From Moorella glycerini (GTDB lineage: Bacteria; Bacillota; DSM-521; Neomoorellales; Neomoorellaceae), in the NCBI RefSeq assembly GCF_009735625.1, contig NZ_CP046244.1, positions 2,790,001 through 2,854,000 on the forward strand: a DNA stretch of 64,000 nt. The letters run 5' to 3'. Each line of letters begins with the position of its first letter. The first letter of the stretch is position 1. The notes beneath the pieces were generated by a model that was given only the letters and a program-made list of their open reading frames with translations, was not told the origin of the DNA and did no database searches. Positions 1 to 64,000 of the stretch are shown piece by piece. Both the position numbers and the translations under genes were made by a program.

Positions 1-156
1 CAAGTTGACGGGGGTGCATGGACTGGGTGGTACAATATTCCTGGCAACGCAATCCCGGTAACCCTCTCATCTTCCGGTGCCCATACTATTACCGTTGAAG
101 TCAAAGATTTGGCTGGAAATACTTCACAAGCAACAATAACGGCATTCAGGATATAG
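1..156 (+). CDS. C-terminal end of a secreted Ig-like/PKD-like domain protein (partial)
   Basis: The first reading frame is open from base 1 to a TAG at 154-156. The 51 visible residues contain a pattern typical of bacterial Ig-like or PKD-type beta-sandwich domains, ending in THTITVEVKDLAGNTS-like strands (seen: HTITVEVKDLAGNTS). A terminator follows directly. The start lies upstream of the window. It is probably a surface or secreted protein of the element, paired with the secreted protein just downstream; the function is unknown. Confidence 0.6.
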   Translation, partial: QVDGGAWTGWYNIPGNAIPVTLSSSGAHTITVEVKDLAGNTSQATITAFRI

Positions 157-169
157 CCATTTCTTATCA

Positions 170-195
170 CCCCGGTTCACCGGGGTTTTTCTTTT
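170..195 (+). terminator. Rho-independent terminator
   Basis: A perfect 6-bp stem CCCCGG/CCGGGG (170-175/180-185) with a TTCA loop is followed by a T-rich run. It ends the transcription unit of the partial gene at 1-156. Confidence 0.85.
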
Positions 196-216
196 GGTTG
201 AGGGGGGTGATTTTCG

Positions 217-2397
217 ACGCGGAAAATTTATCTCATCCTGGCCGTCCTGGCCGGCGTCCTGTTTCTTAGGGCCGGACCGGTGTTTGCGGCCACCTGGCAG
301 TACGGGATAACTATTTCCGATACCCCTGCCACCATTGACAGCTCTGCCACCACGGCAGTCGTGGACACCACCCTGCACGAGATCCGGCTGCCGAAGTACA
401 ACGCCCACGCCGCTTCATTCTGGCCTGACGGCGGGCCGGACTACGTGGTAATGGCGCCCGGAAAAGTCATCCATTTCAGCTTCGACGGCACAAAAATGGT
501 GGAGAACCCGGTGGTGAGCGTCACCATCCCGTCGAACCCCCTGGCCGTGGCGGCTGGGTGGGAGTATCCCGATGTAGTGGTGGCCCTGCCCGACAAGCTC
601 TACCAATACTCCTTCACGGGCACGAGCATGGTGGAGAACCCGGTCCTTTCCGTTGCGGGTCTGGCCGGTGCGGTGGCTGTGGGCGTTCGTGAAGGAGAAG
701 TGGTTGGCCTGGCGGGGAAGTCGATCAAGGACTACATGTTTGATGGCTCGCGCATGGCGGAAGTGCCATACGTGGAGCCTTCCGGGCTGACGAATCCTAT
801 CGACTTTGCCCTGGTGGCCGGGAACTACGATATGGCTGTCCTGGATAACAACCAGGTGCGGTACTTTAATTTCACCGGCTCAAGTTTTGTAGAAAACCCC
901 GCCCTGGCCGTGACCGGCCTGTCTTCTCCTCTGGCGGTAGCCGCGGCGGGAGAAAGAGAACTGGTAGTGGTAGACGGGAAGCAGGTGAAGCACTTTTCTT
1001 TTGACGGCTCCGTTTTCCGGTACAACGCCGCCCTTTCGGTCACTTCGGGGCTTAACAATCCCGTTTGCGTGGCCGTAAGGCCGGGGACTTTCGACCGCAT
1101 CATCATTGACGGCGACCAGGTGAAGTATTACTCCTGGGACGGCACCCAGTTAGTGTATAACCCTAATATGTCCGTTACTGTGGCCGGCCTTTCCAACCTG
1201 GGAAGCTATGCTCCTTCGGCGGTGGCGATATCGCAGGCGAAAGACCCGGGCAACAACGTAGATTACGTCCGGGTGCGGGCCTATGTGAGCGTGCCCGATA
1301 AGACCTCAATAACCTTCTCGCTTACCGCCGACGGTACTAATTGGGTGAAGGTCTGGCGGGTGAGGGGCACGCCTTCCGGGCCGGTGGCCGAGGTTACCGC
1401 CGACAACGGGGCTACCTGGACGGCCATAGGCGACAGTCAGGCCGTGAGTCCGACTTCTGCTGATACCAGGCTGTGGGCCAAACTTCCGGCGGGGCGAGCC
1501 GTCGCCTGGAGGGCCGACCTGGCGACTTCCGACCTGAACGTAACTCCCAAAATAGTAGCTTTTAACGGAGTAGCCGTAGTCTGGGACACGGATGCCAAGC
1601 CCTACCCGCAGGTGATCAATACTCAGGGGACGTGCTATACTACCACAACCCCCACTTTGACCTGGACCTTTTCTGACCCCGACCCCGGCGACAGCCAATC
1701 TGCCTACCGCGTGCAGATCGTACGGGCTTCTGACCTCCAGCTGGTGCTGGACACCGGGCAGGTGGCGGGGAGCAGCACGCAGTACACCGTCCCCACCAGC
1801 GGGGCGCCGGACGTACCAGGACCGCTGTGGGCCTCCGGCGACTACCGCTTTAAGGTGAGGGTGAAGGTGTGGGACCAGGCCGGGGTGGAATCCGACTGGT
1901 CTGCATGGGCCGACTTCTGCGTGGTGGCTTTTGAGCGGCCCAGGGTGGCCGGGATAGCCAGCCCGCCGCCGGGGCAAGCGGCGCCTGACCCGGCTAACCC
2001 CGCGACTTATATCCTCATAACTCCGGGTATGACTGCTGTCCAGCTTCCGAAGGTAAAGGCGGGGGCTAAGGTGACCCTGCTTATAGACAGCGTGGGTCCC
2101 CTGGACGCGATGACGGCGGTCTTCCCCTACGGGGCAGGTAAGCAGGCCATGATTGGGTCCGGGCCGGTAGCTGCAACAGTAGACGGCACCAACAAGACCT
2201 GGCAGGTAGAGTTCTGGACCGGCCCTAGCCTAGAGGTCACGCCCGAAGGTACTGTGGTAAAGATGCAGCTCTCGGGTACGGGCACGGCGGGGAGCGCGGC
2301 CCTGGACGCGCCGCCCTACGCGGACGGCGTGGTGGTCACTGAGGGTACTGTCTACAACGATTGGTTTGTGGTTCTGCAGGGAAGAGATACGGGTTAA
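217..2397 (+). CDS. Secreted protein with beta-propeller-like repeats and a fibronectin-like domain
   Basis: The frame is open from 211. Residues after position 217 read as a classical signal peptide (RKIYLILAVLAGVLFL, then a VFA-A cleavage site near 280). A strong SD (AGGGGGGTGA, 201-210) ends 6 nt before an ACG at 217, where an ATG would be expected; the first ordinary start (GTG 280) would remove the signal peptide. The next ~300 residues hold five or six degenerate repeats of the form Y-SF-GT-MVENPVLSV-GL, which suggests beta-propeller blades. Then comes a fibronectin-III-like stretch (TPTLTWTFSDPDPGD) and an unassigned C-terminal domain. It is likely exported to the cell surface. The exact role is unknown, and the start codon is either non-canonical or mutated. 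Confidence 0.65.
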   Translation, partial: TRKIYLILAVLAGVLFLRAGPVFAATWQYGITISDTPATIDSSATTAVVDTTLHEIRLPKYNAHAASFWPDGGPDYVVMAPGKVIHFSFDGTKMVENPVVSVTIPSNPLAVAAGWEYPDVVVALPDKLYQYSFTGTSMVENPVLSVAGLAGAVAVGVREGEVVGLAGKSIKDYMFDGSRMAEVPYVEPSGLTNPIDFALVAGNYDMAVLDNNQVRYFNFTGSSFVENPALAVTGLSSPLAVAAAGERELVVVDGKQVKHFSFDGSVFRYNAALSVTSGLNNPVCVAVRPGTFDRIIIDGDQVKYYSWDGTQLVYNPNMSVTVAGLSNLGSYAPSAVAISQAKDPGNNVDYVRVRAYVSVPDKTSITFSLTADGTNWVKVWRVRGTPSGPVAEVTADNGATWTAIGDSQAVSPTSADTRLWAKLPAGRAVAWRADLATSDLNVTPKIVAFNGVAVVWDTDAKPYPQVINTQGTCYTTTTPTLTWTFSDPDPGDSQSAYRVQIVRASDLQLVLDTGQVAGSSTQYTVPTSGAPDVPGPLWASGDYRFKVRVKVWDQAGVESDWSAWADFCVVAFERPRVAGIASPPPGQAAPDPANPATYILITPGMTAVQLPKVKAGAKVTLLIDSVGPLDAMTAVFPYGAGKQAMIGSGPVAATVDGTNKTWQVEFWTGPSLEVTPEGTVVKMQLSGTGTAGSAALDAPPYADGVVVTEGTVYNDWFVVLQGRDTG

Positions 2398-2405
2398 AAT
2401 TTTCA

Positions 2406-2437
2406 AGCCGGGATATCGAGTTCCCGGTTTCTTTATT
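2406..2437 (+). terminator. Rho-independent terminator
   Basis: The stem CCGGGA/TCCCGG (2408-2413/2422-2427) is followed by TTTCTTTATTT. It separates the secreted-protein gene from the segregation gene. Confidence 0.75.
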
Positions 2438-2475
2438 TCAGGAGGCCCTTAGATAATTTAAAGGAGCGTGATCTG

Positions 2476-3522
2476 ATGCTTGCAATTCAAACCAACCCCC
2501 AACCAGCAGCCCTGGCCATCGACGTGGGCTTCGGCTATACCAAAGCGGTATCTTCAGCCGGGGGTAAAGTTATTTTCCCTTCAGTTGTCGCCCCGGCAGG
2601 TTCTCCCGACGCCTTTGAAAGGCTGGATAAAAGCGATACCGGCTACCGGGTGATGATTAAAAGGGGGATTGACGGCCCCGTAGAAGAATGGCTGGTAGGC
2701 GAACTGGCCCTGAAGGAAGGGCGGGAAGTGCAGTATTTCCAGGACTGGGAGAAACACAGCCACCCGGCCCATGATGCCGTATTGCTGGCCGCTGCTGTTT
2801 TAACCTGGAACTGGCCCCGGGCCGGTAGCGGCATCATTGGGATCAGCAACCCTGCCCTGGTGGTAGGGCTGCCGGTGGATGTCTGGCGCGATGAACTGCA
2901 GCGGGAAGGCCTGAAGAAGCACCTGACAGGCCTAGTGGCCGAGGTGAGCGTCAACGGGAACGACCCGGTGCGGGTGACCTTCAGCAGGGTTTATGTCTAT
3001 CCCCAGGCGGCCGGTGCTTTCCTTACCGTCCCCGATCTTCCCGACAGCGGCATCGTGGCCCTGGTTGACGTGGGACAGAAAACTACCGACAGCGCAGCGA
3101 TAGAGATTGTCAACGGCCGGCAGAGGCTGGTGAAAACCATGTGCTTCAGCATCAACAAAGGCATGGCGGCCCTGGTGGAAGCCGTGCGGGAGGAATTCCG
3201 GCGGCAGACCGGGGCGCCCCTGCCACCCCAGCAGGCCTGGGAGACGGTAAAAAGCGGTTCCCTCTGGTACAGGGGCAAGCCGATTGAGATGGCCCCGGCG
3301 ATTAAAAAGGCCCGGTTTGAGATAGCCCGGGCCATAGCCGACCAGGTGCTGGCCGGGTGGGGCGAAAGGGCCGATTTTGTCAGGCAGGTATACCTGGCCG
3401 GTGGCGGCGTCCTGGACTTGCCGGAGCTAAAAAATATGTTCCCGGCGGCTGCGGTGCTGCCCGATCCCCAGTGGACCAATGCCATGGGGTTCTTAAAAGT
3501 AGCAAGGGGACTGGCTGGATAA
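2476..3522 (+). CDS. ParM/Alp-type actin-like segregation ATPase
   Basis: The 348-aa protein has actin-fold nucleotide-binding motifs: phosphate-1 loop AIDVGFGYTKA near residue 14, phosphate-2 region VALVDVGQKTTD near 195, and a C-terminal adenosine motif VYLAGGGVLDLPEL. This matches plasmid ParM/StbA/Alp proteins, whose filaments push DNA copies apart. The SD AAGGAG lies 7 nt before ATG 2476. A small basic protein gene and TGTACGTACA palindromes follow, a layout expected of a ParM-ParR-parC cassette. Its presence suggests that the element exists as an extrachromosomal circle at some stage. Confidence 0.8.
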   Translation: MLAIQTNPQPAALAIDVGFGYTKAVSSAGGKVIFPSVVAPAGSPDAFERLDKSDTGYRVMIKRGIDGPVEEWLVGELALKEGREVQYFQDWEKHSHPAHDAVLLAAAVLTWNWPRAGSGIIGISNPALVVGLPVDVWRDELQREGLKKHLTGLVAEVSVNGNDPVRVTFSRVYVYPQAAGAFLTVPDLPDSGIVALVDVGQKTTDSAAIEIVNGRQRLVKTMCFSINKGMAALVEAVREEFRRQTGAPLPPQQAWETVKSGSLWYRGKPIEMAPAIKKARFEIARAIADQVLAGWGERADFVRQVYLAGGGVLDLPELKNMFPAAAVLPDPQWTNAMGFLKVARGLAG

Positions 3523-3528
3523 TAGGCC

Positions 3529-3637
3529 TGTACGTACAGCATAAGTCCAAGTAAATCAATGTTTTGAGCCTTATTTATGGGCTTTAAAAACGTACAAAAG
3601 AGCAGGAACGGGCATAACAGGTAACGGTGTACGTACA
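3529..3637 (+). promoter_or_regulatory. Paired TGTACGTACA palindromes (possible operator or parC-like site)
   Basis: Two identical 10-bp perfect palindromes, TGTACGTACA at 3529-3538 and 3628-3637, flank the intergenic gap between the actin-like gene and the next small gene. A half-site CGTACA lies at 3591-3596. The second copy overlaps the SD region of the downstream gene. Such spacing fits binding by a dimeric adaptor or repressor; the ligand protein is inferred to be the 85-aa product of 3650-3907. Confidence 0.45.
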
Positions 3638-3649
3638 GGAGGGGCAAAA

Positions 3650-3907
3650 ATGACCCGTGAAGGCATGAAAAGACTGGATATATGGCTTCCGTACAACCAC
3701 CCTATATGGGATTACCAGCCGGGCTTGAGAGCAAGAAAGGCCAGGGAATGGCTGGACATTGCCGCAATGCTGGAGAAGCGCCTGGCCAGGATAGAAGAAA
3801 AAATTGATGCGGTATTGGCGCATGGCATTGCTGATGGTAACTCATTACGAAAATCCGTTGTGGAAAAGCAATCCTCAATCGACCCTGATTTATTCCTAGA
3901 ACTGTGA
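3650..3907 (+). CDS. Small protein, possible ParR-like partner of the actin-like ATPase
   Basis: The 85-aa product has a basic N-terminus (MTREGMKRLDIWLPYN) and a predicted helical or coiled middle (ARKAREWLDIAAMLEKRLARIEEKID). The SD AGGAGGGG lies 7-8 nt before ATG. It directly follows the actin-like gene and the TGTACGTACA sites, which is the position of ParR in type II segregation cassettes. Sequence similarity to ParR was not established, so the role is inferred from position only. Confidence 0.5.
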   Translation: MTREGMKRLDIWLPYNHPIWDYQPGLRARKAREWLDIAAMLEKRLARIEEKIDAVLAHGIADGNSLRKSVVEKQSSIDPDLFLEL

Positions 3908-3923
3908 GAGGTGGTGGCCAGAG

Positions 3924-4235
3924 GTGGGGGAGAAAAACCCATTTGTACCCGTACACGTGCAGGTATCAGAACTGGTCCTTATACCTGAGAGCGAAATTAT
4001 TGTGATGAAGCTGCCCGGGCAACCGCCCGTGACTGTTTACTATATCGGTTCCGCCCAAATTGAGAAGGTAGAAGAATACTTCGCCGAGCGGAAACCATAC
4101 AGCCCCTGGCGGGAAGGCGGTGATCCCATTGCTCAAAAAAAGCGATATAGAAGCGGTAATAAAAAATCCCGGCAGGATACGAATCTACTACCAGCCGGTA
4201 GTGAACCTTACGTCCGGGCGGTTATGGGGATATGA
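3924..4235 (+). CDS. Small hypothetical protein overlapping the EAL gene
   Basis: This GTG-started 103-aa ORF encodes a strand-rich N-terminal part (VPVHVQVSELVLIPESEIIV) and a short helix, then runs 116 nt into the EAL gene in another frame. The N-terminal 65 residues look protein-like; the overlapping tail is low complexity and may be incidental. The family was not recognised. The short gap from the upstream gene suggests one operon. Confidence 0.4.
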   Translation: MGEKNPFVPVHVQVSELVLIPESEIIVMKLPGQPPVTVYYIGSAQIEKVEEYFAERKPYSPWREGGDPIAQKKRYRSGNKKSRQDTNLLPAGSEPYVRAVMGI

Positions 4236-4833
4236 GGCTTTGGTCCGGGGGGAGGGAATCCTTGCTAAACCGGGGCGGCTCTTTAAAAGCGCCGCGGCCT
4301 GGGGGCTTTTGGGCGAGCTTGATACGGCCTGCTTTTGGGCTGTCCTGGCCGGCGGCTACCCGCCGGAGGGTTACTTAAGCGTTAACGTGACGGCGGCAGG
4401 GTTGGTTGATATTGATGCCGGTGCCTATGCGAACCCACGGCTTGTCATCGAGTTAACCGAGTATGGCTACAGGGATATACAGCAATTAACGGGCGCCTTG
4501 AGTGCCTGGCGCGGGAATGGCGCCAGGATAGCTATAGACGACGTTGGGCCGGATATAGGCCAGCTGCGGGCGGCCCTGCACCTGCGGCCTGACTTTGTAA
4601 AAATAGACCGTTCACTGGTGAGGGGTTGCGACTGCCCTGTTTCTAACCGCCAGCTGCTGGCCCAGGTCCTGGAGGTATGTTGTTACCTGGAGGCGGCAGT
4701 AATCGCCGAGGGTATCGAAAAGCCGGGCGAGTTGGAGGTTTTGCGGGATCTGGGTGTAAAATACGGCCAGGGTTACCTGCTAGGCAGGCCGCAGCCTGGA
4801 TGGAAAAAGGCCGTTATGGCCGGTGGGGGTTGA
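4120..4833 (+). CDS. Stand-alone EAL-domain cyclic-di-GMP phosphodiesterase
   Basis: The 237-aa protein is a single EAL domain without a visible sensor. The motif YEALVRGEG (E39-A40-L41) is followed by the conserved catalytic blocks SVNVTAAG, ELTEYG, IAIDDVGP, DFVKIDRSLV, IAEGIEKPG and GQGYLLGRP. All metal and general-base positions appear retained, so it should hydrolyse c-di-GMP to pGpG. Loop 6 reads DDVGPD rather than the common DDFGTG, a mild deviation. The start is GTG 4120 with SD GGGAAGG. Its place between segregation and replication genes of a mobile element suggests manipulation of host signalling. Confidence 0.85.
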   Translation: MIPLLKKSDIEAVIKNPGRIRIYYQPVVNLTSGRLWGYEALVRGEGILAKPGRLFKSAAAWGLLGELDTACFWAVLAGGYPPEGYLSVNVTAAGLVDIDAGAYANPRLVIELTEYGYRDIQQLTGALSAWRGNGARIAIDDVGPDIGQLRAALHLRPDFVKIDRSLVRGCDCPVSNRQLLAQVLEVCCYLEAAVIAEGIEKPGELEVLRDLGVKYGQGYLLGRPQPGWKKAVMAGGG

Positions 4834-4839
4834 TATCTA

Positions 4840-5379
4840 ATGCGTATCGGGGTTGACCTTTGCAACACGGTGGCTAACGTAAACGCCATGCTAGTTATGA
4901 AGTTTACCCGCCTATCGTTAACCCGTTACCCTGACCCGGAAATACCGGCAGGTTTTTTTCATATCCCGGAGGGCCTGGAACTGCTAAGCAAGGCCCAACC
5001 TTTCCCCTATGCAACGGGAACATTACGGTTTCTAGCCTCCGCCGGCCATGAGATTATCTACCTCACTAGCCGGCCTATCCTGGCAGTTAATTTAACGCGG
5101 GAGTGGCTGGCGGTGAACGACTTCCCCAGCGGCACGTTGATGTTCCTTCCAAGGGGCGATAAGGCATTGTTTGCCCGGTATTACGGGATCGACTGGTTCT
5201 TTGAGGATGATCCCCTGGAGGCATTAAGCCTGCAGGGCATAGTTGGCCAGGTTTTTCTCAAGTCCTGGCCCTATAACTATGGTGTCCAGGGGCAGGGGAT
5301 AAAAAAGTTCACCAGCTGGCGCGAGATTATGCCTTATGTTGTTACAGGAAAAAAGGATAAGGCGGGTGCCTTTGCATGA
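4840..5379 (+). CDS. HAD-superfamily 5'(3')-deoxyribonucleotidase-like protein
   Basis: The 179-aa product shows HAD motifs: motif I IGVDLCNTVAN near the N-terminus, motif II YLTSRP, and motif III FFEDDPLEAL. The pattern resembles NT5C-type or phage nucleotidases that dephosphorylate nucleotides. The spacing between motif-I acidic residues is unusual (D-L-C-N-T), so substrate and activity are uncertain. It lies 6 nt after the EAL gene and overlaps the replication-initiator start by 4 nt, so these genes are co-transcribed. Confidence 0.65.
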   Translation: MRIGVDLCNTVANVNAMLVMKFTRLSLTRYPDPEIPAGFFHIPEGLELLSKAQPFPYATGTLRFLASAGHEIIYLTSRPILAVNLTREWLAVNDFPSGTLMFLPRGDKALFARYYGIDWFFEDDPLEALSLQGIVGQVFLKSWPYNYGVQGQGIKKFTSWREIMPYVVTGKKDKAGAFA

Positions 5380-6443
5380 ATAGGATGGAAGCAGCTTACA
5401 TAGAACCCAGGGAAGAACTGCATGACGGCAGGAGAAAAAACTGGTTCTGGGACAGCAATGCTATTTTCGACTGCGGCCTTTCCTGCCATGCCATAGTAGT
5501 GCGGCTGTACCTGGCCAGGTGCGCGGGTGAAGGTCGAAGGTCCTGGCCGTCGATTGCCAATATCGCGTCTCATTGCTGTATTAGCCGGGCTACCGTTAAA
5601 AGGGCTATAGCTGAACTCGAAGAAAAAGGCCTTTTGAGAAAAGAAACGCGCCAGGACGAGGACGGGGAATACAGGAGCAATATTTATACACTCCTTGACC
5701 CCAGCGATACAACAGCAGGGCAGGGCAAAGAAATACCCGGCAGGGGTAGTAGGCTCCAACAGAACCTACCCTGTCACGAAATTGCAGGGGTAGGTTCAGA
5801 CAGAACCTACTACCCCCCTGGGGTGGTAGGTTCACACAGAACCGGGGTAGGTTCACACAGAACCTACCCCGGTTCAGAGAGAGCCACTAACAATAACCAA
5901 TTAACAATAACCAGTGAAGAAGATGTTGTTGTAAAGGCTGGCGTCAGCCAAAACCTTGGCGGCGCAGGAGGCAGGGAAAGAGAAGTTGGATACGCCGGTG
6001 CGGGAAACGGCACCCAAGAACATCCTGGGGATTGGGTCCTGGGGGGTTCCCTTACGGGCATGGCCGGAACTAAAACAGTGCTAGAAACTGGCGCCGGCGG
6101 CGAGCCGGATCAGCCGGAAAGGCAGACGGAACCGGAAGCAGCTGACAGGATCCAAGAGTTATTTATAAAAACCACAGGTTATCCATTGCCTGAAGCGGCA
6201 CTTAACGAGCTTGCGGATTACTCGCCAGGATACGTGGAGCAAAAAATCAAGATGCTTGAAAGCGGCAAGGGAAAAACTAATACGATAGGATGGCTCCTGG
6301 AGGCCTGCCGGGAGGATTACCGGTATTTGCCGGGGCCGAAACCGGCCGGAAAGCCAACCTGGAAAGGAATAGGAAAGCCGCCAGGGCTATCAGCGCATAG
6401 TAAGGACTATGATAAATATCGGGAATTATACAGATTAGTCTGA
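5376..6443 (+). CDS. Winged-helix replication initiator with origin-like repeats in its gene
   Basis: The 355-aa protein has an N-terminal winged helix-turn-helix (SIANIASHCCISRATVKRAI), a low-complexity middle with VGSDRT/VGSHRT repeats, and a C-terminal helical domain (ELFIKTTGYPLPEAALNELA) resembling DnaD-type modules. HTH-36/DnaD-like proteins of this layout serve as replication initiators in Firmicutes phages and plasmids. The middle of the gene holds an iteron array and AT-rich repeats, as expected when the origin lies within the rep gene. ATG 5376 overlaps the upstream stop. Initiator function is inferred from architecture. Confidence 0.65.
   Translation: MNRMEAAYIEPREELHDGRRKNWFWDSNAIFDCGLSCHAIVVRLYLARCAGEGRRSWPSIANIASHCCISRATVKRAIAELEEKGLLRKETRQDEDGEYRSNIYTLLDPSDTTAGQGKEIPGRGSRLQQNLPCHEIAGVGSDRTYYPPGVVGSHRTGVGSHRTYPGSERATNNNQLTITSEEDVVVKAGVSQNLGGAGGREREVGYAGAGNGTQEHPGDWVLGGSLTGMAGTKTVLETGAGGEPDQPERQTEPEAADRIQELFIKTTGYPLPEAALNELADYSPGYVEQKIKMLESGKGKTNTIGWLLEACREDYRYLPGPKPAGKPTWKGIGKPPGLSAHSKDYDKYRELYRLV
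5749..5913 (+). repeat. Iteron array plus AT-rich repeats inside the rep gene (candidate origin)
   Basis: Three 21-bp inverted repeats of the form GTAGGTTC-N5-GAACCTAC occur at 5749-5769 (one arm GTAGGCTC), 5790-5810 and 5847-5867. A fourth with a shortened right arm lies at 5826-5843 and a half-site GGTTC at 5871-5875. Immediately downstream, the AT-rich direct repeat TAACAATAACCA occurs at 5888-5899 and 5902-5913, period 14. Iterons followed by AT-rich repeats is the classic initiator-binding plus unwinding arrangement. Confidence 0.65.
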
Positions 6444-6461
6444 TTTGGAAGGACAAATTCT

Positions 6462-6650
6462 ATTCCCGGGCAACTCAAAACAACCCATCAAATTTGCGCC
6501 GCCTGCCGGTTTTACGGCAATCCCAAGCGCAAACACTGCAGGATATCCGGCAAAAAGGTTAACCCTTACCTGGCGGCGTGCCAGTATTTTGCCGTATACG
6601 AAGAATCCTTCATAACTAACGAAAGGAGGCGGGCAGCATCAAAACCCTGA
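6462..6650 (+). CDS. Small cysteine-rich protein without a canonical start
   Basis: A frame open from just after the rep stop to TGA 6648-6650 encodes a compact Cys-rich segment (QICAACRFYGNPKRKHC, later AACQYF) that looks like a small zinc-binding module. No ATG, GTG or TTG is in frame upstream of the cysteines. An SD-like GGAAGGA (6447-6453) stands 8 nt before an in-frame ATT at 6462. Its stop overlaps the topB start, suggesting translational coupling. It was not recognised as a known family. Confidence 0.4.
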   Translation: MPGQLKTTHQICAACRFYGNPKRKHCRISGKKVNPYLAACQYFAVYEESFITNERRRAASKP

Positions 6651-9025
6651 TAATAACGGAAAAACCATCAGTCGCCCGCGACCTGGCCGGAGTCCTGGGC
6701 GGTTTTAAAAGCCAGGACGGTTACCTGGAAAACAGCCGGTACTACATCTCCTGGGCATTGGGCCACCTGCTGGAACTGGCTGAACCGGAGGACTACGACC
6801 CGGAACTCAAAAAGTGGTACCTGGAGCAGCTGCCCCTTATCCCACCTGAATTCACCCTCAAACCCATCAGCAGCGGCAGGAAGCAACTGACAACCATCAA
6901 GCGCCTGATACAATCCCCGGACGTAAGCAACGTGGTGAACGCTTGCGACGCCGGCCGGGAAGGGGAACTCATCTTTCGCCGAATATACGCCTGGTGCAAA
7001 GGGCAGAAACCCGTCAAGCGCCTCTGGCTCTCCGAAGCCACGCCGGCGGCCATCAAAGAAGCATTCCGTCGCTTGCGCGACGGCCGCGAACTGGACAACC
7101 TGGCGGCCGCCGCTGAAGCCCGGGCGCAGGCCGACTGGCTGGTAGGTATCAACGCCACCCGGGCCTTCACCTGCCGCCACAATAGGTTGCTTTCGGTCGG
7201 CCGGGTCCAGACCCCCACCCTGGCCCTGGTGGTGGCCAGGGAAAGGGAGATCCGCGCTTTCAAGCCGGAGCCGTACTTCGAGGTATGGGCTACCTTCCGG
7301 AAAAGCACCGGCGAAACCTACAGGGGCAAATGGTTCCGGGAAAAGCAGGACCGGCTGCAGGACAAGCAAGAAGCTGAGAACCTGACTAAACAGATAAGCA
7401 CCGGCGGGATAGTCGAAAAGATAGAGCAGAAAGAGGCCCGGGAACAGCCGCCGCAGCTGTTCAACCTAAACGACCTCCAGAAAGAAGCCAACAAAAAATA
7501 CGGCCTCACCGCCCAGAAAACCCTGGATGCGGCCCAGGCCCTGTATGAAAAACACAAGCTCCTAACCTACCCCCGTACCGACAGCCGCCACTTAACGGCG
7601 GCTCTGGTCCGGGACACCCTGGCAGGGCGCCTTCAGGCCCTGGCCAGTATACAGGCATACGCCGGCCTGGTACCTAAAACTCTGCCCCAGCTGGGCAAGC
7701 GTTACGTGGACGACAGCAAAGTCAGCGACCACCACGCCCTCATCCCCACGGCTGTAAGCCCCGATCTAAGCAAATTAAGTCCGGTCGAGCAAAAGGTATA
7801 CGACCTCGTAGCGCGCCGCTTCCTGGCCATCTTCTACCCGGACGCCAGGTACGCCGTGACTAGAGTAGTTACCGCCGCCGGCGGCGAGAAATTTTTATCC
7901 CAGGGCAGGGTGGAACTGGATCTGGGCTGGAAGGCCGTCTACGGCCTGCAGGAAGAAGGCGAAGCAGAAAGCAAAGACGAAGAAAGCCAGGCCCTCCCCC
8001 AGCTGGTGGAAGGCGAAGAAGTCGCCGTCCAGGGGGTAGAAGTAAAGGCGAAGCAGACCAGGCCGCCCCAGCGCTATACCGAAGCCACCCTCCTGGCGGC
8101 CATGGAGAACGCTGGCCGCCTGGTGGAGGACAAAGAGATGGCTGATACTCTGAAGGCCGCTGGCGGCATCGGCACCCCCGCCACCAGGGCGGCAATTATC
8201 GAGCGCCTTATCCAGGTCGGTTATCTCCAGCGGGAAAAGAAAAACCTGTTGCCTACCGCAAAGGGCGAAACCCTTATCGGCCTGGTGCCGGAGGAGGTGA
8301 AGTCAGTCGAATTAACAGCCCGATGGGAGGAAGGGTTAAAAGAGATCGAGGAAGGACAGCGCGACTTTAATGAATGGCTGGAAGGAATAAAAAACTTCAC
8401 CACGGAGGTGGTCCGAATGGCCAGGGAACAGGAAGCCGCCCCGGCAGCCGAGCCTGACCGGGAAGTCCTGGGGCAGTGTCCCCTATGCGGACGGGAGGTG
8501 ATGGAATACCCCAAAAGCTACAGCTGCAGCGGCTACAAAGAAGGCTGCAAATTCGCCATCTGGAAAGAAATCGCCGGCAAAAAAATAACGGCCAGCCAGG
8601 CTAAGGAACTGCTGCAGAAAGGGAAAACCGGGGTAATCAAAGGCTTCAAGTCCAAAGCCGGCAAGAAGTTCGACGCCGCACTGACTCTGGGGGAAGGGGG
8701 CAAAGTTAACTTTGAATTTGCCGAAGGGAATAGCGAAACCCTGGGGAAATGCCCGCTTTGCGGTAAAGACGTTACCGAGTCCCAGAAAGGATACTGCTGT
8801 TCCGGCTGGAAAGAAGGCTGCAAGTTTGTCATCTGGAAAGAAATCGGCGGTAAAAAGATTACCGCCAGCCAGGCGAAGGAGTTGTTGCAAAAAGGCAAGA
8901 CCGGGATGATTAAAGGCTTTAAATCCAAAAACGGCAAGGAATTCGATGCAGCACTTATATTGGGTAAGGACGGGAAAGTAGGATTCGATTTTGACAAAGA
9001 ACAAAACAGGAGGGAGAACGCATGA
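6638..9025 (+). CDS. topB: DNA topoisomerase III with duplicated C-terminal zinc modules
   Basis: This is a type IA topoisomerase that relaxes and decatenates DNA by single-strand passage. The N-terminal Toprim domain begins IKTLIITEKPSVARDLAG and includes DAGREGELIF. The catalytic tyrosine is in LLTYPRTDSRHL, and the helix-hairpin GGIGTPATRAAIIERL is present. The C-terminus has two near-identical 91-residue repeats, each starting CPLCGxxV and containing C-x5-C zinc ligands and KKITASQAKELLQKGKTG. The frame is open only from 6620, and the family N-terminus starts at an ATC (6638) preceded by AGGAGG at ideal spacing. The first ATG (6758) would delete part of the Toprim fold. TopB is typical of ICEs and conjugative plasmids. 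Confidence 0.92.
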   Translation: MKTLIITEKPSVARDLAGVLGGFKSQDGYLENSRYYISWALGHLLELAEPEDYDPELKKWYLEQLPLIPPEFTLKPISSGRKQLTTIKRLIQSPDVSNVVNACDAGREGELIFRRIYAWCKGQKPVKRLWLSEATPAAIKEAFRRLRDGRELDNLAAAAEARAQADWLVGINATRAFTCRHNRLLSVGRVQTPTLALVVAREREIRAFKPEPYFEVWATFRKSTGETYRGKWFREKQDRLQDKQEAENLTKQISTGGIVEKIEQKEAREQPPQLFNLNDLQKEANKKYGLTAQKTLDAAQALYEKHKLLTYPRTDSRHLTAALVRDTLAGRLQALASIQAYAGLVPKTLPQLGKRYVDDSKVSDHHALIPTAVSPDLSKLSPVEQKVYDLVARRFLAIFYPDARYAVTRVVTAAGGEKFLSQGRVELDLGWKAVYGLQEEGEAESKDEESQALPQLVEGEEVAVQGVEVKAKQTRPPQRYTEATLLAAMENAGRLVEDKEMADTLKAAGGIGTPATRAAIIERLIQVGYLQREKKNLLPTAKGETLIGLVPEEVKSVELTARWEEGLKEIEEGQRDFNEWLEGIKNFTTEVVRMAREQEAAPAAEPDREVLGQCPLCGREVMEYPKSYSCSGYKEGCKFAIWKEIAGKKITASQAKELLQKGKTGVIKGFKSKAGKKFDAALTLGEGGKVNFEFAEGNSETLGKCPLCGKDVTESQKGYCCSGWKEGCKFVIWKEIGGKKITASQAKELLQKGKTGMIKGFKSKNGKEFDAALILGKDGKVGFDFDKEQNRRENA

Positions 9026-9870
9026 GGTTAACACCCGAAGGATTCACCGGAACAGAATTAGATTGCTGGGATATCTTTTACGACGCCAAGGACCGTGGCA
9101 AAGTATTGAGCGGGATTGTCACGTCGGTTGTAACCCCCAAAACCCTGAAAGAGTTTTACTGGGAATTAAGGTTTAAAGAGGGGGACGGTATACGTGGCAT
9201 AGTGCCGGCCTCCGAAACCGGGCTTCCCAGCGAGCGGATGATGAACTTTTTCATCGACCAGGAGGTAAACGTAAAAATCCGGCATATCGACAAGAAAAAC
9301 GGCATCGTGGCCTGCACCAGGCGGGAAGTGGTCGAAGAAGCCCGCACCAGTCTGTTAAATACCCTGCAGGAAGGAGAAGAGGTGCCGGCCCTGGTGCGCT
9401 TCATATCCCGCCGCAACGTGGTCCTCGATATCGGCGGCGGCGTAATCATCCCCGTGCCTTATGCTAAAGCGGCGCACTCAAAATCACTGCCTCTGGAAGC
9501 CATATACAAGCCGGGACAGCTGGTTACGGCGGTAGTCGAAGGCATAGATAAAGAAAACAAAAGCATAGAGGTGAGCATTAAAGACCCCTGGGAAAACACG
9601 GACTTCAGCAGGGGCGATATCGTATCAGGAAAAATTATCATGATCCGTGGGAGGAACCTTTTTGTTGAGGTCCGGCAGGGTATAGTCGGCATCGCCGGCT
9701 ACCCGGTAGGGCAAAAGGTTTCCGAAGGGGAACGGCTGCCCTTCCAGGTGTTGCGCTACGATAAGGCTGAAAAGGAATTACACATGGTGATACTTGACCC
9801 AGAACGCATACGCGGGAGGAGGAAGTTGCATGCCAGAAGGCGTGAAGGAAGCAGCAGCCAGAGCAAATGA
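9022..9870 (+). CDS. S1-domain RNA-binding protein with three S1-like repeats
   Basis: The 282-aa protein contains three S1/OB-type repeats. Recognisable strands are GKVLSGIVTSVV...GIVPASE, GEEVPALVRFISRRNVVLDIGGG and GDIVSGKIIMIRGRNLFVEV. It resembles ribosomal protein S1-like proteins that bind RNA or modulate translation. ATG overlaps the topB stop by 4 nt (ATGA). This gene sits next to an element with unusual structured leaders and long non-coding RNAs, so an RNA-chaperone role is an attractive but unproved inference. Confidence 0.75.
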   Translation: MRLTPEGFTGTELDCWDIFYDAKDRGKVLSGIVTSVVTPKTLKEFYWELRFKEGDGIRGIVPASETGLPSERMMNFFIDQEVNVKIRHIDKKNGIVACTRREVVEEARTSLLNTLQEGEEVPALVRFISRRNVVLDIGGGVIIPVPYAKAAHSKSLPLEAIYKPGQLVTAVVEGIDKENKSIEVSIKDPWENTDFSRGDIVSGKIIMIRGRNLFVEVRQGIVGIAGYPVGQKVSEGERLPFQVLRYDKAEKELHMVILDPERIRGRRKLHARRREGSSSQSK

Positions 9871-10486
9871 ATGGATCAGCCCCTACGCCCGGGGCATTGC
9901 CCTGCACCCTGGCCAATTGGGGCCGGGTAGCGGCGCCAGGGATTTTAGCGGCCGCGCTTATGAATTATTAAGCGCGTTAGTTGAAGCCAGAGCGCTTACC
10001 CAGGAAGCTTCCGCAAATATATTAAAGTGCAGCCGCCGCACAGCCAATTCAGCCCTAAAAACCCTATGGTACGCCGGCATGGCCAGGTGGGTAGACGTAT
10101 TCACCGTAGTCGGCCCATTCCGCCTCTGGCTCCCGGCGGAAAGCCGGCCGCCCCTGGACGCCCAGGAGGCCTGCCGCCTGGCGGTTTACGGCTTATTCTT
10201 TTCCCTGGCCAAAAAAGAAGTGCCAGGGTTCAACTGGCAGTTGGTGAAGGGCAAGAACTCTTGCCTCCAGGCACAAATGGCCTTCAACGGCGCCAACGGC
10301 CCGGAAAAGTGGTTAATAGATGCCCCGCGCCTGGAAGAAGAAATAAACTCGGCGGCGGATGTGTATATACTACCCATGGAAGGGCGGAAAGGAGAAATAC
10401 CCGGGAAAAAATTCACCCTGGATGAATTGCTCCTCCGGCCGGGGATGCTAAAGGAAAAAATTAAGCTGATAGAAAATTTTTCTTGA
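9830..10486 (+). CDS. Winged-helix hypothetical protein
   Basis: The 219-aa product contains a helix-turn-helix-like segment (LTQEASANILKCSRRTANSALKTL is split here as LTQEASANIL and CSRRTANSALKTL) with a following strand turn, suggesting a DNA-binding winged helix. The chosen start is ATG 9830, preceded by GGGAGGAGGAA at 6-nt spacing. It overlaps the S1 gene by 41 nt. The C-terminal half is not recognised. The stop codon lies within the -35 hexamer of the promoter for the downstream RNA. Confidence 0.55.
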   Translation: MPEGVKEAAARANEWISPYARGIALHPGQLGPGSGARDFSGRAYELLSALVEARALTQEASANILKCSRRTANSALKTLWYAGMARWVDVFTVVGPFRLWLPAESRPPLDAQEACRLAVYGLFFSLAKKEVPGFNWQLVKGKNSCLQAQMAFNGANGPEKWLIDAPRLEEEINSAADVYILPMEGRKGEIPGKKFTLDELLLRPGMLKEKIKLIENFS

Positions 10487-10511
10487 CACCTCCGGGTAAC
10501 TTTGCTAGTGT
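10483..10511 (+). promoter_or_regulatory. Sigma-A-type promoter for the 10.5-11.1 kb RNA
   Basis: The hexamer TTGACA (10483-10488) stands 17 bp before TAGTGT (10506-10511). The -35 box is a perfect consensus and overlaps the stop codon of the preceding gene. Transcription would begin near 10518, at the start of the non-coding structured region. Confidence 0.65.
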
Positions 10512-10517
10512 AATAAC

Positions 10518-11130
10518 TAGATAAACCTACTACCAACCATACCCTCACCCATCAGCATTTGCCTTGGCTGGTGCGGGTGGAAGCCCCGGAGCGGCTGTCA
10601 TGCCGAAGAGGAGACGGATACGCTGGTGAGAGGTGCTTCACGAAAAGTCCCATAGCGAAGAGCGGGGTGTACTCGTGAAGCGGGAACGTCACGGCGATGA
10701 GCAGGCGTTCCAGATGTGCCGTCATAGCGAGGAGCAGACGGCACCGGTGGGACCCAACCGATACAGCGGGCAATATGGCGCGACCGCCATGGCGAGGAGC
10801 AGGCGGCGCGAACCGGAAGATGGCCGGCGCTACAGGTCCGGCTCCTGGGTGAGCGGCGTAAGCCGCAGCGGCGGCAAGGAGGACACTTGCCAAGGCAAGC
10901 CGTAGTAACCCTTGTAACTAACCGTCCTAAGCGCCACAGGCCGGAGCCGCCCATCTCCAGTGGCGCAAAGAGCAGGAGGGGTGGCTGCCTCCTTTAAAAA
11001 CGGGCTAAGCGCCGGAAAAAGGCTTGCCCCCAGCCTTCGGCGTTACAAGTTTAGCGTAAAGCTACCAAACCGGGGCAGGATGAGCCGTATGTAGCGGCGC
11101 AAACATGTAAGAAAAGTAAAGAATGGCGGC
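10518..11130 (+). ncRNA. Large structured non-coding RNA candidate with four loop-conserved hairpins
   Basis: About 600 nt lack a convincing gene but are dense in helices. Four hairpins with unrelated stems present one loop consensus, CAYRGCGADGAGCRG: 10651-10665, 10690-10705, 10723-10737 and 10788-10803. Their closing stems include GCTTCACGA/TCGTGAAGC (10635-10643/10673-10681) and GTGCCGT/ACGGCAC (10716-10722/10738-10744). Further helices are GCGGC-GTAA-GCCGC (10853-10866, a GNRA loop), GCGCCAC/GTGGCGC (10931-10937/10960-10966) and AAGGCT/AGCCTT (11019-11024/11032-11037). A strong promoter precedes it. The size and complexity recall the large ornate RNAs of mobile elements (ROOL, GOLLD, HEARO classes), but no class was matched. 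Confidence 0.65.
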
Positions 11131-11240
11131 TTCACCGGCTTAAAAAGCGGTGTGAGCAAAGAAAGAAAACACTTTGGCCTAAGAAAGCAAGTTCAGTATT
11201 TACTTGCAAGGTCATGGTGTTTTTTGCTTTTACAAGGCCC

Positions 11241-11274
11241 TCCCACGGGCGCATGTTTTCAAGCGCCTGTGGGA
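11241..11274 (+). other. 12-bp hairpin upstream of the toxin-antitoxin operon
   Basis: TCCCACGGGCGC and GCGCCTGTGGGA (11241-11252/11263-11274) form a 12-bp stem with one G-T pair and a 10-nt loop. No T-run follows, so it is not a simple terminator. It may be the 3' end structure of the upstream RNA or a leader of the following genes. Confidence 0.45.
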
Positions 11275-11333
11275 GACCCCCCGGGCGCTTCAATTTATAA
11301 GGAAGGAGCGTGCCGGGATGAAAGGAGATTATT

Positions 11334-11579
11334 ATGAACCGGGAAGAAGTAGCGCGTGTTGTCGAGCAATTACTTCGGGAGGACCAGATCTGGTTAATGA
11401 ACCAGATCATCTGGCGGTTCTGGCCGCAGTTCCGGGGGAAGGCGGTGGCCTTTTATGACCCGTCCGAAACCTGGGACGACTGGGACGACAAAGAACTGGA
11501 CGAGTATTACCGCAAAAAATGGGAAGAAGCAAAAGAACGACAGGAACGGCTTCAAGCCGGGAGACGTGGTGATAGCTGA
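11334..11579 (+). CDS. Possible antitoxin (small acidic protein)
   Basis: The 81-aa product is rich in acidic and aromatic residues (FYDPSETWDDWDDKELDEYY) and precedes a MazF/PemK-like toxin, the usual antitoxin position. SD AAAGGAG lies 6-7 nt before ATG 11334. The last 125 nt overlap the toxin frame. The N-terminal part does not look like a standard AbrB-fold MazE, so the assignment rests on gene order and length. Confidence 0.5.
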   Translation: MNREEVARVVEQLLREDQIWLMNQIIWRFWPQFRGKAVAFYDPSETWDDWDDKELDEYYRKKWEEAKERQERLQAGRRGDS

Positions 11580-11877
11580 AATCCCATATGCGGATGAAGG
11601 CGGCGGCAAGACCAGGCCCGCCCTGGTACTGAGCTCGTATGAACACAACCAGAACAGGCGGGACCTGATGGTCGCAAAAATCTCCGGCACCGGAGCTTTC
11701 AGTGCCTGGGACGTAAGTATAAACAAATGGCCGGAAGCGGGCCTGATGAAACCTTCCAAGGTGGTCTGCGACCATATCACGGTGGTTTCCAAGGCATCGG
11801 CAATAGTAATCGGGCATATTGATACCGGAACCCTTGCCGGGGTCAAAAAGAAAGTTGGCCTGCTTTTGAGCTTATAG
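11455..11877 (+). CDS. MazF/PemK-family endoribonuclease toxin
   Basis: The conserved toxin domain begins FKPGDVVIAEIPYADEGGG, followed by KTRPALVLSS and later KVVCDHITVVSK, matching PemK/MazF mRNA interferases that cleave mRNA when freed from antitoxin. The only in-frame ordinary start before the domain is ATG 11455, about 32 residues upstream, preceded by GGAAGGCGG. That makes a long N-terminal extension translated over the antitoxin 3' end. A shift from the upstream frame is an alternative. Confidence 0.75.
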   Translation: MTRPKPGTTGTTKNWTSITAKNGKKQKNDRNGFKPGDVVIAEIPYADEGGGKTRPALVLSSYEHNQNRRDLMVAKISGTGAFSAWDVSINKWPEAGLMKPSKVVCDHITVVSKASAIVIGHIDTGTLAGVKKKVGLLLSL

Positions 11878-11916
11878 GGCTTCAAGGGCTACCGGCCCTG
11901 AAATACCAATCCAACG

Positions 11917-11961
11917 AAAGGAGGATTGGGTGCGGGCCGGGAAGGCCCGTACCCGCAAAGA
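11917..11961 (+). promoter_or_regulatory. Hairpin-spaced SD leader 1
   Basis: SD AAAGGAGG (11917-11924) is 37 nt from ATG 11962. Between them an 11-bp stem GGGTGCGGGCC/GGCCCGTACCC (11928-11938/11944-11954) can form; removing it leaves 10 nt, the normal SD-to-start distance. The stem sequence differs from the other three leaders by paired changes. Confidence 0.65.
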
Positions 11962-12351
11962 ATGAGTTTAAAAGACCATATCAAGAACGCCAACCGGGAA
12001 GGAAGCGGTCTGGGATTCCTGCACGGCCGCAAGAAGGGCGATTTCGAGTGGATCATAGGGAAGGAGATTGCGTTGGAAAACGCCGCCATTGTCCAGAGTA
12101 ATTATAACGATGGCGCCGAAAACGTGATCTTCACCGTCCAGGGCGACAACCGGCATTATTACCGCACCGGTGGCAATGTAGTCGTCAACGGCTTCAAAGA
12201 GATCGCCGAAGGACTCGAAGAAGAAGGTTTAAGCTGGGACATAATAGGAGTGACCTTCAACTGGGTCAAATCAAAGAACGGGCGGGCTTACTACACCGCC
12301 AGGTTCCGCGATTTACGTAGCCCAGCCGAAGGGGAAGATGAGGCAATTTAA
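11962..12351 (+). CDS. Hypothetical protein behind a hairpin-spaced leader
   Basis: The ~129-aa protein beginning MSLKDHIKNANREGSG has alternating strands and helices (ENVIFTVQGDNRHYYRTGG, then GFKEIAEGLEEEGLS). No family was recognised. ATG 11962 is chosen over the upstream GTG-type frame extension because the extension is the leader hairpin itself. It lies in the same direction as the ArdC/RadC cluster and shares its leader type. Confidence 0.55.
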   Translation: MSLKDHIKNANREGSGLGFLHGRKKGDFEWIIGKEIALENAAIVQSNYNDGAENVIFTVQGDNRHYYRTGGNVVVNGFKEIAEGLEEEGLSWDIIGVTFNWVKSKNGRAYYTARFRDLRSPAEGEDEAI

Positions 12352-12396
12352 CCTTGCCAGAACGCCATCGGCGTAATAAGATGGAGGTGAAGGCAG

Positions 12397-12705
12397 GTGA
12401 TTGCCGTGGAAGAAACGAAGAAAGAGACGGCAACGACAGGAGATCATCCGCACCGTCTGGTGTCGGAAGAATTTTTCTTCCTGCTGAACCGGATCGACCG
12501 TCTGGACGAAAAGATGAGCCTCAAGTTTGAGGAGATGCGGGAAGAAATTACTGATGTCCGTAAGGAAGTTAACGATGTCCGTAAGGAGATTAACGATGTC
12601 CGCAAGGAGATCGGTGGCATTAGCCGCTGGGCTTTCGGCCTGCTGGCAACTATGCTGGTAGGTTTTGCCGGCGTAATCGTCACCCTCGCCTTGGGACTAC
12701 GGTAG
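12397..12705 (+). CDS. Membrane-anchored coiled-coil protein with 7-residue repeats
   Basis: The 102-aa product has an N-terminal polar segment, a coiled coil made of DVRKE(I/V)N repeats, and one C-terminal transmembrane helix (WAFGLLATMLVGFAGVIVTL). It is the longer of two adjacent paralogues. The start is GTG 12397 or the in-frame GTG 12406. The layout resembles small tail-anchored Bdr-like or DUF1640-like proteins; the function is unknown. It may oligomerise at the membrane. Confidence 0.6.
   Translation: MIAVEETKKETATTGDHPHRLVSEEFFFLLNRIDRLDEKMSLKFEEMREEITDVRKEVNDVRKEINDVRKEIGGISRWAFGLLATMLVGFAGVIVTLALGLR
12553..12610 (+). repeat. 21-bp tandem repeats in the coiled-coil gene
   Basis: The unit GATGTCCGTAAGGAGATTAAC occurs as copies beginning at 12553, 12574 and 12595, the last partial, with a few substitutions. 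Each adds one DVRKEIN heptad. The neighbouring paralogue lacks them, so the array has changed copy number since duplication. Confidence 0.85.
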
Positions 12706-12765
12706 GAAGAGGCAATTTAACCTTGCCAGACTGCCCTCGCCGTAATATGATGGAGGTGAAGGCGG

Positions 12766-13011
12766 GTGATTGCCATGGAAGAAACCAAAAAGGAAACGGC
12801 CTCGGCAGGGGATCCTTCGCACCGTCTGGTGTCGGAAGAATTTTTCTTCCTGTTGAACCGGATCGACCGCCTGGACGAAAAGTTAAGCGCCAAGCTAGAT
12901 GATATGCACAAGGAGATGGGTGGCATCAACCGCTGGGCTTTCAGCCTGCTGGTAACCATGCTGGTAGGATTCGCCGGCGTAATCGTCACCCTCGTCTTGG
13001 GACTACGCTAA
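12766..13011 (+). CDS. Shorter paralogue of the membrane-anchored coiled-coil protein
   Basis: The 81-aa product shares the N-terminus (HRLVSEEFFFLLNRIDRLDEK) through RIDRLDEK and the C-terminal membrane helix (MLVGFAGVIVTLVLGLR) with the preceding gene, but lacks the heptad repeats. The ~40 bp upstream of both genes are also nearly identical, so a gene with its leader was duplicated in tandem. The start is GTG 12766 or ATG 12775. A strong terminator follows. Confidence 0.6.
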   Translation: MIAMEETKKETASAGDPSHRLVSEEFFFLLNRIDRLDEKLSAKLDDMHKEMGGINRWAFSLLVTMLVGFAGVIVTLVLGLR

Positions 13012-13041
13012 AAGAGTAAATCGGCATGAGCCGCAACTATG

Positions 13042-13089
13042 AGAGAGGACGTTAAGGTTTAAACAACCTTTGCGTCCTCTTTCGTTTTT
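13042..13089 (+). terminator. Rho-independent terminator
   Basis: AGAGGACG/CGTCCTCT (13044-13051/13073-13080) closes an inner AAGGTT/AACCTT stem, followed by TTCGTTTTT. It ends the coiled-coil gene pair. Confidence 0.85.
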
Positions 13090-13131
13090 ATAGGAAACCT
13101 GGGCTGAAAGGCCCGCCCTAATTCTACTCGC

Positions 13132-13171
13132 GGAAGGAGGAAAGGGGCGGGCTGGCGGCCCGCCCGGAAAG
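13132..13171 (+). promoter_or_regulatory. Hairpin-spaced SD leader 2
   Basis: SD GGAAGGAGG (13132-13140) is 31 nt from ATG 13172. The stem GGGCGGGC/GCCCGCCC (13145-13152/13158-13165) removes 21 nt, leaving 10. An upstream GCCCGCCC near 13110-13117 could pair with the same GGGCGGGC arm, giving an alternative fold that loops out the SD. Confidence 0.65.
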
Positions 13172-13807
13172 ATGAAGTACGATACCGAAAAAGCCAGGGA
13201 AGCCTTAAACCGTTTACTGGCCATGTTTACGAGCGGCGACCTACCCCCTGCCGTGGCCAGGACCCTGATCCGAACCCAGGCCAGCCAGGCCCGGCCGAGC
13301 GACAGCTGGAGCCTGGGCAACCGGTTGCTGATGTTTATCGCCGGTACTAAGGACGCCAGGGGCTTCAAGCAGTGGCAGGAAGCAGGGCGCAGGGTCAAAA
13401 AAGGCGCCAGAGCCTTTCACATCCTTGCCCCCTGTACGGTTAAAAAAACCGTCAAGGTCACCGACCCGGAAACTGGCGAAGAGCGGGAAGAAGAAGGCAG
13501 GGTAATCGTGGGGTTCCGGTTCATCCCGGTATTTCGCTACGAAGATACCGAGGGTAAACCCCTGCCGAATATAAAGTACGACCCGCCAGGTCCCCCGCCT
13601 TTGCAAGAGGTGGCGAAAGCCTTCGGAGTGCAGGAAATAATCTATACGCCGGGAAACGACGGCTCCTACGGTTTTTACTCATGGAGCAACGGCAAGAAGA
13701 TTATCCTCCACACCCATGACATTAAGACCTGGTTCCACGAACTGGGCCACGCCATCCACCACACTTTCCGCCCCTCCAGGGCGGTCAGGTGCCGGAGCAG
13801 GAAATAG
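13172..13807 (+). CDS. ArdC-like antirestriction/metallopeptidase protein, N-terminal frame
   Basis: The N-terminal ~100 residues (SWSLGNRLLMFIAG, GFKQWQEAGRRVKKGARAF) match the ArdC single-strand DNA-binding domain that protects entering plasmid DNA. The C-terminal part has the zincin motif WFHELGHAIHH. The frame stops at 13807, just after HExxH, while the conserved continuation (EQEIVAEVFAATMCEIHG, with the expected third zinc ligand) lies in the -1 frame from 13789. One extra C in the run 13771-13774 would restore one protein of ~280 aa. So this is a frameshifted gene, a sequencing error or a -1 slippage site. Restoring the protein keeps all three zinc ligands. Confidence 0.75.
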   Translation: MKYDTEKAREALNRLLAMFTSGDLPPAVARTLIRTQASQARPSDSWSLGNRLLMFIAGTKDARGFKQWQEAGRRVKKGARAFHILAPCTVKKTVKVTDPETGEEREEEGRVIVGFRFIPVFRYEDTEGKPLPNIKYDPPGPPPLQEVAKAFGVQEIIYTPGNDGSYGFYSWSNGKKIILHTHDIKTWFHELGHAIHHTFRPSRAVRCRSRK

Positions 13808-14013
13808 TGGCCGAAGTGTTCGCGGCCACCATGTGCGAGATCCACGGCATAAGGGGATACCACCAGTACAGCTGGGAGTATATCAGCCACTATGCCCGGG
13901 ATAATCCACAGGAAGCCTTAAAAGCCGTCTTCCGCGTCCTGGCCGACGTGGAAGAATGCCTGCAAAGGGCATTCGCGGCTAAACAGCCTCGAAAAGAAGA
14001 AAAGGCGGCATAA
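13789..14013 (+). pseudogene. C-terminal part of the ArdC-like protein in the shifted frame
   Basis: The frame reads VPEQEIVAEVFAATMCEIHG and continues through a helical C-terminus to TAA before 14014. It carries the glutamate expected as third zinc ligand of the HExxH protease. It has no SD of its own and overlaps the end of the upstream frame, so it makes sense only as the continuation of 13172-13807 after a -1 shift. Confidence 0.65.
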
Positions 14014-14048
14014 TGCTATGGGCCATCCGGCTCGACCTTATCCAACGG

Positions 14049-14086
14049 AAGGAGGACAGGGGCGGGCCGGAAGCCCGCCTGAAAAC
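14049..14086 (+). promoter_or_regulatory. Hairpin-spaced SD leader 3
   Basis: SD AAGGAGG (14049-14055) is 31 nt from ATG 14087. The stem GGGCGGGC/GCCCGCCT (14060-14067/14073-14080) spans 21 nt, leaving 10. The preceding ACCTTATCCAACGG is shared with leader 4 (ACCTTATCTGACGA). Confidence 0.65.
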
Positions 14087-14614
14087 ATGGAGCAGATGAC
14101 ATTTTTCACAGGAGAAGGTTATGAAAGTAAAAAAGCGGTGGCGTTCAAACTTCCAGAAACGGTAAAGATTGTGCGCGTATCAATGGTAAAAGAAAAAGCC
14201 ACGCCTTATGAGGTACAAATGCTATCCGGGCCATTAGAAGCAGCCCTTTTACTCAGGAAGTTTTTGGGTGAAAGGGACAGGGAGTGTATGGCAGCCATCC
14301 ATCTTGATTGTAAGAACAGGATAAACAGCGTCGAGATCGTCAGCATCGGCACCCTGAATTCATCGCCGGCCCATCCCCGGGAAGTGTTCAAGGGGGCTAT
14401 CCTGGCCAACGCGGCAGCGATAGTCCTGGGGCACAACCACCCCAGCGGCGACCCCACCCCCAGCAGGGAGGATATTGAAGTTACCCGACGGATGGTGGAA
14501 GCCGGCCATATCCTGGGGATACAGGTACTTGACCACGTCATTATAGCTGATGACGGCTGGGTGTCCTTAAAAGAAAGGCAATTAATACCAATAAAGAAGG
14601 CTATGGAGGCCTGA
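14087..14614 (+). CDS. radC: RadC-family JAB/MPN metalloprotein
   Basis: The 175-aa protein has the JAMM-type motif GHNHPSGDPTPSREDI and the RadC block NRINSVEIVSIGTLN. RadC-type proteins are common on mobile elements near antirestriction and replication genes; their biochemical role is unsettled and the link to DNA repair is historical. ATG 14087 is preferred over the upstream frame start at 14018 because the latter covers the leader hairpin and low-complexity residues. The N-terminal helix-hairpin-helix of chromosomal RadC is absent. Confidence 0.85.
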   Translation: MEQMTFFTGEGYESKKAVAFKLPETVKIVRVSMVKEKATPYEVQMLSGPLEAALLLRKFLGERDRECMAAIHLDCKNRINSVEIVSIGTLNSSPAHPREVFKGAILANAAAIVLGHNHPSGDPTPSREDIEVTRRMVEAGHILGIQVLDHVIIADDGWVSLKERQLIPIKKAMEA

Positions 14615-14627
14615 ACCTTATCTGACG

Positions 14628-14667
14628 AAAGGGGGAAAGGGCGGGCCTGTGGCCCTCCCCAAGCACT
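14628..14667 (+). promoter_or_regulatory. Hairpin-spaced SD leader 4
   Basis: SD AAAGGGGG (14628-14635) is 32 nt from ATG 14668. The stem GGGCGGGCC/GGCCCTCCC (14639-14647/14651-14659, one C-T mismatch, 3-nt loop) removes 21 nt, leaving 11. Confidence 0.6.
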
Positions 14668-14865
14668 ATGAAACCAGTATACCGGCTATACGAAGCGCGA
14701 AACCCCGGTGAAAGCGATGTTTACCTGGTGGCCATGTCGGACCTCCGGGAACTTTCCTTCCGAAAAGAAATCGCCCGTGGGGAAAGGCCGATGCAGCTAA
14801 TCCGCCTGGTGGTGGAGACCAGCGACCGGAATGAAGCGCGGAACATAGCCGACTGCGAGGTTTAA
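14668..14865 (+). CDS. Small hypothetical protein behind a hairpin-spaced leader
   Basis: The 65-aa product (MKPVYRLYEARNPGESDVY...) has a short strand-helix pattern and no recognised motif. It stands between radC and the Toprim/DUF3854 gene and uses the fourth structured leader. The function is unknown. Confidence 0.5.
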   Translation: MKPVYRLYEARNPGESDVYLVAMSDLRELSFRKEIARGERPMQLIRLVVETSDRNEARNIADCEV

Positions 14866-14885
14866 AAAAGGAAGGAGGGCCGGCT

Positions 14886-15872
14886 ATGCAAGCGTTAAAG
14901 GATACCAGCGAGCCTTTCCGGCGGGTTTCCCGCCGGGAGCCCTGCCCTATCTGCGGCAAAACCGACTGGTGCGGGATTAACTCCCGCCTGGCGGTGTGTA
15001 TGCGGGTCGAGAGCGATTACCCGGTAAGTAACGGCGGCTGGCTGCATAAGCTGGCCCCTGGAATGGTAAAAGAAGAGGTTATCACGCCGGCGGAAACCAA
15101 TCCCGCAGCGCCTATAGCGATAAGGGACCGCGTCTACCGGGCCTTTTTAAACTCCCTGCACCTGCTGCCGGAGCATAAAAAAGACCTGTTGCGGCGCGGT
15201 TTATCCGAGGAAGAGATCAAAAGAAACGGTTATAAGAGCGTACCGGCGCCCACGGAGCGCTGGCGGCTATGCAAAGAGTTAAAGGATCGGAAATACGTCC
15301 TGACCGGCATTCCGGGCTTCTACCTGGCCCGGGGCCGCTATGGCGGCCATTACTGGTCCTTTAAAGCGTTGCCGGGGTATTATATCCCGGTCCGCGACAG
15401 AGAGGGCCGCATCCAGGCGCTGCAAATAAGGCTGGATAAACCGGACAGTTACGGCAAGTACCGTTTTTTCAGCACCCCCAATCAAACCGGCGGTTCCTCC
15501 TCCGGTGCCCCTTGCCATGTGGCCCGGCCGGAGGACCCAAAAGACCGCCGGGTATGGGTGACGGAAGGGCCGCTGAAAGCCGACATCGCCTCCCGATATC
15601 TGGGTTCCGTTTTTATCGGTGTTCCCGGCGTCAGCAACTGGCGCCCGGCGGTAGAGGCAATCCAGGAACTGGGAGCAAGAGAAGTGGTAATAGCCTATGA
15701 CCGCGATAAGAACTTGAAAGACGCCGTAAGGCGTGCGGAAAGAGAATTAAAGGCAAATTTGAGAAGAAAAGGCATAAGAGTATTTATAGCCTCCTGGAAT
15801 CAGGAAAAGGGAATAGACGACGCCCTGGTTTCGGGATGCGAAATAACGGTAAAAGAAGAAAGGGGAGCGTAA
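14886..15872 (+). CDS. DUF3854/Toprim primase-like protein
   Basis: The 328-aa protein has an N-terminal zinc-finger-like segment (CPICGKTDWCGI, CMRVES) and a C-terminal Toprim-type core with VTEGPLKADIAS, GVPGVSNW and VVIAYDRDKN. Such DUF3854 proteins occur in mobile elements as primase-like or replication-accessory factors. The SD AAGGAGGG is at 6-7 nt. The stop overlaps the next ATG (TAATG). Primase activity is not proved, as the RNA polymerase domain is not obvious. Confidence 0.7.
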   Translation: MQALKDTSEPFRRVSRREPCPICGKTDWCGINSRLAVCMRVESDYPVSNGGWLHKLAPGMVKEEVITPAETNPAAPIAIRDRVYRAFLNSLHLLPEHKKDLLRRGLSEEEIKRNGYKSVPAPTERWRLCKELKDRKYVLTGIPGFYLARGRYGGHYWSFKALPGYYIPVRDREGRIQALQIRLDKPDSYGKYRFFSTPNQTGGSSSGAPCHVARPEDPKDRRVWVTEGPLKADIASRYLGSVFIGVPGVSNWRPAVEAIQELGAREVVIAYDRDKNLKDAVRRAERELKANLRRKGIRVFIASWNQEKGIDDALVSGCEITVKEERGA

Positions 15873-16261
15873 TGGTGGAGGATCTCATCTACTTTGTGGA
15901 TGAAGAGCATGAAGGAAATTTTAAAGAGTTATGCGCCGCCATGAAGAGCATGAAAGGCAACAGGGAGTACCGGGCCGCAGGTTACATCCTGGCCCTGCCG
16001 GAATTGTACCCTAAGGCCAGGCGGTACTTCAGCGACGCCGGCTTCAGGTGGTTCGACCTCCTTAAAAAGGTTGACCTTAGTTCAGGCCACCGCATCATGG
16101 TGAACCTGGCGGTGGACCTGTTCGGAGGGGCGACTGACCGGCCGTTATTCAACGTCGGCTATGCCATAGCGGTCCTCGACACAAAAATGTACCAGGCCGC
16201 CCTGGCGGCAATGCAGGTCAGGAGGCCGGTAAAAACACCTTTAGAGGGCGAAAGGAGTTAA
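15872..16261 (+). CDS. Hypothetical protein, possibly DUF6075-like
   Basis: The 129-aa protein starts at ATG 15872 within the TAATG overlap (SD AGGGGAG). The middle reads YFSDAGFRWFDLLKKVDLSSGH and then MVNLAVDLFGG, a globular mixed alpha/beta pattern. Similar small proteins are frequent in clostridial mobile elements, but the role is unknown. Confidence 0.55.
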   Translation: MVEDLIYFVDEEHEGNFKELCAAMKSMKGNREYRAAGYILALPELYPKARRYFSDAGFRWFDLLKKVDLSSGHRIMVNLAVDLFGGATDRPLFNVGYAIAVLDTKMYQAALAAMQVRRPVKTPLEGERS

Positions 16262-16265
16262 AGGT

Positions 16266-16505
16266 ATGTACAGGTGCAAGAGTGGCAAACACTGGTGGCT
16301 TAGCAAAGAAGATGCCGGGAAGTGTTGCAACGGCTACAAGCGCGTGCTTTGCATAGGCGATATTCAAGGCTGCGATAGAACGGTTTACGAGGATGAGACC
16401 GAAACGATGTACGGTTACAAGTGGGTGCCGGTCCTTTCTGGCGGCAGTCCAGGTAAGGAGGAGACGGTGAATAATGCAAGAGAAGGTAACCTTATTGTTG
16501 TATAA
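16266..16505 (+). CDS. Small cysteine-rich hypothetical protein
   Basis: The 79-aa product begins MYRCKSGKHWWLSKEDAGKC with four clustered cysteines (CKSG, KCCNG, LCIG, GCDR), suggesting metal binding. It overlaps the next gene by 32 nt. The family was not recognised. Confidence 0.5.
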   Translation: MYRCKSGKHWWLSKEDAGKCCNGYKRVLCIGDIQGCDRTVYEDETETMYGYKWVPVLSGGSPGKEETVNNAREGNLIVV

Positions 16506-16665
16506 TCCGGCAACCGGCAAGTACGATATTCCCCGCGAAGTCAAGCTTGCCCGCCCGGACCAGTACGGCGTACGGGGCGGCCCCATATGCGCCGTCTGCG
16601 GCGGCCATACTGTAACCGTCCTTGACGGCGAAGCATGGTGCCCTACCTGCAAGGATTACCAGTAA
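16474..16665 (+). CDS. Zinc-ribbon small protein
   Basis: The 63-aa product has a C-terminal zinc ribbon, CAVCGG...WCPTCKDYQ. ATG 16474 follows SD AAGGAGG (about 16453-16459) with a longish spacing. It may be a nucleic-acid-binding accessory protein; the function is unknown. It is the last coding feature before a 640-bp gene-free structured region. Confidence 0.55.
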   Translation: MQEKVTLLLYNPATGKYDIPREVKLARPDQYGVRGGPICAVCGGHTVTVLDGEAWCPTCKDYQ

Positions 16666-16667
16666 AA

Positions 16668-17212
16668 AAGGAAAAGGGGAGGAGCTTTTATGCTCCTTCC
16701 CTGAAATAACCGGACGGACGTGTAATGAACTATTTTCGCAGGTATGGTCGGCCTGCGGGGGCTAAATAAGCCCGAAGGCCTTAAAGCAGCAGCGGCGCTG
16801 CCAAATCGCCGCCAGCCCTGACCCGGCCCCAGGACCGGGTCGCCCCCAACGGGGGTAAGGGCTGCTATCTGCCCCGCAAGCTTAAGGCTTGCACCGCCGC
16901 AGGCGGCATGGGCAGTGTGAATACTCAACTTAAAAATTGGCGTGCGAGGCCAATACGGGCTCCGGGAGAACCGGAGGCCGCGGCGGCCGGGTGGAACACG
17001 CAGACAATCGAATAAGGCGGTAAAACGGGAAACGGCCTTAACGTTGACCGACGGCAGGAGGACAACGTTAAGGCGGGCCACCCGGATCGCCGCCGGCCGG
17101 GAGGCCGGCGGGGATACGGGGGGCCGGAAACGGGCGCAGCCCGTCTCAGGCACCCCGAAGGGGGGCACTGAGACGGGCTAGGCGCCGAAACCGCAAAGCC
17201 TCGTAAAATAAG
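16668..17212 (+). ncRNA. Second large structured RNA candidate with two three-way junctions
   Basis: There is no credible gene over ~640 bp, but nested perfect helices are many. AGCCCT/AGGGCT (16814-16819/16858-16863) closes GACCCGG/CCGGGTC and CCCCC/GGGGG. CTGCCC/GGGCAG (16869-16874/16910-16915) closes GCAAGC/GCTTGC and CCGCC/GGCGG. CCGGGTGG/CCACCCGG (16987-16994/17078-17085) encloses the 12-bp GCCTTAACGTTG/CAACGTTAAGGC (17035-17046/17063-17074). CCGCCGGCC/GGCCGGCGG (17090-17098/17103-17111) and the 11-bp GCCCGTCTCAG/CTGAGACGGGC (17139-17149/17168-17178) follow. A 10-bp stem at 16676-16701 preceded by AAGGA looks like a decayed hairpin-spaced leader. The class is unknown. Confidence 0.6.
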
Positions 17213-17305
17213 GCAATACGGGAATCGGGAAAAGGTTTTTACCGCAAAAAAACGACGAAACGCATCTCGCCAGGGCGGAATGCCTTACATAACTATTACT
17301 TTTTT

Positions 17306-18739
17306 GGCTCCTCGCTATTTCGTGTGGGTAAAACCAATTATCGAAAAGGAAGTAAATTATTTCTAGCATGTTGAGATTCCATAAATGGTAATTTTAGCCT
17401 ACAAGACTTGCTAACATTTATGTAAATAAATGACAACAAGAAGGAATATCGCCTTATAGTGTAGAAATGCTGGTCAATACTGGTGGTAAAGGAAGTGGCC
17501 AGCATTGCCCGACCAAAACGCCTTATTTGCCCATGCCCTGGGTCTAACCCCTCCCTGGAAGGTTACCGAAGTTATTTTCTCAAAACAAAAAGGGTGCCTC
17601 GATATCCATGTTGATTTTGAGCGCGGTGCAAGCTTTAATTGTCCAGTCTGCGGCAAACCTGGAGCCAAAGCCTATGATACGGAGAAGCAGGTTTGGCGCC
17701 ATCTGGACTTCTTTCAATATCAAGCCTTCATCATCGCCCGTGTACCCCGGGTAGAGTGTAAACACGGCTGCGGGGTCAGGCGAGTTGAGGTACCCTGGGC
17801 TCAAGGGGAGGGCGGGTTTACCCTCTTGTTTGAAGCCCAGCTCATGCGCCTGGCCAAAGATATGCCTATGGCTGCCGTAGCCAGATTATTAAACGAACAC
17901 GATACCCGGCTGTGGCGGGTAGTAAAACATTACGTGGTGGCCGGCAGAGCCAAGGCCGACTTTAGTGGTGTAACCCGCATCGGTATCGATGAAACCTCCG
18001 CCCGGAAAGGACACGATTATATCACCCTGTTTGTGGATTTAGATAAGGGCGCATTACTGTTTGCCACCCCGGGCAGAGCTAAGGATACCATTGCCGCTTT
18101 TGTAGAAGATTTTATCCAGCATAACGGTAATCCAGAAGCCATTAAGGAAGTGTGCTGCGACCTTTCACCGGCATTTATTGCCGGCCTTAAGGAGCACCTT
18201 TCCCATGCCACCATAGTTTTAGACCGTTATCACCTCATGCAAATAGTCAATCAGGCCCTTGATGAAGTACGACGCCAGGAGAGCCGGGAGACAGACCTTT
18301 TAAAGAAGACCCGTTATCAATGGCTTAAGAACCCTGCCAATCTGACCAGTAAACAAAAAGCAAGCATAGAGGCCCTTAGCCGTTGCCATCTAAAAACCGG
18401 GCGAGCCTATCGCATCAAGCTGGCCTTCCAGGATCTTTTTAACCAGCCTGATCGGAAGAGTGGCGAAGCCCATCTCAAGCGGTGGTATTTCTGGGCGACC
18501 CATTGCCGCCTGCAACCGATGATTGAGGCTGCTAAAACGATTAAACGCCACTGGGAAGGAGTGCTAAGTTGGTTTAACAGCCGTATTTCTAACGGCCTCC
18601 TGGAGGGTACCAACAGTCTATTGCAAGCTGGAAAAGCAAAGGCTCGTGGCTATCGTAATAAGGCTAACTTTATTACCATCTCTTATCTTATTGCTGGTAA
18701 CCTGGATTTTGGTTTACCCACTTGATGTAGCGAGGAGCC
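17306..18739 (+). mobile_element. ISL3-family insertion sequence, 1434 bp
   Basis: Terminal inverted repeats begin GGCTCCTCGCTA on both ends (17306 onward; complement ending 18739), with further matched GTGGGTAAA blocks. An exact 8-bp target duplication ACTTTTTT flanks it (17298-17305 and 18740-18747). It encodes one ISL3 transposase and appears intact. It inserted between the structured RNA region and the tandem integrase genes. Confidence 0.93.
17505..18725 (+). CDS. ISL3-family transposase
   Basis: The 406-aa protein has an N-terminal zinc-binding region (CPVCGKPGAKAYD, then CKHGCG), an HTH-like segment, and the DDE core: RIGIDETSARKGHDY, then CCDLSPAFIAGL and VLDRYHLM, with the terminal acidic residue in NGLLEGTNSLLQ. 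This is the full ISL3 layout and normal length, so it is probably active. The start is TTG 17505. Confidence 0.93.
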   Translation: MPDQNALFAHALGLTPPWKVTEVIFSKQKGCLDIHVDFERGASFNCPVCGKPGAKAYDTEKQVWRHLDFFQYQAFIIARVPRVECKHGCGVRRVEVPWAQGEGGFTLLFEAQLMRLAKDMPMAAVARLLNEHDTRLWRVVKHYVVAGRAKADFSGVTRIGIDETSARKGHDYITLFVDLDKGALLFATPGRAKDTIAAFVEDFIQHNGNPEAIKEVCCDLSPAFIAGLKEHLSHATIVLDRYHLMQIVNQALDEVRRQESRETDLLKKTRYQWLKNPANLTSKQKASIEALSRCHLKTGRAYRIKLAFQDLFNQPDRKSGEAHLKRWYFWATHCRLQPMIEAAKTIKRHWEGVLSWFNSRISNGLLEGTNSLLQAGKAKARGYRNKANFITISYLIAGNLDFGLPT

Positions 18740-18759
18740 ACTTTTTTTAGATCGGGGGA

Positions 18760-19245
18760 ATGGCCAGGATGTTGCGCATCCAGTGGAAGCCGACCGGCAA
18801 TGAAGCTTACGACAGGCTCCTCGGGCAATTTGTGGAACGGGTGGCCAGGTATGCGCGGGGCGGTTCTATCCAGACGAGAATGAGGAAGTATGAACGCTAC
18901 CGCGCCTTTTTACGCTTTTTAGCGGCTCAATTCGGACCCCAGGACATCCGCAACATCCAGCCGCGCCATGTGGCGGCCTATATCGCCCACCGCCGCCAGG
19001 CGGGGGTGCAGGAAAAGACAATCTTAGCTGAACTCTCAATAATTAGATGGTGGCACAACCAGATCCCCTGGCGCAAATACGAAATGCCGGATAATAAGAC
19101 CCTGTTTGAACTGGAGGAGAAACTGAATGACAAAACGTTCAGCGAGGAAGTCCGGTACCGGTATAAAATCACCCACTCCCGAAGGCGACGGCTTATTTCA
19201 CAATCTCGAAATCCAGTTCGAGAAAGTCTACCGGCAGGCCGTTAA
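18760..19245 (+). CDS. Integrase core-binding-domain-only protein (truncated paralogue)
   Basis: Residues up to ~115 (GSIQTRMRKYERYRAFLRFL, then ILAELSIIRWWHNQI) parallel the SAM-like core-binding domain of the downstream tyrosine recombinase, but the catalytic domain is missing. The last ~40 residues overlap the next gene and are low-complexity basic. It may be a degenerated tandem copy or a deliberate DNA-binding modulator. The ISL3 right end lies 20 bp upstream, so its original promoter or 5' end may have been displaced. Confidence 0.5.
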   Translation: MARMLRIQWKPTGNEAYDRLLGQFVERVARYARGGSIQTRMRKYERYRAFLRFLAAQFGPQDIRNIQPRHVAAYIAHRRQAGVQEKTILAELSIIRWWHNQIPWRKYEMPDNKTLFELEEKLNDKTFSEEVRYRYKITHSRRRRLISQSRNPVRESLPAGR

Positions 19246-20083
19246 AGATACCCAGGGAAAGGTAAGCATAAAGACCCATTTTCGCTACCGGGACAGCATG
19301 AAAAAATTCCTTTCATTTTGTGCCACCAGGTTCCGGTTGCAAAACCTGCGGAATATCAGCGACAAGCACCTGGAGGCCTACATCGATTACCGCCGCGGGA
19401 ATGAAACAAGCGAGAAAACGATAAAAGGGGACCTGGCGGCAGTCAGATTCTTTCATCGCTACATTGAGGGTGCCAGGTTCCAGCTATCCGGGAACGAAAA
19501 ATTCGGCCTGGCTTCAACCCCGGACGGCCGGGCGGACCGGGCCTGGAGCGACGGCGAATATAAGAAGATGATAGCCCTGGCGGAAAGACTGGATCGGCCG
19601 GAGGTGGCCCTGGCCATGCGCCTGGCCAGATATGCCGGGCTGAGGGTGCACGAAATTACCCGCCTGTCCCGGAAAGATGCCGAACAGGCCCTTGCCGCCG
19701 GTATGCTGCATGTGAAGGGCAAAGGCGGAAAAGAACGCGATATCCCCTTGACGACGGAAGCAGTCGCGACCTTAAAAGAAGCCTGTGAAATGGCGGCAAG
19801 TGAAAATGACAAACTCCTTGTACCCCCCGGAGAAAAAACCCACCTGGTTATTAAGCGGATCCAGAATTTCATTAGACGGCACCGGGATAAGGTAATGGAA
19901 TCAGGAAAGGAAGTCAACATTACTTTCCACGGCCTGCGGCACGCTTACGCCCGGGAGCAGTTCCGGGTAAAGGTGGGCGAGTTGAAGAAAATAAGGCGAG
20001 CCCTGGCGGAAGTATCGGAAAAACTGGGTCACAACCGGCCGGAAGTTACAAAAATTTACCTGGGATCGCAGTGGAAAAGATGA
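19127..20083 (+). CDS. Tyrosine recombinase/integrase
   Basis: The 318-aa protein has an N-terminal core-binding domain (SIKTHFRYRDSMKKFLSF) and a full catalytic set: R173 (YAGLRVHE), K197/K202 (KGKGGKERDIPL), H268-x-x-R271 (HGLRHAYA), H302 (LGHNRPE) and Y311 (KIYLGS). It should cut and rejoin DNA through the tyrosine. Since integration is more plausibly done by the serine recombinase at the element end, this one may resolve dimers or act on an internal site. Confidence 0.85.
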   Translation: MTKRSARKSGTGIKSPTPEGDGLFHNLEIQFEKVYRQAVKDTQGKVSIKTHFRYRDSMKKFLSFCATRFRLQNLRNISDKHLEAYIDYRRGNETSEKTIKGDLAAVRFFHRYIEGARFQLSGNEKFGLASTPDGRADRAWSDGEYKKMIALAERLDRPEVALAMRLARYAGLRVHEITRLSRKDAEQALAAGMLHVKGKGGKERDIPLTTEAVATLKEACEMAASENDKLLVPPGEKTHLVIKRIQNFIRRHRDKVMESGKEVNITFHGLRHAYAREQFRVKVGELKKIRRALAEVSEKLGHNRPEVTKIYLGSQWKR

Positions 20084-20124
20084 AAACATCACGATTACAT
20101 ATATCATGAATCCTTGAGCTAGGT

Positions 20125-20155
20125 TATAATATTTTACAGGAGAGGGTAGTTCACA
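20125..20155 (+). promoter_or_regulatory. -10 box and SD before the DUF4160 operon
   Basis: A perfect TATAAT at 20125-20130 precedes SD AGGAGAGGG (about 20138-20146) and TTG 20156. No good -35 at standard spacing was found, so the promoter strength or sigma dependence is unclear. Confidence 0.4.
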
Positions 20156-20422
20156 TTGCCAACGATATGCGAATTTCTCGGTTGTAAAGTCTATATGTTC
20201 TACCAAGATCATTCTCCACCACATATTCATGTCATAGGTAAAGGATTTCGGGCGGCGCTTTCAATACCAGATGGGAAGCTACTGGCGGGAACCCTTCCCC
20301 GACATGTTCAGGGAGTAGCAAAAATGTGGGTTAGGCAGGAAGCCGTGGCTTTAATGCAAAACTGGCAGAGGGCAGAAGCAGGTGAGGTATTACAGCAAGT
20401 AAAACCTCCAGGAGGACGGTGA
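20156..20422 (+). CDS. DUF4160-domain protein
   Basis: The 88-aa protein carries the DUF4160 signature (MPTICEFLGCKVYMFYQDHS, then PPHIHVIGKG). These proteins are almost always found next to DUF2442 genes and are suspected toxin-antitoxin or regulatory pairs. TTG start after a good SD. First gene of a three-gene unit with DUF2442 and XRE genes. Confidence 0.8.
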   Translation: MPTICEFLGCKVYMFYQDHSPPHIHVIGKGFRAALSIPDGKLLAGTLPRHVQGVAKMWVRQEAVALMQNWQRAEAGEVLQQVKPPGGR

Positions 20423-20428
20423 ACGATA

Positions 20429-20701
20429 ATGTTACGGGAAATTAAAAGCGCTTATCCAGTTAAAGACTACCACCTTATCCTGGAATTTGATAACGGCGAA
20501 TACAAAGTTGTTGACCTGCGTCAATTCCTGAAAGGGCCAGTATTTGAACCTCTTAAAGATCCAAGTTATTTTAAACAGGTAAAGGTAGACCATGATGCAG
20601 GGACAGTTACCTGGCCCAATGGCGCAGATTTGGATCCGGACGTGTTATATAGCCGGAGCCTCCCTTTAAGGTTACCAGGGGAAGATATAGCCCAAGGATA
20701 G
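20429..20701 (+). CDS. DUF2442-domain protein
   Basis: The 90-aa product matches DUF2442 (LILEFDNGEYKVVDLRQFL, then VTWPNGADLDPDVLY). It follows the DUF4160 gene with a 6-nt gap and SD GGAGGACGG. The biochemical role is unknown; the pairing is conserved in many bacteria. Confidence 0.8.
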   Translation: MLREIKSAYPVKDYHLILEFDNGEYKVVDLRQFLKGPVFEPLKDPSYFKQVKVDHDAGTVTWPNGADLDPDVLYSRSLPLRLPGEDIAQG

Positions 20702-20710
20702 TGGGGTAAA

Positions 20711-20980
20711 TTGACGACCACCTTTAGGGAACACCTTAAAGAACAATTACAGGACCCGCAATTCCAGAAGGCGTGGGAAGAAACGGAATTAGCATATCAG
20801 GTAGCCCGGGCCGTTATTAAATTGCGCTTGGATTATGGCCTGACCCAGGAAGAACTGGCCCAAAAAACCGGGGTATCTCAATCGGTGATTTCCAGGCTTG
20901 AGAGCGGTAGGCATTTACCCTCGCTTCGTTATTTGGAAAAAATATCAAAAAGCTTGGACTACAAATCAGGCTGGATTTAA
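20711..20980 (+). CDS. XRE-family antitoxin/regulator
   Basis: The 89-aa protein has a standard XRE helix-turn-helix (LTQEELAQKTGVSQSVISRL) and an N-terminal extension typical of HigA-like antitoxins. It is the last gene of the DUF4160/DUF2442 unit and is followed by a terminator. It probably binds the unit's promoter. Confidence 0.75.
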   Translation: MTTTFREHLKEQLQDPQFQKAWEETELAYQVARAVIKLRLDYGLTQEELAQKTGVSQSVISRLESGRHLPSLRYLEKISKSLDYKSGWI

Positions 20981-21043
20981 TACCAACAAAAGAACAACCC
21001 CATTAAAATTGAGGTAGATATGAAGATTGATCACTGAAGCCGT

Positions 21044-21085
21044 AAAGGGCACCGGGAAGTTATTTTCCCGGGCCTTTTCTTTTTG
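21044..21085 (+). terminator. Rho-independent terminator
   Basis: AAAGG...CCTTT encloses CCGGGAA/TTCCCGG (21052-21058/21065-21071), followed by TTTTCTTTTT. It isolates the XRE unit from the coupling-protein gene. Confidence 0.85.
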
Positions 21086-21098
21086 GGAGGTGTTTTTT

Positions 21099-23084
21099 AT
21101 GTTCAACAAGATATTTGCTGGTTTGACGGAGAAAACCGGCAACAACGGCATAGGGCTTTTTTTGCTGGCAATCGGCCTTATAACGAGCCTGGCGGTATTG
21201 TACATCATCGACGTGTGGTTGCTCGGTCCTGTAGCCGCCATCTTTGCGGCAGCTTATAAATGGCTGGCCGGGGGTCTGCACGAGCATCCCAATTATACTG
21301 TGGCCTGGTGGTACTTCCAGCACCCGCTGGCAACCGCCAGGGCCTGGCTGGGCGGCCACCTCTACCAGCCGGAAGTACGTTCCTGGTGGATCGGCCTAAA
21401 TGTGTTAATTGCAGTAATGTGGACCCTGCGCCGGATAGCCTGGCAATTTGACTGGACGATTATTAAAACCAACGGCATAAAGATAAAAATAGATGACGCC
21501 ACCTACGGAAGCGCCAGGTGGGCCGTGAAAAGCGACCTGGCGCGAGTTTGCGACTTCGGCTTCGGCCCGGGAATAGTCCTGGGGGCTTTAGGGAGAGTAC
21601 CAGTGCGTATTCCTCCTAAGCCCAAAACCTGGATGAACCGCCATGTACTCGTGGTCGGTGCACCAGGTTCCGGCAAAAGCCGTGGCTATGTCCGGCCCAA
21701 TATCTTTGCGGCGGTCCGGTCAGGGGAGAGCGTCCTGGTGACGGATCCCAAGGGCGAGCTTTACCGCAGCATGGCCGATTGGCTAAAGTCAAAAGGGTAC
21801 ACGGTTAAGGGTTTCAATCTGGTCCAAATGGAACAATCGGATCACTGGAACCCTCTGGCAGAGATCCGGACCCCCCTGGATGCCGACGTTTTTGCCCAGG
21901 TGGTTATCAGCACAACTGAAACCGGGCCTAAAAAGGGCGGTGACGCCTTCTGGGACCGGGCTGAACAGAACTTGCTAAAAGCACTGGCCCTCTATGTAAC
22001 CACAGAACTGCCTGCGGATATGCGCCATTTTGGCTCCCTTTATGATATATTAGCTGCAGGTGATTTTGAACAAGTAGATGCCTTGTTCGCTAAACTTCCA
22101 CCGGGCCATCCAGCAAAAGGACCGTATAATGTTTATGCCATGGCCGGCGATAACGTCAAAGGTGGAGTGGTAATCAGGCTGGGTACCCGGTTGCAAGTTT
22201 TTCAGCAAGAAATGGTGCGACGCATAACTGGTGACAGCGATATAGACTTAACGTTACCCGGCAAGGGAAAGTGCGCTTACTTCATCATTACCCCGGATAC
22301 CCACGGCGCCTTTGATTTTCTGGCTTCACTGCTGTTTACTTTTTTATTCGTCCGGCTGGTGGAGGTTGCTGATACTTCTCCCAATGGCCGTTTACCGGTG
22401 CAGGTCAGATTTCTCCTGGATGAGTTCGCCAATATCGTAAGCATTCCGGAGTTTGAAAAGAAAATCGCCACCGTCCGCAGCCGCGGCCTCGACTGCCACG
22501 TTATAGTCCAGAGTATTCCCCAGCTGGAAAGGAAATATGGACGGACATGGGAGGAAATAATGGCCTGCTGCGACACGAAGTTAATTATTGGTGTTAAGGA
22601 CGACACGACCGCCCGTTACGTGAGCCGCATGCTGGGGGAAAGTACTGTGGAAACAAAGAGTGCTACCAGGGAAGTTAATCCTATATGGGGACAGGGGTTA
22701 TTTGACGACAAGCGTAGCCTTGGTATTACCGGCCGGGAACTGATGACCCCGGACGAGATTCAAAAGATGCGTTCCAGGTTTTGCATAGCCTTTCTCCCTG
22801 ACGGCACCCCGCCGGCGAAATTAAAAGTGCTGGATTATGAGCAGTTCCCGGAAGCCAGGGAGTTGAAGAATGTTGTAGTCATGGAAAAGAGGGAAAAAGA
22901 AAAAGAGCTTGAGACTGGTGATAAAACCGACGATGGCGGGAATGATGATTACCGTAGTATCGAGGACCAGAAACTTGTAGAAGATGAGGGAGGAAAGGCA
23001 AGGGAAGAAAAAATAGAAAAAGGGACTAGGGTTATAGAGACGCAAAATAACACGGATAGCGGGAAAACAGTAGTCCCATGGTAA
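21099..23084 (+). CDS. VirD4/TraG-family type IV coupling protein
   Basis: The 661-aa protein has two N-terminal membrane helices (FLLAIGLITSLAVLYIID; WIGLNVLIAVMW) and a hexameric ATPase domain with Walker A GAPGSGKS near residue 187 and Walker B FLLDEFANI near 438, as in T4CPs that deliver relaxase-bound DNA to a conjugation channel. A long charged, low-complexity C-terminal tail follows. The start is ATG 21099 with SD GGGAGGTG; the earlier TTG 21027 lies before the terminator. This is the main evidence for conjugative transfer in the window. Confidence 0.92.
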   Translation: MFNKIFAGLTEKTGNNGIGLFLLAIGLITSLAVLYIIDVWLLGPVAAIFAAAYKWLAGGLHEHPNYTVAWWYFQHPLATARAWLGGHLYQPEVRSWWIGLNVLIAVMWTLRRIAWQFDWTIIKTNGIKIKIDDATYGSARWAVKSDLARVCDFGFGPGIVLGALGRVPVRIPPKPKTWMNRHVLVVGAPGSGKSRGYVRPNIFAAVRSGESVLVTDPKGELYRSMADWLKSKGYTVKGFNLVQMEQSDHWNPLAEIRTPLDADVFAQVVISTTETGPKKGGDAFWDRAEQNLLKALALYVTTELPADMRHFGSLYDILAAGDFEQVDALFAKLPPGHPAKGPYNVYAMAGDNVKGGVVIRLGTRLQVFQQEMVRRITGDSDIDLTLPGKGKCAYFIITPDTHGAFDFLASLLFTFLFVRLVEVADTSPNGRLPVQVRFLLDEFANIVSIPEFEKKIATVRSRGLDCHVIVQSIPQLERKYGRTWEEIMACCDTKLIIGVKDDTTARYVSRMLGESTVETKSATREVNPIWGQGLFDDKRSLGITGRELMTPDEIQKMRSRFCIAFLPDGTPPAKLKVLDYEQFPEARELKNVVVMEKREKEKELETGDKTDDGGNDDYRSIEDQKLVEDEGGKAREEKIEKGTRVIETQNNTDSGKTVVPW

Positions 23085-23155
23085 ACGCCGGAAAGCACAC
23101 CTGTCTACTTTAATTTTATGCCCTTGGATTTTCCGGCCGGCCTTGGATTATACCG

Positions 23156-23228
23156 CCGCCCCGGCCTATTGTCGTCAAGGCTGGCCCTTCGGGCCACCGC
23201 TTCGCGGCCTTGACGGCGGCCGGGGCGG
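23156..23228 (+). other. Nested GC-rich palindrome downstream of the coupling-protein gene
   Basis: CCGCCCCGGCC/GGCCGGGGCGG (23156-23166/23218-23228) encloses GTCAAGGC/GCCTTGAC-type arms and an inner GGCCC-TTC-GGGCC hairpin. No T-run follows. It could be a transcript end structure, a small RNA or part of a transfer origin. It lies beside the coupling protein gene, but no relaxase gene is near. Confidence 0.5.
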
Positions 23229-23331
23229 CAAATTTGGCTATTAAGGCCGGAAGGCCAGGTCTGAAGGCCCGGAAAAATTTTGAGGCAGCGGTGTGTTACT
23301 GATGGTTGCAAGAAGGCCTTGATTTTCTTCC

Positions 23332-23352
23332 TATAATCATATACACTGTATA
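23332..23352 (+). promoter_or_regulatory. -10 box with overlapping palindromic operator
   Basis: TATAAT (23332-23337) is followed at once by the palindrome TATACA-C-TGTATA (23340-23352) just before the BrnT gene. The position suits autorepression by the RHH antitoxin, as known for BrnT/BrnA. Confidence 0.55.
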
Positions 23353-23361
23353 TACAAGGAT

Positions 23362-23649
23362 GTGGCAATTGTGTTCAATATTAAAGGGTTTGAATGGGAT
23401 AATAACAATGTGTGGAAACCGTTAAGACATGGGGTGGGCCTGGAAGAAGTTGAAGAAGTGTTCTATAATGGCCCTTTGGTGAAAAAATCACGATCTGGTC
23501 GTTATTTGGCTCTCGGTCAAACTGATGCCGGCAGGTACATAACGGTGGTATTTGAAATTAAGGCCGGGTCTATAATAAGACCTATAACCGCCCGCAATAT
23601 GGATTATAGCGAAAAACGATTATACACCAAAAGGAAAGGGCTGAAATGA
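23362..23649 (+). CDS. brnT: BrnT-family ribonuclease toxin
   Basis: The protein (~92-95 aa) shows the BrnT pattern: FEWDNNNVWKPLRHGVGLEE, EVFYNG, RYLALGQTDAGRYITVVFE and IRPITARNMDYSEKRLY. BrnT cleaves RNA and is neutralised by BrnA. The start is GTG 23362 or, with better SD spacing, GTG 23371. The toxin gene comes first, as usual for this pair. Confidence 0.8.
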   Translation: MAIVFNIKGFEWDNNNVWKPLRHGVGLEEVEEVFYNGPLVKKSRSGRYLALGQTDAGRYITVVFEIKAGSIIRPITARNMDYSEKRLYTKRKGLK

Positions 23650-23915
23650 TGACTAAAGACAAAGAGATACCCGAATTCGCCAGCGCAGAAGAGGAAGCTG
23701 TATTTTGGGAAAAAAATTCTGTCGCGCCTTTCTGGGATCAATTAGAGACAGTGGAAGTTAAGGCTGAAAGGCCCAGAAAGAGGCAAATTTGTATCCGACT
23801 TAACCCTACTTATTTGTCTGAAATAAAGAAAGTAGCCTTGAAAAAAGGCATTCCTTACCAGACATTAATTCAGATGTGGCTGGTTGAAAAGTTAATGGAG
23901 CAAAGGGGGCGATAA
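23646..23915 (+). CDS. brnA: BrnA-like ribbon-helix-helix antitoxin
   Basis: The 89-aa protein begins with the FASAEEEAVFWEKNS signature of CopG-type/BrnA antitoxins and ends in an RHH (RKRQICIRLNPTYLSEIKKVA). It overlaps the toxin by 4 nt (ATGA). Its 3' end runs 46 nt into the convergent methylase gene. Confidence 0.8.
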   Translation: MMTKDKEIPEFASAEEEAVFWEKNSVAPFWDQLETVEVKAERPRKRQICIRLNPTYLSEIKKVALKKGIPYQTLIQMWLVEKLMEQRGR

Positions 23916-24766
23916 TTATACCTGGACAACTCATCGGGATAAGACAATATTAGCAGTTCCTGGATTGCCCCACGTTTTTGCGTATTGCAGTTTATCGCCC
24001 GGGTCGCGCTTACTGTCTTTATGTTGTATCCTTCATAAAGCTCCTTTGCCATTTCGGTATTAGAATTGCTTAGTGCCACAAAACATCCTCTTTTTACAAG
24101 CTGCGTAAATACCCTCTTTAAGCGCAGATGGTCATCTTTGGCAAAAGAATAGGGAGTATACCCCGTAAAGTTGGCAGTAGATGATAGGGGCACATAAGGG
24201 GGATCCAGATAAACGAAGTCACCGCTTTTAGCGTTCTCCAAAACTACTTCTTCAAAATCACCGCAATATAATTTTGCTTGCTTAAAAACGCTGCTTGCGC
24301 TACGAAGGACTGGTACATCGACTATTTTAGGGTTAGTATAATTGCCAAAAGCCACGTTAAACTGCCCGCTGCTATTCACTCTCCATAACCCGTTAAAACA
24401 GGTTTTATTAAGATAAAGCATTCGTGAGGCTCTTTTGGTGCGGGAAAGTTTATCTGGATCAAGGCTTCTTATGTAATAATAATAGTCTCTATCGTATATA
24501 TGCTCCTTAGAAACTTTAATAATTCCTTCAACGTCGTCACGTACCACTTCATAAAGATTAATAAGTTCATCGTTTAAATCGGAAATATAGGCCTTTGCTT
24601 TTCTGGAAGCTATTTCGTTAAATAAACTGAAAAAAACTGCACCACTCCCTAAAAAGGGTTCATGGTAGTTGTTGAATTCCGCCGGGAAATAAGGTAAGAA
24701 CTTATTTATTAAGCGCGATTTTCCCCCAGCCCACTTTATTATGGGTTTAAGTTGAATGTGCTCCAT
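23870..24766 (-). CDS. dam: Dam-type (D12 class) adenine-N6 DNA methyltransferase
   Basis: The 298-aa protein has the AdoMet motif IKWAGGKSRLINKFLPYFP and FLGSGAVFF, the catalytic DPPY (VYLDPPYVPLS) and a C-terminal SNSNTEMAKELYEGY block, as in Dam/DpnM enzymes that methylate GATC. No restriction gene is adjacent, so it is an orphan. Eight GATC sites crowd the 119 bp upstream of its promoter, which suggests methylation-dependent self-control. Such methylases on mobile elements may also protect DNA from host restriction. Confidence 0.88.
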   Translation of the reverse strand: MEHIQLKPIIKWAGGKSRLINKFLPYFPAEFNNYHEPFLGSGAVFFSLFNEIASRKAKAYISDLNDELINLYEVVRDDVEGIIKVSKEHIYDRDYYYYIRSLDPDKLSRTKRASRMLYLNKTCFNGLWRVNSSGQFNVAFGNYTNPKIVDVPVLRSASSVFKQAKLYCGDFEEVVLENAKSGDFVYLDPPYVPLSSTANFTGYTPYSFAKDDHLRLKRVFTQLVKRGCFVALSNSNTEMAKELYEGYNIKTVSATRAINCNTQKRGAIQELLILSYPDELSRYNYRPLCSINFSTSHI

Positions 24767-24784
24767 AAAAACACCCCGTGCCTT

Positions 24785-24872
24785 ATGTTATTTCATAAAA
24801 CACAGGGTTGACAAACGGCAGAAATAACGGTTTTAGATCGATCTGGATCAATTGGGATCAATTAGCAGGATC
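24785..24872 (-). promoter_or_regulatory. Methylase promoter with GATC cluster
   Basis: On the minus strand a -35 TTGTCA (24809-24814) and -10 TAACAT (24785-24790), 18 bp apart, precede the methylase. Directly upstream, GATC occurs at 24836, 24840, 24846, 24856 and 24869 (five in 37 bp), and GGATCAATT is repeated at 24845 and 24855 with a 10-bp period. Three more GATC lie at 24895, 24933 and 24951. Confidence 0.6.
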
Positions 24873-24897
24873 GTCTCGCTCAAACGTAGCTTTTGAT

Positions 24898-25188
24898 CTA
24901 TTCTCTTGCTCTACATACAAGACACCAGCTTTGATCACGCCTGAGCTTTGGATCGCTTGAAGGGCGACCTTCCGGGCCAAAATCGATGCTGGGCAATATT
25001 TGCTCACAATGCGGGCACCATTTAAGCAGGTATTCCCCATCAAAGCCTACGATATTTGTGATCCGGTTGCCGTCTGCGTCATGACCATTGAATCTTTGCT
25101 CATTTTCAAACTCGAAAGGCTCATTGTCCTCATGGATTATAACGCCGTTCTCTAGTGTAACTGGAAATCTTACCTCCACCTTACTCAC
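24898..25188 (-). CDS. Zinc-ribbon hypothetical protein
   Basis: The 96-aa protein has two CxxC pairs, KWCPHCEQI and SWCLVCRARE, forming a likely zinc ribbon, preceded by a strand-rich N-terminus (VRFPVTLENGVIIHEDNEPF). GTG start at 25188 sits close behind GGAAGGGG. It lies in the minus-strand ImmR-ImmA-methylase group; the function is unknown. Confidence 0.55.
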   Translation of the reverse strand: MSKVEVRFPVTLENGVIIHEDNEPFEFENEQRFNGHDADGNRITNIVGFDGEYLLKWCPHCEQILPSIDFGPEGRPSSDPKLRRDQSWCLVCRARE

Positions 25189-25207
25189 CCCCCTTCCTTA
25201 ATCTTCC

Positions 25208-25573
25208 TTAATGCACTTTACCACTGCCCGCCGGCCAGCAGAAATGACGTACATTGGGGTTTATCCCAGGCGGCACTTCCGTAACAGCAGAAGGGGCATC
25301 AAATAATTTCAATAGTGCTGCTACCACCAGGTCTTTAACCCTTCCATAGGGCGCGGAAACGCTCATATGGTAGTAGAGAGAGCCGTCTTCCCTTATGGTT
25401 TTTGTGAAGCAAACTCGTGTCCTTCCCGGGAATTCACCCCAGTGCCTTGGAGCAGGCATTACTTCTGTGTTGGGGTCAAATATGTATTCGTCCGCCGCCT
25501 TTTTCATGAGTTCCGCTGTTTTTTTGGCTATGGCAACATCAAGCTCAGTATCGTAATGGTATTCCTTTTTCAT
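25208..25573 (-). CDS. Hypothetical protein after immA
   Basis: The 121-aa product (MKKEYHYDTELDVAIAKKTA...) contains a long helix and a strand region (GRTRVCFTKTIREDGSLYYH). ATG overlaps the immA stop (ATGA), with SD GGAGG 4 nt away, so it is translationally coupled to immA. The family was not recognised. Confidence 0.5.
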   Translation of the reverse strand: MKKEYHYDTELDVAIAKKTAELMKKAADEYIFDPNTEVMPAPRHWGEFPGRTRVCFTKTIREDGSLYYHMSVSAPYGRVKDLVVAALLKLFDAPSAVTEVPPGINPNVRHFCWPAGSGKVH

Positions 25574-26316
25574 AAAACCTCCGCCACCTTCATATTCAAA
25601 TCCGCTTTGCCACCCACCAGTACCGCCAGCATATATCCTTTTTGCATCCTGCTGGTATGAACGGCAAGCTCGTTATATACCCAGACCTTACGTTGGCCCG
25701 GCTTCATGAGGGTAAAAATTTCTCCCAAAAACCCGGAAAGCATTTCCCAGGTGTAATAGAAATCGTTGGTTGCGTAGCTGAAGGCAGGTAGTCTATCACG
25801 AAGTAGGATGCAGGCTGACCTTTTATAGATCTCCAGTTCGATTACCCGCCGGGCGGCTGCCTCCAGGCTCACTTTGAAGAAGGTTTCCATGGCTTTTAGC
25901 AGGCTTAGAGGCGATCTTATCCGGCCGGCCAACTCAAAAACGTGGAAAACGGGCATTAATGATTCCGTGGCGAATATGTCAGCTTCGCAATGCTCGATAG
26001 GGTCTTCGCCGTATATGTTCCCTGGGGAGTAAAAATGCAACCCGCCTTTATGGCCCAGGTAGATATGGCCAAGCTCATGAACACTCCCGAAACGTTGCCG
26101 GGTTACAGGGTGGTTAGCATTGGTAAGAATATGTATGCTTTCATACCGCTCTTTATCAATTACGAGGGCGCTTACTTCGTCGGGCAATCTCTCGCATTCA
26201 TGGAATTCTACGGGCTTGTTCAATCCGAGCAGTTTGACAAATTCTTTTATGTCCAGGGGATAACGGGGTTGGTAAGTTTTGATCAGCAGCCTGGCTTTGG
26301 CTTCGGCTATGCTCAT
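25570..26316 (-). CDS. immA: ImmA/IrrE-type zinc metallopeptidase
   Basis: The ~248-aa protein has the gluzincin motif VHELGHIYLGH and the third-ligand region HCEADIFATE, as in ICEBs1 ImmA, which cleaves the ImmR repressor to induce excision. The start MSIAEAKARLL at 26316 has SD GGGAGG 6 nt upstream; the longer frame to 26460 overlaps the repressor gene and is low complexity. The C-terminal ~110 residues are unlike the short ICEBs1 ImmA and may sense a signal. Confidence 0.82.
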   Translation of the reverse strand: MSIAEAKARLLIKTYQPRYPLDIKEFVKLLGLNKPVEFHECERLPDEVSALVIDKERYESIHILTNANHPVTRQRFGSVHELGHIYLGHKGGLHFYSPGNIYGEDPIEHCEADIFATESLMPVFHVFELAGRIRSPLSLLKAMETFFKVSLEAAARRVIELEIYKRSACILLRDRLPAFSYATNDFYYTWEMLSGFLGEIFTLMKPGQRKVWVYNELAVHTSRMQKGYMLAVLVGGKADLNMKVAEVL

Positions 26317-26380
26317 ATATGCCCTCCCAATAAGAGAAGTCGAAGAATGTCGAAAAAGAAAAGCTGCCATATCCCGGCAG

Positions 26381-26746
26381 CTAATTTTTTTCCTGATTTT
26401 GCTTTTTCTTTCTTTCAAGGAACCTTTTTCTTTCAAGCTCTTCAATCCATTCCAGTTCACGCAACACCTTCTCCCGTCCTTCAGGAGTCAGGCCGCTGAG
26501 GCGGGCAAAGAGGCGGGTGGCTTCGTCGTTTTCATACTTCTTTTGTTTATTTACGATAATGTCTTTACCCAATAGATAATCACTTGTAACATTAAATATC
26601 TCGGTTAGACGATTAATAAAGGTTTCGTTTAAACGCCGTTTACCTTTTTCCAAGTCATATAAATGTTGGGGGGATATTCCTAGCATTTCCGCTAGTTTTG
26701 TTCCACTTATTCCTTTTGCTTCTCGCAATTCCCTTATACGATTCAT
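26381..26746 (-). CDS. immR: ImmR-like XRE repressor
   Basis: The ~121-aa protein starts MNRIRELREAKGISGTKLAE with an XRE HTH (LAEMLGISPQHLYDLEKGK), followed by a linker and acidic helical C-terminus (GREKVLRELEWIEELERKR). It is divergent from the small XRE gene at 26960 and precedes ImmA, the ICEBs1-type arrangement. It likely represses the rightward promoter through the AGCA-N3-TGCT sites in between. Confidence 0.8.
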   Translation of the reverse strand: MNRIRELREAKGISGTKLAEMLGISPQHLYDLEKGKRRLNETFINRLTEIFNVTSDYLLGKDIIVNKQKKYENDEATRLFARLSGLTPEGREKVLRELEWIEELERKRFLERKKKQNQEKN

Positions 26747-26764
26747 ACTTGATCCTCTCCGCAA

Positions 26765-26959
26765 ATAGCTGATTTTAGTTTATCACCATTAGCTTAATTT
26801 GACAATAAGCATATTGCTGAAAAAAGAAGACGGATTAAGCAATATAGAGAAATAGAAGTCTAAGAAGTTTAAAGGGGCAACAAAACAAGCATACTGCTTA
26901 ATTTAATGGTTGCACAATTTAAGGATATTGCTTAAATTATAACCATGGAGGGTTCACAC
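26765..26959. promoter_or_regulatory. Divergent promoter and operator region (repressor switch)
   Basis: Palindromes AGCA-TAT-TGCT (26808-26818) and AGCA-TAC-TGCT (26888-26898), plus related TTAAGCAATAT (26835-26845) and ATATTGCTTAA (26925-26935), are candidate ImmR sites. The minus promoter for immR has TTGTCA (26800-26805) and TAAACT, 17 bp apart. The plus promoter has TTGCAC (26910-26915) and TAAATT (26933-26938), 17 bp apart, with one site inside its spacer. Confidence 0.65.
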
Positions 26960-27175
26960 ATGAACTTTGGAGCGTTAGCAAAAGAACGAATGGGTGAACG
27001 CGGACTAAGACCTTGCGATTTAGCTCGATTAACCGGTTACAGCCAGCAATATATATCTGATCTTATTTCTGGCCGTAGACGTTGGAATGAAACTGCCATA
27101 AAAAATGTTTATGGGGTTCTTGGATTAAAATTAAGGGTCATTACAGACGAGGGTTTGAGTATTGGAGAAATCTAA
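26960..27175 (+). CDS. Small XRE regulator (Cro/Xis-like position)
   Basis: The 71-aa protein has a helix-turn-helix (LRPCDLARLTGYSQQYISDL). ATG 26960 with SD GGAGGG is chosen because the earlier ATG 26945 would sit about 7 nt from the -10 box. Divergently placed from immR, it resembles a Cro- or Xis-like first gene of the rightward operon. Confidence 0.7.
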   Translation: MNFGALAKERMGERGLRPCDLARLTGYSQQYISDLISGRRRWNETAIKNVYGVLGLKLRVITDEGLSIGEI

Positions 27176-27391
27176 CTTATTCTTACATAAAGTTATTATT
27201 CCCCATCTTTATACTAAGACCTTCTAGGTTAGTAGGTTGTCAATCCTGTTTTCTACTAAAAATTTGCTTAGCATTAACATACTACCTCAAAGCAATGGCA
27301 AAGGCGACCCTAATTATATTCGTCATTTTTATACCATATCCTTCCATAAAAACTGATTATTTAGCCTACCAGCTAAGGGGCTGAGAAATAG

Positions 27392-28639
27392 GTGGAACTA
27401 TTAAGCTCGCAACAACAACAGATATGGAAGCTATATGAGCAGGGATATGGCGCTAAAAGGATAGCCAGAACCCTGGAGATAAGCGTTGACCAAGTAAAAG
27501 TCCAACTAAGGCGCATAAAAGCAAAGATAGAGGGGGGTAACAAAAATTGTGGGCAAAAACCCCTCGGGGTTAGTCGCGCCCATGAGGGCCTGCAGGAAAT
27601 ACTCGAAGGCCTCCAGGATACATCCTCCCAAATTGATTTTTTGCGGGAAAACGGTTATAAGCCTGGCGCTATAGCTAACACGCTGGGCGTCAATATTAAA
27701 AAGGTCTACAATCGCAATCGTGAGAGCAAACGCAGCAGTTTTAAGCGCGGTTTCATGTCTAAAGAAGAGTTAAGGTACCTACCTTCGCAAGGTGAGGTTT
27801 TGGACCTCGATATTGCCAGGGTTATTTATGAGGTTTTTGTTAATAGCGATAACCCCAGCTATGAAACCCTGGCAATGCTGGGTACCCAAGATCTTGGCGG
27901 CTGGCGGGCGAAGAGAGTAGCCCTCACCAGGCGGGCCGGGATGCTGAAAGCCCTGGCTGTTTCAGGACGGGAAAAGGGCAAGGTGCTCAGGATTACCGAC
28001 AAAAAAGGCCCCTGGTGGGAAATGATTAAAGATCTGGTGGAAAAGTACAGGTTGGTAGGAGCAGATACATATCTGCCTGATTCCATGGAGGCATTTGCCG
28101 GTGAATTGCAACACCGCATAGAAGCCGCCCTGGATGGGGTACGTATAGAAGTTAAAGAGATCAGGGATGGCATTAAGATGTATGAGGTGTTTGGCGGCTT
28201 TACAGCCGCGGTCATCAGACCCCTCGTTGACCAGGCTGCAATAATCGTTTCGGCAAATTTACATGGAGACAAGCTGGGAGCAAAACAATACGAAGGCATG
28301 ATAACTTTTGACCAAATGGGCCTGAAAGTCTCCGGCCGGGCCATAGAAAATTTTAAGGGCATAGTGTTCAAGAATCAGGAAAAAGAGTGGTTTACTATGG
28401 AAACCAGGCTACTTCAGGCCGGAGATAAAGTTCAGGTCAGATCGGACGTTTACGGCGGGGAAGTTTTGGAAGTCATATCCTGGAGGCAGGATATCCCGTT
28501 ACCAAGTGTGATATGTCTGAAAGAAGAAGATTTAGCCCTGGCGGTGGCTGCTTTTAAAATAAAAGAAGAGTGTTTCATAGAGATAGCAGGAAAGTTATTT
28601 GACTATCGTAAGACAACGGTAACAAAAATGGCAATCTGA
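27392..28639 (+). CDS. Hypothetical protein with N-terminal sigma-70 region-4-like HTH
   Basis: The 415-aa protein opens with LLSSQQQQIWKLYEQGYGAK and RIARTLEISVDQVKVQLRRI, a sigma-region-4-like or LuxR-like HTH, then a second HTH-like part (YKPGAIANTLGVNIKKVYNR). The remaining ~300 residues are not recognised. It is possibly the activator of element functions, as it follows the repressor switch. GTG start at 27392 has a weak SD; a terminator follows. Confidence 0.55.
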   Translation: MELLSSQQQQIWKLYEQGYGAKRIARTLEISVDQVKVQLRRIKAKIEGGNKNCGQKPLGVSRAHEGLQEILEGLQDTSSQIDFLRENGYKPGAIANTLGVNIKKVYNRNRESKRSSFKRGFMSKEELRYLPSQGEVLDLDIARVIYEVFVNSDNPSYETLAMLGTQDLGGWRAKRVALTRRAGMLKALAVSGREKGKVLRITDKKGPWWEMIKDLVEKYRLVGADTYLPDSMEAFAGELQHRIEAALDGVRIEVKEIRDGIKMYEVFGGFTAAVIRPLVDQAAIIVSANLHGDKLGAKQYEGMITFDQMGLKVSGRAIENFKGIVFKNQEKEWFTMETRLLQAGDKVQVRSDVYGGEVLEVISWRQDIPLPSVICLKEEDLALAVAAFKIKEECFIEIAGKLFDYRKTTVTKMAI

Positions 28640-28645
28640 ATAAAA

Positions 28646-28678
28646 GCTGCCCCTAAACAAGAGGGTAGTTTTTTTTAT
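28646..28678 (+). terminator. Rho-independent terminator
   Basis: CTGCCC/GGGTAG (28647-28652/28663-28668) is followed by eight T. It ends the 27392 gene. Confidence 0.75.
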
Positions 28679-28710
28679 TGTTTGGTAGTTTTGTAGAAAA
28701 AAGGGCGACT

Positions 28711-28738
28711 TTGCAGGTACATGATCACATGGTATTAT
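28711..28738 (+). promoter_or_regulatory. Sigma-A-type promoter for the HelD gene
   Basis: TTGCAG (28711-28716) and TATTAT (28733-28738) are separated by 16 bp, about 40 bp upstream of the GTG start. Confidence 0.5.
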
Positions 28739-28778
28739 ATTCCTGGATTCATTCGGTATCAAGAAAGAGGGTGGGATA

Positions 28779-30914
28779 GTGAATTATATATATAAGGAAG
28801 AAGCGCAAAAACTTAGAGAAGTTTATAGAGACATTCTGAAGTCTATTAAAGAAAACGAATCCAGGGTAAAAGAAAAAGAAGAACGTATTCGCGAAGTAGC
28901 AGGATACGGCGGTGATATGCAGGAAGAATCCCAGGAACTACGGGTACAGAGTGATATAATTCGGCATGAAACCAAGAAGTTACAGCAAATTCTTCCCCAA
29001 CCTTACTTCGGCCGGATAGATTTTCAGGAAAAAGGTGAAGAGGAAATGGAAACGGTTTATATTGGCAAGCAGGGTTACCAAAGCGATGGCGTAATGGTTA
29101 TCGACTGGCGGGCACCTGCCGCTGCCATGTTTTACAGCCGTAATGGCCGCTATACCGTTAACCTAAAAGAAGGGCAAAAAATAATTGATTGCGATTTGCA
29201 TTTAATCCGCCAGTTAAAGACTTACCACGACCATCTGGAAGAAGTATTTGAAGTTTTAAATGCCCAAAATCCAGGAGCTGCCGTAAGCGGAACCCATATA
29301 GATCAGTTTTTACAAAAACAACTTGACCGCCAGGGTCAGGAACGGCTAAAGGATGTAGTCGCCACTATTCAAGCCGAACAAAATGAACTGATACGTATTT
29401 CCCCAGAAAAAAATCTTATTATTCAGGGCGGGGCCGGTACGGGCAAGACAATAATAATGCTGCACCGCGCTGCTTATCTCATTTACGCCAGCAAATGCCG
29501 GGCCTCCGATATATTAGTAATTGCTCCTAATAAATTTCTTTTGGAACAGATAGCCGGGATCCTTCCCGACCTTAATGTGGAAGCTGTAGAACAGATGACC
29601 CTATATGATCTTTTTTTGAAGATAGTTGAAGATGAACAGAAAGTTAATCGTTTACATCTTAATCCTCATATTTTAAATCCCTTTATGGTTCCTCTAAAAT
29701 CTAGAGCAACGGCACAAGAGATTATGCGATATAAGGGTTCTGAAAAAACCAAGGAATATTTGGATTATATTATTGATTCCCAAGTAAAGGTGGCCTTGGC
29801 TGGCGCAGGGGACTTTCTTTATGATCATAAAGTCCTGGTACCGCGGGATAAAGTTATTGGTTTTTACAACCGGGATGCCTTAAAAAGTATGCCTTATCAA
29901 GCCCGGCGAGAAAAGCTCCAGAATTGGCTGGCCGATATTTTTGAGAGTAAGAGCCTGAAAATTAAAGAAGGAACCAAACATCATGACATTGAAGATATAA
30001 AAAGAAAAGCACTAGAAAAAGCCCGAGATTATATTAATAATAACCTGCCGGATTCTAGCCGGCTTTTCTGGAATGGTGCCGTACCAGCGTATCTGGCTTT
30101 GAAATTCTTTATGGAAAAACAAGCTGGTTGGCAAGGGCCAGATTTAATAACCCTGGAAGATATTGCAGCCCTAATATATCTTTACTTACGGATAATGGGG
30201 GTACCAAAACATTATCGTTATATTCTCATTGACGAAGCCCAAAATCTTTGCCCCTTGTGGTTGGAAGTGTTAAAGATGCTACTTGCCCCCAACGGGTCAA
30301 TAACTCTTTGCGGGGATATCAACCAGAAAGTTTCTTTTGGCGGTTTTGAGGAAAATTGGTCGGACGCTCTTAAGATTCTTGGCGAAGAAGCATTACTTGG
30401 TGTGCTTACAAATACTTACCGTACCACCAGGCCTATACTTGAACAGGCCAAGTGGGCCCTCGAAAAAAGCTTCCCTGATGCCTTAGACGCTATGCCATCT
30501 GTTCTGAGGGAAGGAAAAGCCGTTAAAATACGAGAAATTATCTTTAACAAGTTTTCTACCATCTGTGAGGTGATTTCCGAGATAAATGGTTATCAAACGA
30601 TAGGTATTATTTGTCCCACTACTCAAGAGGCAGTGAAACTAAGCTCCTTATGGAGCACATATACGAAAAATGTTAAAGAGGAACAATTTAAGATAACCTT
30701 TCTTCCCGTGGAGTTAGCAGGGGGTACGGAGTTTGACGTTGTGATTATAACAGATTTAGACAGGTATAACCGCAGTAACCCTGAGGAGGCGCGTTTGCTC
30801 TACACAGCAATAACCCGTGCCGTACATGAATTATATCTTTTATATGCTAACGACTTTAGCGATTCCAAAATAGCCAGCAGGTCAAAAATAAATAGATTTA
30901 AATGCAGGCAATAG
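28779..30914 (+). CDS. helD: HelD-type RNA polymerase-recycling ATPase
   Basis: The 711-aa UvrD-like protein has an N-terminal antiparallel coiled coil (residues 1-75), the HelD-specific segment GVMVIDWRAPAAAMFYS, Walker A GGAGTGKT near residue 217, and DEAQ box LIDEAQN near 484, then late helicase motifs (TNTYRTTRPI; YTAITRAV). HelD inserts into RNA polymerase and removes stalled complexes, and some HelD proteins confer rifamycin tolerance. Start GTG 28779 with SD AAAGAGGGTGG. As an element gene it may protect transcription during transfer, an inference. Confidence 0.85.
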   Translation: MNYIYKEEAQKLREVYRDILKSIKENESRVKEKEERIREVAGYGGDMQEESQELRVQSDIIRHETKKLQQILPQPYFGRIDFQEKGEEEMETVYIGKQGYQSDGVMVIDWRAPAAAMFYSRNGRYTVNLKEGQKIIDCDLHLIRQLKTYHDHLEEVFEVLNAQNPGAAVSGTHIDQFLQKQLDRQGQERLKDVVATIQAEQNELIRISPEKNLIIQGGAGTGKTIIMLHRAAYLIYASKCRASDILVIAPNKFLLEQIAGILPDLNVEAVEQMTLYDLFLKIVEDEQKVNRLHLNPHILNPFMVPLKSRATAQEIMRYKGSEKTKEYLDYIIDSQVKVALAGAGDFLYDHKVLVPRDKVIGFYNRDALKSMPYQARREKLQNWLADIFESKSLKIKEGTKHHDIEDIKRKALEKARDYINNNLPDSSRLFWNGAVPAYLALKFFMEKQAGWQGPDLITLEDIAALIYLYLRIMGVPKHYRYILIDEAQNLCPLWLEVLKMLLAPNGSITLCGDINQKVSFGGFEENWSDALKILGEEALLGVLTNTYRTTRPILEQAKWALEKSFPDALDAMPSVLREGKAVKIREIIFNKFSTICEVISEINGYQTIGIICPTTQEAVKLSSLWSTYTKNVKEEQFKITFLPVELAGGTEFDVVIITDLDRYNRSNPEEARLLYTAITRAVHELYLLYANDFSDSKIASRSKINRFKCRQ

Positions 30915-30977
30915 TTTGCAGCTAGAGGGTTCAAAATAGGCAAGGGCGGCGGCAAAAAACCTCTCCTTCCATAAAAT

Positions 30978-31000
30978 ACCGGGTTATACCCGGTTTTTTG
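30978..31000. terminator. Rho-independent terminator
   Basis: ACCGGGT/ACCCGGT arms (30978-30984/30988-30994) with a 3-nt loop are followed by a run of T. It lies after helD. Confidence 0.8.
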
Positions 31001-31132
31001 TTGGTTATAGCTAGTCCAGGCCCACATTATGGTGCCTGACCCTTATCACGGGAACCAAGATGAACATGCCGTATAAACGGTAGGCCGAAGCGGAAAGATA
31101 AAATTTGCCAAAGAGAGGAAGGAGGTGCCATT

Positions 31133-31315
31133 GTGGGGGTTCCCAAAACGCAATATAATATTAAGGAAGAAAAAGACCACATCATTTATACCAGGAAATA
31201 CAGCGGGATAACGGTTAACAATAAATTTCCCCGGGTAGCCTCAGATACGGAAAAGCGATTGGAAGCTTTGCGGTATCTTGCTGCCCAGATGATAATGGAA
31301 AAACTGGAGGAATAG
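31133..31315 (+). CDS. Small protein co-transcribed with the serine recombinase
   Basis: The 60-aa product (MGVPKTQYNIKEEKDHIIYT...) ends 3 nt before the recombinase start. GTG 31133 follows SD GGAAGGAGG. Its size and position suit a recombination directionality factor or regulator, but no motif supports that. Confidence 0.5.
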   Translation: MGVPKTQYNIKEEKDHIIYTRKYSGITVNNKFPRVASDTEKRLEALRYLAAQMIMEKLEE

Positions 31316-31318
31316 GAG

Positions 31319-33019
31319 TTGCGCGCGGCGGCCCTTTACCGGGTAAGTACAAAACGGCAAGTAAAGAACGAAGAAGATAGCATACCCGTCCAGCAGCATT
31401 TATTAAGAAGCTACGCAAGCGAACGCGGATGGGAACTTGTGGCCGAATACCTGGAACCTGGAGTGTCGGCCTATAAACTATCTTCTATGGATAGGGATAT
31501 CCTCCAGGACGCCCTTCGTGACGCTGAAACTGGGAAATATGATGTACTTCTTGTTTTTAAAGCCGACCGCCTCAGCCGCAATAGCTTCGAGTACCCTATG
31601 GTGTTATGGCGATTGCACCGGGCTGGAGTGGAAGTAATTGCCGTGGCCGATGCACCGGGAGGCCGCAAGCTTAACGTCGATGACCAGATGGAAAAACTCC
31701 TACGTTTTATTGAGGGGTGGCAGGCCGAAACCGAAAGCAAAAACACCTCCATTCGCGTTTCACAGGCAATGCTTGAGTTGGCCCGCCAGGGAAAGTGGAC
31801 CGGTGGCCGGCCTCCTTATGGTTTTAGGCTATCCTCTTCCAAAAACGGTTTGCCCCTCGAAATAGAACCTCAAGAGGTAGAAGTTATTAAAGAGATGGTC
31901 AGGCTATACCTGGAGGAAGACATGGGGAGCAAGAAAATTGCCGAAGAGCTAAACAGCCGCGGTCTAAGGACCAGAGAAGGCAGGCCCTGGCGGGATTCCC
32001 GGGTAAGGGACGTGTTGCAGAACCCTATTATTGCAGGGCTGCCTGCGTATAACCGGACCAGGCAAGGAGACAGGCCAGGACGCCAGGTTAGAGTGAGAAA
32101 CCGTTACGATATAAATAATCCGGAGATAATTATCCCCAGGGATGAAAACGGCAACCCCCGTCCAGTACCGGAGTATACCATTATCCCATTAGAAACCTGG
32201 CTCAAATTAACCCATAAAATGAAGTCGTTGGCCAGCAACACAGCCCCTGATACCAGGACGCTGGATAGCCCGGCTCTCCTGACAGGTTTCTTGAAGTGCG
32301 GCTATTGCGGGAGAGGATTTGTATCAAGCAAGAAAAACAACTCTAAAGTCATGGCCCCTAATGGCAAGATTTACAACTATAAAAGAGCCTCTTACCGTTG
32401 TGTAACGAAGGCCCGCATAAGCACAGAGTACTGCCAGGGTCAAGGAAGTTATTCGCAAAAGAAAATAGATACCATCTTTATGGCAGAACTCGAGAATTTC
32501 CTATCAAATCTTGACCTGGGCAACCTGGAAAATTATATTAACAGTAGGCAGTCTTTCAATATGGCCAGGGTACAGCACCAGATAAAGCAGTTGGAAAAAG
32601 AACTTGAAAAGGCTAGACGCCGGCACAAGAACTGGGTGGACCGTTTAAACCAGTTTTTTGCCGAGCCGGATAAAAGCATTTACAGCGAAGAGTTAATGGC
32701 CAGGGAAATCAAAAAGGCAGAAGATGATATGGCTCAACTGGAAAAGCAATTAGGAGAGCTAAAAAGCGAATACCAACAAAACCATATCGAAAGGGAAAAG
32801 CTGCAGCAGTTCGTCAAGCTGGCTCCCCACTGGTTCGAGATATTTAAAGAGGCGCCTACCGACATAAAGAAAAGGATGTTAGCCCAAATTATAGACCGGG
32901 TAATCCTCTGGCGCGACAGGATGGAGATACTATATAAAGTAGACCTTACGAGGTTGGCCCAGGCTACAGGGGAAACAGCAGATGGCACGGTCGAATTGCG
33001 GGTTGCGGTATCAATGTAG
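31319..33019 (+). CDS. Large serine recombinase (site-specific integrase)
   Basis: The 566-aa protein has a resolvase-type catalytic domain with nucleophile Ser10 (LYRVSTKRQ) and the arginine block FKADRLSRNSFEY, a recombinase domain (GKWTGGRPPYGFRL), a zinc ribbon (CGYCGRGF, then YRCVT and YC) and a C-terminal coiled coil (~420-520). These enzymes integrate elements between attP and attB without accessory proteins. TTG start after AGGAG. It sits at the element's very end beside broken tepA, so it is the probable integrase. Confidence 0.93.
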   Translation: MRAAALYRVSTKRQVKNEEDSIPVQQHLLRSYASERGWELVAEYLEPGVSAYKLSSMDRDILQDALRDAETGKYDVLLVFKADRLSRNSFEYPMVLWRLHRAGVEVIAVADAPGGRKLNVDDQMEKLLRFIEGWQAETESKNTSIRVSQAMLELARQGKWTGGRPPYGFRLSSSKNGLPLEIEPQEVEVIKEMVRLYLEEDMGSKKIAEELNSRGLRTREGRPWRDSRVRDVLQNPIIAGLPAYNRTRQGDRPGRQVRVRNRYDINNPEIIIPRDENGNPRPVPEYTIIPLETWLKLTHKMKSLASNTAPDTRTLDSPALLTGFLKCGYCGRGFVSSKKNNSKVMAPNGKIYNYKRASYRCVTKARISTEYCQGQGSYSQKKIDTIFMAELENFLSNLDLGNLENYINSRQSFNMARVQHQIKQLEKELEKARRRHKNWVDRLNQFFAEPDKSIYSEELMAREIKKAEDDMAQLEKQLGELKSEYQQNHIEREKLQQFVKLAPHWFEIFKEAPTDIKKRMLAQIIDRVILWRDRMEILYKVDLTRLAQATGETADGTVELRVAVSM

Positions 33020-33050
33020 ACCTTCTATATATAGAAGGTCTTTTTTCTTT
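33018..33050 (+). terminator. Rho-independent terminator of the recombinase gene
   Basis: GACCTTCTAT/ATAGAAGGTC (33019-33028/33031-33040) with a TTTTTTCTTTT tail starts within the stop codon. Confidence 0.88.
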
Positions 33051-33056
33051 TAGTAG

Positions 33057-33497
33057 CTACTTGGGCGGCATAGGTACGCCGATGCTGTGGCCGCCGCCCA
33101 GGACCAGGGAGACTACCGGTTTGGACATGCTGACCAGCATTTCGGCAATGGCCAGGCCGGCTTCAACATCGCCACCCACGGTATTTAAAACCACCAGGAG
33201 GCCTTTAATGCTGGGGTCCTGTTCTACGGCTACCAGCTGGGGAATAATGTGCTCATATTTGGTGGTTTTGTTCTGCGGCGGCAGGACCAGGTGGCCTTCG
33301 ATCTGGCCTACGATTTGCAGGCAATGGATTTCACTTTTGTAATCAGCGACATTAGTTTGCCCCAGCTCTTTAATGTTTTCTACCTCCGGGCTGGCAGGGG
33401 GGCTGGCGGTGACTCGCGCCGGTTCCACTGGCGGCCGGGGTGGGGGTGTGGCCGGCTGGTTGGGTACAGGGTTGGGACTGATATCAGGGCTGGGCAT
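33057..33497 (-). pseudogene. tepA: tepA (ClpP-like serine protease), 5' part, interrupted by the element
   Basis: The 146-aa product has a proline-rich N-terminus and then the TepA core: [36 protein letters not shown] and [12 protein letters not shown]. TepA/YmfB proteins are normally ~240-250 aa and retain the catalytic triad; here the frame is lost right after the serine motif (GHSIG), removing the later His and Asp. TepA is linked in Bacillus to protein translocation and to degradation of spore proteins. It sits beside ftsK as in other Firmicutes. The break coincides with the integrase end of the element. Confidence 0.85.
33060..33077. other. Probable attachment site (element/chromosome junction)
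   Basis: On the minus strand, TepA homology runs through the codons for GVPM (to 33069) and then changes to PPK-stop. The recombinase terminator is only 10 bp away. The crossover therefore lies in about 33,060-33,077. The other att half and the tepA 3' part should be at the left end of the element, outside the window. Confidence 0.7.
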
Positions 33498-33685
33498 AAT
33501 TTAAACTCCCCCTTGGTAATTTAAACCTGGCTCGGTAAAGAATTGCGCAGGGTTAAGTCTTTCCGGTAATTTTCCTTATTTAGTATAGGGAATAAAGCCC
33601 GCAAACATGCATTGCCATCTTTTTATTACAGAAGCAAGGAATTTCAACCCCTGGTGTAGAATAGTAGCAACCGGGGTGATGGAAA

Positions 33686-36004
33686 ATGGCTCCTGCCAGG
33701 ACTCTAAATGAAAAGATAAAAAATGAAATTATCGGTGTGGCCCTGGTGGCCCTGGCCCTCCTTTGCCTGGCGGGGTTGTATGTCCTGGACCTGGGTTACA
33801 TAAGTTCTGCTGCCAGTATTGGCGCTGTAGGTCAATTGCTGGTGGGTTTTTTAAAGGCCCTGACCGGTGAGGGTAAATATGTGTTTCCTTTATTCCTGGC
33901 TGCCTGGGGCGTCCGCCTCATTACCGGGGGTAAAATGAAGGATTCCCGGCCGCGTTTAATAGGAGGCATTTTACTTTTTCTTACTTTTTTAAGCGCCCTG
34001 CACCAGCCCCTCTTAAATGGCAGTACTTATAAAGAAGCTCTGGCCCGGGGGCTCGCCGGCCAGGGTGGCGGTTTGCTTGGTGCCCTGGGAGCTTTAATCT
34101 TGAAGTCCATCTTTGGCCGGGTCGGCACCTGGATTGTACTGGTGGCTCTAGGTTTAATTGCCTTTCTCCTGGCCACAGGTGTTTCTTTAACACGCTTTAC
34201 CGGGCGTCTAGGCCAACTGCTCTATGTGACCTTCCAGGCCATTAAGGGCTGGCTCCTGGCCTTTCTCTTTACCGAGGTTGAAGAAGAGGAGCCGGAGGTG
34301 CAGGAAAAGAAAACCCTGAAGGCCGGGGGGAAGGCCTTACCGCGGGAACGGGAAGTAGTACCCGTGGTCATTAACCCGCCACCGGAACCATCGCCGCCAG
34401 TACTCCCACCGGCGGTAAATACGGAAGAGTCGGCCCAGGCCAGGGTCTACCCGGAAAATCCGGCCCCGCCGGTTAGCGAAGACGAGAAAAAGGCCCGGCG
34501 CCGGCCCAGGGTTAACCTCCAGGCAGAGGACTCTACCGGCACAGAGGGGGAAGGCACCTCCGAGCAGCCCGGTCCCTATGTCCTGCCGCCTTTGAGTCTC
34601 TTAACCCGCCCGGTAAGGGTAAAAAATCCCCGCCTGGAGAAGGATATTACCGACCGCATCAAGATCCTGGAAGACACCCTGGAGAGCTTTGGTGTCAAAG
34701 TTAAGGTGACTCAGGTCAGCTGTGGCCCGACGGTGACCCGCTATGAAGTCCAACCGGCACCGGGGGTGAAGGTGAGCAGGATTGTCAGCCTGGCCGACGA
34801 TATTGCCCTGAGCCTGGCGGCTGCCCAGGTGCGGATTGAGGCCCCCATTCCGGGCAAGGCGGCGGTAGGCATTGAAGTGCCCAATAAGGAAATCGCTGTG
34901 GTTCATCTGCGGGAAGTACTGGAAGATCCTGCCTTTATGGAAGCCGGTAGCAAGCTGACGGTAGCCCTGGGTAAAGATATTGCCGGCAACCCGGTTATTG
35001 CCGACCTGGCGAAAATGCCCCACCTGCTGATTGCGGGGACTACCGGTTCAGGCAAGAGCGTTTGCCTGAACGCCCTGATTTGTAGCCTGTTGTTTAAAGC
35101 TACACCCCAGGAATTAAAGCTGTTGATGATTGACCCCAAAATGGTGGAGTTAACCCAGTATAATGGTATTCCCCACCTGCTGGCACCAGTGGTCAGCCAG
35201 CCGAAGAAGGCCGCTACGGCCCTGCAATGGATAGTCAACGAAATGGAGAAACGCTATGAGCTTTTTGCCGGCGCCGGGGTCAAGGATATTACTCGCTACA
35301 ACCGTTTGATGCACAAGGAAAATGGCGGCCAGGGGGCCTTGCCCCTGGTAGTAGTCCTTATTGATGAGCTGGCCGACCTGATGATGGTGGCCCCGGCTGA
35401 TGTGGAAGACGCCATTTGCCGCCTGGCCCAGATGGCCCGGGCGGCCGGTATTCACCTGGTTGTGGCCACCCAGCGGCCTTCGGTAGATGTCATTACCGGC
35501 CTGATCAAGGCCAACATCTCTTCCCGGATTGCCTTTGCCGTTTCCTCCCAGATTGATTCCCGGACTATCCTGGATATGGCCGGGGCCGAGAAGTTGCTGG
35601 GCCGCGGTGATATGCTCTTTTTACCCATTGGGGCCAGCAAGCCTATCCGCGTCCAGGGGGTTTATGTTTCGGACCGGGAAGTGGAAGACCTGGTGACTTA
35701 TGTCAAACAGCAGGGTCGCCCGGAATATAACCCCAGTTTCCTGAAAGGGGAGGAAAGCAGCGAAGACAACAGCGGGGCGGAAGACGAGCTTTTTCCCGCA
35801 GCCGTGCGGGTGGTCCTGGAAACAGGGCAGGCTTCCATCTCCATGCTCCAGCGGCGCCTGCGGATAGGTTATACCAGGGCGGCAAGGTTAATGGATATGA
35901 TGGAAGCCAGGGGGTTTGTGGGCGGCCATGAAGGCACCAAGGCCCGCGCCATCCTTACTAACTGGGAGGAATACCAGGAATTATTTGGCGCGAAAGAAGA
36001 ATGA
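33686..36004 (+). CDS. ftsK: FtsK/SpoIIIE DNA translocase
   Basis: The 772-aa membrane motor pumps chromosomal DNA through the division or sporulation septum. It has four N-terminal membrane helices (e.g. [19 protein letters not shown]), a Pro/Glu-rich linker (~200-300), the motor with Walker [11 protein letters not shown] near residue 450, Walker [12 protein letters not shown], and a C-terminal gamma winged helix ([19 protein letters not shown]) that reads orienting sequences. ATG with nearby SD GGGGTGATGG. First gene of an operon with rodZ, rimO and pgsA. Confidence 0.95.
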
Positions 36005-36063
36005 TAGGGCAGGAATCTCTTGATATGGTGTCGAAGATGATTAAAACACCGGGAGGTGAGGCC

Positions 36064-36819
36064 ATGGAAAAGGTAGGGGAAATGCTCCGCGCTGCCCGCC
36101 AGGCAAAGGGGATTTCTCTCCGCGAAGCGGAAGAAGCTACCAAAATTCGCCTGCGCTACCTGGAAGCCCTGGAAAAGGGTGAATATGACCAGATTCCCGG
36201 CCGGGTCTATGCCCTGGGTTTCGTGCGTAATTATGCCCGCTTTTTAGGGCTGGATGTCCAGGCGGTAGTGCAGCAGTTTAAACAGGAATACCCGTCCGAC
36301 GAGGATAATTACCCGGCGGAAGAAAGTAGCCTGACGGCAACGGGATTGTCCCCCGGGAAAAGGATGCGCTGGTTACTGGTCCCGGCAGTGCTTCTTGTTC
36401 TCTGGGGTATCAACTGGTTATACAACCATTATCGTCCTTCCCTGGAGCAAAGGCCCTCGCCACCACCGGTAACAGAACCGGCACCGGTAACCCCTGAACC
36501 ACAACAGCCGATCAGCCAGCCACCGCCGGTAGCGACAACACCCCAGGACCAGGGGGTGGAAGTTAAAGTCAGGGCTGCAGGGGATTGCTGGGTAGGTGTT
36601 ATAATTGATGGTAAAAATGATTTTTCCGGGACTCTCAAGGCCGGGGAAAACAAGGTATTCCTGGGAAAAGAAAAAATTAGCGTTACCCTTGGCAGCGCCG
36701 GCGCAGTGGAAATAACCGTTAATGGCCAGGTCCAGCCACCCCTGGGCAGGGTGGGCGATGTAGTTACCTTTGAGGCTACTAAAGGTTCCAACCAGGCTAG
36801 AATAACGAGGAAACCATGA
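36064..36819 (+). CDS. rodZ: RodZ-like cell-shape protein
   Basis: The ~251-aa protein has an N-terminal HTH-25 domain (MEKVGEMLRAARQAKGISLR), one membrane helix (WLLVPAVLLVLWGINWLY), a Pro-rich linker and a C-terminal DUF4115 beta domain (VKVRAAGDCWVGVIIDGKN). It links MreB to the envelope. ATG 36064 with SD GGGAGGTGAGG is preferred over 36001. Confidence 0.88.
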   Translation: MEKVGEMLRAARQAKGISLREAEEATKIRLRYLEALEKGEYDQIPGRVYALGFVRNYARFLGLDVQAVVQQFKQEYPSDEDNYPAEESSLTATGLSPGKRMRWLLVPAVLLVLWGINWLYNHYRPSLEQRPSPPPVTEPAPVTPEPQQPISQPPPVATTPQDQGVEVKVRAAGDCWVGVIIDGKNDFSGTLKAGENKVFLGKEKISVTLGSAGAVEITVNGQVQPPLGRVGDVVTFEATKGSNQARITRKP

Positions 36820-38114
36820 TTAAAACTGCCGTTATAACCCTTGGTTGTGCCAAGAATCAAGTTGACAGCGAATATATGCTGGGTGTCCTGGCTAAAAACC
36901 ATTTTGCCCTTGTCAGCGATCCCGGTGAAGCGGAAGTAGTTATCGTCAATACCTGCAGTTTTATTACGGCAGCCAAACAGGAGGCCCTGGAAACTATTTT
37001 AGGGCTGGCCCAGGGGGAGTCACGGCCCTATATTATTGTTGCCGGCTGCCTGGCCCAGCAGCACGCCCGGGAGCTATGGGAGGAATTACCTGAAGTCGCC
37101 GCTTTCATTGGTCCAGGAGCCATTGGCCGCTTGCCCCGGATTATTGAGCGGGTATTAAAGGGGGAACGGCTTTTGGATGTCCCGCACCCGGATAAAGAGG
37201 AAGGGGAATTGCCCCGCCTTACCGGGAAGGGAAAGCCCTATGCTTTTTTAAAGATTGCCGAGGGCTGTGATAATCGCTGCAGTTATTGTACCATCCCCGC
37301 CATCAAGGGGCCTTACCACAGCCGTCCCCTGGCAAAACTGGTTGCCGAGGCCAGGACCCTGGCCGCGGCCGGGGTGAAGGAATTAATCCTGGTGGCCCAG
37401 GACACTACCGCTTATGGCCTGGACTGTTACGGCGAGTACCGCCTGCCCCGGCTTTTGCGGGAACTGGCCAGGATCCCGGAAATAGAGTGGTTGCGCCTCC
37501 TCTATGCCTATCCAACCCGCATTACACCAGAGCTGGTGGAAGTGATGGCCACGGAAGCGAAAGTATTACCTTACCTGGATTTGCCCCTCCAGCATGCCAG
37601 TAAAACCATCTTGCGGCGCATGAACCGTCCTGGCAGCCTTACCGCTGGCATAAAGGCTATTGAACGCCTGCGCCGGGCCATGCCGGAAATAGCCCTGCGC
37701 TCCACCTTTATTGTCGGCTTTCCGGGAGAAGATGAGGAGGATTTCCAGATTCTCCTGGACTTTTTGGGCTCTATGCAGTTCGACTGGGTGGGGGCCTTTA
37801 AATATTCCCCGGAAGCCGGTACAGGCGCCGCCGATTTGCCGGATCAGGTGCCTGAAGAAGTAAAGGAAGAACGCTACCGGAAGTTAATGCTCTACCAGCA
37901 GCCCATTACCAGGGCCTGCAATGAACGCTGGGTGGGACGGCAGGTGCAGGTTTTAATAGAAGGGCCGGGGGTGGGGCGCAGTTTTCGCCAGGCTCCGGAG
38001 GTAGACGGCTTGATTTATATTAAAGGAAGTACCCTGCCGGCCGGAACTATGACGACAGTTAAACTTACCGGGGTCCATAGTAATTACGATTTAATGGGGG
38101 AGGTAGAGGAATGA
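36816..38114 (+). CDS. rimO: Ribosomal protein S12 methylthiotransferase RimO
   Basis: This radical-SAM enzyme adds a methylthio group to the conserved aspartate of S12. It has the N-terminal MTTase domain with cluster cysteines (ITLGCAKNQVDSE, VNTCSF, VAGCLAQ), the radical SAM motif EGCDNRCSYCTIP, and a TRAM domain at the end (VQVLIEGPGVG). 432 aa is normal length. ATGA overlap with rodZ. Confidence 0.95.
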   Translation: MIKTAVITLGCAKNQVDSEYMLGVLAKNHFALVSDPGEAEVVIVNTCSFITAAKQEALETILGLAQGESRPYIIVAGCLAQQHARELWEELPEVAAFIGPGAIGRLPRIIERVLKGERLLDVPHPDKEEGELPRLTGKGKPYAFLKIAEGCDNRCSYCTIPAIKGPYHSRPLAKLVAEARTLAAAGVKELILVAQDTTAYGLDCYGEYRLPRLLRELARIPEIEWLRLLYAYPTRITPELVEVMATEAKVLPYLDLPLQHASKTILRRMNRPGSLTAGIKAIERLRRAMPEIALRSTFIVGFPGEDEEDFQILLDFLGSMQFDWVGAFKYSPEAGTGAADLPDQVPEEVKEERYRKLMLYQQPITRACNERWVGRQVQVLIEGPGVGRSFRQAPEVDGLIYIKGSTLPAGTMTTVKLTGVHSNYDLMGEVEE

Positions 38115-38629
38115 CGGCGGCCAACCGGCTAACCCTGGTGCGCCTGGGCCTGGTGCCCTTGTTTGCCATCCTGGTTCTTTTGCCCTGGGGACCCGGGCGT
38201 TACCTGGCGGCGGCACTATTTTTACTGGCGGCAGCTACCGATGGCCTGGACGGGTATCTCGCCCGTAGCCGGGACGAAGTTACCAGGCTGGGCCAGTTAC
38301 TGGATCCCCTGGTCGATAAGCTCCTGATTACTACGGCCTTAATTTTACTGGTCCAGCTGCACCTGGTTCCCGCCTGGGTGGTAATATTAATTGTCGGTAG
38401 AGAATTTTTAATCAGCGGCCTGCGCCAGGTAGCAGCGGGGGAAGGGCTAATTCTGGCCGCCAGTTCCTGGGGCAAGGTCAAAACCCTGACCCAGGTTATA
38501 GCCATTGTTGCCTTGCTTGTCGAGGTTCCCCAGGCCGTTCTCCTTCTTTATGTGGCCCTGGTCCTGACCATGGTTTCGGCGTTGCATTATCTTTTGAGCA
38601 ACCGGGATTTACTTTATCGCCCTGGCTAA
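38111..38629 (+). CDS. pgsA: CDP-diacylglycerol--glycerol-3-phosphate 3-phosphatidyltransferase
   Basis: This 172-aa membrane enzyme makes phosphatidylglycerophosphate. The CDP-alcohol phosphatidyltransferase motif is complete: ATDGLDGYLARSRDEVTRLG then QLLDPLVDK. Several hydrophobic helices are present. ATGA overlap with rimO. Confidence 0.95.
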   Translation: MTAANRLTLVRLGLVPLFAILVLLPWGPGRYLAAALFLLAAATDGLDGYLARSRDEVTRLGQLLDPLVDKLLITTALILLVQLHLVPAWVVILIVGREFLISGLRQVAAGEGLILAASSWGKVKTLTQVIAIVALLVEVPQAVLLLYVALVLTMVSALHYLLSNRDLLYRPG

Positions 38630-38683
38630 AGGTAGATGTGGCAATCCTGCCAGGTAATTCATAAGGCCTGACCGGTTGAAATT

Positions 38684-38692
38684 TGTTATAAT
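38684..38692 (+). promoter_or_regulatory. Extended -10 promoter
   Basis: TG-T-TATAAT (38684-38692) is an extended -10 element; transcription would start near 38,699, before the SD GGGAGAGGAG of the next gene. Confidence 0.55.
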
Positions 38693-38726
38693 TGAAGGTG
38701 TTATCCCTGGGAGAGGAGTGTTTTCG

Positions 38727-39272
38727 TTGCACTTCAAAGGGTGGCGCCTTCAATTTGTTTTTCTGGCAGCCCTTTTGACCCTGGGTTTATTAACCGGGGG
38801 CCAGTGGGCCTACCGGCACTACAGCCAGGAAAAACCCCTGGCTGATACCCTAAAGTCCGATCCTGCGGTCCAGGAGGCAACAGTAATCCGGACGGCTGAC
38901 GGCCTGGAAGTAAGGGTCATTCTCGGCCCCGGAGCTGATTTACCGCAGGCCTACCGGCAGGTACAGGAAACGGTGCACAAGCTTTATGGCCGGCAACAGG
39001 TAAAGCTGGTCATCCAGGACCGCCGTTCCCCGGCCCTGGAGAGTTTGTGGCGGGAAAGCCAGTTTGCCGTCTATGAAGCGGCAGTACGGGGCAACTTTAC
39101 CCAGATGGCGGCTACCGTGGACCGGCTGGCGCGCCAGGCAGGAATCGACCATTATGCCATTAATGTGGACGATAACTATATTTATCTCCAATTCAGCCAG
39201 GGACAGGCCTACCTTTACCAGGTAGTCCCCCGGCAAAATTATGTAACCCGGGGGGAGGGGCAAAGTGTTTAA
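38727..39272 (+). CDS. Membrane-anchored hypothetical protein
   Basis: The ~181-aa protein starts at TTG 38727 after SD AGAGGAG; the ORF extension to 38676 covers the promoter. One N-terminal membrane anchor (FVFLAALLTLGLLTGGQWAY) is followed by an extracytoplasmic domain (VIRTADGLEVRVILGPGADL). It overlaps the FtsH-like gene by 8 nt, suggesting a functional pair. The family is not recognised. Confidence 0.65.
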   Translation: MHFKGWRLQFVFLAALLTLGLLTGGQWAYRHYSQEKPLADTLKSDPAVQEATVIRTADGLEVRVILGPGADLPQAYRQVQETVHKLYGRQQVKLVIQDRRSPALESLWRESQFAVYEAAVRGNFTQMAATVDRLARQAGIDHYAINVDDNYIYLQFSQGQAYLYQVVPRQNYVTRGEGQSV

Positions 39273-40758
39273 GGAAGTAAAAGAAATAATTGCTGGTACA
39301 GGCTTAGGGTTAATGATTTTTTTAGTCATCAAAGGGGTAGATATTACTCCCTTTCTGCTTTTGGCTGGCATGGGTTTCCTGGCCTACTGGGTGATTGAAA
39401 AAAAAGGATTGCTCCCTTCAACCCTGGGGGGGAAGGGATATACGCCGCCGGTCAAGGTATCTTTTGCCGATATCGGCGGCCAGGCTACGGCTATCCGCGA
39501 ATTAAAGGAAGCCCTGGAGTTTTTGCTCCGCAGTGCTGAAGCTGAGGCCATGGGCATTCGCCCCCTGAAAGGCCTCCTTTTGAGTGGCCCGCCGGGAACG
39601 GGAAAGACGTTGCTGGCCAAGGCAGCCGCCACCTATACAGATGCTGTTTTTCTCGAGGCCAGCGGCAGCGAATTTATCGAGATGTATGCTGGCGTTGGCG
39701 CCCAGCGGGTACGGGCAATTTTTAACCGGGCCCGGGAACTGGCCCGGCGCCAGCAGAAAAAACGGGCCATTATCTTTATCGACGAGCTGGAAGTCCTGGG
39801 TGGCAAGCGCGGCAACCATACCTCCCATTTAGAATATGACCAGACCTTAAACCAGCTCCTGGTAGAGATGGATGGTTTAAAAGGCAGTCACGATGTCCAG
39901 GTTCTAGTTATCGGCGCTACCAATCGTCCTGACTTGCTGGACCCGGCCCTTTTACGCCCGGGGCGTTTTGACCGGCAGGTTAAGGTTGACCTGCCTGACA
40001 AGGAGGGGCGCCTGGCCATCTTAAAACTGCATACGGCCAATAAGCCCCTGGCACCGGAGGTTGACCTGGAAGCCATTGCCCGCGAAACCTTCGGGTTTTC
40101 CGGGGCGCATCTGGAAAGCGTAGCCAATGAGGCCGCCATCCTGGCCCTGCGGGAAAAGTCCCCCCTTATCACCCAGAAACATTTAATGGAAGCCGTCGAT
40201 AAGGTAATGCTGGGGGAAAAGCTGGGTCGCAAGCCGGCGACGGACGAGTTGTACCGGCTGGCCATCCATGAAGCTGGCCACGCCATTGCCGGCGAGCTTT
40301 TAAGGCCCCGGTCCATTTCCCATGTGACCATTACTTCCCGGGGCCAGGCTTTGGGCTATACCCGGCAAAAGCCGGAACACGACATTTACCTCTATACCAG
40401 GGAATACCTTGAGACCCAAATGGATATCTGCCTGGCCGGGGCCGTGGCTGAGGCCTTAATCCTTGGCTGTCGCAGTACCGGGTCCCTCAATGACTTTAAA
40501 GAAGCCATTCGCCTGGCCCGGGTGATTATTACCTCCGGGCTGTCGGACCTTGGGGTAGTGGCCGAAGAAAATTTGACCAAGGAACAGATGCACAATGCTT
40601 CTTCAACTATCATCAGCCGGGAAGAGGCCAAGGTGGCTTCTCTCCTGCGGCCTTACCAGGAGGCTTTAAAGGCTTTAGCCGGACAACTGGTAGAAAAGGA
40701 AACGGTAACCGGACGGGAATTGCGGGCCCTGTTACAGGAACAGGCCATGGCCTCTTGA
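39265..40758 (+). CDS. Compact FtsH-family AAA+ metalloprotease
   Basis: The 497-aa protein has two N-terminal membrane segments with almost no external domain (LGLMIFLVIKG; FLLLAGMGFLAYWVI), an AAA+ module (Walker A SGPPGTGKT, Walker B IIFIDELEVLGG, SRH NRPDLLDPALLRPGRFD), and a peptidase domain with HEAGHAIAGE and a third-ligand region STGSLNDFKEA. It is shorter than canonical FtsH (~600+ aa) and is probably a second, specialised FtsH. GTG start. Confidence 0.88.
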   Translation: MFKEVKEIIAGTGLGLMIFLVIKGVDITPFLLLAGMGFLAYWVIEKKGLLPSTLGGKGYTPPVKVSFADIGGQATAIRELKEALEFLLRSAEAEAMGIRPLKGLLLSGPPGTGKTLLAKAAATYTDAVFLEASGSEFIEMYAGVGAQRVRAIFNRARELARRQQKKRAIIFIDELEVLGGKRGNHTSHLEYDQTLNQLLVEMDGLKGSHDVQVLVIGATNRPDLLDPALLRPGRFDRQVKVDLPDKEGRLAILKLHTANKPLAPEVDLEAIARETFGFSGAHLESVANEAAILALREKSPLITQKHLMEAVDKVMLGEKLGRKPATDELYRLAIHEAGHAIAGELLRPRSISHVTITSRGQALGYTRQKPEHDIYLYTREYLETQMDICLAGAVAEALILGCRSTGSLNDFKEAIRLARVIITSGLSDLGVVAEENLTKEQMHNASSTIISREEAKVASLLRPYQEALKALAGQLVEKETVTGRELRALLQEQAMAS

Positions 40759-40828
40759 AAATTTTGTCACGTGGCAGCAGGATTATCAGGATTGGGAAGC
40801 GAATAGATCCTGAAAACAGGTGATCGGC

Positions 40829-41395
40829 ATGCGGCTGTTTGTGGCCATAAATTTTTCCCCGGCTCTGCAAAGTGCCCTGGCCGGGTTACTGGGTGAATTA
40901 CGCCAGTTACCGGTAACGGTTAAATGGGTGCCCCCGGAGAATATCCATTTAACCCTCAAGTTTTTAGGTGAAGTGGCCCCGGCCAGAGTTGAGGAAATAG
41001 GAGCAGCCTTGCGGCGTGCCGCTATGGGGGTTAACCCCTGGCACCTGGAGGTAAAAGGCACCGGGGTTTTTCCCAACTGGCGCTACCCCCGGGTTGTCTG
41101 GGTGGGAGTGGACTCCGAAGAGACATTATATACCCTGCAACGACAGGTAACCAGGGAATACCTGGAACTGGGTTTTCCGGCCGATTCCTTTACCCCCCAT
41201 TTAACCCTGGGCCGCCTGCGTCCTGGGACAGCCACCGGGCCATTACAGGACAGGCTCCAGAGTTTGGCCGGCGTGTCCTGGGGGAGGGAAAGGGTGACGG
41301 CGGTAAGTCTTATGGAGAGCCGGCTAACCCCACAGGGGGCTATTTACCGCCCGGTTTTGACGGTTACTTTGCCAGCAGGCGGCAGGAACTCTTAA
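40829..41395 (+). CDS. thpR: RNA 2',3'-cyclic phosphodiesterase
   Basis: The ~188-aa 2H phosphoesterase has both HxTx motifs, H40-L-T-L (NIHLTLKFLGEV) and H124-L-T-L (FTPHLTLGRLR). It opens 2',3'-cyclic phosphates or ligates tRNA halves in vitro. ATG 40829 (MRLFVAINFSP) is chosen over GTG 40820. Confidence 0.93.
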   Translation: MRLFVAINFSPALQSALAGLLGELRQLPVTVKWVPPENIHLTLKFLGEVAPARVEEIGAALRRAAMGVNPWHLEVKGTGVFPNWRYPRVVWVGVDSEETLYTLQRQVTREYLELGFPADSFTPHLTLGRLRPGTATGPLQDRLQSLAGVSWGRERVTAVSLMESRLTPQGAIYRPVLTVTLPAGGRNS

Positions 41396-41453
41396 TAACG
41401 GTTGACTGGCGTTGCCAGTAAAGTGCAAAAGCAGGAGGAGGCGAACTTACATA

Positions 41454-42491
41454 GTGGTTTTATCAGACAAGCAGCGGGCCCTGGAAAATGCCCTGCTCCA
41501 GATCGAGAGGCATTTTGGCAAGGGTTCCATAATGAAGCTGGGTGAATCCGGTGCCCGGCTCAATGTGGAAGCTATTTCCACCGGCGCCCTGCCCCTGGAC
41601 CTGGCCCTGGGGGTAGGCGGGTTGCCCCGGGGCCGGGTGGTGGAGATCTTTGGCCCGGAATCTTCGGGCAAGACGACGGTCGCCCTCCATGTTGTTGCCG
41701 AGGCCCAGCGGAGCGGTGGCACGGCAGCCTTTATCGACGCCGAGCACGCCCTCGACCCGGTATATGCCAGGAACCTTGGCGTCGACATTGATAATCTTTT
41801 AGTATCCCAGCCCGATACCGGTGAGCAGGCCCTGGAAATCGCTGAAGCCCTGGTGCGCAGCGGCGCCATCGATGTCATCGTCATCGATTCCGTAGCTGCC
41901 CTGGTGCCCAAAGCCGAACTGGACGGTGAAATGGGCGACGCCCATGTAGGCCTGCAGGCCCGGCTCATGTCCCAGGCTTTACGCAAACTGGCCGGCGTTA
42001 TTGCCAAGTCGCGGACAGTAGCCATTTTTATTAACCAGTTACGGGAAAAGGTAGGGGTCCTCTTTGGCAGTCCCGAGACAACACCGGGGGGACGAGCGCT
42101 AAAATTTTACGCTTCGGTGCGCCTGGATGTGCGCAAAATCGAGCAGGTCAAGCAGGGGACCGAGATTATTGGTAGCCGCACCCGGGTAAAGGTTGTTAAA
42201 AATAAAGTAGCGCCGCCCTTCCGCCAGGCCGAGTTTGATATTATTTACGGCCGGGGTATTGACCGCGAGGGCTGCCTCCTTGACATGGGCACGGAATTGG
42301 ATATAGTAAAGAAGAGTGGGGCCTGGTATTCCCTGGGGGAAGATCGCCTTGGCCAGGGCCGGGAGGCAGCCAAAGAATTTTTACGTGACCACCCCGAACT
42401 GGCGGCCAGCCTTGAAGCCCAGATTCGTGCTAAAGCTGGTTTAGTCAAGACGGCAGCGGCTATAGAAGATGAAGGTGCGCAAAACGAATAA
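41454..42491 (+). CDS. recA: Recombinase RecA
   Basis: The ~345-aa protein forms filaments on single-stranded DNA for recombination and SOS. Motifs: [11 protein letters not shown], Walker [34 protein letters not shown], and L2 region [23 protein letters not shown] 41454 with SD AGGAGGAGG is the likely start; the ORF extension is not conserved. Overlaps recX by 23 nt. Confidence 0.97.
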
Positions 42492-42984
42492 TCCTTCAGC
42501 GGCGGCAGCCTGGGAGTATGCCCTGAAAATATTAACCCGGCGCCAGCAGAGTGAACAGGAAATGTGCTGGAAATTGCAGGCAAAGGGTTTTCCCGGGGAG
42601 GTAGTGACGGCAACCTTAAACCGGTTAAAGGATGCCGGTTTGCTAGATGATGCCAATTTTGCCAGGAACTGGGCCACCTACCGGCTGGCTACCCACCCGG
42701 TAGGCCCGAGGCGCCTCCAGCGCGAGTTGCAAGAGCATGGCGTGGCCCCTTCCCTGGCGGAAGGTATAGTAGGCGACCTGTTTCCTCCAGAAGCAGAGCT
42801 GGCGGCGGCCCGGGAACTGGCGGGGAAATATTACCGGCGCCAGGGAGAAAGTGCCGATCATTATTACCAGCGCTTGGCCCGTTTCCTCTGGCAGCGAGGT
42901 TTTAATGGCCATGTAATTCGCCAGGTACTGGGAGAGCCGGCTGAAGAAGATAATTATATTGACAGTAATGATTTAAACCTATAA
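42469..42984 (+). CDS. recX: RecA regulator RecX
   Basis: The 171-aa helical-repeat protein modulates RecA filaments. Seen: [40 protein letters not shown], and [16 protein letters not shown]. Overlap with the recA end supports co-expression. Confidence 0.92.
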
Positions 42985-43187
42985 AATTATTGTGGGAGAA
43001 ACTAGGTGTAGGATCACCACCATTACCCTTAATTTATAGATTTCACTACCGGGTTTAGCCTGGATGGAATATAACTCTTCTGACCTGAAAATAGATAGCA
43101 GGGCTGTATTTTTGGGTCCCCAACAGGCGTATGTAAGTCCTGGTTTTGAACCAAAGAAGGGGATATGTGGTTGGTGTGCCTAACTTC

Positions 43188-43218
43188 AAGCCGAGTTTCG
43201 ACTCGGCTTTATTTTATG
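43188..43218 (+). terminator. Terminator or attenuator before rny
   Basis: AAGCCGAG/CTCGGCTT (43188-43195/43202-43209) with TTTCGA loop and TTTATTTTA tail lies 20 nt before the rny SD. The 200 nt from 42,985 hold no gene and may be a regulatory leader. Confidence 0.8.
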
Positions 43219-43236
43219 AAGGGGAGGTGAAGAACA

Positions 43237-44769
43237 ATCCTGTATATCCTTTATGCCCTGATAGCTTTCCTGGTGGGTGCAGCTGGCGGTTATGCCATCC
43301 GCAAGTACCTGGCCGAGGCCAAAATTGTTTCGGCCGAGAAGGCTGCAGCCACCATTATCGAAGAAGCAAAAAAAGAAGCCGAGGCTAAAAAGAGGGAAGC
43401 GGTCCTGGAAGCCAAGGAAGAAGCCCACCGCATCCGTAATGAAATAGAGCGGGAAAGCCGGGAACGGCGCAATGAACTCCAGCGTTTCGAGCGGCGCCTG
43501 ATGCAGAAGGAAGAGGCCCTGGACCGCAAGACCGAAGCCCTCGAACGCAAAGAGGCTAGCCTTCACCGGCAGGAAGAAGCTGCCCAGAAACTGAGGGAAG
43601 AATTGGAAGAGCTGCGCCGCCGGCAGGTCAGCGAACTGGAACGCATTTCCGGTTTGACGATCGAAGAGGCCAGGGCCATCCTGCTGCAGAGTGTTGAGGA
43701 AGAAGTAAGGCATGAAGCAGCCATGATGATTAAACAAATTGAAACGGAAGCCAAAGAAGAAGCAGATAAAAAGGCCCGGGAAATTATTACCCATGCTATC
43801 CAGCACTGTGTTGCTGATTATGTAGCCGAGGCCACGGTATCGGTGGTGAATCTACCCAGCGATGAGATGAAGGGGCGCATTATCGGCCGCGAGGGCCGTA
43901 ACATTCGCGCCCTGGAAACCCTGACGGGTGTCGATCTCATCATTGATGACACACCGGAAGCCGTTATTCTCTCCAGCTTCGACCCTATTCGCCGGGAGGT
44001 GGCCCGGATTGCCCTGGAAAAATTAATTATCGATGGGCGCATCCACCCGGCCCGGATTGAAGAAATGGTAGAAAAGTCCCGGCGGGAACTGGAGCAAAAG
44101 ATCCGGGAAGAAGGGGAGCGAGCTACCTTCGAAGCCGGCATTCATGGCCTGCATCCAGAGCTGGTGCGCCTGCTGGGTAAACTTAAATACCGCACCAGCT
44201 ACGGCCAGAATGTCCTTAAACACTCCCTGGAAGTAGCTTTCCTGGCGGGGGCCATGGCTGCCGAACTGGGGGCCGATGTCCAGCTGGCCAAGCGGGCCGG
44301 GTTGCTCCATGACATTGGTAAAGCCGTTGATTTTGAAGTTGAGGGACCCCATGTCACCCTGGGGGTTGAACTGGCTAAAAAATACCGGGAATCCCCGGAG
44401 GTAATTCATGCCATTGAAGCCCACCATGGCGATGTGGAACCGCGCAGCATTGAAGCCGGCCTGGTCCAGGCCGCCGATGCCATTTCGGCAGCCCGGCCGG
44501 GAGCCCGGCGGGAAACCCTGGAGGCCTATATTAAACGCCTCGAGAAACTGGAAGAGATTGCCGATTCCTTTGCCGGCGTAGAAAAATCCTATGCCATCCA
44601 GGCCGGCCGGGAGATCCGGATTTTAGTTAAGCCCGACAAGATCGATGACGCCATGGCCGTCCACCTGGCCAGAGAGATCGTCAAAAAGATTGAAAAGGAG
44701 ATGGAATACCCGGGCCAGATTAAAGTGGTGGTCATCCGCGAAACCCGCGCTGTTGATTATGCCAAATAA
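43237..44769 (+). CDS. rny: Ribonuclease Y
   Basis: This membrane-anchored endoribonuclease initiates mRNA decay. It has an N-terminal membrane helix ([20 protein letters not shown]), a long coiled coil (to ~200), a KH domain ([19 protein letters not shown]), and an HD domain ([12 protein letters not shown]). The membrane helix is in frame only if translation starts at ATC 43237, which follows SD GGGGAGGTGA by 6 nt. The first ordinary start, GTG 43273, would delete the anchor. About 510 aa with the ATC start, matching family length. Confidence 0.93.
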
Positions 44770-44925
44770 TTTTATGGCAGGGAGGGTAAAAGTTTTTCCA
44801 TCCCTGCCATTAAATTTTCATCATTAAAGGCGGACAAGGCAAGCAGGAATTTGCTTTTGGGTGCAGAAGTAGTGTCTTATTTGGTGGTAACATCTTATAC
44901 ATAAAGTACGGGGCAGGTGTTTACC

Positions 44926-45444
44926 TTGAGCCTGAAGTACAAACATGGCGGCGAAGTATCTGACAGTATTGGTCTTCTTATTTCCATCCTGGTACGTTAT
45001 CCAGAAGTAGGTACCATTAACTATGAACCCAAAGACCAGGTTTTACGCTTTACCTTTATGATGGCCCAACCTCTGGCCGGGGAGGCCATCCAGCAGTTCG
45101 AAAAGAAATTCCGCAAGTCCCTGGAAGTATATAACTACCTGGAAGACCGGGAACCGAAGGTTATCAATCTGAAATATACACCCTATGACCAGTTAATGGC
45201 CCTGGAGGTACAACGGGATGTAATTACCCTCTCCCGGGATGAAATTGACCTCATTATCGCTCTGGTCCGGGAGGAATTTGGCGCCAGCCTGGTAGCGGAG
45301 AACAATGATAATATCATGGAAGAAGAGCTTATGATCCAGGAAGAGTTAATTGACCGTATGCTGGAAAGTGTCCGGGGTACCGTCCCGGAGCGCCAGCTAA
45401 TTGCCTTCCGGGAAGAAGGCCGGGTCATGGTGTTTAATAAATAG
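44926..45444 (+). CDS. Conserved hypothetical protein
   Basis: The 172-175-aa protein (start TTG 44926 or GTG 44917) has a mixed alpha/beta N-terminus (SDSIGLLISILVRYPEVGTI) and an acidic helical C-terminus (MEEELMIQEELIDRMLESV). Located between rny and ymdB, it may be linked to RNA metabolism. Not recognised as a named family. Confidence 0.65.
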   Translation: MSLKYKHGGEVSDSIGLLISILVRYPEVGTINYEPKDQVLRFTFMMAQPLAGEAIQQFEKKFRKSLEVYNYLEDREPKVINLKYTPYDQLMALEVQRDVITLSRDEIDLIIALVREEFGASLVAENNDNIMEEELMIQEELIDRMLESVRGTVPERQLIAFREEGRVMVFNK

Positions 45445-45492
45445 ACGCGGGGCAATAATAATATTTAAGGCAAATTGAGGGGAGCTTTATTT

Positions 45493-46278
45493 TTGCGGGT
45501 TTTAATGATCGGCGATGTGGTAGGGCGGCCGGGCCGTAAAGCCGTCCGGGAACTCCTGCCACCTTTGCTCCAGGAACACCGGCCGGATCTGGTGGTGGCA
45601 AACGGCGAAAATGCTGCCGGCGGCAATGGTATTACCCCAGATATTGCTGGTGAACTTTTTGCCGGTGGCATTGATATCTTAACCATGGGCAACCATGTCT
45701 GGGATAAGCGTGAAGCTATGACCCTCCTGGAGGAGGATGAGCGCATTGTCCGGCCGGCCAATTATCCTGCCGGTACCCCCGGCCGGGGCTATACCCTGGT
45801 AAAGGCTAAGGAAAACCTGCAGGTAGGAATTATTAATTTATCGGGGCGGGTGTTTCTAGCACCCCTGGAGTGTCCTTTTCGCCTGGGACGCCGCCTGGCT
45901 GAAGAAATCGGTGCGCTAACCCGCATCATTTTAGTAGACTTCCATGCTGAAGCAACTTCGGAAAAGGTTGCCCTGGGCTGGTACCTGGACGGCCTGGTAA
46001 GTGCCGTCATCGGGACCCATACCCATATCCAGACGGCTGATGCCCGGGTCCTGCCCCAGGGGACGGCCTATATTACCGATGTAGGCATGACCGGCCCCAG
46101 GGATTCTGTCCTGGGGGTGAAGACAGAGCTTATCGTTAAAAAATTTCTTACCCAGTTGCCGGTGCGTTTTGAAGTAGCTGGTGGAATTATTCAGTTGGAA
46201 GCTGTCCTGATAGATATTGATCCCGGTACCGGCCGGGCAACCGCTATCCAGCGGTTGCAACACTATGGGCCGGCATAA
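45493..46278 (+). CDS. ymdB: YmdB-family metallophosphoesterase
   Basis: The ~261-aa TIGR00282-type protein has metal motifs IGDVVGRPGRKA, VANGENAAGGNG, MGNHVWDK and GTHTHIQTAD. YmdB hydrolyses 2',3'-cAMP in Bacillus and works with rny, its usual neighbour. TTG 45493 is preferred after SD GAGGGGAG. Confidence 0.92.
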   Translation: MRVLMIGDVVGRPGRKAVRELLPPLLQEHRPDLVVANGENAAGGNGITPDIAGELFAGGIDILTMGNHVWDKREAMTLLEEDERIVRPANYPAGTPGRGYTLVKAKENLQVGIINLSGRVFLAPLECPFRLGRRLAEEIGALTRIILVDFHAEATSEKVALGWYLDGLVSAVIGTHTHIQTADARVLPQGTAYITDVGMTGPRDSVLGVKTELIVKKFLTQLPVRFEVAGGIIQLEAVLIDIDPGTGRATAIQRLQHYGPA

Positions 46279-46300
46279 GTTAACCATCAAACAACGCTAA

Positions 46301-46338
46301 AAAAGCCTGCTTACCGGTAAGGAGGGCAGGCTTTTGTG
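46301..46338 (+). terminator. Rho-independent terminator
   Basis: AAAAGCCTGC/GCAGGCTTTT (46301-46310/46326-46335) ends the ymdB transcript and can also work on the opposite strand. Confidence 0.85.
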
Positions 46339-46374
46339 TTACAATAACTAGCAAAAGATTGGAGCCGGGTAAAG

Positions 46375-47217
46375 ATGGCAGCTGATTTACATACCCATAC
46401 TACGGCCTCCGACGGCCGGCTGTCACCCACTGAACTAATCAGCCTGGCGAAGACAAAAGGGTTAACGGCCCTGGGTGTTACCGACCATGATACGGTAGCC
46501 GGCCTGGCAGAGGCACTGGCTGCCGGAAACAGTTATGGCGTTAAGGTAATTGCCGGGGTCGAACTGAGCACCGAATGGGAAGAAGGGGAGATCCATATCC
46601 TGGGTTATTATATCGACTGGCAAAAGGAAAGTTTGCTGGCTTTCCTGGAAACAATGCGCCAGGCGCGTTACCGGCGTACGGCCAGGATGGTAGGCCGGCT
46701 TAAAGAGCTGGGTTATGATATTAGCATGGGTGAGGTAGAGCAGGAAGTGCGGGGCGAGGCCATGGGCCGTCCCCATATTGCGGCCGTTCTAGTTCGCAAG
46801 GGTTATGTACCATCGGTGGAGTTTGCCTTCCGAACTTTGCTGGAGCGGGGCCGGCCTGCTTATGTCCCGCGGGCCAAAGTCTCACCTGCCCGGGCTGTGG
46901 AGGTAATATTAAAGGCTAGAGGGGTTCCGGTTTTGGCCCACCCGGGCATAAGCCGGGCCGATGGTCTTATTCCTGCCCTGGTGGGCAGCGGCTTGCAGGG
47001 TATTGAAGCTTACTATCCCCACCACGATGCCGCTGCCACCGGGCGTTACCTGGAACTGGCATCACGGTATAACCTGGTAGTAACCGGCGGGTCGGATTTC
47101 CACGGCATAGTTGATAGCAGCCATGCCGACCTGGGAGCCTGCCAGGTGGGCACAATCGAACTGGAGCAATTACAGAGGCGGGCCGAAAAGATTAAAGCTC
47201 AAGCGACTAAGGTTTGA
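46375..47217 (+). CDS. PHP-domain phosphoesterase (RNase AM/TrpH-like)
   Basis: The 280-aa PHP protein has all metal-binding blocks: DLHTHTTASDG, GVTDHDTVAG, GVELSTEW, LAHPGISRAD and GGSDFHG. Related enzymes (YciV/RnaAM) hydrolyse 3',5'-bisphosphates and trim RNA 5' ends. ATG with SD-like GGAG upstream. Confidence 0.85.
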   Translation: MAADLHTHTTASDGRLSPTELISLAKTKGLTALGVTDHDTVAGLAEALAAGNSYGVKVIAGVELSTEWEEGEIHILGYYIDWQKESLLAFLETMRQARYRRTARMVGRLKELGYDISMGEVEQEVRGEAMGRPHIAAVLVRKGYVPSVEFAFRTLLERGRPAYVPRAKVSPARAVEVILKARGVPVLAHPGISRADGLIPALVGSGLQGIEAYYPHHDAAATGRYLELASRYNLVVTGGSDFHGIVDSSHADLGACQVGTIELEQLQRRAEKIKAQATKV

Positions 47218-47247
47218 CTTCCGGGCATATATTTTAGCAAACTAATA

Positions 47248-47532
47248 ATGAGGGGGGTGGGGCCGTTGGCTGGCAATGATGCAGGTGCCCTTTACCGGCG
47301 CATTCAAGAGCTGGAAAGCAAGGTGGAACAATTAAGGGTCAGCCGGCGTGTCCTGATGCGCCTGGTGGAAAAAAGCGAAGCCGAAAAGTGGGAACTGGTA
47401 AATCGCCTGCGCCAGGAAAAGGAACAGATCCAGCTCCGCAACCGGCGCTACGCCCGGGCCATCTGGGAAAAGAATAAAGAGCTGGTTTTGCTCACCAATA
47501 AGCTCCAGGGTCTATCGTTGCCCAGGGCTTGA
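47248..47532 (+). CDS. Small coiled-coil hypothetical protein
   Basis: The 88-94-aa protein is almost entirely coiled coil (YRRIQELESKVEQLRVSRRV; VNRLRQEKEQIQLRN). TTG 47266 with SD AGGGGGGTGGGG is the better start than ATG 47248. The stop overlaps the -35 box of the cobalamin operon. Unknown function. Confidence 0.6.
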   Translation: MRGVGPLAGNDAGALYRRIQELESKVEQLRVSRRVLMRLVEKSEAEKWELVNRLRQEKEQIQLRNRRYARAIWEKNKELVLLTNKLQGLSLPRA

Positions 47533-47557
47533 CTGATAGGAGGGGACGATTTATACT
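47529..47557 (+). promoter_or_regulatory. Sigma-A promoter of the cobalamin operon
   Basis: TTGACT (47529-47534) and TATACT (47552-47557) are 17 bp apart; the predicted start near 47,564 lies just before the riboswitch. Confidence 0.75.
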
Positions 47558-47573
47558 ATAATTAACTTAATAG

Positions 47574-47723
47574 GGAACAGGTGCCTGACAGGTTAAAAGG
47601 GAATCAGGTGTAAATCCTGAGCGGTCGCGCCACTGTAACCGGGGAGCCTGCTTCAAGGCCACTGGTATTATACCGGGAAGGCGAAGCCAGGCAAGGAGCC
47701 GGAGCCAGGAAACCTGCCTGTTC
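47574..47723 (+). ncRNA. Cobalamin riboswitch
   Basis: The conserved B12-aptamer pieces are present in order: GGGAATCAGGTG, GCGGTCGCGCCACTGTAA, GGGAAGG, and the B12-box region GAGCCAGGAAACCTGCCTG. P1 GAACAGG/CCTGTTC closes it. Binding adenosylcobalamin should favour the downstream terminator and shut off the operon. Confidence 0.95.
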
Positions 47724-47765
47724 ATTTCACCCTCGCGTTAAGGGGCCGCAAGTTAGGTTATGTAA

Positions 47766-47802
47766 CTCCAGCTACTTCGTGGGGGGCTGGAGTTTTTATT
47801 TT
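47766..47802 (+). terminator. Riboswitch expression-platform terminator
   Basis: CTCCAGC/GCTGGAG (47766-47772/47786-47792) with TTTTTATTTT tail lies 20 nt before cobU. Confidence 0.85.
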
Positions 47803-47822
47803 AGGATTTAGGAGGCCATACC

Positions 47823-48440
47823 TTGGGATACGGCTCGTTAATCATGGTAACCGGGGGTGCCAGGAGTGGCAAAAGCCGCCTGGCCGAAGAGCTGGCTGCT
47901 GCCGGGGGCGCAAAGGTAGTCTACCTGGCCACGGCTACCGTGGGCGATGCAGAAATGGCTGCCCGGGTGGACATGCACCGGCGCCGGAGGCCGGCCGGCT
48001 GGCAGACGGTAGAAGTTCCCCTGGCCGTAACGGAAGCCGTAGCCAGGGAAGGCCAGCGTGCCGGTACCATCATCCTTGATAGTCTGGGCATGTGGATTAG
48101 CAACCTTTTGAGCCAGGAAACAATTGAAGCAGAAGATAGCTGGGAAAAAAATATAGCGGCTATAGAAGCCATCATGGTTAAAGTCAGGGAACTGGCGGTC
48201 GTAGCCTGGCAGGTACCGGCGCGGGTAATTATTGTTACTGAAGAAGTGGGAATGGGACTCATTCCTCCCTATCCCCTGGGCCGGGTTTTCCGGGACCTCC
48301 TGGGCCTGGCCAACCAGGAGATAGCCAGCCGGGCCGACCGGGTCTACCTGGTGGTGGCGGGGCTGCCCCTGGTTTTAAAGGATAATAAAAGGGACGCTGC
48401 TGCCGGGGAGGAATTTCCCCGGAAATCCACAGGAAACTAA
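47823..48440 (+). CDS. cobU: Adenosylcobinamide kinase/guanylyltransferase
   Basis: The 205-aa bifunctional enzyme phosphorylates and guanylylates adenosylcobinamide. P-loop GGARSGKS (11-18), guanylylated His52 in VDMHRRRRP, and EEVGMGLIPPYPLGRVFRD are present. TTG start after SD AGGAGG. First gene after the riboswitch. Confidence 0.95.
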   Translation: MGYGSLIMVTGGARSGKSRLAEELAAAGGAKVVYLATATVGDAEMAARVDMHRRRRPAGWQTVEVPLAVTEAVAREGQRAGTIILDSLGMWISNLLSQETIEAEDSWEKNIAAIEAIMVKVRELAVVAWQVPARVIIVTEEVGMGLIPPYPLGRVFRDLLGLANQEIASRADRVYLVVAGLPLVLKDNKRDAAAGEEFPRKSTGN

Positions 48441-48470
48441 AGAGATAAACGCTGCCTGGAGGAAAAATCG

Positions 48471-49568
48471 TTGCAGAAGGAATTACGGCGGGGCTATACC
48501 ACAGGTACCTGCGCGGCAGCAGCAGCCAGGGCGGCGGCCCTGGCTTTATGGCAGAAGCAGCTGGTGCGGGAGGTTACCCTTACCCTGCCCCGGGGAGAAA
48601 AGGTCACTCTACCGGTTACTGTCCATCATGGCCCGGACTGGGCCGAAGCCGTGGTGTTTAAAGACGCCGGTGATGACCCTGACGTTACCCACGGGGCTGC
48701 CATCCATGTCCGCGCCCGGAAAACTGGCGGGGGATTGACTTTACGCGGCGGGGCCGGCGTCGGGACAGTAACCCGCCCCGGCCTGGCCATACCTCCAGGG
48801 GAACCGGCCATTAACCCTGTTCCCAGGCAAATGATTACCGCGGCAGTAGCCGATGTAACCCCGCCCGGCCAGGGCCTGGAACTGGAGATCAGCATCCCCG
48901 GTGGCGAAGAACTGGCCCGGCGGACCCTCAACCCCCGCCTGGGGATTGAGGGCGGTCTTTCTATCCTGGGCACTACCGGCATTGTCGAACCCATGTCCGA
49001 AGAGGCCTACCGTACCTCCCTGGTACCCCAGATTGATGTCGCCCTGGCTGCCGGCTGGGAAACCCTCATCCTGACCCCCGGCCGCCTGGGGCAACGCCAG
49101 GCCGAGGAACGCTATCATCTACCGGCTACGGCCATTGTTTTAACCAGCAACTTTATTGGCTACATGCTGGAGGCCTGCGCCGAGCGCGGGGTGAAGCAGG
49201 TGCTCCTGTGGGGGCATGGCGGCAAGCTCATCAAGGTGGCAGGAGGTATCTTTTATACCCACAGTCGCCTGGCCGATGCCCGCCAGGAAATTCTGGCCGC
49301 CTGGGCCGCGGCGCGGGGGGCATCCCGGGAAGTAGTCCAGCAGCTTTTAGAGGTAACTACAGTTGAGGCTGCCCAGGAAATTATCCGCAACCATGGCCTG
49401 GGGAGGGAGTTCTGGGACTCCCTGGCGGCCCGGGCCAGCCAGCGGTCGGAGGCCCTTGTCCGTGGAGAACTCACAGTGGGCACGGTTATGCTAAACCTGC
49501 AGGGAGAAATTATAGGCTGGGATGGGATGGCCCGGCAAATACTGGAGGCGTGGGGTCATGGGAGCTGA
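48471..49568 (+). CDS. cbiD: Cobalt-precorrin-5B C1-methyltransferase
   Basis: The 365-aa protein carries the CbiD hallmarks RRGYTTGTCAAAAARAA, KDAGDDPDVTHG, LGTTGIVEPMSEEA and LLWGHGGKLIKVAGG. It methylates C1 in the anaerobic (early cobalt) pathway, which is diagnostic for that route. TTG start with SD TGGAGG. Confidence 0.95.
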   Translation: MQKELRRGYTTGTCAAAAARAAALALWQKQLVREVTLTLPRGEKVTLPVTVHHGPDWAEAVVFKDAGDDPDVTHGAAIHVRARKTGGGLTLRGGAGVGTVTRPGLAIPPGEPAINPVPRQMITAAVADVTPPGQGLELEISIPGGEELARRTLNPRLGIEGGLSILGTTGIVEPMSEEAYRTSLVPQIDVALAAGWETLILTPGRLGQRQAEERYHLPATAIVLTSNFIGYMLEACAERGVKQVLLWGHGGKLIKVAGGIFYTHSRLADARQEILAAWAAARGASREVVQQLLEVTTVEAAQEIIRNHGLGREFWDSLAARASQRSEALVRGELTVGTVMLNLQGEIIGWDGMARQILEAWGHGS

Positions 49569-50208
49569 AGGCCGGTGGCTGACCGTCATCGGGGTTGGAC
49601 CCGGCAACCAGGAATACCTGACGCCGGCGGCCCGCCGGGCTGCGGCTGCGGCCGAAGTACTTATCGGTGGCCCCCGGGCTTTGAGCCTTTTTCAAGATTT
49701 GGAGTGCGAGAAAAGGGTGATCACTGGCGACCTGGAAGGATTACGTTCCTTTCTGTTACAAATACGCGGCCGCCCGGCGGCTATACTGGTATCAGGGGAC
49801 CCCGGCTTTTACAGCCTCCTCTCGTGGCTCAAGCGCCAGTTTCCCGGAGAAAAAATTAACGTTATCCCCGGTATCAGTTCCGTCCAGCTGGCCTTTGCTC
49901 GCCTGATGCAGGGCTGGGAAGATGCCACTTTCCTGAGCTGCCATGGACGCTCCCTGGAGATCCTGGAACCATACCTGCCCCGGCTGGCTGCCGGGAAAGC
50001 GAGGCTGGCCATGTTGACCGGCGGGGCTAACACACCGGCAGCTATAGGTAAATACCTGGCCGACCACGGCCTCGCCAGGATAAAGTTGTGGGTGGGTACC
50101 GACCTGGGTAGCGATCAGGAGCAAACAATCTGGCTGACGGCAGCCGAACTGGCCCGGCAGCCCTTAACCAGGCCCGGGGTGGTGATAGCCGGTTATGAAC
50201 CGGATTAA
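49558..50208 (+). CDS. cbiE: Cobalt-precorrin-7 C5-methyltransferase
   Basis: The ~216-aa tetrapyrrole methylase starts at ATG 49558 (SD GGAGGCG). AdoMet motifs: IGVGPGNQEYLTPAARR, SGDPGFYSLLSWL and IPGISSVQLAFARL. It overlaps cbiD by 11 nt and cbiT by 14 nt, so CbiE and CbiT are separate chains here. Confidence 0.93.
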   Translation: MGAEGRWLTVIGVGPGNQEYLTPAARRAAAAAEVLIGGPRALSLFQDLECEKRVITGDLEGLRSFLLQIRGRPAAILVSGDPGFYSLLSWLKRQFPGEKINVIPGISSVQLAFARLMQGWEDATFLSCHGRSLEILEPYLPRLAAGKARLAMLTGGANTPAAIGKYLADHGLARIKLWVGTDLGSDQEQTIWLTAAELARQPLTRPGVVIAGYEPD

Positions 50209-50794
50209 CTGGCCCTACAGCACGCCGGGGATACCTGACCATTACTTTAGCCGCAGCCAGGTCCCCCTGACGAAAGAGGAAGTCCGCATCCTTACCCTGG
50301 CCAAAGCCCGTTTGGGTCCGGGTATGATCGTTTATGATGTTGGCTCTGGAACCGGGACCCTGGCCGTTGAAGCGGCCAGGCTGGTGGCTCCGGGACAGGT
50401 CCTGGCCGTGGAGGTAAACCCGGAGGCCTGTACCCTGATCAGGGAGAATGTAAAGCGTTTTGGCCTGGATAATGTCCAGGTGGTGGCCGGCAGGGCCCCG
50501 GCAGCCCTGGAGGGGTTGCCGCCGCCGGACCGGGTTTTCATCGGGGGTAGCGGTGGGCACTTAGACGAGATTTTAAGGGCCTGCCATGAAGCTTTGCGGC
50601 CGGGAGGCATTATCGTCCTCAATGCCATCACCGTCGAAACCTTGAGTACGGCCCTGGCCTTCGGCTATCATCAGGGTTACCAGGTAGAGGCCCTGGCAAC
50701 CAACCTGGCCCGCCTGGAACCGGCCGGCCGTTACCACATCTGGCGCGCCCTTAATCCGGTATATATAGTGCAGCTGGTGAAAGATTGTCCTTAG
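50195..50794 (+). CDS. cbiT: Cobalt-precorrin-6B C15-methyltransferase (decarboxylating)
   Basis: The 199-aa Rossmann methylase has GIPDHYFSRSQVPLTKEEVR and the AdoMet loop VYDVGSGTGTLAVEAARL, then FIGGSGGHLDEIL. It methylates C15 and removes the acetate carboxyl. Confidence 0.94.
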   Translation: MNRINWPYSTPGIPDHYFSRSQVPLTKEEVRILTLAKARLGPGMIVYDVGSGTGTLAVEAARLVAPGQVLAVEVNPEACTLIRENVKRFGLDNVQVVAGRAPAALEGLPPPDRVFIGGSGGHLDEILRACHEALRPGGIIVLNAITVETLSTALAFGYHQGYQVEALATNLARLEPAGRYHIWRALNPVYIVQLVKDCP

Positions 50795-50882
50795 GGACAG
50801 TAGTATACCGGGCTAATAATTGCGGTTGATTAATGAATACCATCAAATGATGGCATGGTGGGATAAGGGGTGGAGGCTTTTG

Positions 50883-51605
50883 GTGAGTGGAACCTTCTAT
50901 GGCCTGGGGGTTGGACCAGGGGACCCGGACCTGTTAACCCTGAAGGCTAAAGCCATTTTAGAACAGGTACCAGTCCTGGCGGTACCGGTTTCCCAGCGGG
51001 GCGAGGAAAGCCTGGCCCTGCAGGTGGTCCGGCCCTTTCTTCGGCCTGAGCAGAAAATACTAAATCTTTTCATGCCTATGACCCATGACCAGGCTTACCT
51101 GGAACGTTGCTGGGATGCAGCGGCAGCAGAACTTTTGGCAAACCTTACCGCAGGCCAGGATATCGCCTTCCTGACTCTGGGGGATGCTTCCCTTTACAGC
51201 ACCTATAGTTACTTAATGCAACGCTTACAAAAACTCAACCCGGATTTAAAGATTGTTACCGTTCCCGGGATCACTTCCTTTGCTGCGGCTGCTGCCAGTT
51301 TGAATGTACCCCTGGCGGTAGGGGACGAACCCCTGGCCATCATCCCGGCCCTCAAGGACCCGACTAACTTAAAGGAATACCTCTCCCTTTTCCCCAATCT
51401 AGTCTTAATGAAAGTCGCCCGCCATTATGACGCCATCGTTACAGTTCTGGAGGAGGAAGGTGTGGCCGAGCAATCGTTCCTGGCCAGCCGCTGCGGCCAG
51501 CCAGGGGAGAGCTTCAGTTGTGACCTTATAGCGGAAAAGGGTAAGAAACAGGATTATTTGTCGTTAATTATAGTCAAAGGCACCACCAACAAGGGTGATT
51601 GTTAA
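50883..51605 (+). CDS. cbiL: Cobalt-factor II C20-methyltransferase
   Basis: The ~240-aa protein starts at GTG 50883 with SD GGGTGGAGG; the ORF extension to 50820 is not conserved. Motifs GLGVGPGDPDLLTLKA, LTLGDASLYSTYSYL and VPGITSFAAAAASLN fit CbiL. It is the last gene before the insertion-rich gap in the operon. Confidence 0.93.
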   Translation: MSGTFYGLGVGPGDPDLLTLKAKAILEQVPVLAVPVSQRGEESLALQVVRPFLRPEQKILNLFMPMTHDQAYLERCWDAAAAELLANLTAGQDIAFLTLGDASLYSTYSYLMQRLQKLNPDLKIVTVPGITSFAAAAASLNVPLAVGDEPLAIIPALKDPTNLKEYLSLFPNLVLMKVARHYDAIVTVLEEEGVAEQSFLASRCGQPGESFSCDLIAEKGKKQDYLSLIIVKGTTNKGDC

Positions 51606-51641
51606 CAGACAAGAGATAGAAAAGCTTCGGCGGCGATTATG

Positions 51642-51896
51642 GGTGGGGATATGTCCCGGAGCCGCGAATAGTGGAGCGCCGGTAACAGGACAGGCGAGGT
51701 GAGGTAACCGTTGCCGCCGCCGAGGACGCCTGAGCGTGCCCTGGCGAGGAATACAGAGTGACCTCATAGAAGGATCCAGGCCAGCGGAGCAGGAAGCCTT
51801 TTCATTGGCAATCCGCAGGCGGCGAGCAACGGTCCGAACCGAGCCGTAGTCCTGTCGGCGCGTAACTCCTGAGCGGCGAAGGGACATATCCCCACC
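51642..51896 (+). ncRNA. 255-nt structured RNA candidate inside the cobalamin operon
   Basis: A perfect 16-bp stem GGTGGGGATATGTCCC/GGGACATATCCCCACC (51642-51657/51881-51896) closes the whole region. Inside, GCCGC/GCGGC and ACAGGAC/GTCCTGT are nested in order, and CGGT-CCGA-ACCG is a terminal hairpin. There is no ORF of note. It separates two genes that are normally tightly packed, so it looks inserted. Repeated GGCGAGG motifs recall the RNA at 10.5-11.1 kb. The class is unknown. Confidence 0.6.
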
Positions 51897-51917
51897 AGAA
51901 GGCACCATTTTTAGCAG

Positions 51918-51951
51918 AACGCTATTTTGGGAGGAACGCTATTTTGGGAGG
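51918..51951 (+). repeat. Exact 17-bp tandem duplication
   Basis: AACGCTATTTTGGGAGG occurs twice with no gap (51918-51934, 51935-51951), followed by the hairpin AGCCCCC-CAT-GGGGGCT. It lies between the RNA candidate and the IS110 element and may mark an insertion target or element end. Confidence 0.85.
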
Positions 51952-51999
51952 AGCCCCCCATGGGGGCTGGCGCCCCCTCCACGACACATGAAATAGGTG

Positions 52000-52200
52000 A
52001 TAGTATAAGTTAAAACACTGCCATGAAAAGGATCGATTTCGCTCTGGTGCCGGACAAGGAGCCCGAGGAGGAGTCTGATCCAGACACCTTTAGGAACCAC
52101 GAACTGTAAAGCAGGCCTCAACAAGGTAAAGTACCCGCCTTGGAAGGCTGAGCACGTGGAGGAGATTCTTAGACCATGGAGGTGTCTCTTGGCAGTAGTT
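52000..52200 (+). ncRNA. Candidate IS110 bridge RNA
   Basis: IS110-group elements encode a bridge RNA in the left non-coding end. Here AGACACCT/AGGTGTCT (52082-52089/52180-52187) closes a ~90-nt loop containing CAAGG/CCTTG, a shape compatible with a guide-loop domain. A -10-like TATAAG lies near 52,001. Guide matches to the flanks were not determined. Confidence 0.5.
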
Positions 52201-52245
52201 AAATAAAAAATAAAAAAGAAAGAGGGGAAAGCAAGAAACCACGAA

Positions 52246-53484
52246 ATGGAAGTAGTGTATGAACGCTGCTGTGGGCTAGATGTCCACAAGAAAAAGGTAG
52301 TGGCGTGTCTGATCACGCCAGGAGAAAAACAACTAAAACAAGAAATAAGAACCTTTGGCACCATGACCGAAGACTTAGAAGGGTTACGGGGATGGCTTTT
52401 AGAAAACGGAGTTACTGCCGTAGCCATGGAAAGCACCGGAGTATATTGGAAACCGATATACAACATTTTAGAAGGCCAAATACCAGAATTAATATTGATC
52501 AACCCCGAACACTTTAAAGCCTTAAAGGGGAAGAAAACCGACTGCAAAGACGCGGTGTGGCTAGCCGAACTTTTAAGGCATGGCCTGCTAGCAGGAAGCT
52601 TTATCCCGCCGAAAGAAATAAGGGAATTAAGGGAGTTAACCAGGTATAGGGCGGCTTTGGTAGCAGAACACAGCCGCGAGGTGCAAAGGGTCCAAAAGCA
52701 GCTAGAAAACAGCAATATCAAATTAAGTTCAGTAGCCACAGATATCATGGGCGTATCAGGGCGAGAGATACTAAAAGCGATGCTTAACGGGAACGAAGAT
52801 CCAAAAGAACTAGCGCAAATGGCCAGGGGGAAATTACGCAAGAAGATACCAGAACTAGAAAAAGCCCTGGAGGGGAAAATAGAAGAACATACCCGGCTAT
52901 TGTTGAAACAACAACTAGAGCACCTGGAGTTTTTAGAGCAACAAATCGAAGAACTAAATGCCGAAATCGAAAAAAGGATGGAGCCTTTTTTCGAAGAAGC
53001 GGGGAGACTAGCTGAAGTAAACGGCATAAAAAAAGAAGCAGCCCAGGATATAATTGCCGAAATAGGCGTCGACATGACCCCCTTTCCTGATGCTGACCAT
53101 TTAGCCTCATGGGCAGGGGTCTGTCCCGGTAACAACGAAAGTGCCGGTAAACGAAAGAGTGGGAAAACCCGTAAAGGAAATCAACACTTAAGAGCAATAT
53201 TAGTCCAATGTTCCTGGGCCGCAATACGAACAAAAGACAGCTATCTCTCCGCGAAATATCGTCGATTAGCGCCACGACTAGGCAAGAAAAAAGCCCTGCT
53301 AGCCATCGCCCATAGTCTGATAAAAATTATCTACCATCTCCTAAAAGATAAAGCCCATTACCAGGATCCAGGACCAAACTACTATACCAAAGAAGAACGA
53401 GAACGCCGAATAAGGCGGTTAGTAAAGCAAATAGAAGCCCAAGGTTACACAGTAACTCTAGAAGAAAAGCCTTCTGTTGCCTAG
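52246..53484 (+). CDS. IS110-family DEDD transposase (RNA-guided recombinase family)
   Basis: The 412-aa protein has an N-terminal RuvC-like DEDD domain (CCGLDVHKKKVVAC; VAMESTGVYW; KKTDCKDAVWLAELL), a long coiled coil, and a C-terminal Tnp domain with the presumed serine in SWAGVCPGNNESAGKRKSG. The full length suggests it is intact. Confidence 0.93.
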   Translation: MEVVYERCCGLDVHKKKVVACLITPGEKQLKQEIRTFGTMTEDLEGLRGWLLENGVTAVAMESTGVYWKPIYNILEGQIPELILINPEHFKALKGKKTDCKDAVWLAELLRHGLLAGSFIPPKEIRELRELTRYRAALVAEHSREVQRVQKQLENSNIKLSSVATDIMGVSGREILKAMLNGNEDPKELAQMARGKLRKKIPELEKALEGKIEEHTRLLLKQQLEHLEFLEQQIEELNAEIEKRMEPFFEEAGRLAEVNGIKKEAAQDIIAEIGVDMTPFPDADHLASWAGVCPGNNESAGKRKSGKTRKGNQHLRAILVQCSWAAIRTKDSYLSAKYRRLAPRLGKKKALLAIAHSLIKIIYHLLKDKAHYQDPGPNYYTKEERERRIRRLVKQIEAQGYTVTLEEKPSVA

Positions 53485-53670
53485 TTTTAAAAAAAGCCAA
53501 AGGAAAGATAAATGCTAGGTGCAAGCATGCAATGGTAAAAAGACACATTTTAGTATAGCTATACCGCCAGAGTAAAGTTTATACAGCAATAACGCACACT
53601 AATTATTTCCACTAAAGTGAAATATGGGCTGAACTGTAAGCCTTAGTGATTTCGGAGGAGCGGGGCAGGC

Positions 53671-54435
53671 ATGAAGGTTTACTTTGTCGGGGCCGGACCG
53701 GGAGACCCGGAGTTAATTACCGTCAAGGGGCGCCGTCTTTTAGAAGAAGCCGGGGTCATTATCTATGCCGGCTCCCTGGTTAACCCGGAAATTTTAAAGT
53801 ATGCGCCACCGGGAGCAAAGCTGTATAACAGCGCTTCCCTCACCCTGGAAGAGGTCCTGGCCATCATGCAGGAGGCTGTAGCCAGGGGCGAAAAGGTGGT
53901 CCGCCTCCATACAGGCGATCCTTCCCTGTACGGGGCCATCCAGGAGCAGATGGACGCCCTGGAAAGGCTGGGAATACCTTATGAAATAGTGCCCGGCGTC
54001 AGCTCCTTTGCGGCGGCGGCGGCAGCCGTAAGGAGGGAATTTACCCTGCCGGGGATAAGCCAGACATTAATTATCACCCGGCGGGCCGGCCGGACCCCGG
54101 TACCGGCAGGGGAAAGCCTGCCTGATTTGAGCCGCCACCGCGCCAGCCTGTGCCTTTTCCTTAGCAGCCAGGACCTGGCGGCGGCAACCGCCGAGCTGGC
54201 CCGGGGGTATGGGGAAAATACGCCGGCAGCCATAGTCTATAAAGCCTCCTGGCCGGAAGAAAGGGTTATCCATGGTACGCTGGGGGATATTGCCGCCAGG
54301 GCCAGGGAGGCGGGCATTGCCCGGACGGCCCTGCTCCTGGTTGGCGATTTCCTGGCCGGCAGCTACCAGCGCTCCTGCCTGTACAACCCGGCCTTCAGCC
54401 ACGGCTACCGCGAGGCAAAGACACCCCATGACTGA
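53671..54435 (+). CDS. cbiF: Cobalt-precorrin-4 C11-methyltransferase
   Basis: The 254-aa protein has VGAGPGDPELITVKGRRLLE, YAGSLVNPEIL, LHTGDPSLYGAIQEQMD and VPGVSSFAAAAA, diagnostic for CbiF/CobM. SD GGAGGAGCGG. It resumes the operon after the IS110 gap. Confidence 0.95.
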   Translation: MKVYFVGAGPGDPELITVKGRRLLEEAGVIIYAGSLVNPEILKYAPPGAKLYNSASLTLEEVLAIMQEAVARGEKVVRLHTGDPSLYGAIQEQMDALERLGIPYEIVPGVSSFAAAAAAVRREFTLPGISQTLIITRRAGRTPVPAGESLPDLSRHRASLCLFLSSQDLAAATAELARGYGENTPAAIVYKASWPEERVIHGTLGDIAARAREAGIARTALLLVGDFLAGSYQRSCLYNPAFSHGYREAKTPHD

Positions 54436-55519
54436 AGGACAGGGAATAGCCATTGTCACCCTGACCCGGCCGGGTTTACAGACGGCCCTGCAACTGGCCC
54501 ACTCTTTATCAGAGGGGACTACTATCTTTATCCCGGCCGGCCTGGTCCCCCGGGCAGGGGCTGGTGAAGGGGACCCGTTCAAAGTAGTGCCGTATTCGGG
54601 GCCCTTATCGCCATTCCTGGGGCAGATTTTTCACCAGTACCGGGGGTTAATCCTGGTCATGGCCGCCGGTATTGCCGTGCGGGCTTTGAGCCCCCACCTT
54701 GTTTCCAAAAAAGCAGACCCGGCCGTGGTGGTGGTGGACGTGGGAGGTAAATACGCCATCAGCCTCCTCTCCGGCCACCTGGGCGGGGCCAATGAACTGG
54801 CCCGGAGAGTAGCTTCGCTGCTGGGTGGCCAGGCGGTTATTACTACCGCCAGCGAAGTGCAGGGGCTACCACCCCTGGACCTGGTGGCCCGGGAGTTGAA
54901 CATGAGTGTCTGGCCGGCAGCCAGCTTTACGAAAGTAATGGCGGCCCTGGTCAACGGCGAGCCAGTCGAGCTACTGGTAGAGAAGCCTTTACTTCAGACC
55001 CTGGAGGAGGCCCTACCCGCCTTAAGGCCCCGTCCCCTTGAGGCCTGCCCCGCAGGAGGGGAAGGCAGGGCGGGGATCATGGTTACCTGGAGGCGCTTGC
55101 TCCTGCCTGGTCCCCGGTGGGTTTACTGGCGGCCCCGGGTGATTAGCGCCGGTATCGGCTGCCGCCGCGGCGTACCTGCCGGGACAATCCTCTACGCCCT
55201 GGGCCTGGCCCTGCGGGAAGCGGGCCTCAGCCGCCGCAGCCTGGCAGCCCTGGCCAGCGTTGATTTTAAGAGAGAGGAACCGGGCCTGCAAAGGGCAGCC
55301 GGCCGCCTTGGTCTCCAGTTGCTTACCTTTACTCCCTGGCAGCTGGCGGCCTGTATGGAACGTAACCCCCATTTGAAGCGTTCGGAAAAGGTTAACCGGC
55401 ATATTGGCATCCCCGGCGTTTGCGAGCCGGCGGCAATCCTGGCTGCAGGAGAGGGGGAATTAATATGGCCCAAAATGAGTTACCGGGGGGTGACTGTAGC
55501 CCTGGCAAGGGGGAGATAA
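54428..55519 (+). CDS. cbiG: Cobalt-precorrin-5A hydrolase
   Basis: The ~363-aa protein opens the ring lactone and releases acetaldehyde. Seen: MAAGIAVRALSPHLVSKKAD, LLSGHLGGANELARRVA, GIGCRRGVPAGTIL and FTPWQLA. ATG 54428 overlaps cbiF by 8 nt; the longer upstream frame is a shadow of cbiF. Confidence 0.94.
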   Translation: MTEGQGIAIVTLTRPGLQTALQLAHSLSEGTTIFIPAGLVPRAGAGEGDPFKVVPYSGPLSPFLGQIFHQYRGLILVMAAGIAVRALSPHLVSKKADPAVVVVDVGGKYAISLLSGHLGGANELARRVASLLGGQAVITTASEVQGLPPLDLVARELNMSVWPAASFTKVMAALVNGEPVELLVEKPLLQTLEEALPALRPRPLEACPAGGEGRAGIMVTWRRLLLPGPRWVYWRPRVISAGIGCRRGVPAGTILYALGLALREAGLSRRSLAALASVDFKREEPGLQRAAGRLGLQLLTFTPWQLAACMERNPHLKRSEKVNRHIGIPGVCEPAAILAAGEGELIWPKMSYRGVTVALARGR

Positions 55520-56244
55520 TGGTCATCGGCCTGGGGCCGGGCCGGGAGGAAGAAATGACGCCCCGGGCCCGGCAGGCCCTGGCCCGGGCGGAAGTAATCG
55601 TCGGTTACCGCACGTATATTGATTTAATAGCTTCCCTGGTGGCCGGGCGGGAAGTAGTGGTTACCGGCATGACGGGGGAAGTAGCCCGGTGCCGGGAAGC
55701 CGTCGCCCGGGCGGCCGCCGGGGCCCGCGTGGCTGTTATTTCCAGCGGCGACCCCGGGGTATACGGTATGGCCGGGTTGATCCTGGAAATCCTGGCCGGA
55801 CACCCCCGGGGAAAAGAAATAGCGGTAAGTATTATTCCTGGGGTGACGGCAGCCACTGCCGCGGCAGCTACCCTGGGAGCGCCCCTGATGCATGACTTTG
55901 CCGTCATCAGCTTGAGCGACCGTTTGACCCCCTGGGAGGTTATAGCCAGGCGCCTTGAGTTCGCAGCAGCGGCCGATTTCGTCCTGGTCCTGTACAACCC
56001 CCGCAGCCACGGCCGTCCCGATCACCTCCACCGCGCCCGGGATATTATCCTCCAGTACCGCCAGCCATCTACCCCGGTAGGGGTGGTACGGAACGCCGGC
56101 CGGGAGGGAGAAGAAGCCTGGGTCCGCGACCTGGCCACTTTCCTGGAACTACCGGTAGATATGGTCAGCACGGTCATCATTGGCAACAGCCAGACCAGGG
56201 TGCAGGATGGACGCCTGGTGACACCCCGGGGGTACCGGCTATGA
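55519..56244 (+). CDS. cbiH: Cobalt-precorrin-3 C17-methyltransferase
   Basis: ATG 55519 overlaps the cbiG stop (TAATG). Motifs: VIGLGPGREEEMTPRARQAL, ISSGDPGVYGMAGLILE, IPGVTAATAAAATLG and VLYNPRSHGRPDHL. An alternative start at 55465 (MAQNELPGG) has SD GGAGAGGGGG and would add 18 residues. Confidence 0.93.
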   Translation: MVIGLGPGREEEMTPRARQALARAEVIVGYRTYIDLIASLVAGREVVVTGMTGEVARCREAVARAAAGARVAVISSGDPGVYGMAGLILEILAGHPRGKEIAVSIIPGVTAATAAAATLGAPLMHDFAVISLSDRLTPWEVIARRLEFAAAADFVLVLYNPRSHGRPDHLHRARDIILQYRQPSTPVGVVRNAGREGEEAWVRDLATFLELPVDMVSTVIIGNSQTRVQDGRLVTPRGYRL

Positions 56245-56999
56245 TCCTGGTACTGGCCGGTACGGCTGACGCCAGGGAGGTTATCGGTACTTTAAAGGCA
56301 GGAAGCTACCGGGTGGCAGCCAGCGCTGTTACGGCATACGGTGCCAGGCTGGCCAGGGAGGCCGGAGCCGATACGGTCCAGGAAGGGCCCCTGGGAGGAG
56401 AAGACTTGCTGGCCTTTTTAAAGGACCATGACGTCAGGGCAGTTATTGATGCCACCCATCCCTTCGCCACCGCAATTACCGGTGCAGCCCGGCAGGCCTG
56501 CCAGGCCCTTGGGTTGCCCTATTTCCGTTACCGCCGGCCGGAAGTTAAATTGCCTTCCCACCCGAACCTGCTGCTGGCCGGTAGTTTTGAGGAAGCAGCG
56601 GAACTGGCTTCCCGGGGACAGGTAATATTTCTAACCACCGGCACGCGACACCTGGAATACTTTACTACCGCGCCGGCCCTGGCCGGCAAAAGGCTCGTTG
56701 TCCGGGTACTCCCGGAGGAGGCTTCCCTGGCCAGGTGCCGCCAGCTGGGTATCTGGCCGGGGGATATTGTGGCCATCCAGGGTCCCTGCAGTTATGAGTT
56801 AAACCGGGCCCTTTACCGGCAGTTTAAGGCCGATATAGTTGTAACCAAGGACAGCGGCACCACCGGTGGGATGGTCGATAAAATCCAGGCCGCCCTGGAC
56901 CTGGGGCTAACGGTTGTCGTCCTCCGTCGCCCGCCGGAGCCTGATAGTTTACCGCTGGAGGAGATTATCCCTTTGCTGGGAGAAGCGTTAGAGAGATAA
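56241..56999 (+). CDS. cbiJ: Cobalt-precorrin-6A reductase
   Basis: The 252-aa NADH-type reductase starts MILVLAGTADAREVI, with IDATHPFATAITGAARQAC, FLTTGTRHLEYF and VVTKDSGTTGGMVDKIQAA, the CobK/CbiJ signature. ATGA overlap with cbiH. Confidence 0.94.
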   Translation: MILVLAGTADAREVIGTLKAGSYRVAASAVTAYGARLAREAGADTVQEGPLGGEDLLAFLKDHDVRAVIDATHPFATAITGAARQACQALGLPYFRYRRPEVKLPSHPNLLLAGSFEEAAELASRGQVIFLTTGTRHLEYFTTAPALAGKRLVVRVLPEEASLARCRQLGIWPGDIVAIQGPCSYELNRALYRQFKADIVVTKDSGTTGGMVDKIQAALDLGLTVVVLRRPPEPDSLPLEEIIPLLGEALER

Positions 57000-57016
57000 G
57001 AGGGGGGGGGACAACA

Positions 57017-57400
57017 ATGAGCACAGGGATTATTTTGCTGGGCCATGGCAGCCGCATACCGGAGGCCAATGAGCACCTGAAGCTCCTGGCGGCCCAGGTA
57101 AGGGAGTTGCTGGGGGGTATCCGGGTAGAACCCTGCTATATGATGCGTACCCACCCGGACCTGATGGAAGGGATAACCATACTGGTCGAAGCAGGCCTGC
57201 AGAAAATTATTGTCGTACCAATGTTCTTCTGCAATGGCCTTCATGTCCAGCGGGATATTCCCGAGCAACTGGAGATAGCCAGGAAACGTTTTCCGGACAT
57301 TGAATTGATTTATGGTACCAACCTCGGTGCCGACCGTAGAATCGCCGAGGTTATTGTAGAACGTATCCAGGAGGTGGCCCCCGGTGTCGTTTATACATGA
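57017..57400 (+). CDS. cbiX: Sirohydrochlorin cobaltochelatase (short form)
   Basis: The 127-aa short CbiX inserts cobalt into sirohydrochlorin and likely works as a homodimer. Metal-binding His10 (LLGHGSRIPEAN) and His76 (FFCNGLHVQRDIP) are present. Confidence 0.92.
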   Translation: MSTGIILLGHGSRIPEANEHLKLLAAQVRELLGGIRVEPCYMMRTHPDLMEGITILVEAGLQKIIVVPMFFCNGLHVQRDIPEQLEIARKRFPDIELIYGTNLGADRRIAEVIVERIQEVAPGVVYT

Positions 57401-58022
57401 TCCCCGGGCCATTGAGGCCCATAGCCGGGAGATAATAGCTGCCCGGGTGGGGGATTTGGGCCTGGGACGCGGGGAAAGGGCCATTGTAACCAGGATCATC
57501 CATGCCACCGGGGACCTGGATTATGCCCGGCTGGTAGTCATCCACCCCCGGCTGGTCCAGGTAGCAACGACAGCCCTGCGCCAGGGGGCGGATATTATCA
57601 CCGATATAGAAATGGTGCGCCAGGGGATCAGCAGCCAGATGCTTGCCCGGGGCGGCGGCCGGGTAATATGTGCCATCCGGCAAAAAGAGGTCATCGACGC
57701 AGCTGCAGCCCGGGGGGTGACCAGGGCCATGGTGGCCATGGAATACCTGGCGCCCCGGATGGCGGGAGCCCTTGTGGCCATAGGCAATGCCCCCACGGCC
57801 CTTTTTCGCCTGCTGGAGTTAATGGCCGCCGGCCGGGCAGCGCCGGCAGCCGTAATCGGCACTCCGGTGGGTTTTGTGGGAGCGGCGGAAGCCAAAGCAG
57901 CCCTGGAAACAGCCGGTATACCCTTTGTTACCGTCCGGGGAACCAGGGGTGGGAGCACAGTGGCGGTTGCTGCTGTCAATGCCCTGCTGCACCTGGCCTG
58001 GGACGGGGAAGGTGACAATTAA
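57384..58022 (+). CDS. cbiC: Cobalt-precorrin-8 methylmutase
   Basis: The 212-aa protein moves a methyl group from C11 to C12. The catalytic His is in RIIHATGDLDYA; TDIEMVRQGIS and GTPVGFVGAAEAK are typical. GTG start with SD AGGAGGTGG, overlapping cbiX by 17 nt. Confidence 0.94.
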   Translation: MSFIHDPRAIEAHSREIIAARVGDLGLGRGERAIVTRIIHATGDLDYARLVVIHPRLVQVATTALRQGADIITDIEMVRQGISSQMLARGGGRVICAIRQKEVIDAAAARGVTRAMVAMEYLAPRMAGALVAIGNAPTALFRLLELMAAGRAAPAAVIGTPVGFVGAAEAKAALETAGIPFVTVRGTRGGSTVAVAAVNALLHLAWDGEGDN

Positions 58023-59572
58023 TGGCCAGGGCAATTATGCTCCAGGGAACCAGTTCCAATGTCGGCAAGAGTGTCCTGGCGGCAGCCCTGTGCCGGATTT
58101 TTTACCGGGCCGGTTACCGGGTTGCTCCCTTTAAATCCCAGAACATGGCCCTTAACTCCGGCGCTACCCCGGACGGTGGCGAAATGGGGCGCGCCCAGCT
58201 GGTACAGGCATATGCTGCCGGGGTGCAGCCGCGGGTGGAAATGAACCCGGTCTTGCTTAAACCCACGGCCCACGCCCGCTCCCAGGTAATCCTCCTGGGA
58301 AGGCCGGTAGGCAACCTGGGGGCCAGGGAATATCATGGTCACTTTAACCAGGAGCTCTGGCAACATGTAGAGGCGGCTTACGCCACCCTGGCCAGGGAAT
58401 TTGAGGTTATTGTCATTGAAGGCGCCGGCAGCCCGGCCGAGGTCAATCTTAAAGCCCGGGAAATAGCCAATATGCGGGTAGCCAAAATGGCCGGGGCCCC
58501 GGTGCTCCTGGTGGCCGATATTGACCGCGGCGGCGCCCTGGCGGCCATTGTCGGGACCCTGGAACTCCTGGACCCCGACGAGAGGGAACTGGTAGCCGGT
58601 TTGATTATTAACAAATTCCGGGGTGACCTGGATTTGCTGCAACCAGCCCTGGATTTTCTGGAAAGGAAAACCGGCAAGCCGGTTCTGGGGGTTATACCCT
58701 TCCTGGCCCACGGCCTGCCGGAAGAAGATTCCGTGGTCCTGGAGCAGGCAGCTGGCCGGCCTACGGCTGCCGGTGAGGTGGAAATAGCCGTAATTAAAAT
58801 CCCGTGTATTGCCAACTTTACCGATTTTGATGCCCTGGAACGGGAAGTCGGCGTTAACCTGCGCTATGTAGAGGATAAAGAAGCCCTCGGACAACCGGAC
58901 CTCATCATCCTGCCGGGCAGTAAAAATACTATAGGCGACCTTTTATGGCTGCGGCAACGAGGCCTGGAGGAGGCCATCAAAGACCTGGTGGGCAGGGGGA
59001 CCCCGGTGGTGGGCATTTGTGGCGGCTACCAGATGCTGGGCCAGGAGATTGCCGACCCCGGCCATGTGGAGACAGACCACGACGGCATCGCCGGGCTGGG
59101 CCTCTTACCGGTGCGGACGGTATTTCAACCAACCAAGGCCACCAACCTGGTACAGGGACAGGTAACAGGTACGGGCCCTTTCCTGGGGCCACTGCAGGGC
59201 CTGGAAGTAAAAGGGTACGAGATTCATATGGGGGCCAGTTACCTGGTAGCAGGCCAGCCGGCCTTTAAAATTACCCGGCGCGGGAATAAACCGGTCGACA
59301 TTGACGACGGGGCTCTAAGCCCTGATGGACTTATCTGGGGTACGTATATCCATGGTATCTGGGATAACGATCCCTTCCGCCACCAGGTACTGGCCACCTT
59401 AAGGGCCAGGCGCGGCCTGCCAGCCAGGGAGAGCGGCCTGGACTTTACCGCTGACCAGGAGCGCCGTTTTGATGCCCTGGCCACGGTGGTAGCCAGGCAC
59501 TTAGATCTCAAACGCCTGGCGGCGATTATGGGGCTGGAGCGCCCCCTGGCGGGTGACAGCCTTGGGGCCTAG
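58022..59572 (+). CDS. cbiP: Cobyric acid synthase
   Basis: The 516-aa amidotransferase amidates four carboxyls. ATP-binding MLQGTSSNVGKSVLAAALCR, FKSQNMALNSG, and the class-I-like glutaminase part GICGGYQMLGQEI are seen. Confidence 0.95.
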   Translation: MARAIMLQGTSSNVGKSVLAAALCRIFYRAGYRVAPFKSQNMALNSGATPDGGEMGRAQLVQAYAAGVQPRVEMNPVLLKPTAHARSQVILLGRPVGNLGAREYHGHFNQELWQHVEAAYATLAREFEVIVIEGAGSPAEVNLKAREIANMRVAKMAGAPVLLVADIDRGGALAAIVGTLELLDPDERELVAGLIINKFRGDLDLLQPALDFLERKTGKPVLGVIPFLAHGLPEEDSVVLEQAAGRPTAAGEVEIAVIKIPCIANFTDFDALEREVGVNLRYVEDKEALGQPDLIILPGSKNTIGDLLWLRQRGLEEAIKDLVGRGTPVVGICGGYQMLGQEIADPGHVETDHDGIAGLGLLPVRTVFQPTKATNLVQGQVTGTGPFLGPLQGLEVKGYEIHMGASYLVAGQPAFKITRRGNKPVDIDDGALSPDGLIWGTYIHGIWDNDPFRHQVLATLRARRGLPARESGLDFTADQERRFDALATVVARHLDLKRLAAIMGLERPLAGDSLGA

Positions 59573-60524
59573 CGTCCTTTTGCTGGTCCTGGCCTTGCTC
59601 CTGGACCTGGCGGTGGGGGACCCGCCCTGGCTCCTGCACCCGACCCGGGTCATGGGGGCGGGTATTGGTGCTCTGGAAAAACTTTTCTGGCGGCCAAATG
59701 CTTCCCGGGGCTACCTGTTAGCAATGGGTGGTATGATAGTCATTTGCATAGTTGGGGCCAGCTGGACCATCACCTGGGGGTTGCTGGCAGTAGCCGGCCG
59801 GATTAATTACTGGGTGGAGGTATTGCTGGCCGGGTGGCTGCTGGCTACAACCATTGCCCCCCGGGGCCTGGCCGGAGCGGCCTTAGGGATTGGTCAATCC
59901 CTGGCGGCAGGTGACTTGCTGCGGGCCAGGCAGCAGGTGGGTTACATTGTCGGCCGGGATACAGCTAACCTTTCGGAAGGAGAAGTGGTCCGGGCGACGG
60001 TAGAAACTGTAGCCGAGAATACCAGCGACGGCGTTATTGCTCCCCTTTTCTATTTTTTCCTGGGCGGGGTGCCCCTGGCCATGGCCTACCGGGCCGTTAA
60101 CACCCTGGATTCCATGCTGGGTTACAAAAACGACCGTTACCTTTTTTTCGGCCGGGCGGCGGCCCGGCTGGACGATCTGGCCAATTATCTTCCCGCCAGG
60201 CTAACGGGAATAGCCTTATGCGTGGCGGCCGCCCTGTGGGGCTATGGTTGGCGGGCCTGGACGATTATGCTGCGCGATGCCCGCAGGCACCCCAGCCCCA
60301 ACAGTGGTTTCCCGGAGGCAGCGGTAGCCGGTGCCCTGGGGGTGCAGCTCGGAGGCCTCAATTACTACCAGGGGATACCTTCCCAGCGCCCCTTGATCGG
60401 TGAAGCCCGGCAGGGCTTGAGGAAGGAACATATCTGGCAGGCTGTTTACCTCATGGTTGGAGCAACGGTAATAGCTGCCCTGGCCGGTGGGTTAATCCTG
60501 GGCCTCAGGGGGAACTGGTATTAA
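59553..60524 (+). CDS. cbiB: Adenosylcobinamide-phosphate synthase
   Basis: The 323-aa membrane protein joins cobyric acid and aminopropanol phosphate. Motifs: AVGDPPWLLHPTRVMG, VAENTSDGVIAPLFYF, YRAVNTLDSMLGYKNDRYL and HPSPNSGFPEAAVAGAL. GTG start, 20-nt overlap with cbiP. Confidence 0.94.
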   Translation: MTALGPSVLLLVLALLLDLAVGDPPWLLHPTRVMGAGIGALEKLFWRPNASRGYLLAMGGMIVICIVGASWTITWGLLAVAGRINYWVEVLLAGWLLATTIAPRGLAGAALGIGQSLAAGDLLRARQQVGYIVGRDTANLSEGEVVRATVETVAENTSDGVIAPLFYFFLGGVPLAMAYRAVNTLDSMLGYKNDRYLFFGRAAARLDDLANYLPARLTGIALCVAAALWGYGWRAWTIMLRDARRHPSPNSGFPEAAVAGALGVQLGGLNYYQGIPSQRPLIGEARQGLRKEHIWQAVYLMVGATVIAALAGGLILGLRGNWY

Positions 60525-60539
60525 AAAAGGAGCACCTGC

Positions 60540-61949
60540 ATGAGCCACAAGCGGATTGTTATTGCCGGCACCCGCAGCGGAGTTGGCAAAACGAGTATCG
60601 CCACCGGTTTAATGGCGGCCCTGGCTGCCAGGGGCTTCAAGGTCCAGGGTTTTAAAGTTGGTCCCGACTACATCGATCCCAGCTACCATACCCTGGCCAC
60701 CGGCAGGCCTTCCCGCAACCTGGACACCTTTTTAATGTCCCGGGAAAACGTCCTGGAGGCATTTACCCGGGCTGCTGCCGGGGCTGATATAACCATTATT
60801 GAGGGTGTCATGGGCCTTCATGACGGCCACAGGAGTAGCGGCAGCGGCAGTACGGCTGCCATAGCTCGCCTGCTGGCCGCCCCGGTCCTCCTGGTTGTGG
60901 ACGCAACCTCCCTGGGCCAGAGTGTAGCTGCCGAAGTCCTGGGTTACCGGGCCTTCGATCCCGGGGTACACCTGGCCGGGGTGATCCTCAACCGGGTCAG
61001 CAATGAAAGCCACCTGCAACTGCTCCGCCGGGCCATTGAAGATTATACCGGCATAGCGGTGGTTGGCTGGCTGCAAAGGGGGGCATTACCGGCCCTGCCC
61101 TCCCGGCACCTGGGGCTGATCCCGGCCGGAGAGCAACAGGGATTAAAAGCGGTTTTAAAAGAGCTGGCTGCTGCCGTGGCTGCCGGTATCAACCTGGAAG
61201 AGGTTGTTTCCCTGGCCACAAAGGCCGGCCCCCTACCGGCCGGCGGGAGCCAGAGCTTTGCCGCGGCAGCCCTGCAGGCCGGCGGGCCGGTGCCGGTGGC
61301 CGTCGCCAGGGATGAGGCCTTCAGCTTTTACTACCAGGATGCCCTGGATTATTTAGCAGCCCTGGGAGCCGAAATCATAACCTTCAGTCCCTTATATGAT
61401 ACTTCACTGCCGGGGGAAGCTGCCGGGGTGATTATCGGCGGTGGCTTTCCGGAAATCTTCCTGGAGCCCCTGGCAGGCAACCAGCCTATGCTTACCGACC
61501 TGCGCCGGCGGGTAGCTGGGGGCATGCCGGTTTATGCCGAGTGTGGCGGCCTCATGTACTTGACCCGGGGGATAACCGACCTGGAGGGGCGGACCTGGAA
61601 ACTAGCCGGGATAGTCCCGGCCGACTGCCAGATGCAGACCAAACTCGCCGGCCTGGGCTACCGGGAAGCCACCTTATACCAGGATAACCTCCTGGGTAAG
61701 AAAGGAGATCCAGTCCGGGGACACGAGTTCCACTATTCGCTGCTGACCGGCATGGCAGGAGACTTCCCCCCTGCCTATACCTGGTACGCCAGGGGTGGCG
61801 AGTACCATGAAGGCTACGCTACCCCCAGGCTACTGGCTTCTTATTTACATTTACATTTCCTGGGCAACCAGCAGGCCGCGTTAAATTTCCTGGCAGCCTG
61901 CCGGAGATACAGAACCCAGCGGAGGAGGAATGCTTCGTGCAATTATTAA
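60540..61949 (+). CDS. cbiA: Cobyrinic acid a,c-diamide synthase
   Basis: The 469-aa glutamine amidotransferase has VIAGTRSGVGKTSIATGLMA, FKVGPDYIDPSYH, EGVMGLHDGH and the glutaminase AECGGLMYLTRG. SD AAAAGGAG. Confidence 0.95.
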   Translation: MSHKRIVIAGTRSGVGKTSIATGLMAALAARGFKVQGFKVGPDYIDPSYHTLATGRPSRNLDTFLMSRENVLEAFTRAAAGADITIIEGVMGLHDGHRSSGSGSTAAIARLLAAPVLLVVDATSLGQSVAAEVLGYRAFDPGVHLAGVILNRVSNESHLQLLRRAIEDYTGIAVVGWLQRGALPALPSRHLGLIPAGEQQGLKAVLKELAAAVAAGINLEEVVSLATKAGPLPAGGSQSFAAAALQAGGPVPVAVARDEAFSFYYQDALDYLAALGAEIITFSPLYDTSLPGEAAGVIIGGGFPEIFLEPLAGNQPMLTDLRRRVAGGMPVYAECGGLMYLTRGITDLEGRTWKLAGIVPADCQMQTKLAGLGYREATLYQDNLLGKKGDPVRGHEFHYSLLTGMAGDFPPAYTWYARGGEYHEGYATPRLLASYLHLHFLGNQQAALNFLAACRRYRTQRRRNASCNY

Positions 61950-62998
61950 ACCAGACCCTGGCCGCCATTAAACCCCTGGATGAAGAGGCCATGGCCAGGG
62001 CCCAGGCCCACCTAGACGATCTCACCAAACCACCGGGAAGCCTGGGGACTCTGGAAACAATTGCCCGGCAGCTGGCCGGGATTAAAGGGGAAGTGCCGCG
62101 CCGGTTATCCCGCAAGACCCATATCCTCATGGCCGGGGACCATGGTGTAGTAGCTGAGGGAGTCAGCGCTTTCCCCCAGGAAGTTACACCCCAGATGGTG
62201 CTGAACTTTGCCAGCGGCGGGGCGGCCATTAACGTCCTGGCTCGCCATGCCGGGGCAGAACTGGTCCTGGTGGATATTGGTGTGGCCGCGGAACTGCCGG
62301 ACCTCCCGGGTTTACTGAAAAGAAAAGTAGCCCCCGGTACCGCCAACCTGGCCCGGGGCCCGGCCATGATCAGGGAGCAGGCCATTGCCGCCCTGGAAGT
62401 CGGTATCGAGGTTGCCAATGAGAAAATTGCCGCCGGCAGCGAACTGCTGGGCATTGGTGAGATGGGCATCGGCAACACCACCCCCAGCACGGCCATTCTG
62501 GCCGCCTTCAGCGGCCTGCCGGTAGAGAAAATTACCGGCCGGGGGACGGGAATTGATGATCAACGCCTGCAGCTAAAGATTAATGCCATTCGCCGGGGGC
62601 TGGAAGTAAATCGCCCCAACCCTGCAGATCCCCTGGATGTCCTGGCCAAGGTAGGGGGGTTGGAGATTGCCGGTATGGCCGGGGTAATCCTGGCCGGGGC
62701 AGCCGCCCGGGTACCGGTGCTTATCGACGGCTTTATTTCCGGGGCTGCCGCCCTGGTGGCCACCCGCCTGGCACCGGGGGCCAAAGAATACATCCTGGCC
62801 TCCCATCTTTCCGAAGAACCCGGGCATGCTGCCGCCCTGGAACTCCTGGGCCTCAAGCCCATGCTGACCATGCAGATGCGCCTGGGCGAGGGTACCGGGG
62901 CCGCCCTGGGGATGACCATGATCGAGGCAGCCATTAAGATCTACCACGAGATGGCTACCTTCAGCCAGGCCGGCGTTTCAGGGGCGCTCGACAGTTGA
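61937..62998 (+). CDS. cobT: Nicotinate-nucleotide--dimethylbenzimidazole phosphoribosyltransferase
   Basis: The 353-aa protein activates the lower ligand base. Seen: LTKPPGSLGTLETIARQLA, MAGDHGVVAEGVSAFPQ, IGEMGIGNTTPSTAIL and the catalytic-Glu loop MRLGEGTGAALGM. GTG start. Confidence 0.95.
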   Translation: MQLLNQTLAAIKPLDEEAMARAQAHLDDLTKPPGSLGTLETIARQLAGIKGEVPRRLSRKTHILMAGDHGVVAEGVSAFPQEVTPQMVLNFASGGAAINVLARHAGAELVLVDIGVAAELPDLPGLLKRKVAPGTANLARGPAMIREQAIAALEVGIEVANEKIAAGSELLGIGEMGIGNTTPSTAILAAFSGLPVEKITGRGTGIDDQRLQLKINAIRRGLEVNRPNPADPLDVLAKVGGLEIAGMAGVILAGAAARVPVLIDGFISGAAALVATRLAPGAKEYILASHLSEEPGHAAALELLGLKPMLTMQMRLGEGTGAALGMTMIEAAIKIYHEMATFSQAGVSGALDS

Positions 62999-63762
62999 AA
63001 GGCCAGCTCAATGCCTTCCTTGCCGCCCTCCAGTTTTTGACGCGTATCCGTTTAAGCAGCGGGGATAATTCTCCGGATGCCTGGCAAAGGAGTGTCGCTT
63101 ATTTTCCCCTGGTAGGGCTGCTTTTAGGGTTAATCCTTGCCGGGGTCTGGCAGGCCTTAAGTTACCTGCTCCCCGCTTCCGCCCGGGCCGGCCTGGTCCT
63201 GGCCCTGGCGGTTTTCTTAAGCGGCGGCCTGCACCTGGACGGCTTTATCGACAGCATGGACGGCCTTTTTTCCGGCCGGGAGCGGGAACGCATCCTGGCC
63301 ATCATGAAAGACAGCCATGTGGGTGCCCACGGCGTAACGGCAGTCGTTACCCTGCTGGTGGTAAAATACAGCCTGTTAACGGCCCTGCCGCCCGGGCACC
63401 TCTGGCTGGCCGGGCTGCCGCTACCGCCGCTGCTGTTGCTGATGCCTGTCTTGAGCCGCTGGGCCATGGTACCGGCCCTGACCTGTTTCCCCTATGCCCG
63501 TAAAGAAGGGCTGGGCACCCTTTTCAAGGCCGGCCGGGGCCGCCGGAGCTTGAGTATAGCCACCCTGATAACCGTCCTGCTGAGCTGGTTAATTATGGGG
63601 CTACCGGGTCTGGTTTACCTGTTGCTGGTGGGTCTGGTGTCCCTGGGCTGGTGCAACTGGGTCAGGCGGCTCCTGGGGGGCCTGACCGGCGATACCTACG
63701 GTGCCCTGGCCGAAATAGCCGAGGTCTTTGTCCTGGCAGCTTATTTTTTCTGGCCGTGGTAA
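62995..63762 (+). CDS. cobS: Adenosylcobinamide-GDP ribazoletransferase
   Basis: The 255-aa membrane enzyme finishes the nucleotide loop. Motifs: FLTRIRL near the N-terminus, GGLHLDGFIDSMDGLFSG and MKDSHVGAHGVTAVV, plus multiple membrane helices. TTG start overlapping the cobT stop. Confidence 0.94.
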   Translation: MKGQLNAFLAALQFLTRIRLSSGDNSPDAWQRSVAYFPLVGLLLGLILAGVWQALSYLLPASARAGLVLALAVFLSGGLHLDGFIDSMDGLFSGRERERILAIMKDSHVGAHGVTAVVTLLVVKYSLLTALPPGHLWLAGLPLPPLLLLMPVLSRWAMVPALTCFPYARKEGLGTLFKAGRGRRSLSIATLITVLLSWLIMGLPGLVYLLLVGLVSLGWCNWVRRLLGGLTGDTYGALAEIAEVFVLAAYFFWPW

Positions 63763-63775
63763 GGGGGGGAAAGCC

Positions 63776-64000
63776 ATGCAGGGAGTAGCCCAGGCCCGTG
63801 GTGCCTGCGGCGAGTTGGTCCAGGGGATGGTTGACGGTAAATATTTCCTCATTACCTGCCCGATTAATATCAGTGCCGAAGCGACTGTAACTTTGATCCC
63901 AGGAGGCCGCTTTCAGGGTCCACCGGGAAAGAGCAAGGCCCTGGCGGCAGCACGCCTGACCATGGCCCGGCTGGGAGAGAAGCAGTGGGGCGCCCGGCTG
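63776..64000 (+). CDS. pduX: L-threonine kinase PduX-like (GHMP family), 5' part
   Basis: The 75 visible residues begin MQGVAQARGACGELVQGMVD, then FLITCPINI, the PduX/GHMP N-terminus that makes threonine phosphate for the aminopropanol linker. SD AAGGGGGG. The gene runs off the window. Confidence 0.88.
   Translation, partial: MQGVAQARGACGELVQGMVDGKYFLITCPINISAEATVTLIPGGRFQGPPGKSKALAAARLTMARLGEKQWGARL

Follow-up and report, generated by a model that had tools for sequence, protein, structure and literature searches.

A conserved structured unit, putatively a large RNA, upstream of a recombinase pair in a candidate mobilization module of a Moorella conjugative element

Mobilization of Salmonella Genomic Island 1 (SGI1) requires MpsA, MpsB, oriT and a self-encoded RNA, sgm-sRNA (PMC9299015, PMC6414798). 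MpsA is an atypical relaxase of the tyrosine-recombinase family, and MpsB is a 98-aa protein with a core-binding domain only (PMC9299015, PMC6414798). The essential sgm-sRNA is made as a primary transcript of 650-700 nt with its 3' end just upstream of mpsA, and the SGI1 authors raised the possibility that it is a relaxosome component (PMC9299015, PMC6414798). Tyrosine-recombinase-type proteins have also been proposed as the relaxases of pCW3 (TcpM) and pIGRK (MobK), with oriT upstream of the gene; MpsA, TcpM and MobK are all without a core-binding domain (PMC9299015, PMC8152469). In the set of literature searched, SGI1 was the sole case found.

Here we analyzed a 64,000-nucleotide stretch of Moorella glycerini DNA (the window). 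As in SGI1, an RNA (putative here) lies upstream of a tyrosine-recombinase-type gene and is accompanied by a core-binding-only partner, GC-rich inverted repeats and a coupling protein, the last of which is required in SGI1. Unlike SGI1, which is an IME, the window element is a Gram-positive conjugative element in which the core-binding protein (rec1) precedes the recombinase (rec2); its structured unit has two three-way junctions, and the likeness rests on gene content and layout. The module is also like TcpM and MobK in its tyrosine-recombinase-type relaxase candidate with a possible oriT upstream, whereas neither an RNA nor an MpsB-like partner has been reported for those two (PMC8152469, PMC9299015). 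Our preferred reading, to which we assign a probability of roughly 0.55, is that the unit is a structured RNA of about 600 nt in the mobilization module of an integrative conjugative element, a module comprising the RNA and/or oriT, rec1, the relaxase candidate rec2 and then VirD4. The RNA family appears to be new, and the kind of system has one precedent, SGI1.

The initial annotation had described positions 16668-17212 as a long structured RNA with consecutive three-way junctions. Every helix that it named, including AGCCCT/AGGGCT and CTGCCC/GGGCAG, can be read off the sequence and is part of the minimum-energy fold, in which a long-range stem GCGGTAA/TTACCGC encloses the 12-bp, the 9-bp and the perfect 17138-17179 hairpins. 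The conserved unit is longer, beginning at 16668-16675 and ending at about 17305 (Table 1); its 5' edge adjoins a small ORF and its 3' edge is the start of an ISL3-family insertion sequence. Folding beyond chance, as the initial annotation had argued, was borne out by shuffled controls. The minimum-energy fold of 16668-17250 had -304.5 kcal/mol, compared with -237.9 +/- 7.5 in dinucleotide shuffles (n=100; z -8.9), and 0/100 shuffles were as good. In a rerun with 30 shuffles per sequence, the z-score was -9.1 for the unit, -4.7 to -12.1 for its homologues, and -2.0 and -1.2 for two coding controls from the same element. Since the complementary strand folds equally well (z -9.8), fold energy alone tells neither RNA from DNA nor one strand from the other.

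Table 1. Features of the structured unit and its surroundings in the window
Feature	Position	Strand	Basis and remarks
Whole conserved structured unit (putative RNA)	16668..17305	+	Fold z -8.9/-9.1; ~90% identical and diverged copies; flanked by small ORF and recombinase pair
5' hairpin GGGGAGGAGC/GCTCCTTCCC	16675..16702	+	Minimum-energy fold; G009 and G001 differ in sequence and keep pairing
Three-way junction 1, closed by AGCCCT/AGGGCT	16814..16863	+	Minimum-energy fold; equivalents in relatives
Three-way junction 2, closed by CTGCCC/GGGCAG, 'CAT' before closing 3' strand	16869..16915	+	Helices 1-3 of alignment A9
Conserved single-stranded motif GTGAATACTCAAC, 3' of junction 2	16917..16929	+	Aligned in 14/14 A9 members
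Core helix GCGTG...CACGC, GA/GA (k-turn-like) step, inner GGC/GCC helix, 3'-flank AGACA	16940..17006	+	Helices 4-5 of A9
Variable hairpin region: 12-bp hairpin (17035-17074) and 9-bp hairpin (17090-17111)	17035..17111	+	Fold
Perfect hairpin of conserved sequence, arms AGCCCGTCTCAG/CTGAGACGGGCT	17138..17179	+	GTCTC-type hairpin survey; candidate protein-binding site or oriT inverted repeat
3' hairpin and U-tract, terminator-like but 16 nt apart	17262..17305	+	Compensated changes in G001/G012
DUF3854 primase-like gene	14886..15872	+	PF12965; upstream anchor common to sister elements
ISL3-family insertion sequence, 8-bp duplication ACTTTTTT	17306..18739	+	PF01610; absent from G009, G001, G012
rec1, core-binding (SAM-like) domain only, 161 aa, MpsB-like architecture	18760..19245	+	PF12834/PF02899; alignment A3; no catalytic domain
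rec2, full tyrosine recombinase, candidate relaxase	19127..20083	+	PF00589, PF12835; alignment A4
VirD4-like coupling protein, CD1115 family	21027..23084	+	NF045973, 422 bits, cut-off 250
Large serine recombinase	31319-33019		Available as integrase

A protein-coding reading of the 170-aa ORF on the minus strand was rejected, as the ~90% identical copies differ by indels of 1, 2, 3 and 12 bases. Known Rfam families were also ruled out: none of the Rfam 15 covariance models reached its gathering score over 16668-17305, where only weak chance matches at E up to 5 appeared, and the RNA regions of the relatives likewise gave no match at gathering score. GOLLD, ROOL, OLE and HEARO/omega RNA are large, multi-junction RNAs that are often linked to mobile elements; the window unit resembles them in size, junctions and mobile-element link and has no convincing Rfam match. 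The Rfam xerDC and int-alpA motifs are structured elements near recombinase or integrase genes and are much smaller; neither was matched in the scans of the unit or of the relatives' RNA regions. A promoter and terminator scan of the + strand of the unit found neither a sigma-70 promoter nor a canonical terminator, and made no terminator call at the 3' hairpin and U-tract. Searches of plasmid and phage DNA gave no match.

Copies with ~90% identity occupy the same place in the same element in three other genomes (G009, G001 and G012), and a 3'-truncated copy was found in G003 (Moorella mulderi type). In the latter genome, a diverged version replaces the RNA's 3' end as well as the beginning of rec1, as if the two had been swapped together (L019:9240-10120). 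Diverged copies were reached via the neighbouring DUF3854 gene and then via the recombinase pair. They comprise Desulfofundulus-type loci (L061, L075, L076, L112-L115, L124) and further ones (L062, L073/L116, L074/L117, L118, L085). In Desulfofundulus, Desulfovirgula and several uncultured Bacillota the architecture persists although nearly all of the sequence has turned over. We built a covariance model, R1, from junction 2 and the core (27 pairs; junction 1 lies outside the model), trained only on five Moorella-type sequences, and modelled the same alignment without structure as R2. R1 found the diverged copies at E 4e-11 to 0.007, all in the expected position. Desulfofundulus-type copies scored 29-36 bits with R1 and 10-14 bits with R2, and L062 and L085 were matched by R1 and missed by R2, which indicates that the signal is carried by structure. 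Over whole genomes R1 was insensitive and missed copies that it detects when given the locus directly. Among rejected candidates, BLAST matches in G005/G006 lay inside an aroB-like gene, and R1 matches in L055 (E 0.02-0.04) fell in a stretch of a sister element that looks protein-coding. No viral contigs with rec1 were found.

In alignment A9, which contains 14 distinct sequences, standard pairs filled 93.4% of the cells in the 27 pairs, compared with 72.6% in shuffles. Eighteen of the 27 pairs had changed on both sides in diverged relatives (9.1 +/- 1.3 in shuffles), and both-side changes were seen in 63 cells (18.8 in shuffles). Pairing kept through changes on both sides, the mark of a conserved structured RNA, was therefore observed. 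Of the two outcomes that the initial annotation had named as refuting its claim, shuffled sequences that fold equally well and homologues that do not conserve the pairs, both were checked and neither occurred. Its core claim is thus supported as regards structure; that the unit is transcribed is what we infer. A9 was fitted to the structure, a bias in its favour, and this is unlikely to be the full explanation of the covariation, given the effect size and the slid controls, in which moving the partner by 1-3 columns left 32-46% paired and 5-9 pairs changed on both sides. In the helices of junction 2 (helices 1-3), 93-96% of cells were paired and 14/18 pairs had changed on both sides. Equivalents of junction 1 with other sequences stand directly before junction 2 in L062, L073, L074, L075, L085, L118, L121 and L123 (folds, aligned by eye); in L074 a simple hairpin replaces junction 2. 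Of the whole structure, these two junctions have the best support. The unpaired motif after junction 2 is TGAATACTnAAC or a close variant in all A9 members. The core helix has the consensus GCGYGN...NCRCGC with facing GA/GA, then AGACA, and GA..GGA and the 3' GACA are kept in most types; the GA/GA step may form a k-turn. A9 holds 11 G-U cells and 3 A-C cells, which leans weakly towards the + strand as the folded strand. The long-range stem and the 12-bp hairpin show no variation among the closest relatives and are replaced in the others, and covariation therefore says nothing about them; at the place of the variable hairpin region, other relatives have different long hairpins or, in L074, almost none.

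One hairpin behaves differently from the junction stems. Its arms, CCCGTCTCAG/CTGAGACGGG, with GTCAC or GTCTG variants at more distant loci, keep their letters, and the spacing between them ranges over 8 to 52 nt. This pattern suggests an oriT element or one bound by a protein. Hairpins of the GTCTC, GTCAC or GTCTG type with arms of at least 9 bp stand 128-279 nt upstream of the recombinase at nearly every RNA locus (489 nt in L085), compared with none in 557 kb of control sequence, both strands counted.

Every copy of the structure adjoins the recombinase pair on its upstream side in the same direction, with a VirD4/CD1115 coupling protein nearby. In the window, the order is topoisomerase, S1-domain protein, PemK-like, ArdC, RadC, DUF3854, small ORFs, the unit, the ISL3 insertion sequence, rec1, rec2, small ORFs and VirD4 CD1115, with the large serine recombinase farther right; to the left lie a VirB11/TadA-like ATPase and a VirB4-type ATPase whose closest model is TcpF of pCW3. 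The insertion sequence sits exactly at the U-tract that ends the RNA and splits the RNA from rec1 in this genome only. Some ~119 bases belong to both rec1 and rec2, read in different frames, and relatives retain this overlap. The catalytic residues of rec2 (R173, K199, H268, R271, H302, Y311) are invariant in A4, and rec2 carries its own core-binding domain (PF02899/PF12834/PF13495 at residues 45-115). Like SGI1, the window has a catalytic tyrosine recombinase with intact residues and a core-binding-only partner, but rec2 departs from MpsA in having a core-binding domain; for this reason we do not class the module as an SGI1-type member, only as one working like it. With its core-binding domain, rec2 looks like an ordinary recombinase, a point against the preferred reading.

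A comparison with sister elements of the genus (L055-L059), including one that the same genome carries on its 50-kb second contig, revealed what stands in place of this block. These elements have ArdC, DUF3854 and VirD4 and are devoid of the RNA and the recombinases; between DUF3854 and VirD4, directly before the latter, they carry a relaxase ORF of 425-837 aa. Pfam identifies it as MobL, and where the MobP3 model was run it matched at 284 bits (cut-off 150). In the window element, the slot of this relaxase is occupied by the RNA, rec1 and rec2. We searched for relaxases with three Pfam families (PF03432, PF02486, PF01076) and MobP3. MobP3 was absent from the window element, its matches in G000 lying only outside it, and was matched nowhere in G009, G194 or G288, genomes that carry the RNA type; the matches in G000, G001, G003 and G010 are sister elements, and that in G012 lies on a different contig. 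The only PF03432 match was weak and lay on the sister replicon of G000, with none in the window element, and PF02486 gave none in the genomes searched. The PF01076 search was uninformative, its control being silent everywhere. What the analysis shows is a conserved structure in a fixed position, the replacement of this block by a MobP3 relaxase in sister elements, and a window element devoid of MobP3.

Because the putative RNA precedes recombinase-like genes in the slot of the sister relaxase, it probably helps the element to move between cells; the initial annotation had not assigned it to mobilization. The resemblance to the SGI1 module in gene content and layout suggests an RNA that acts with rec1 and rec2. 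In the mechanism we propose, the unit would be transcribed, and rec2, with rec1 as its DNA-binding partner, would nick the transferred strand. The RNA, containing or adjoining oriT, would work with both proteins at transfer initiation and, as was proposed for the SGI1 sgm-sRNA, may scaffold or license the relaxosome or the docking of the latter to the coupling protein, and the conserved CCCGTCTCAG hairpin would serve as a protein-binding site or oriT inverted repeat.

The strongest rival is a role as DNA only, in which the region is a large oriT or single-strand origin that folds once the transferred strand is displaced, with rec1 and rec2 recognising its hairpins as IntI does on integron attC. 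The equal folding of both strands allows such a role, the kept letters of the CCCGTCTCAG hairpin are as expected of a DNA site, and in SGI1 the oriT consists of arrayed GC-rich inverted repeats that lie upstream of mpsA (PMC6414798). However, unpaired motifs (GAATACTnAAC, GACA) and the GA/GA helix step are conserved, and ~600 nt is long for an oriT; the G-U excess fits a folded + strand, although a folded + DNA strand would look the same. We regard a DNA-only role as unlikely.

A cis-regulatory leader, attenuator or riboswitch-like, that controls rec1/rec2 expression would fit the position immediately upstream of both genes in the same direction at every locus, as well as the 3' hairpins and U-rich tracts, a terminator-like end being visible in the L073 sequence. 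Yet the unit is far larger than known leaders, the terminator scan found no consistent terminator, and the corresponding SGI1 RNA acts in trans without raising MpsAB expression (PMC9299015), all of which makes a leader quite improbable to us. Nor do we favour rec1/rec2 as an integrase or multimer resolvase with the region as their recombination site or checkpoint RNA. The complete catalytic residues and core-binding domain of rec2 would suit such a function, and relatives sit on small plasmids; nevertheless, the pair occupies the relaxase slot, the separate large serine recombinase is available as integrase, which would free rec1/rec2 for another role, and the arm spacing of 8 to 52 nt in the inverted repeat is unlike a tyrosine-recombinase core site. 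This possibility seems very improbable.

The mobilization reading may extend beyond this element. At somewhat less than even odds, we tentatively propose a widespread new class of large RNAs that are partners of tyrosine-recombinase-type relaxases in Gram-positive conjugative elements and plasmids, forming RNA-containing relaxosomes of which SGI1 has been an isolated Gram-negative example. If true, a large group of Gram-positive elements would depend on a structured RNA for conjugation, the SGI1 case would become a general principle, and a testable model of RNA acting in DNA transfer would be at hand. Plasmids with rec1 relatives were all typed as non-mobilizable (11/11), and such a class could explain this call by relaxase-based typing for some of these elements.

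In other Bacillota, further recombinase loci (L119, L120, L121, L122, L123) combine multi-junction folds of a similar kind with a GTCTC/GTCAC hairpin; they had no R1 match and are probably more distant members of the class. Long structured non-coding stretches lie upstream of rec1-related plasmid recombinases in Paenibacillus polymyxa pSb31s (L101:2432-3366) and Alicyclobacillus p1 (L103:3335-3991). On Vallitalea pronyensis pVpro, 1.3 kb of non-coding DNA precedes a tyrosine recombinase and a CD1115 VirD4 gene; it contains a GTCTC-type hairpin and a structured 108-bp unit that is repeated 4.6 times with 96% matches (L102:3083-3575). R1 matched none of these stretches, whether in Paenibacillus, Alicyclobacillus or Vallitalea, and we therefore treat them as leads only.

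The initial annotation had further related the unit to another candidate RNA near 10.5 kb through a shared GGAGGAC and raised the prospect of two giant RNAs in one element. This kinship is not supported: the 10.5 kb region had no R1 match, and its z of -2.7 is near that of coding DNA. The + strand of the window holds 8 copies of GGAGGAC, a common Shine-Dalgarno-like word that gives way to GGAGGTA or GGAGGGC in relatives. On these grounds, two giant RNAs in one element are not established. The 10.5 kb region itself (10540-11120) contains repeats of the type CCGTCATAGCGAGGAGCAGACGGC and is 76-98% conserved in Moorella.

Elsewhere in the window, GC-rich hairpins recur between Shine-Dalgarno-like GGAGG and gene starts (13144-13165, 14059-14079, 14638-14658), possibly for translation control. 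A gene of ~90 aa with 21-bp internal repeats is tandemly duplicated at 12332-13010, and a cobalamin riboswitch (Rfam RF00174, 119.8 bits) lies at 47562-47735, to the right of the serine recombinase.
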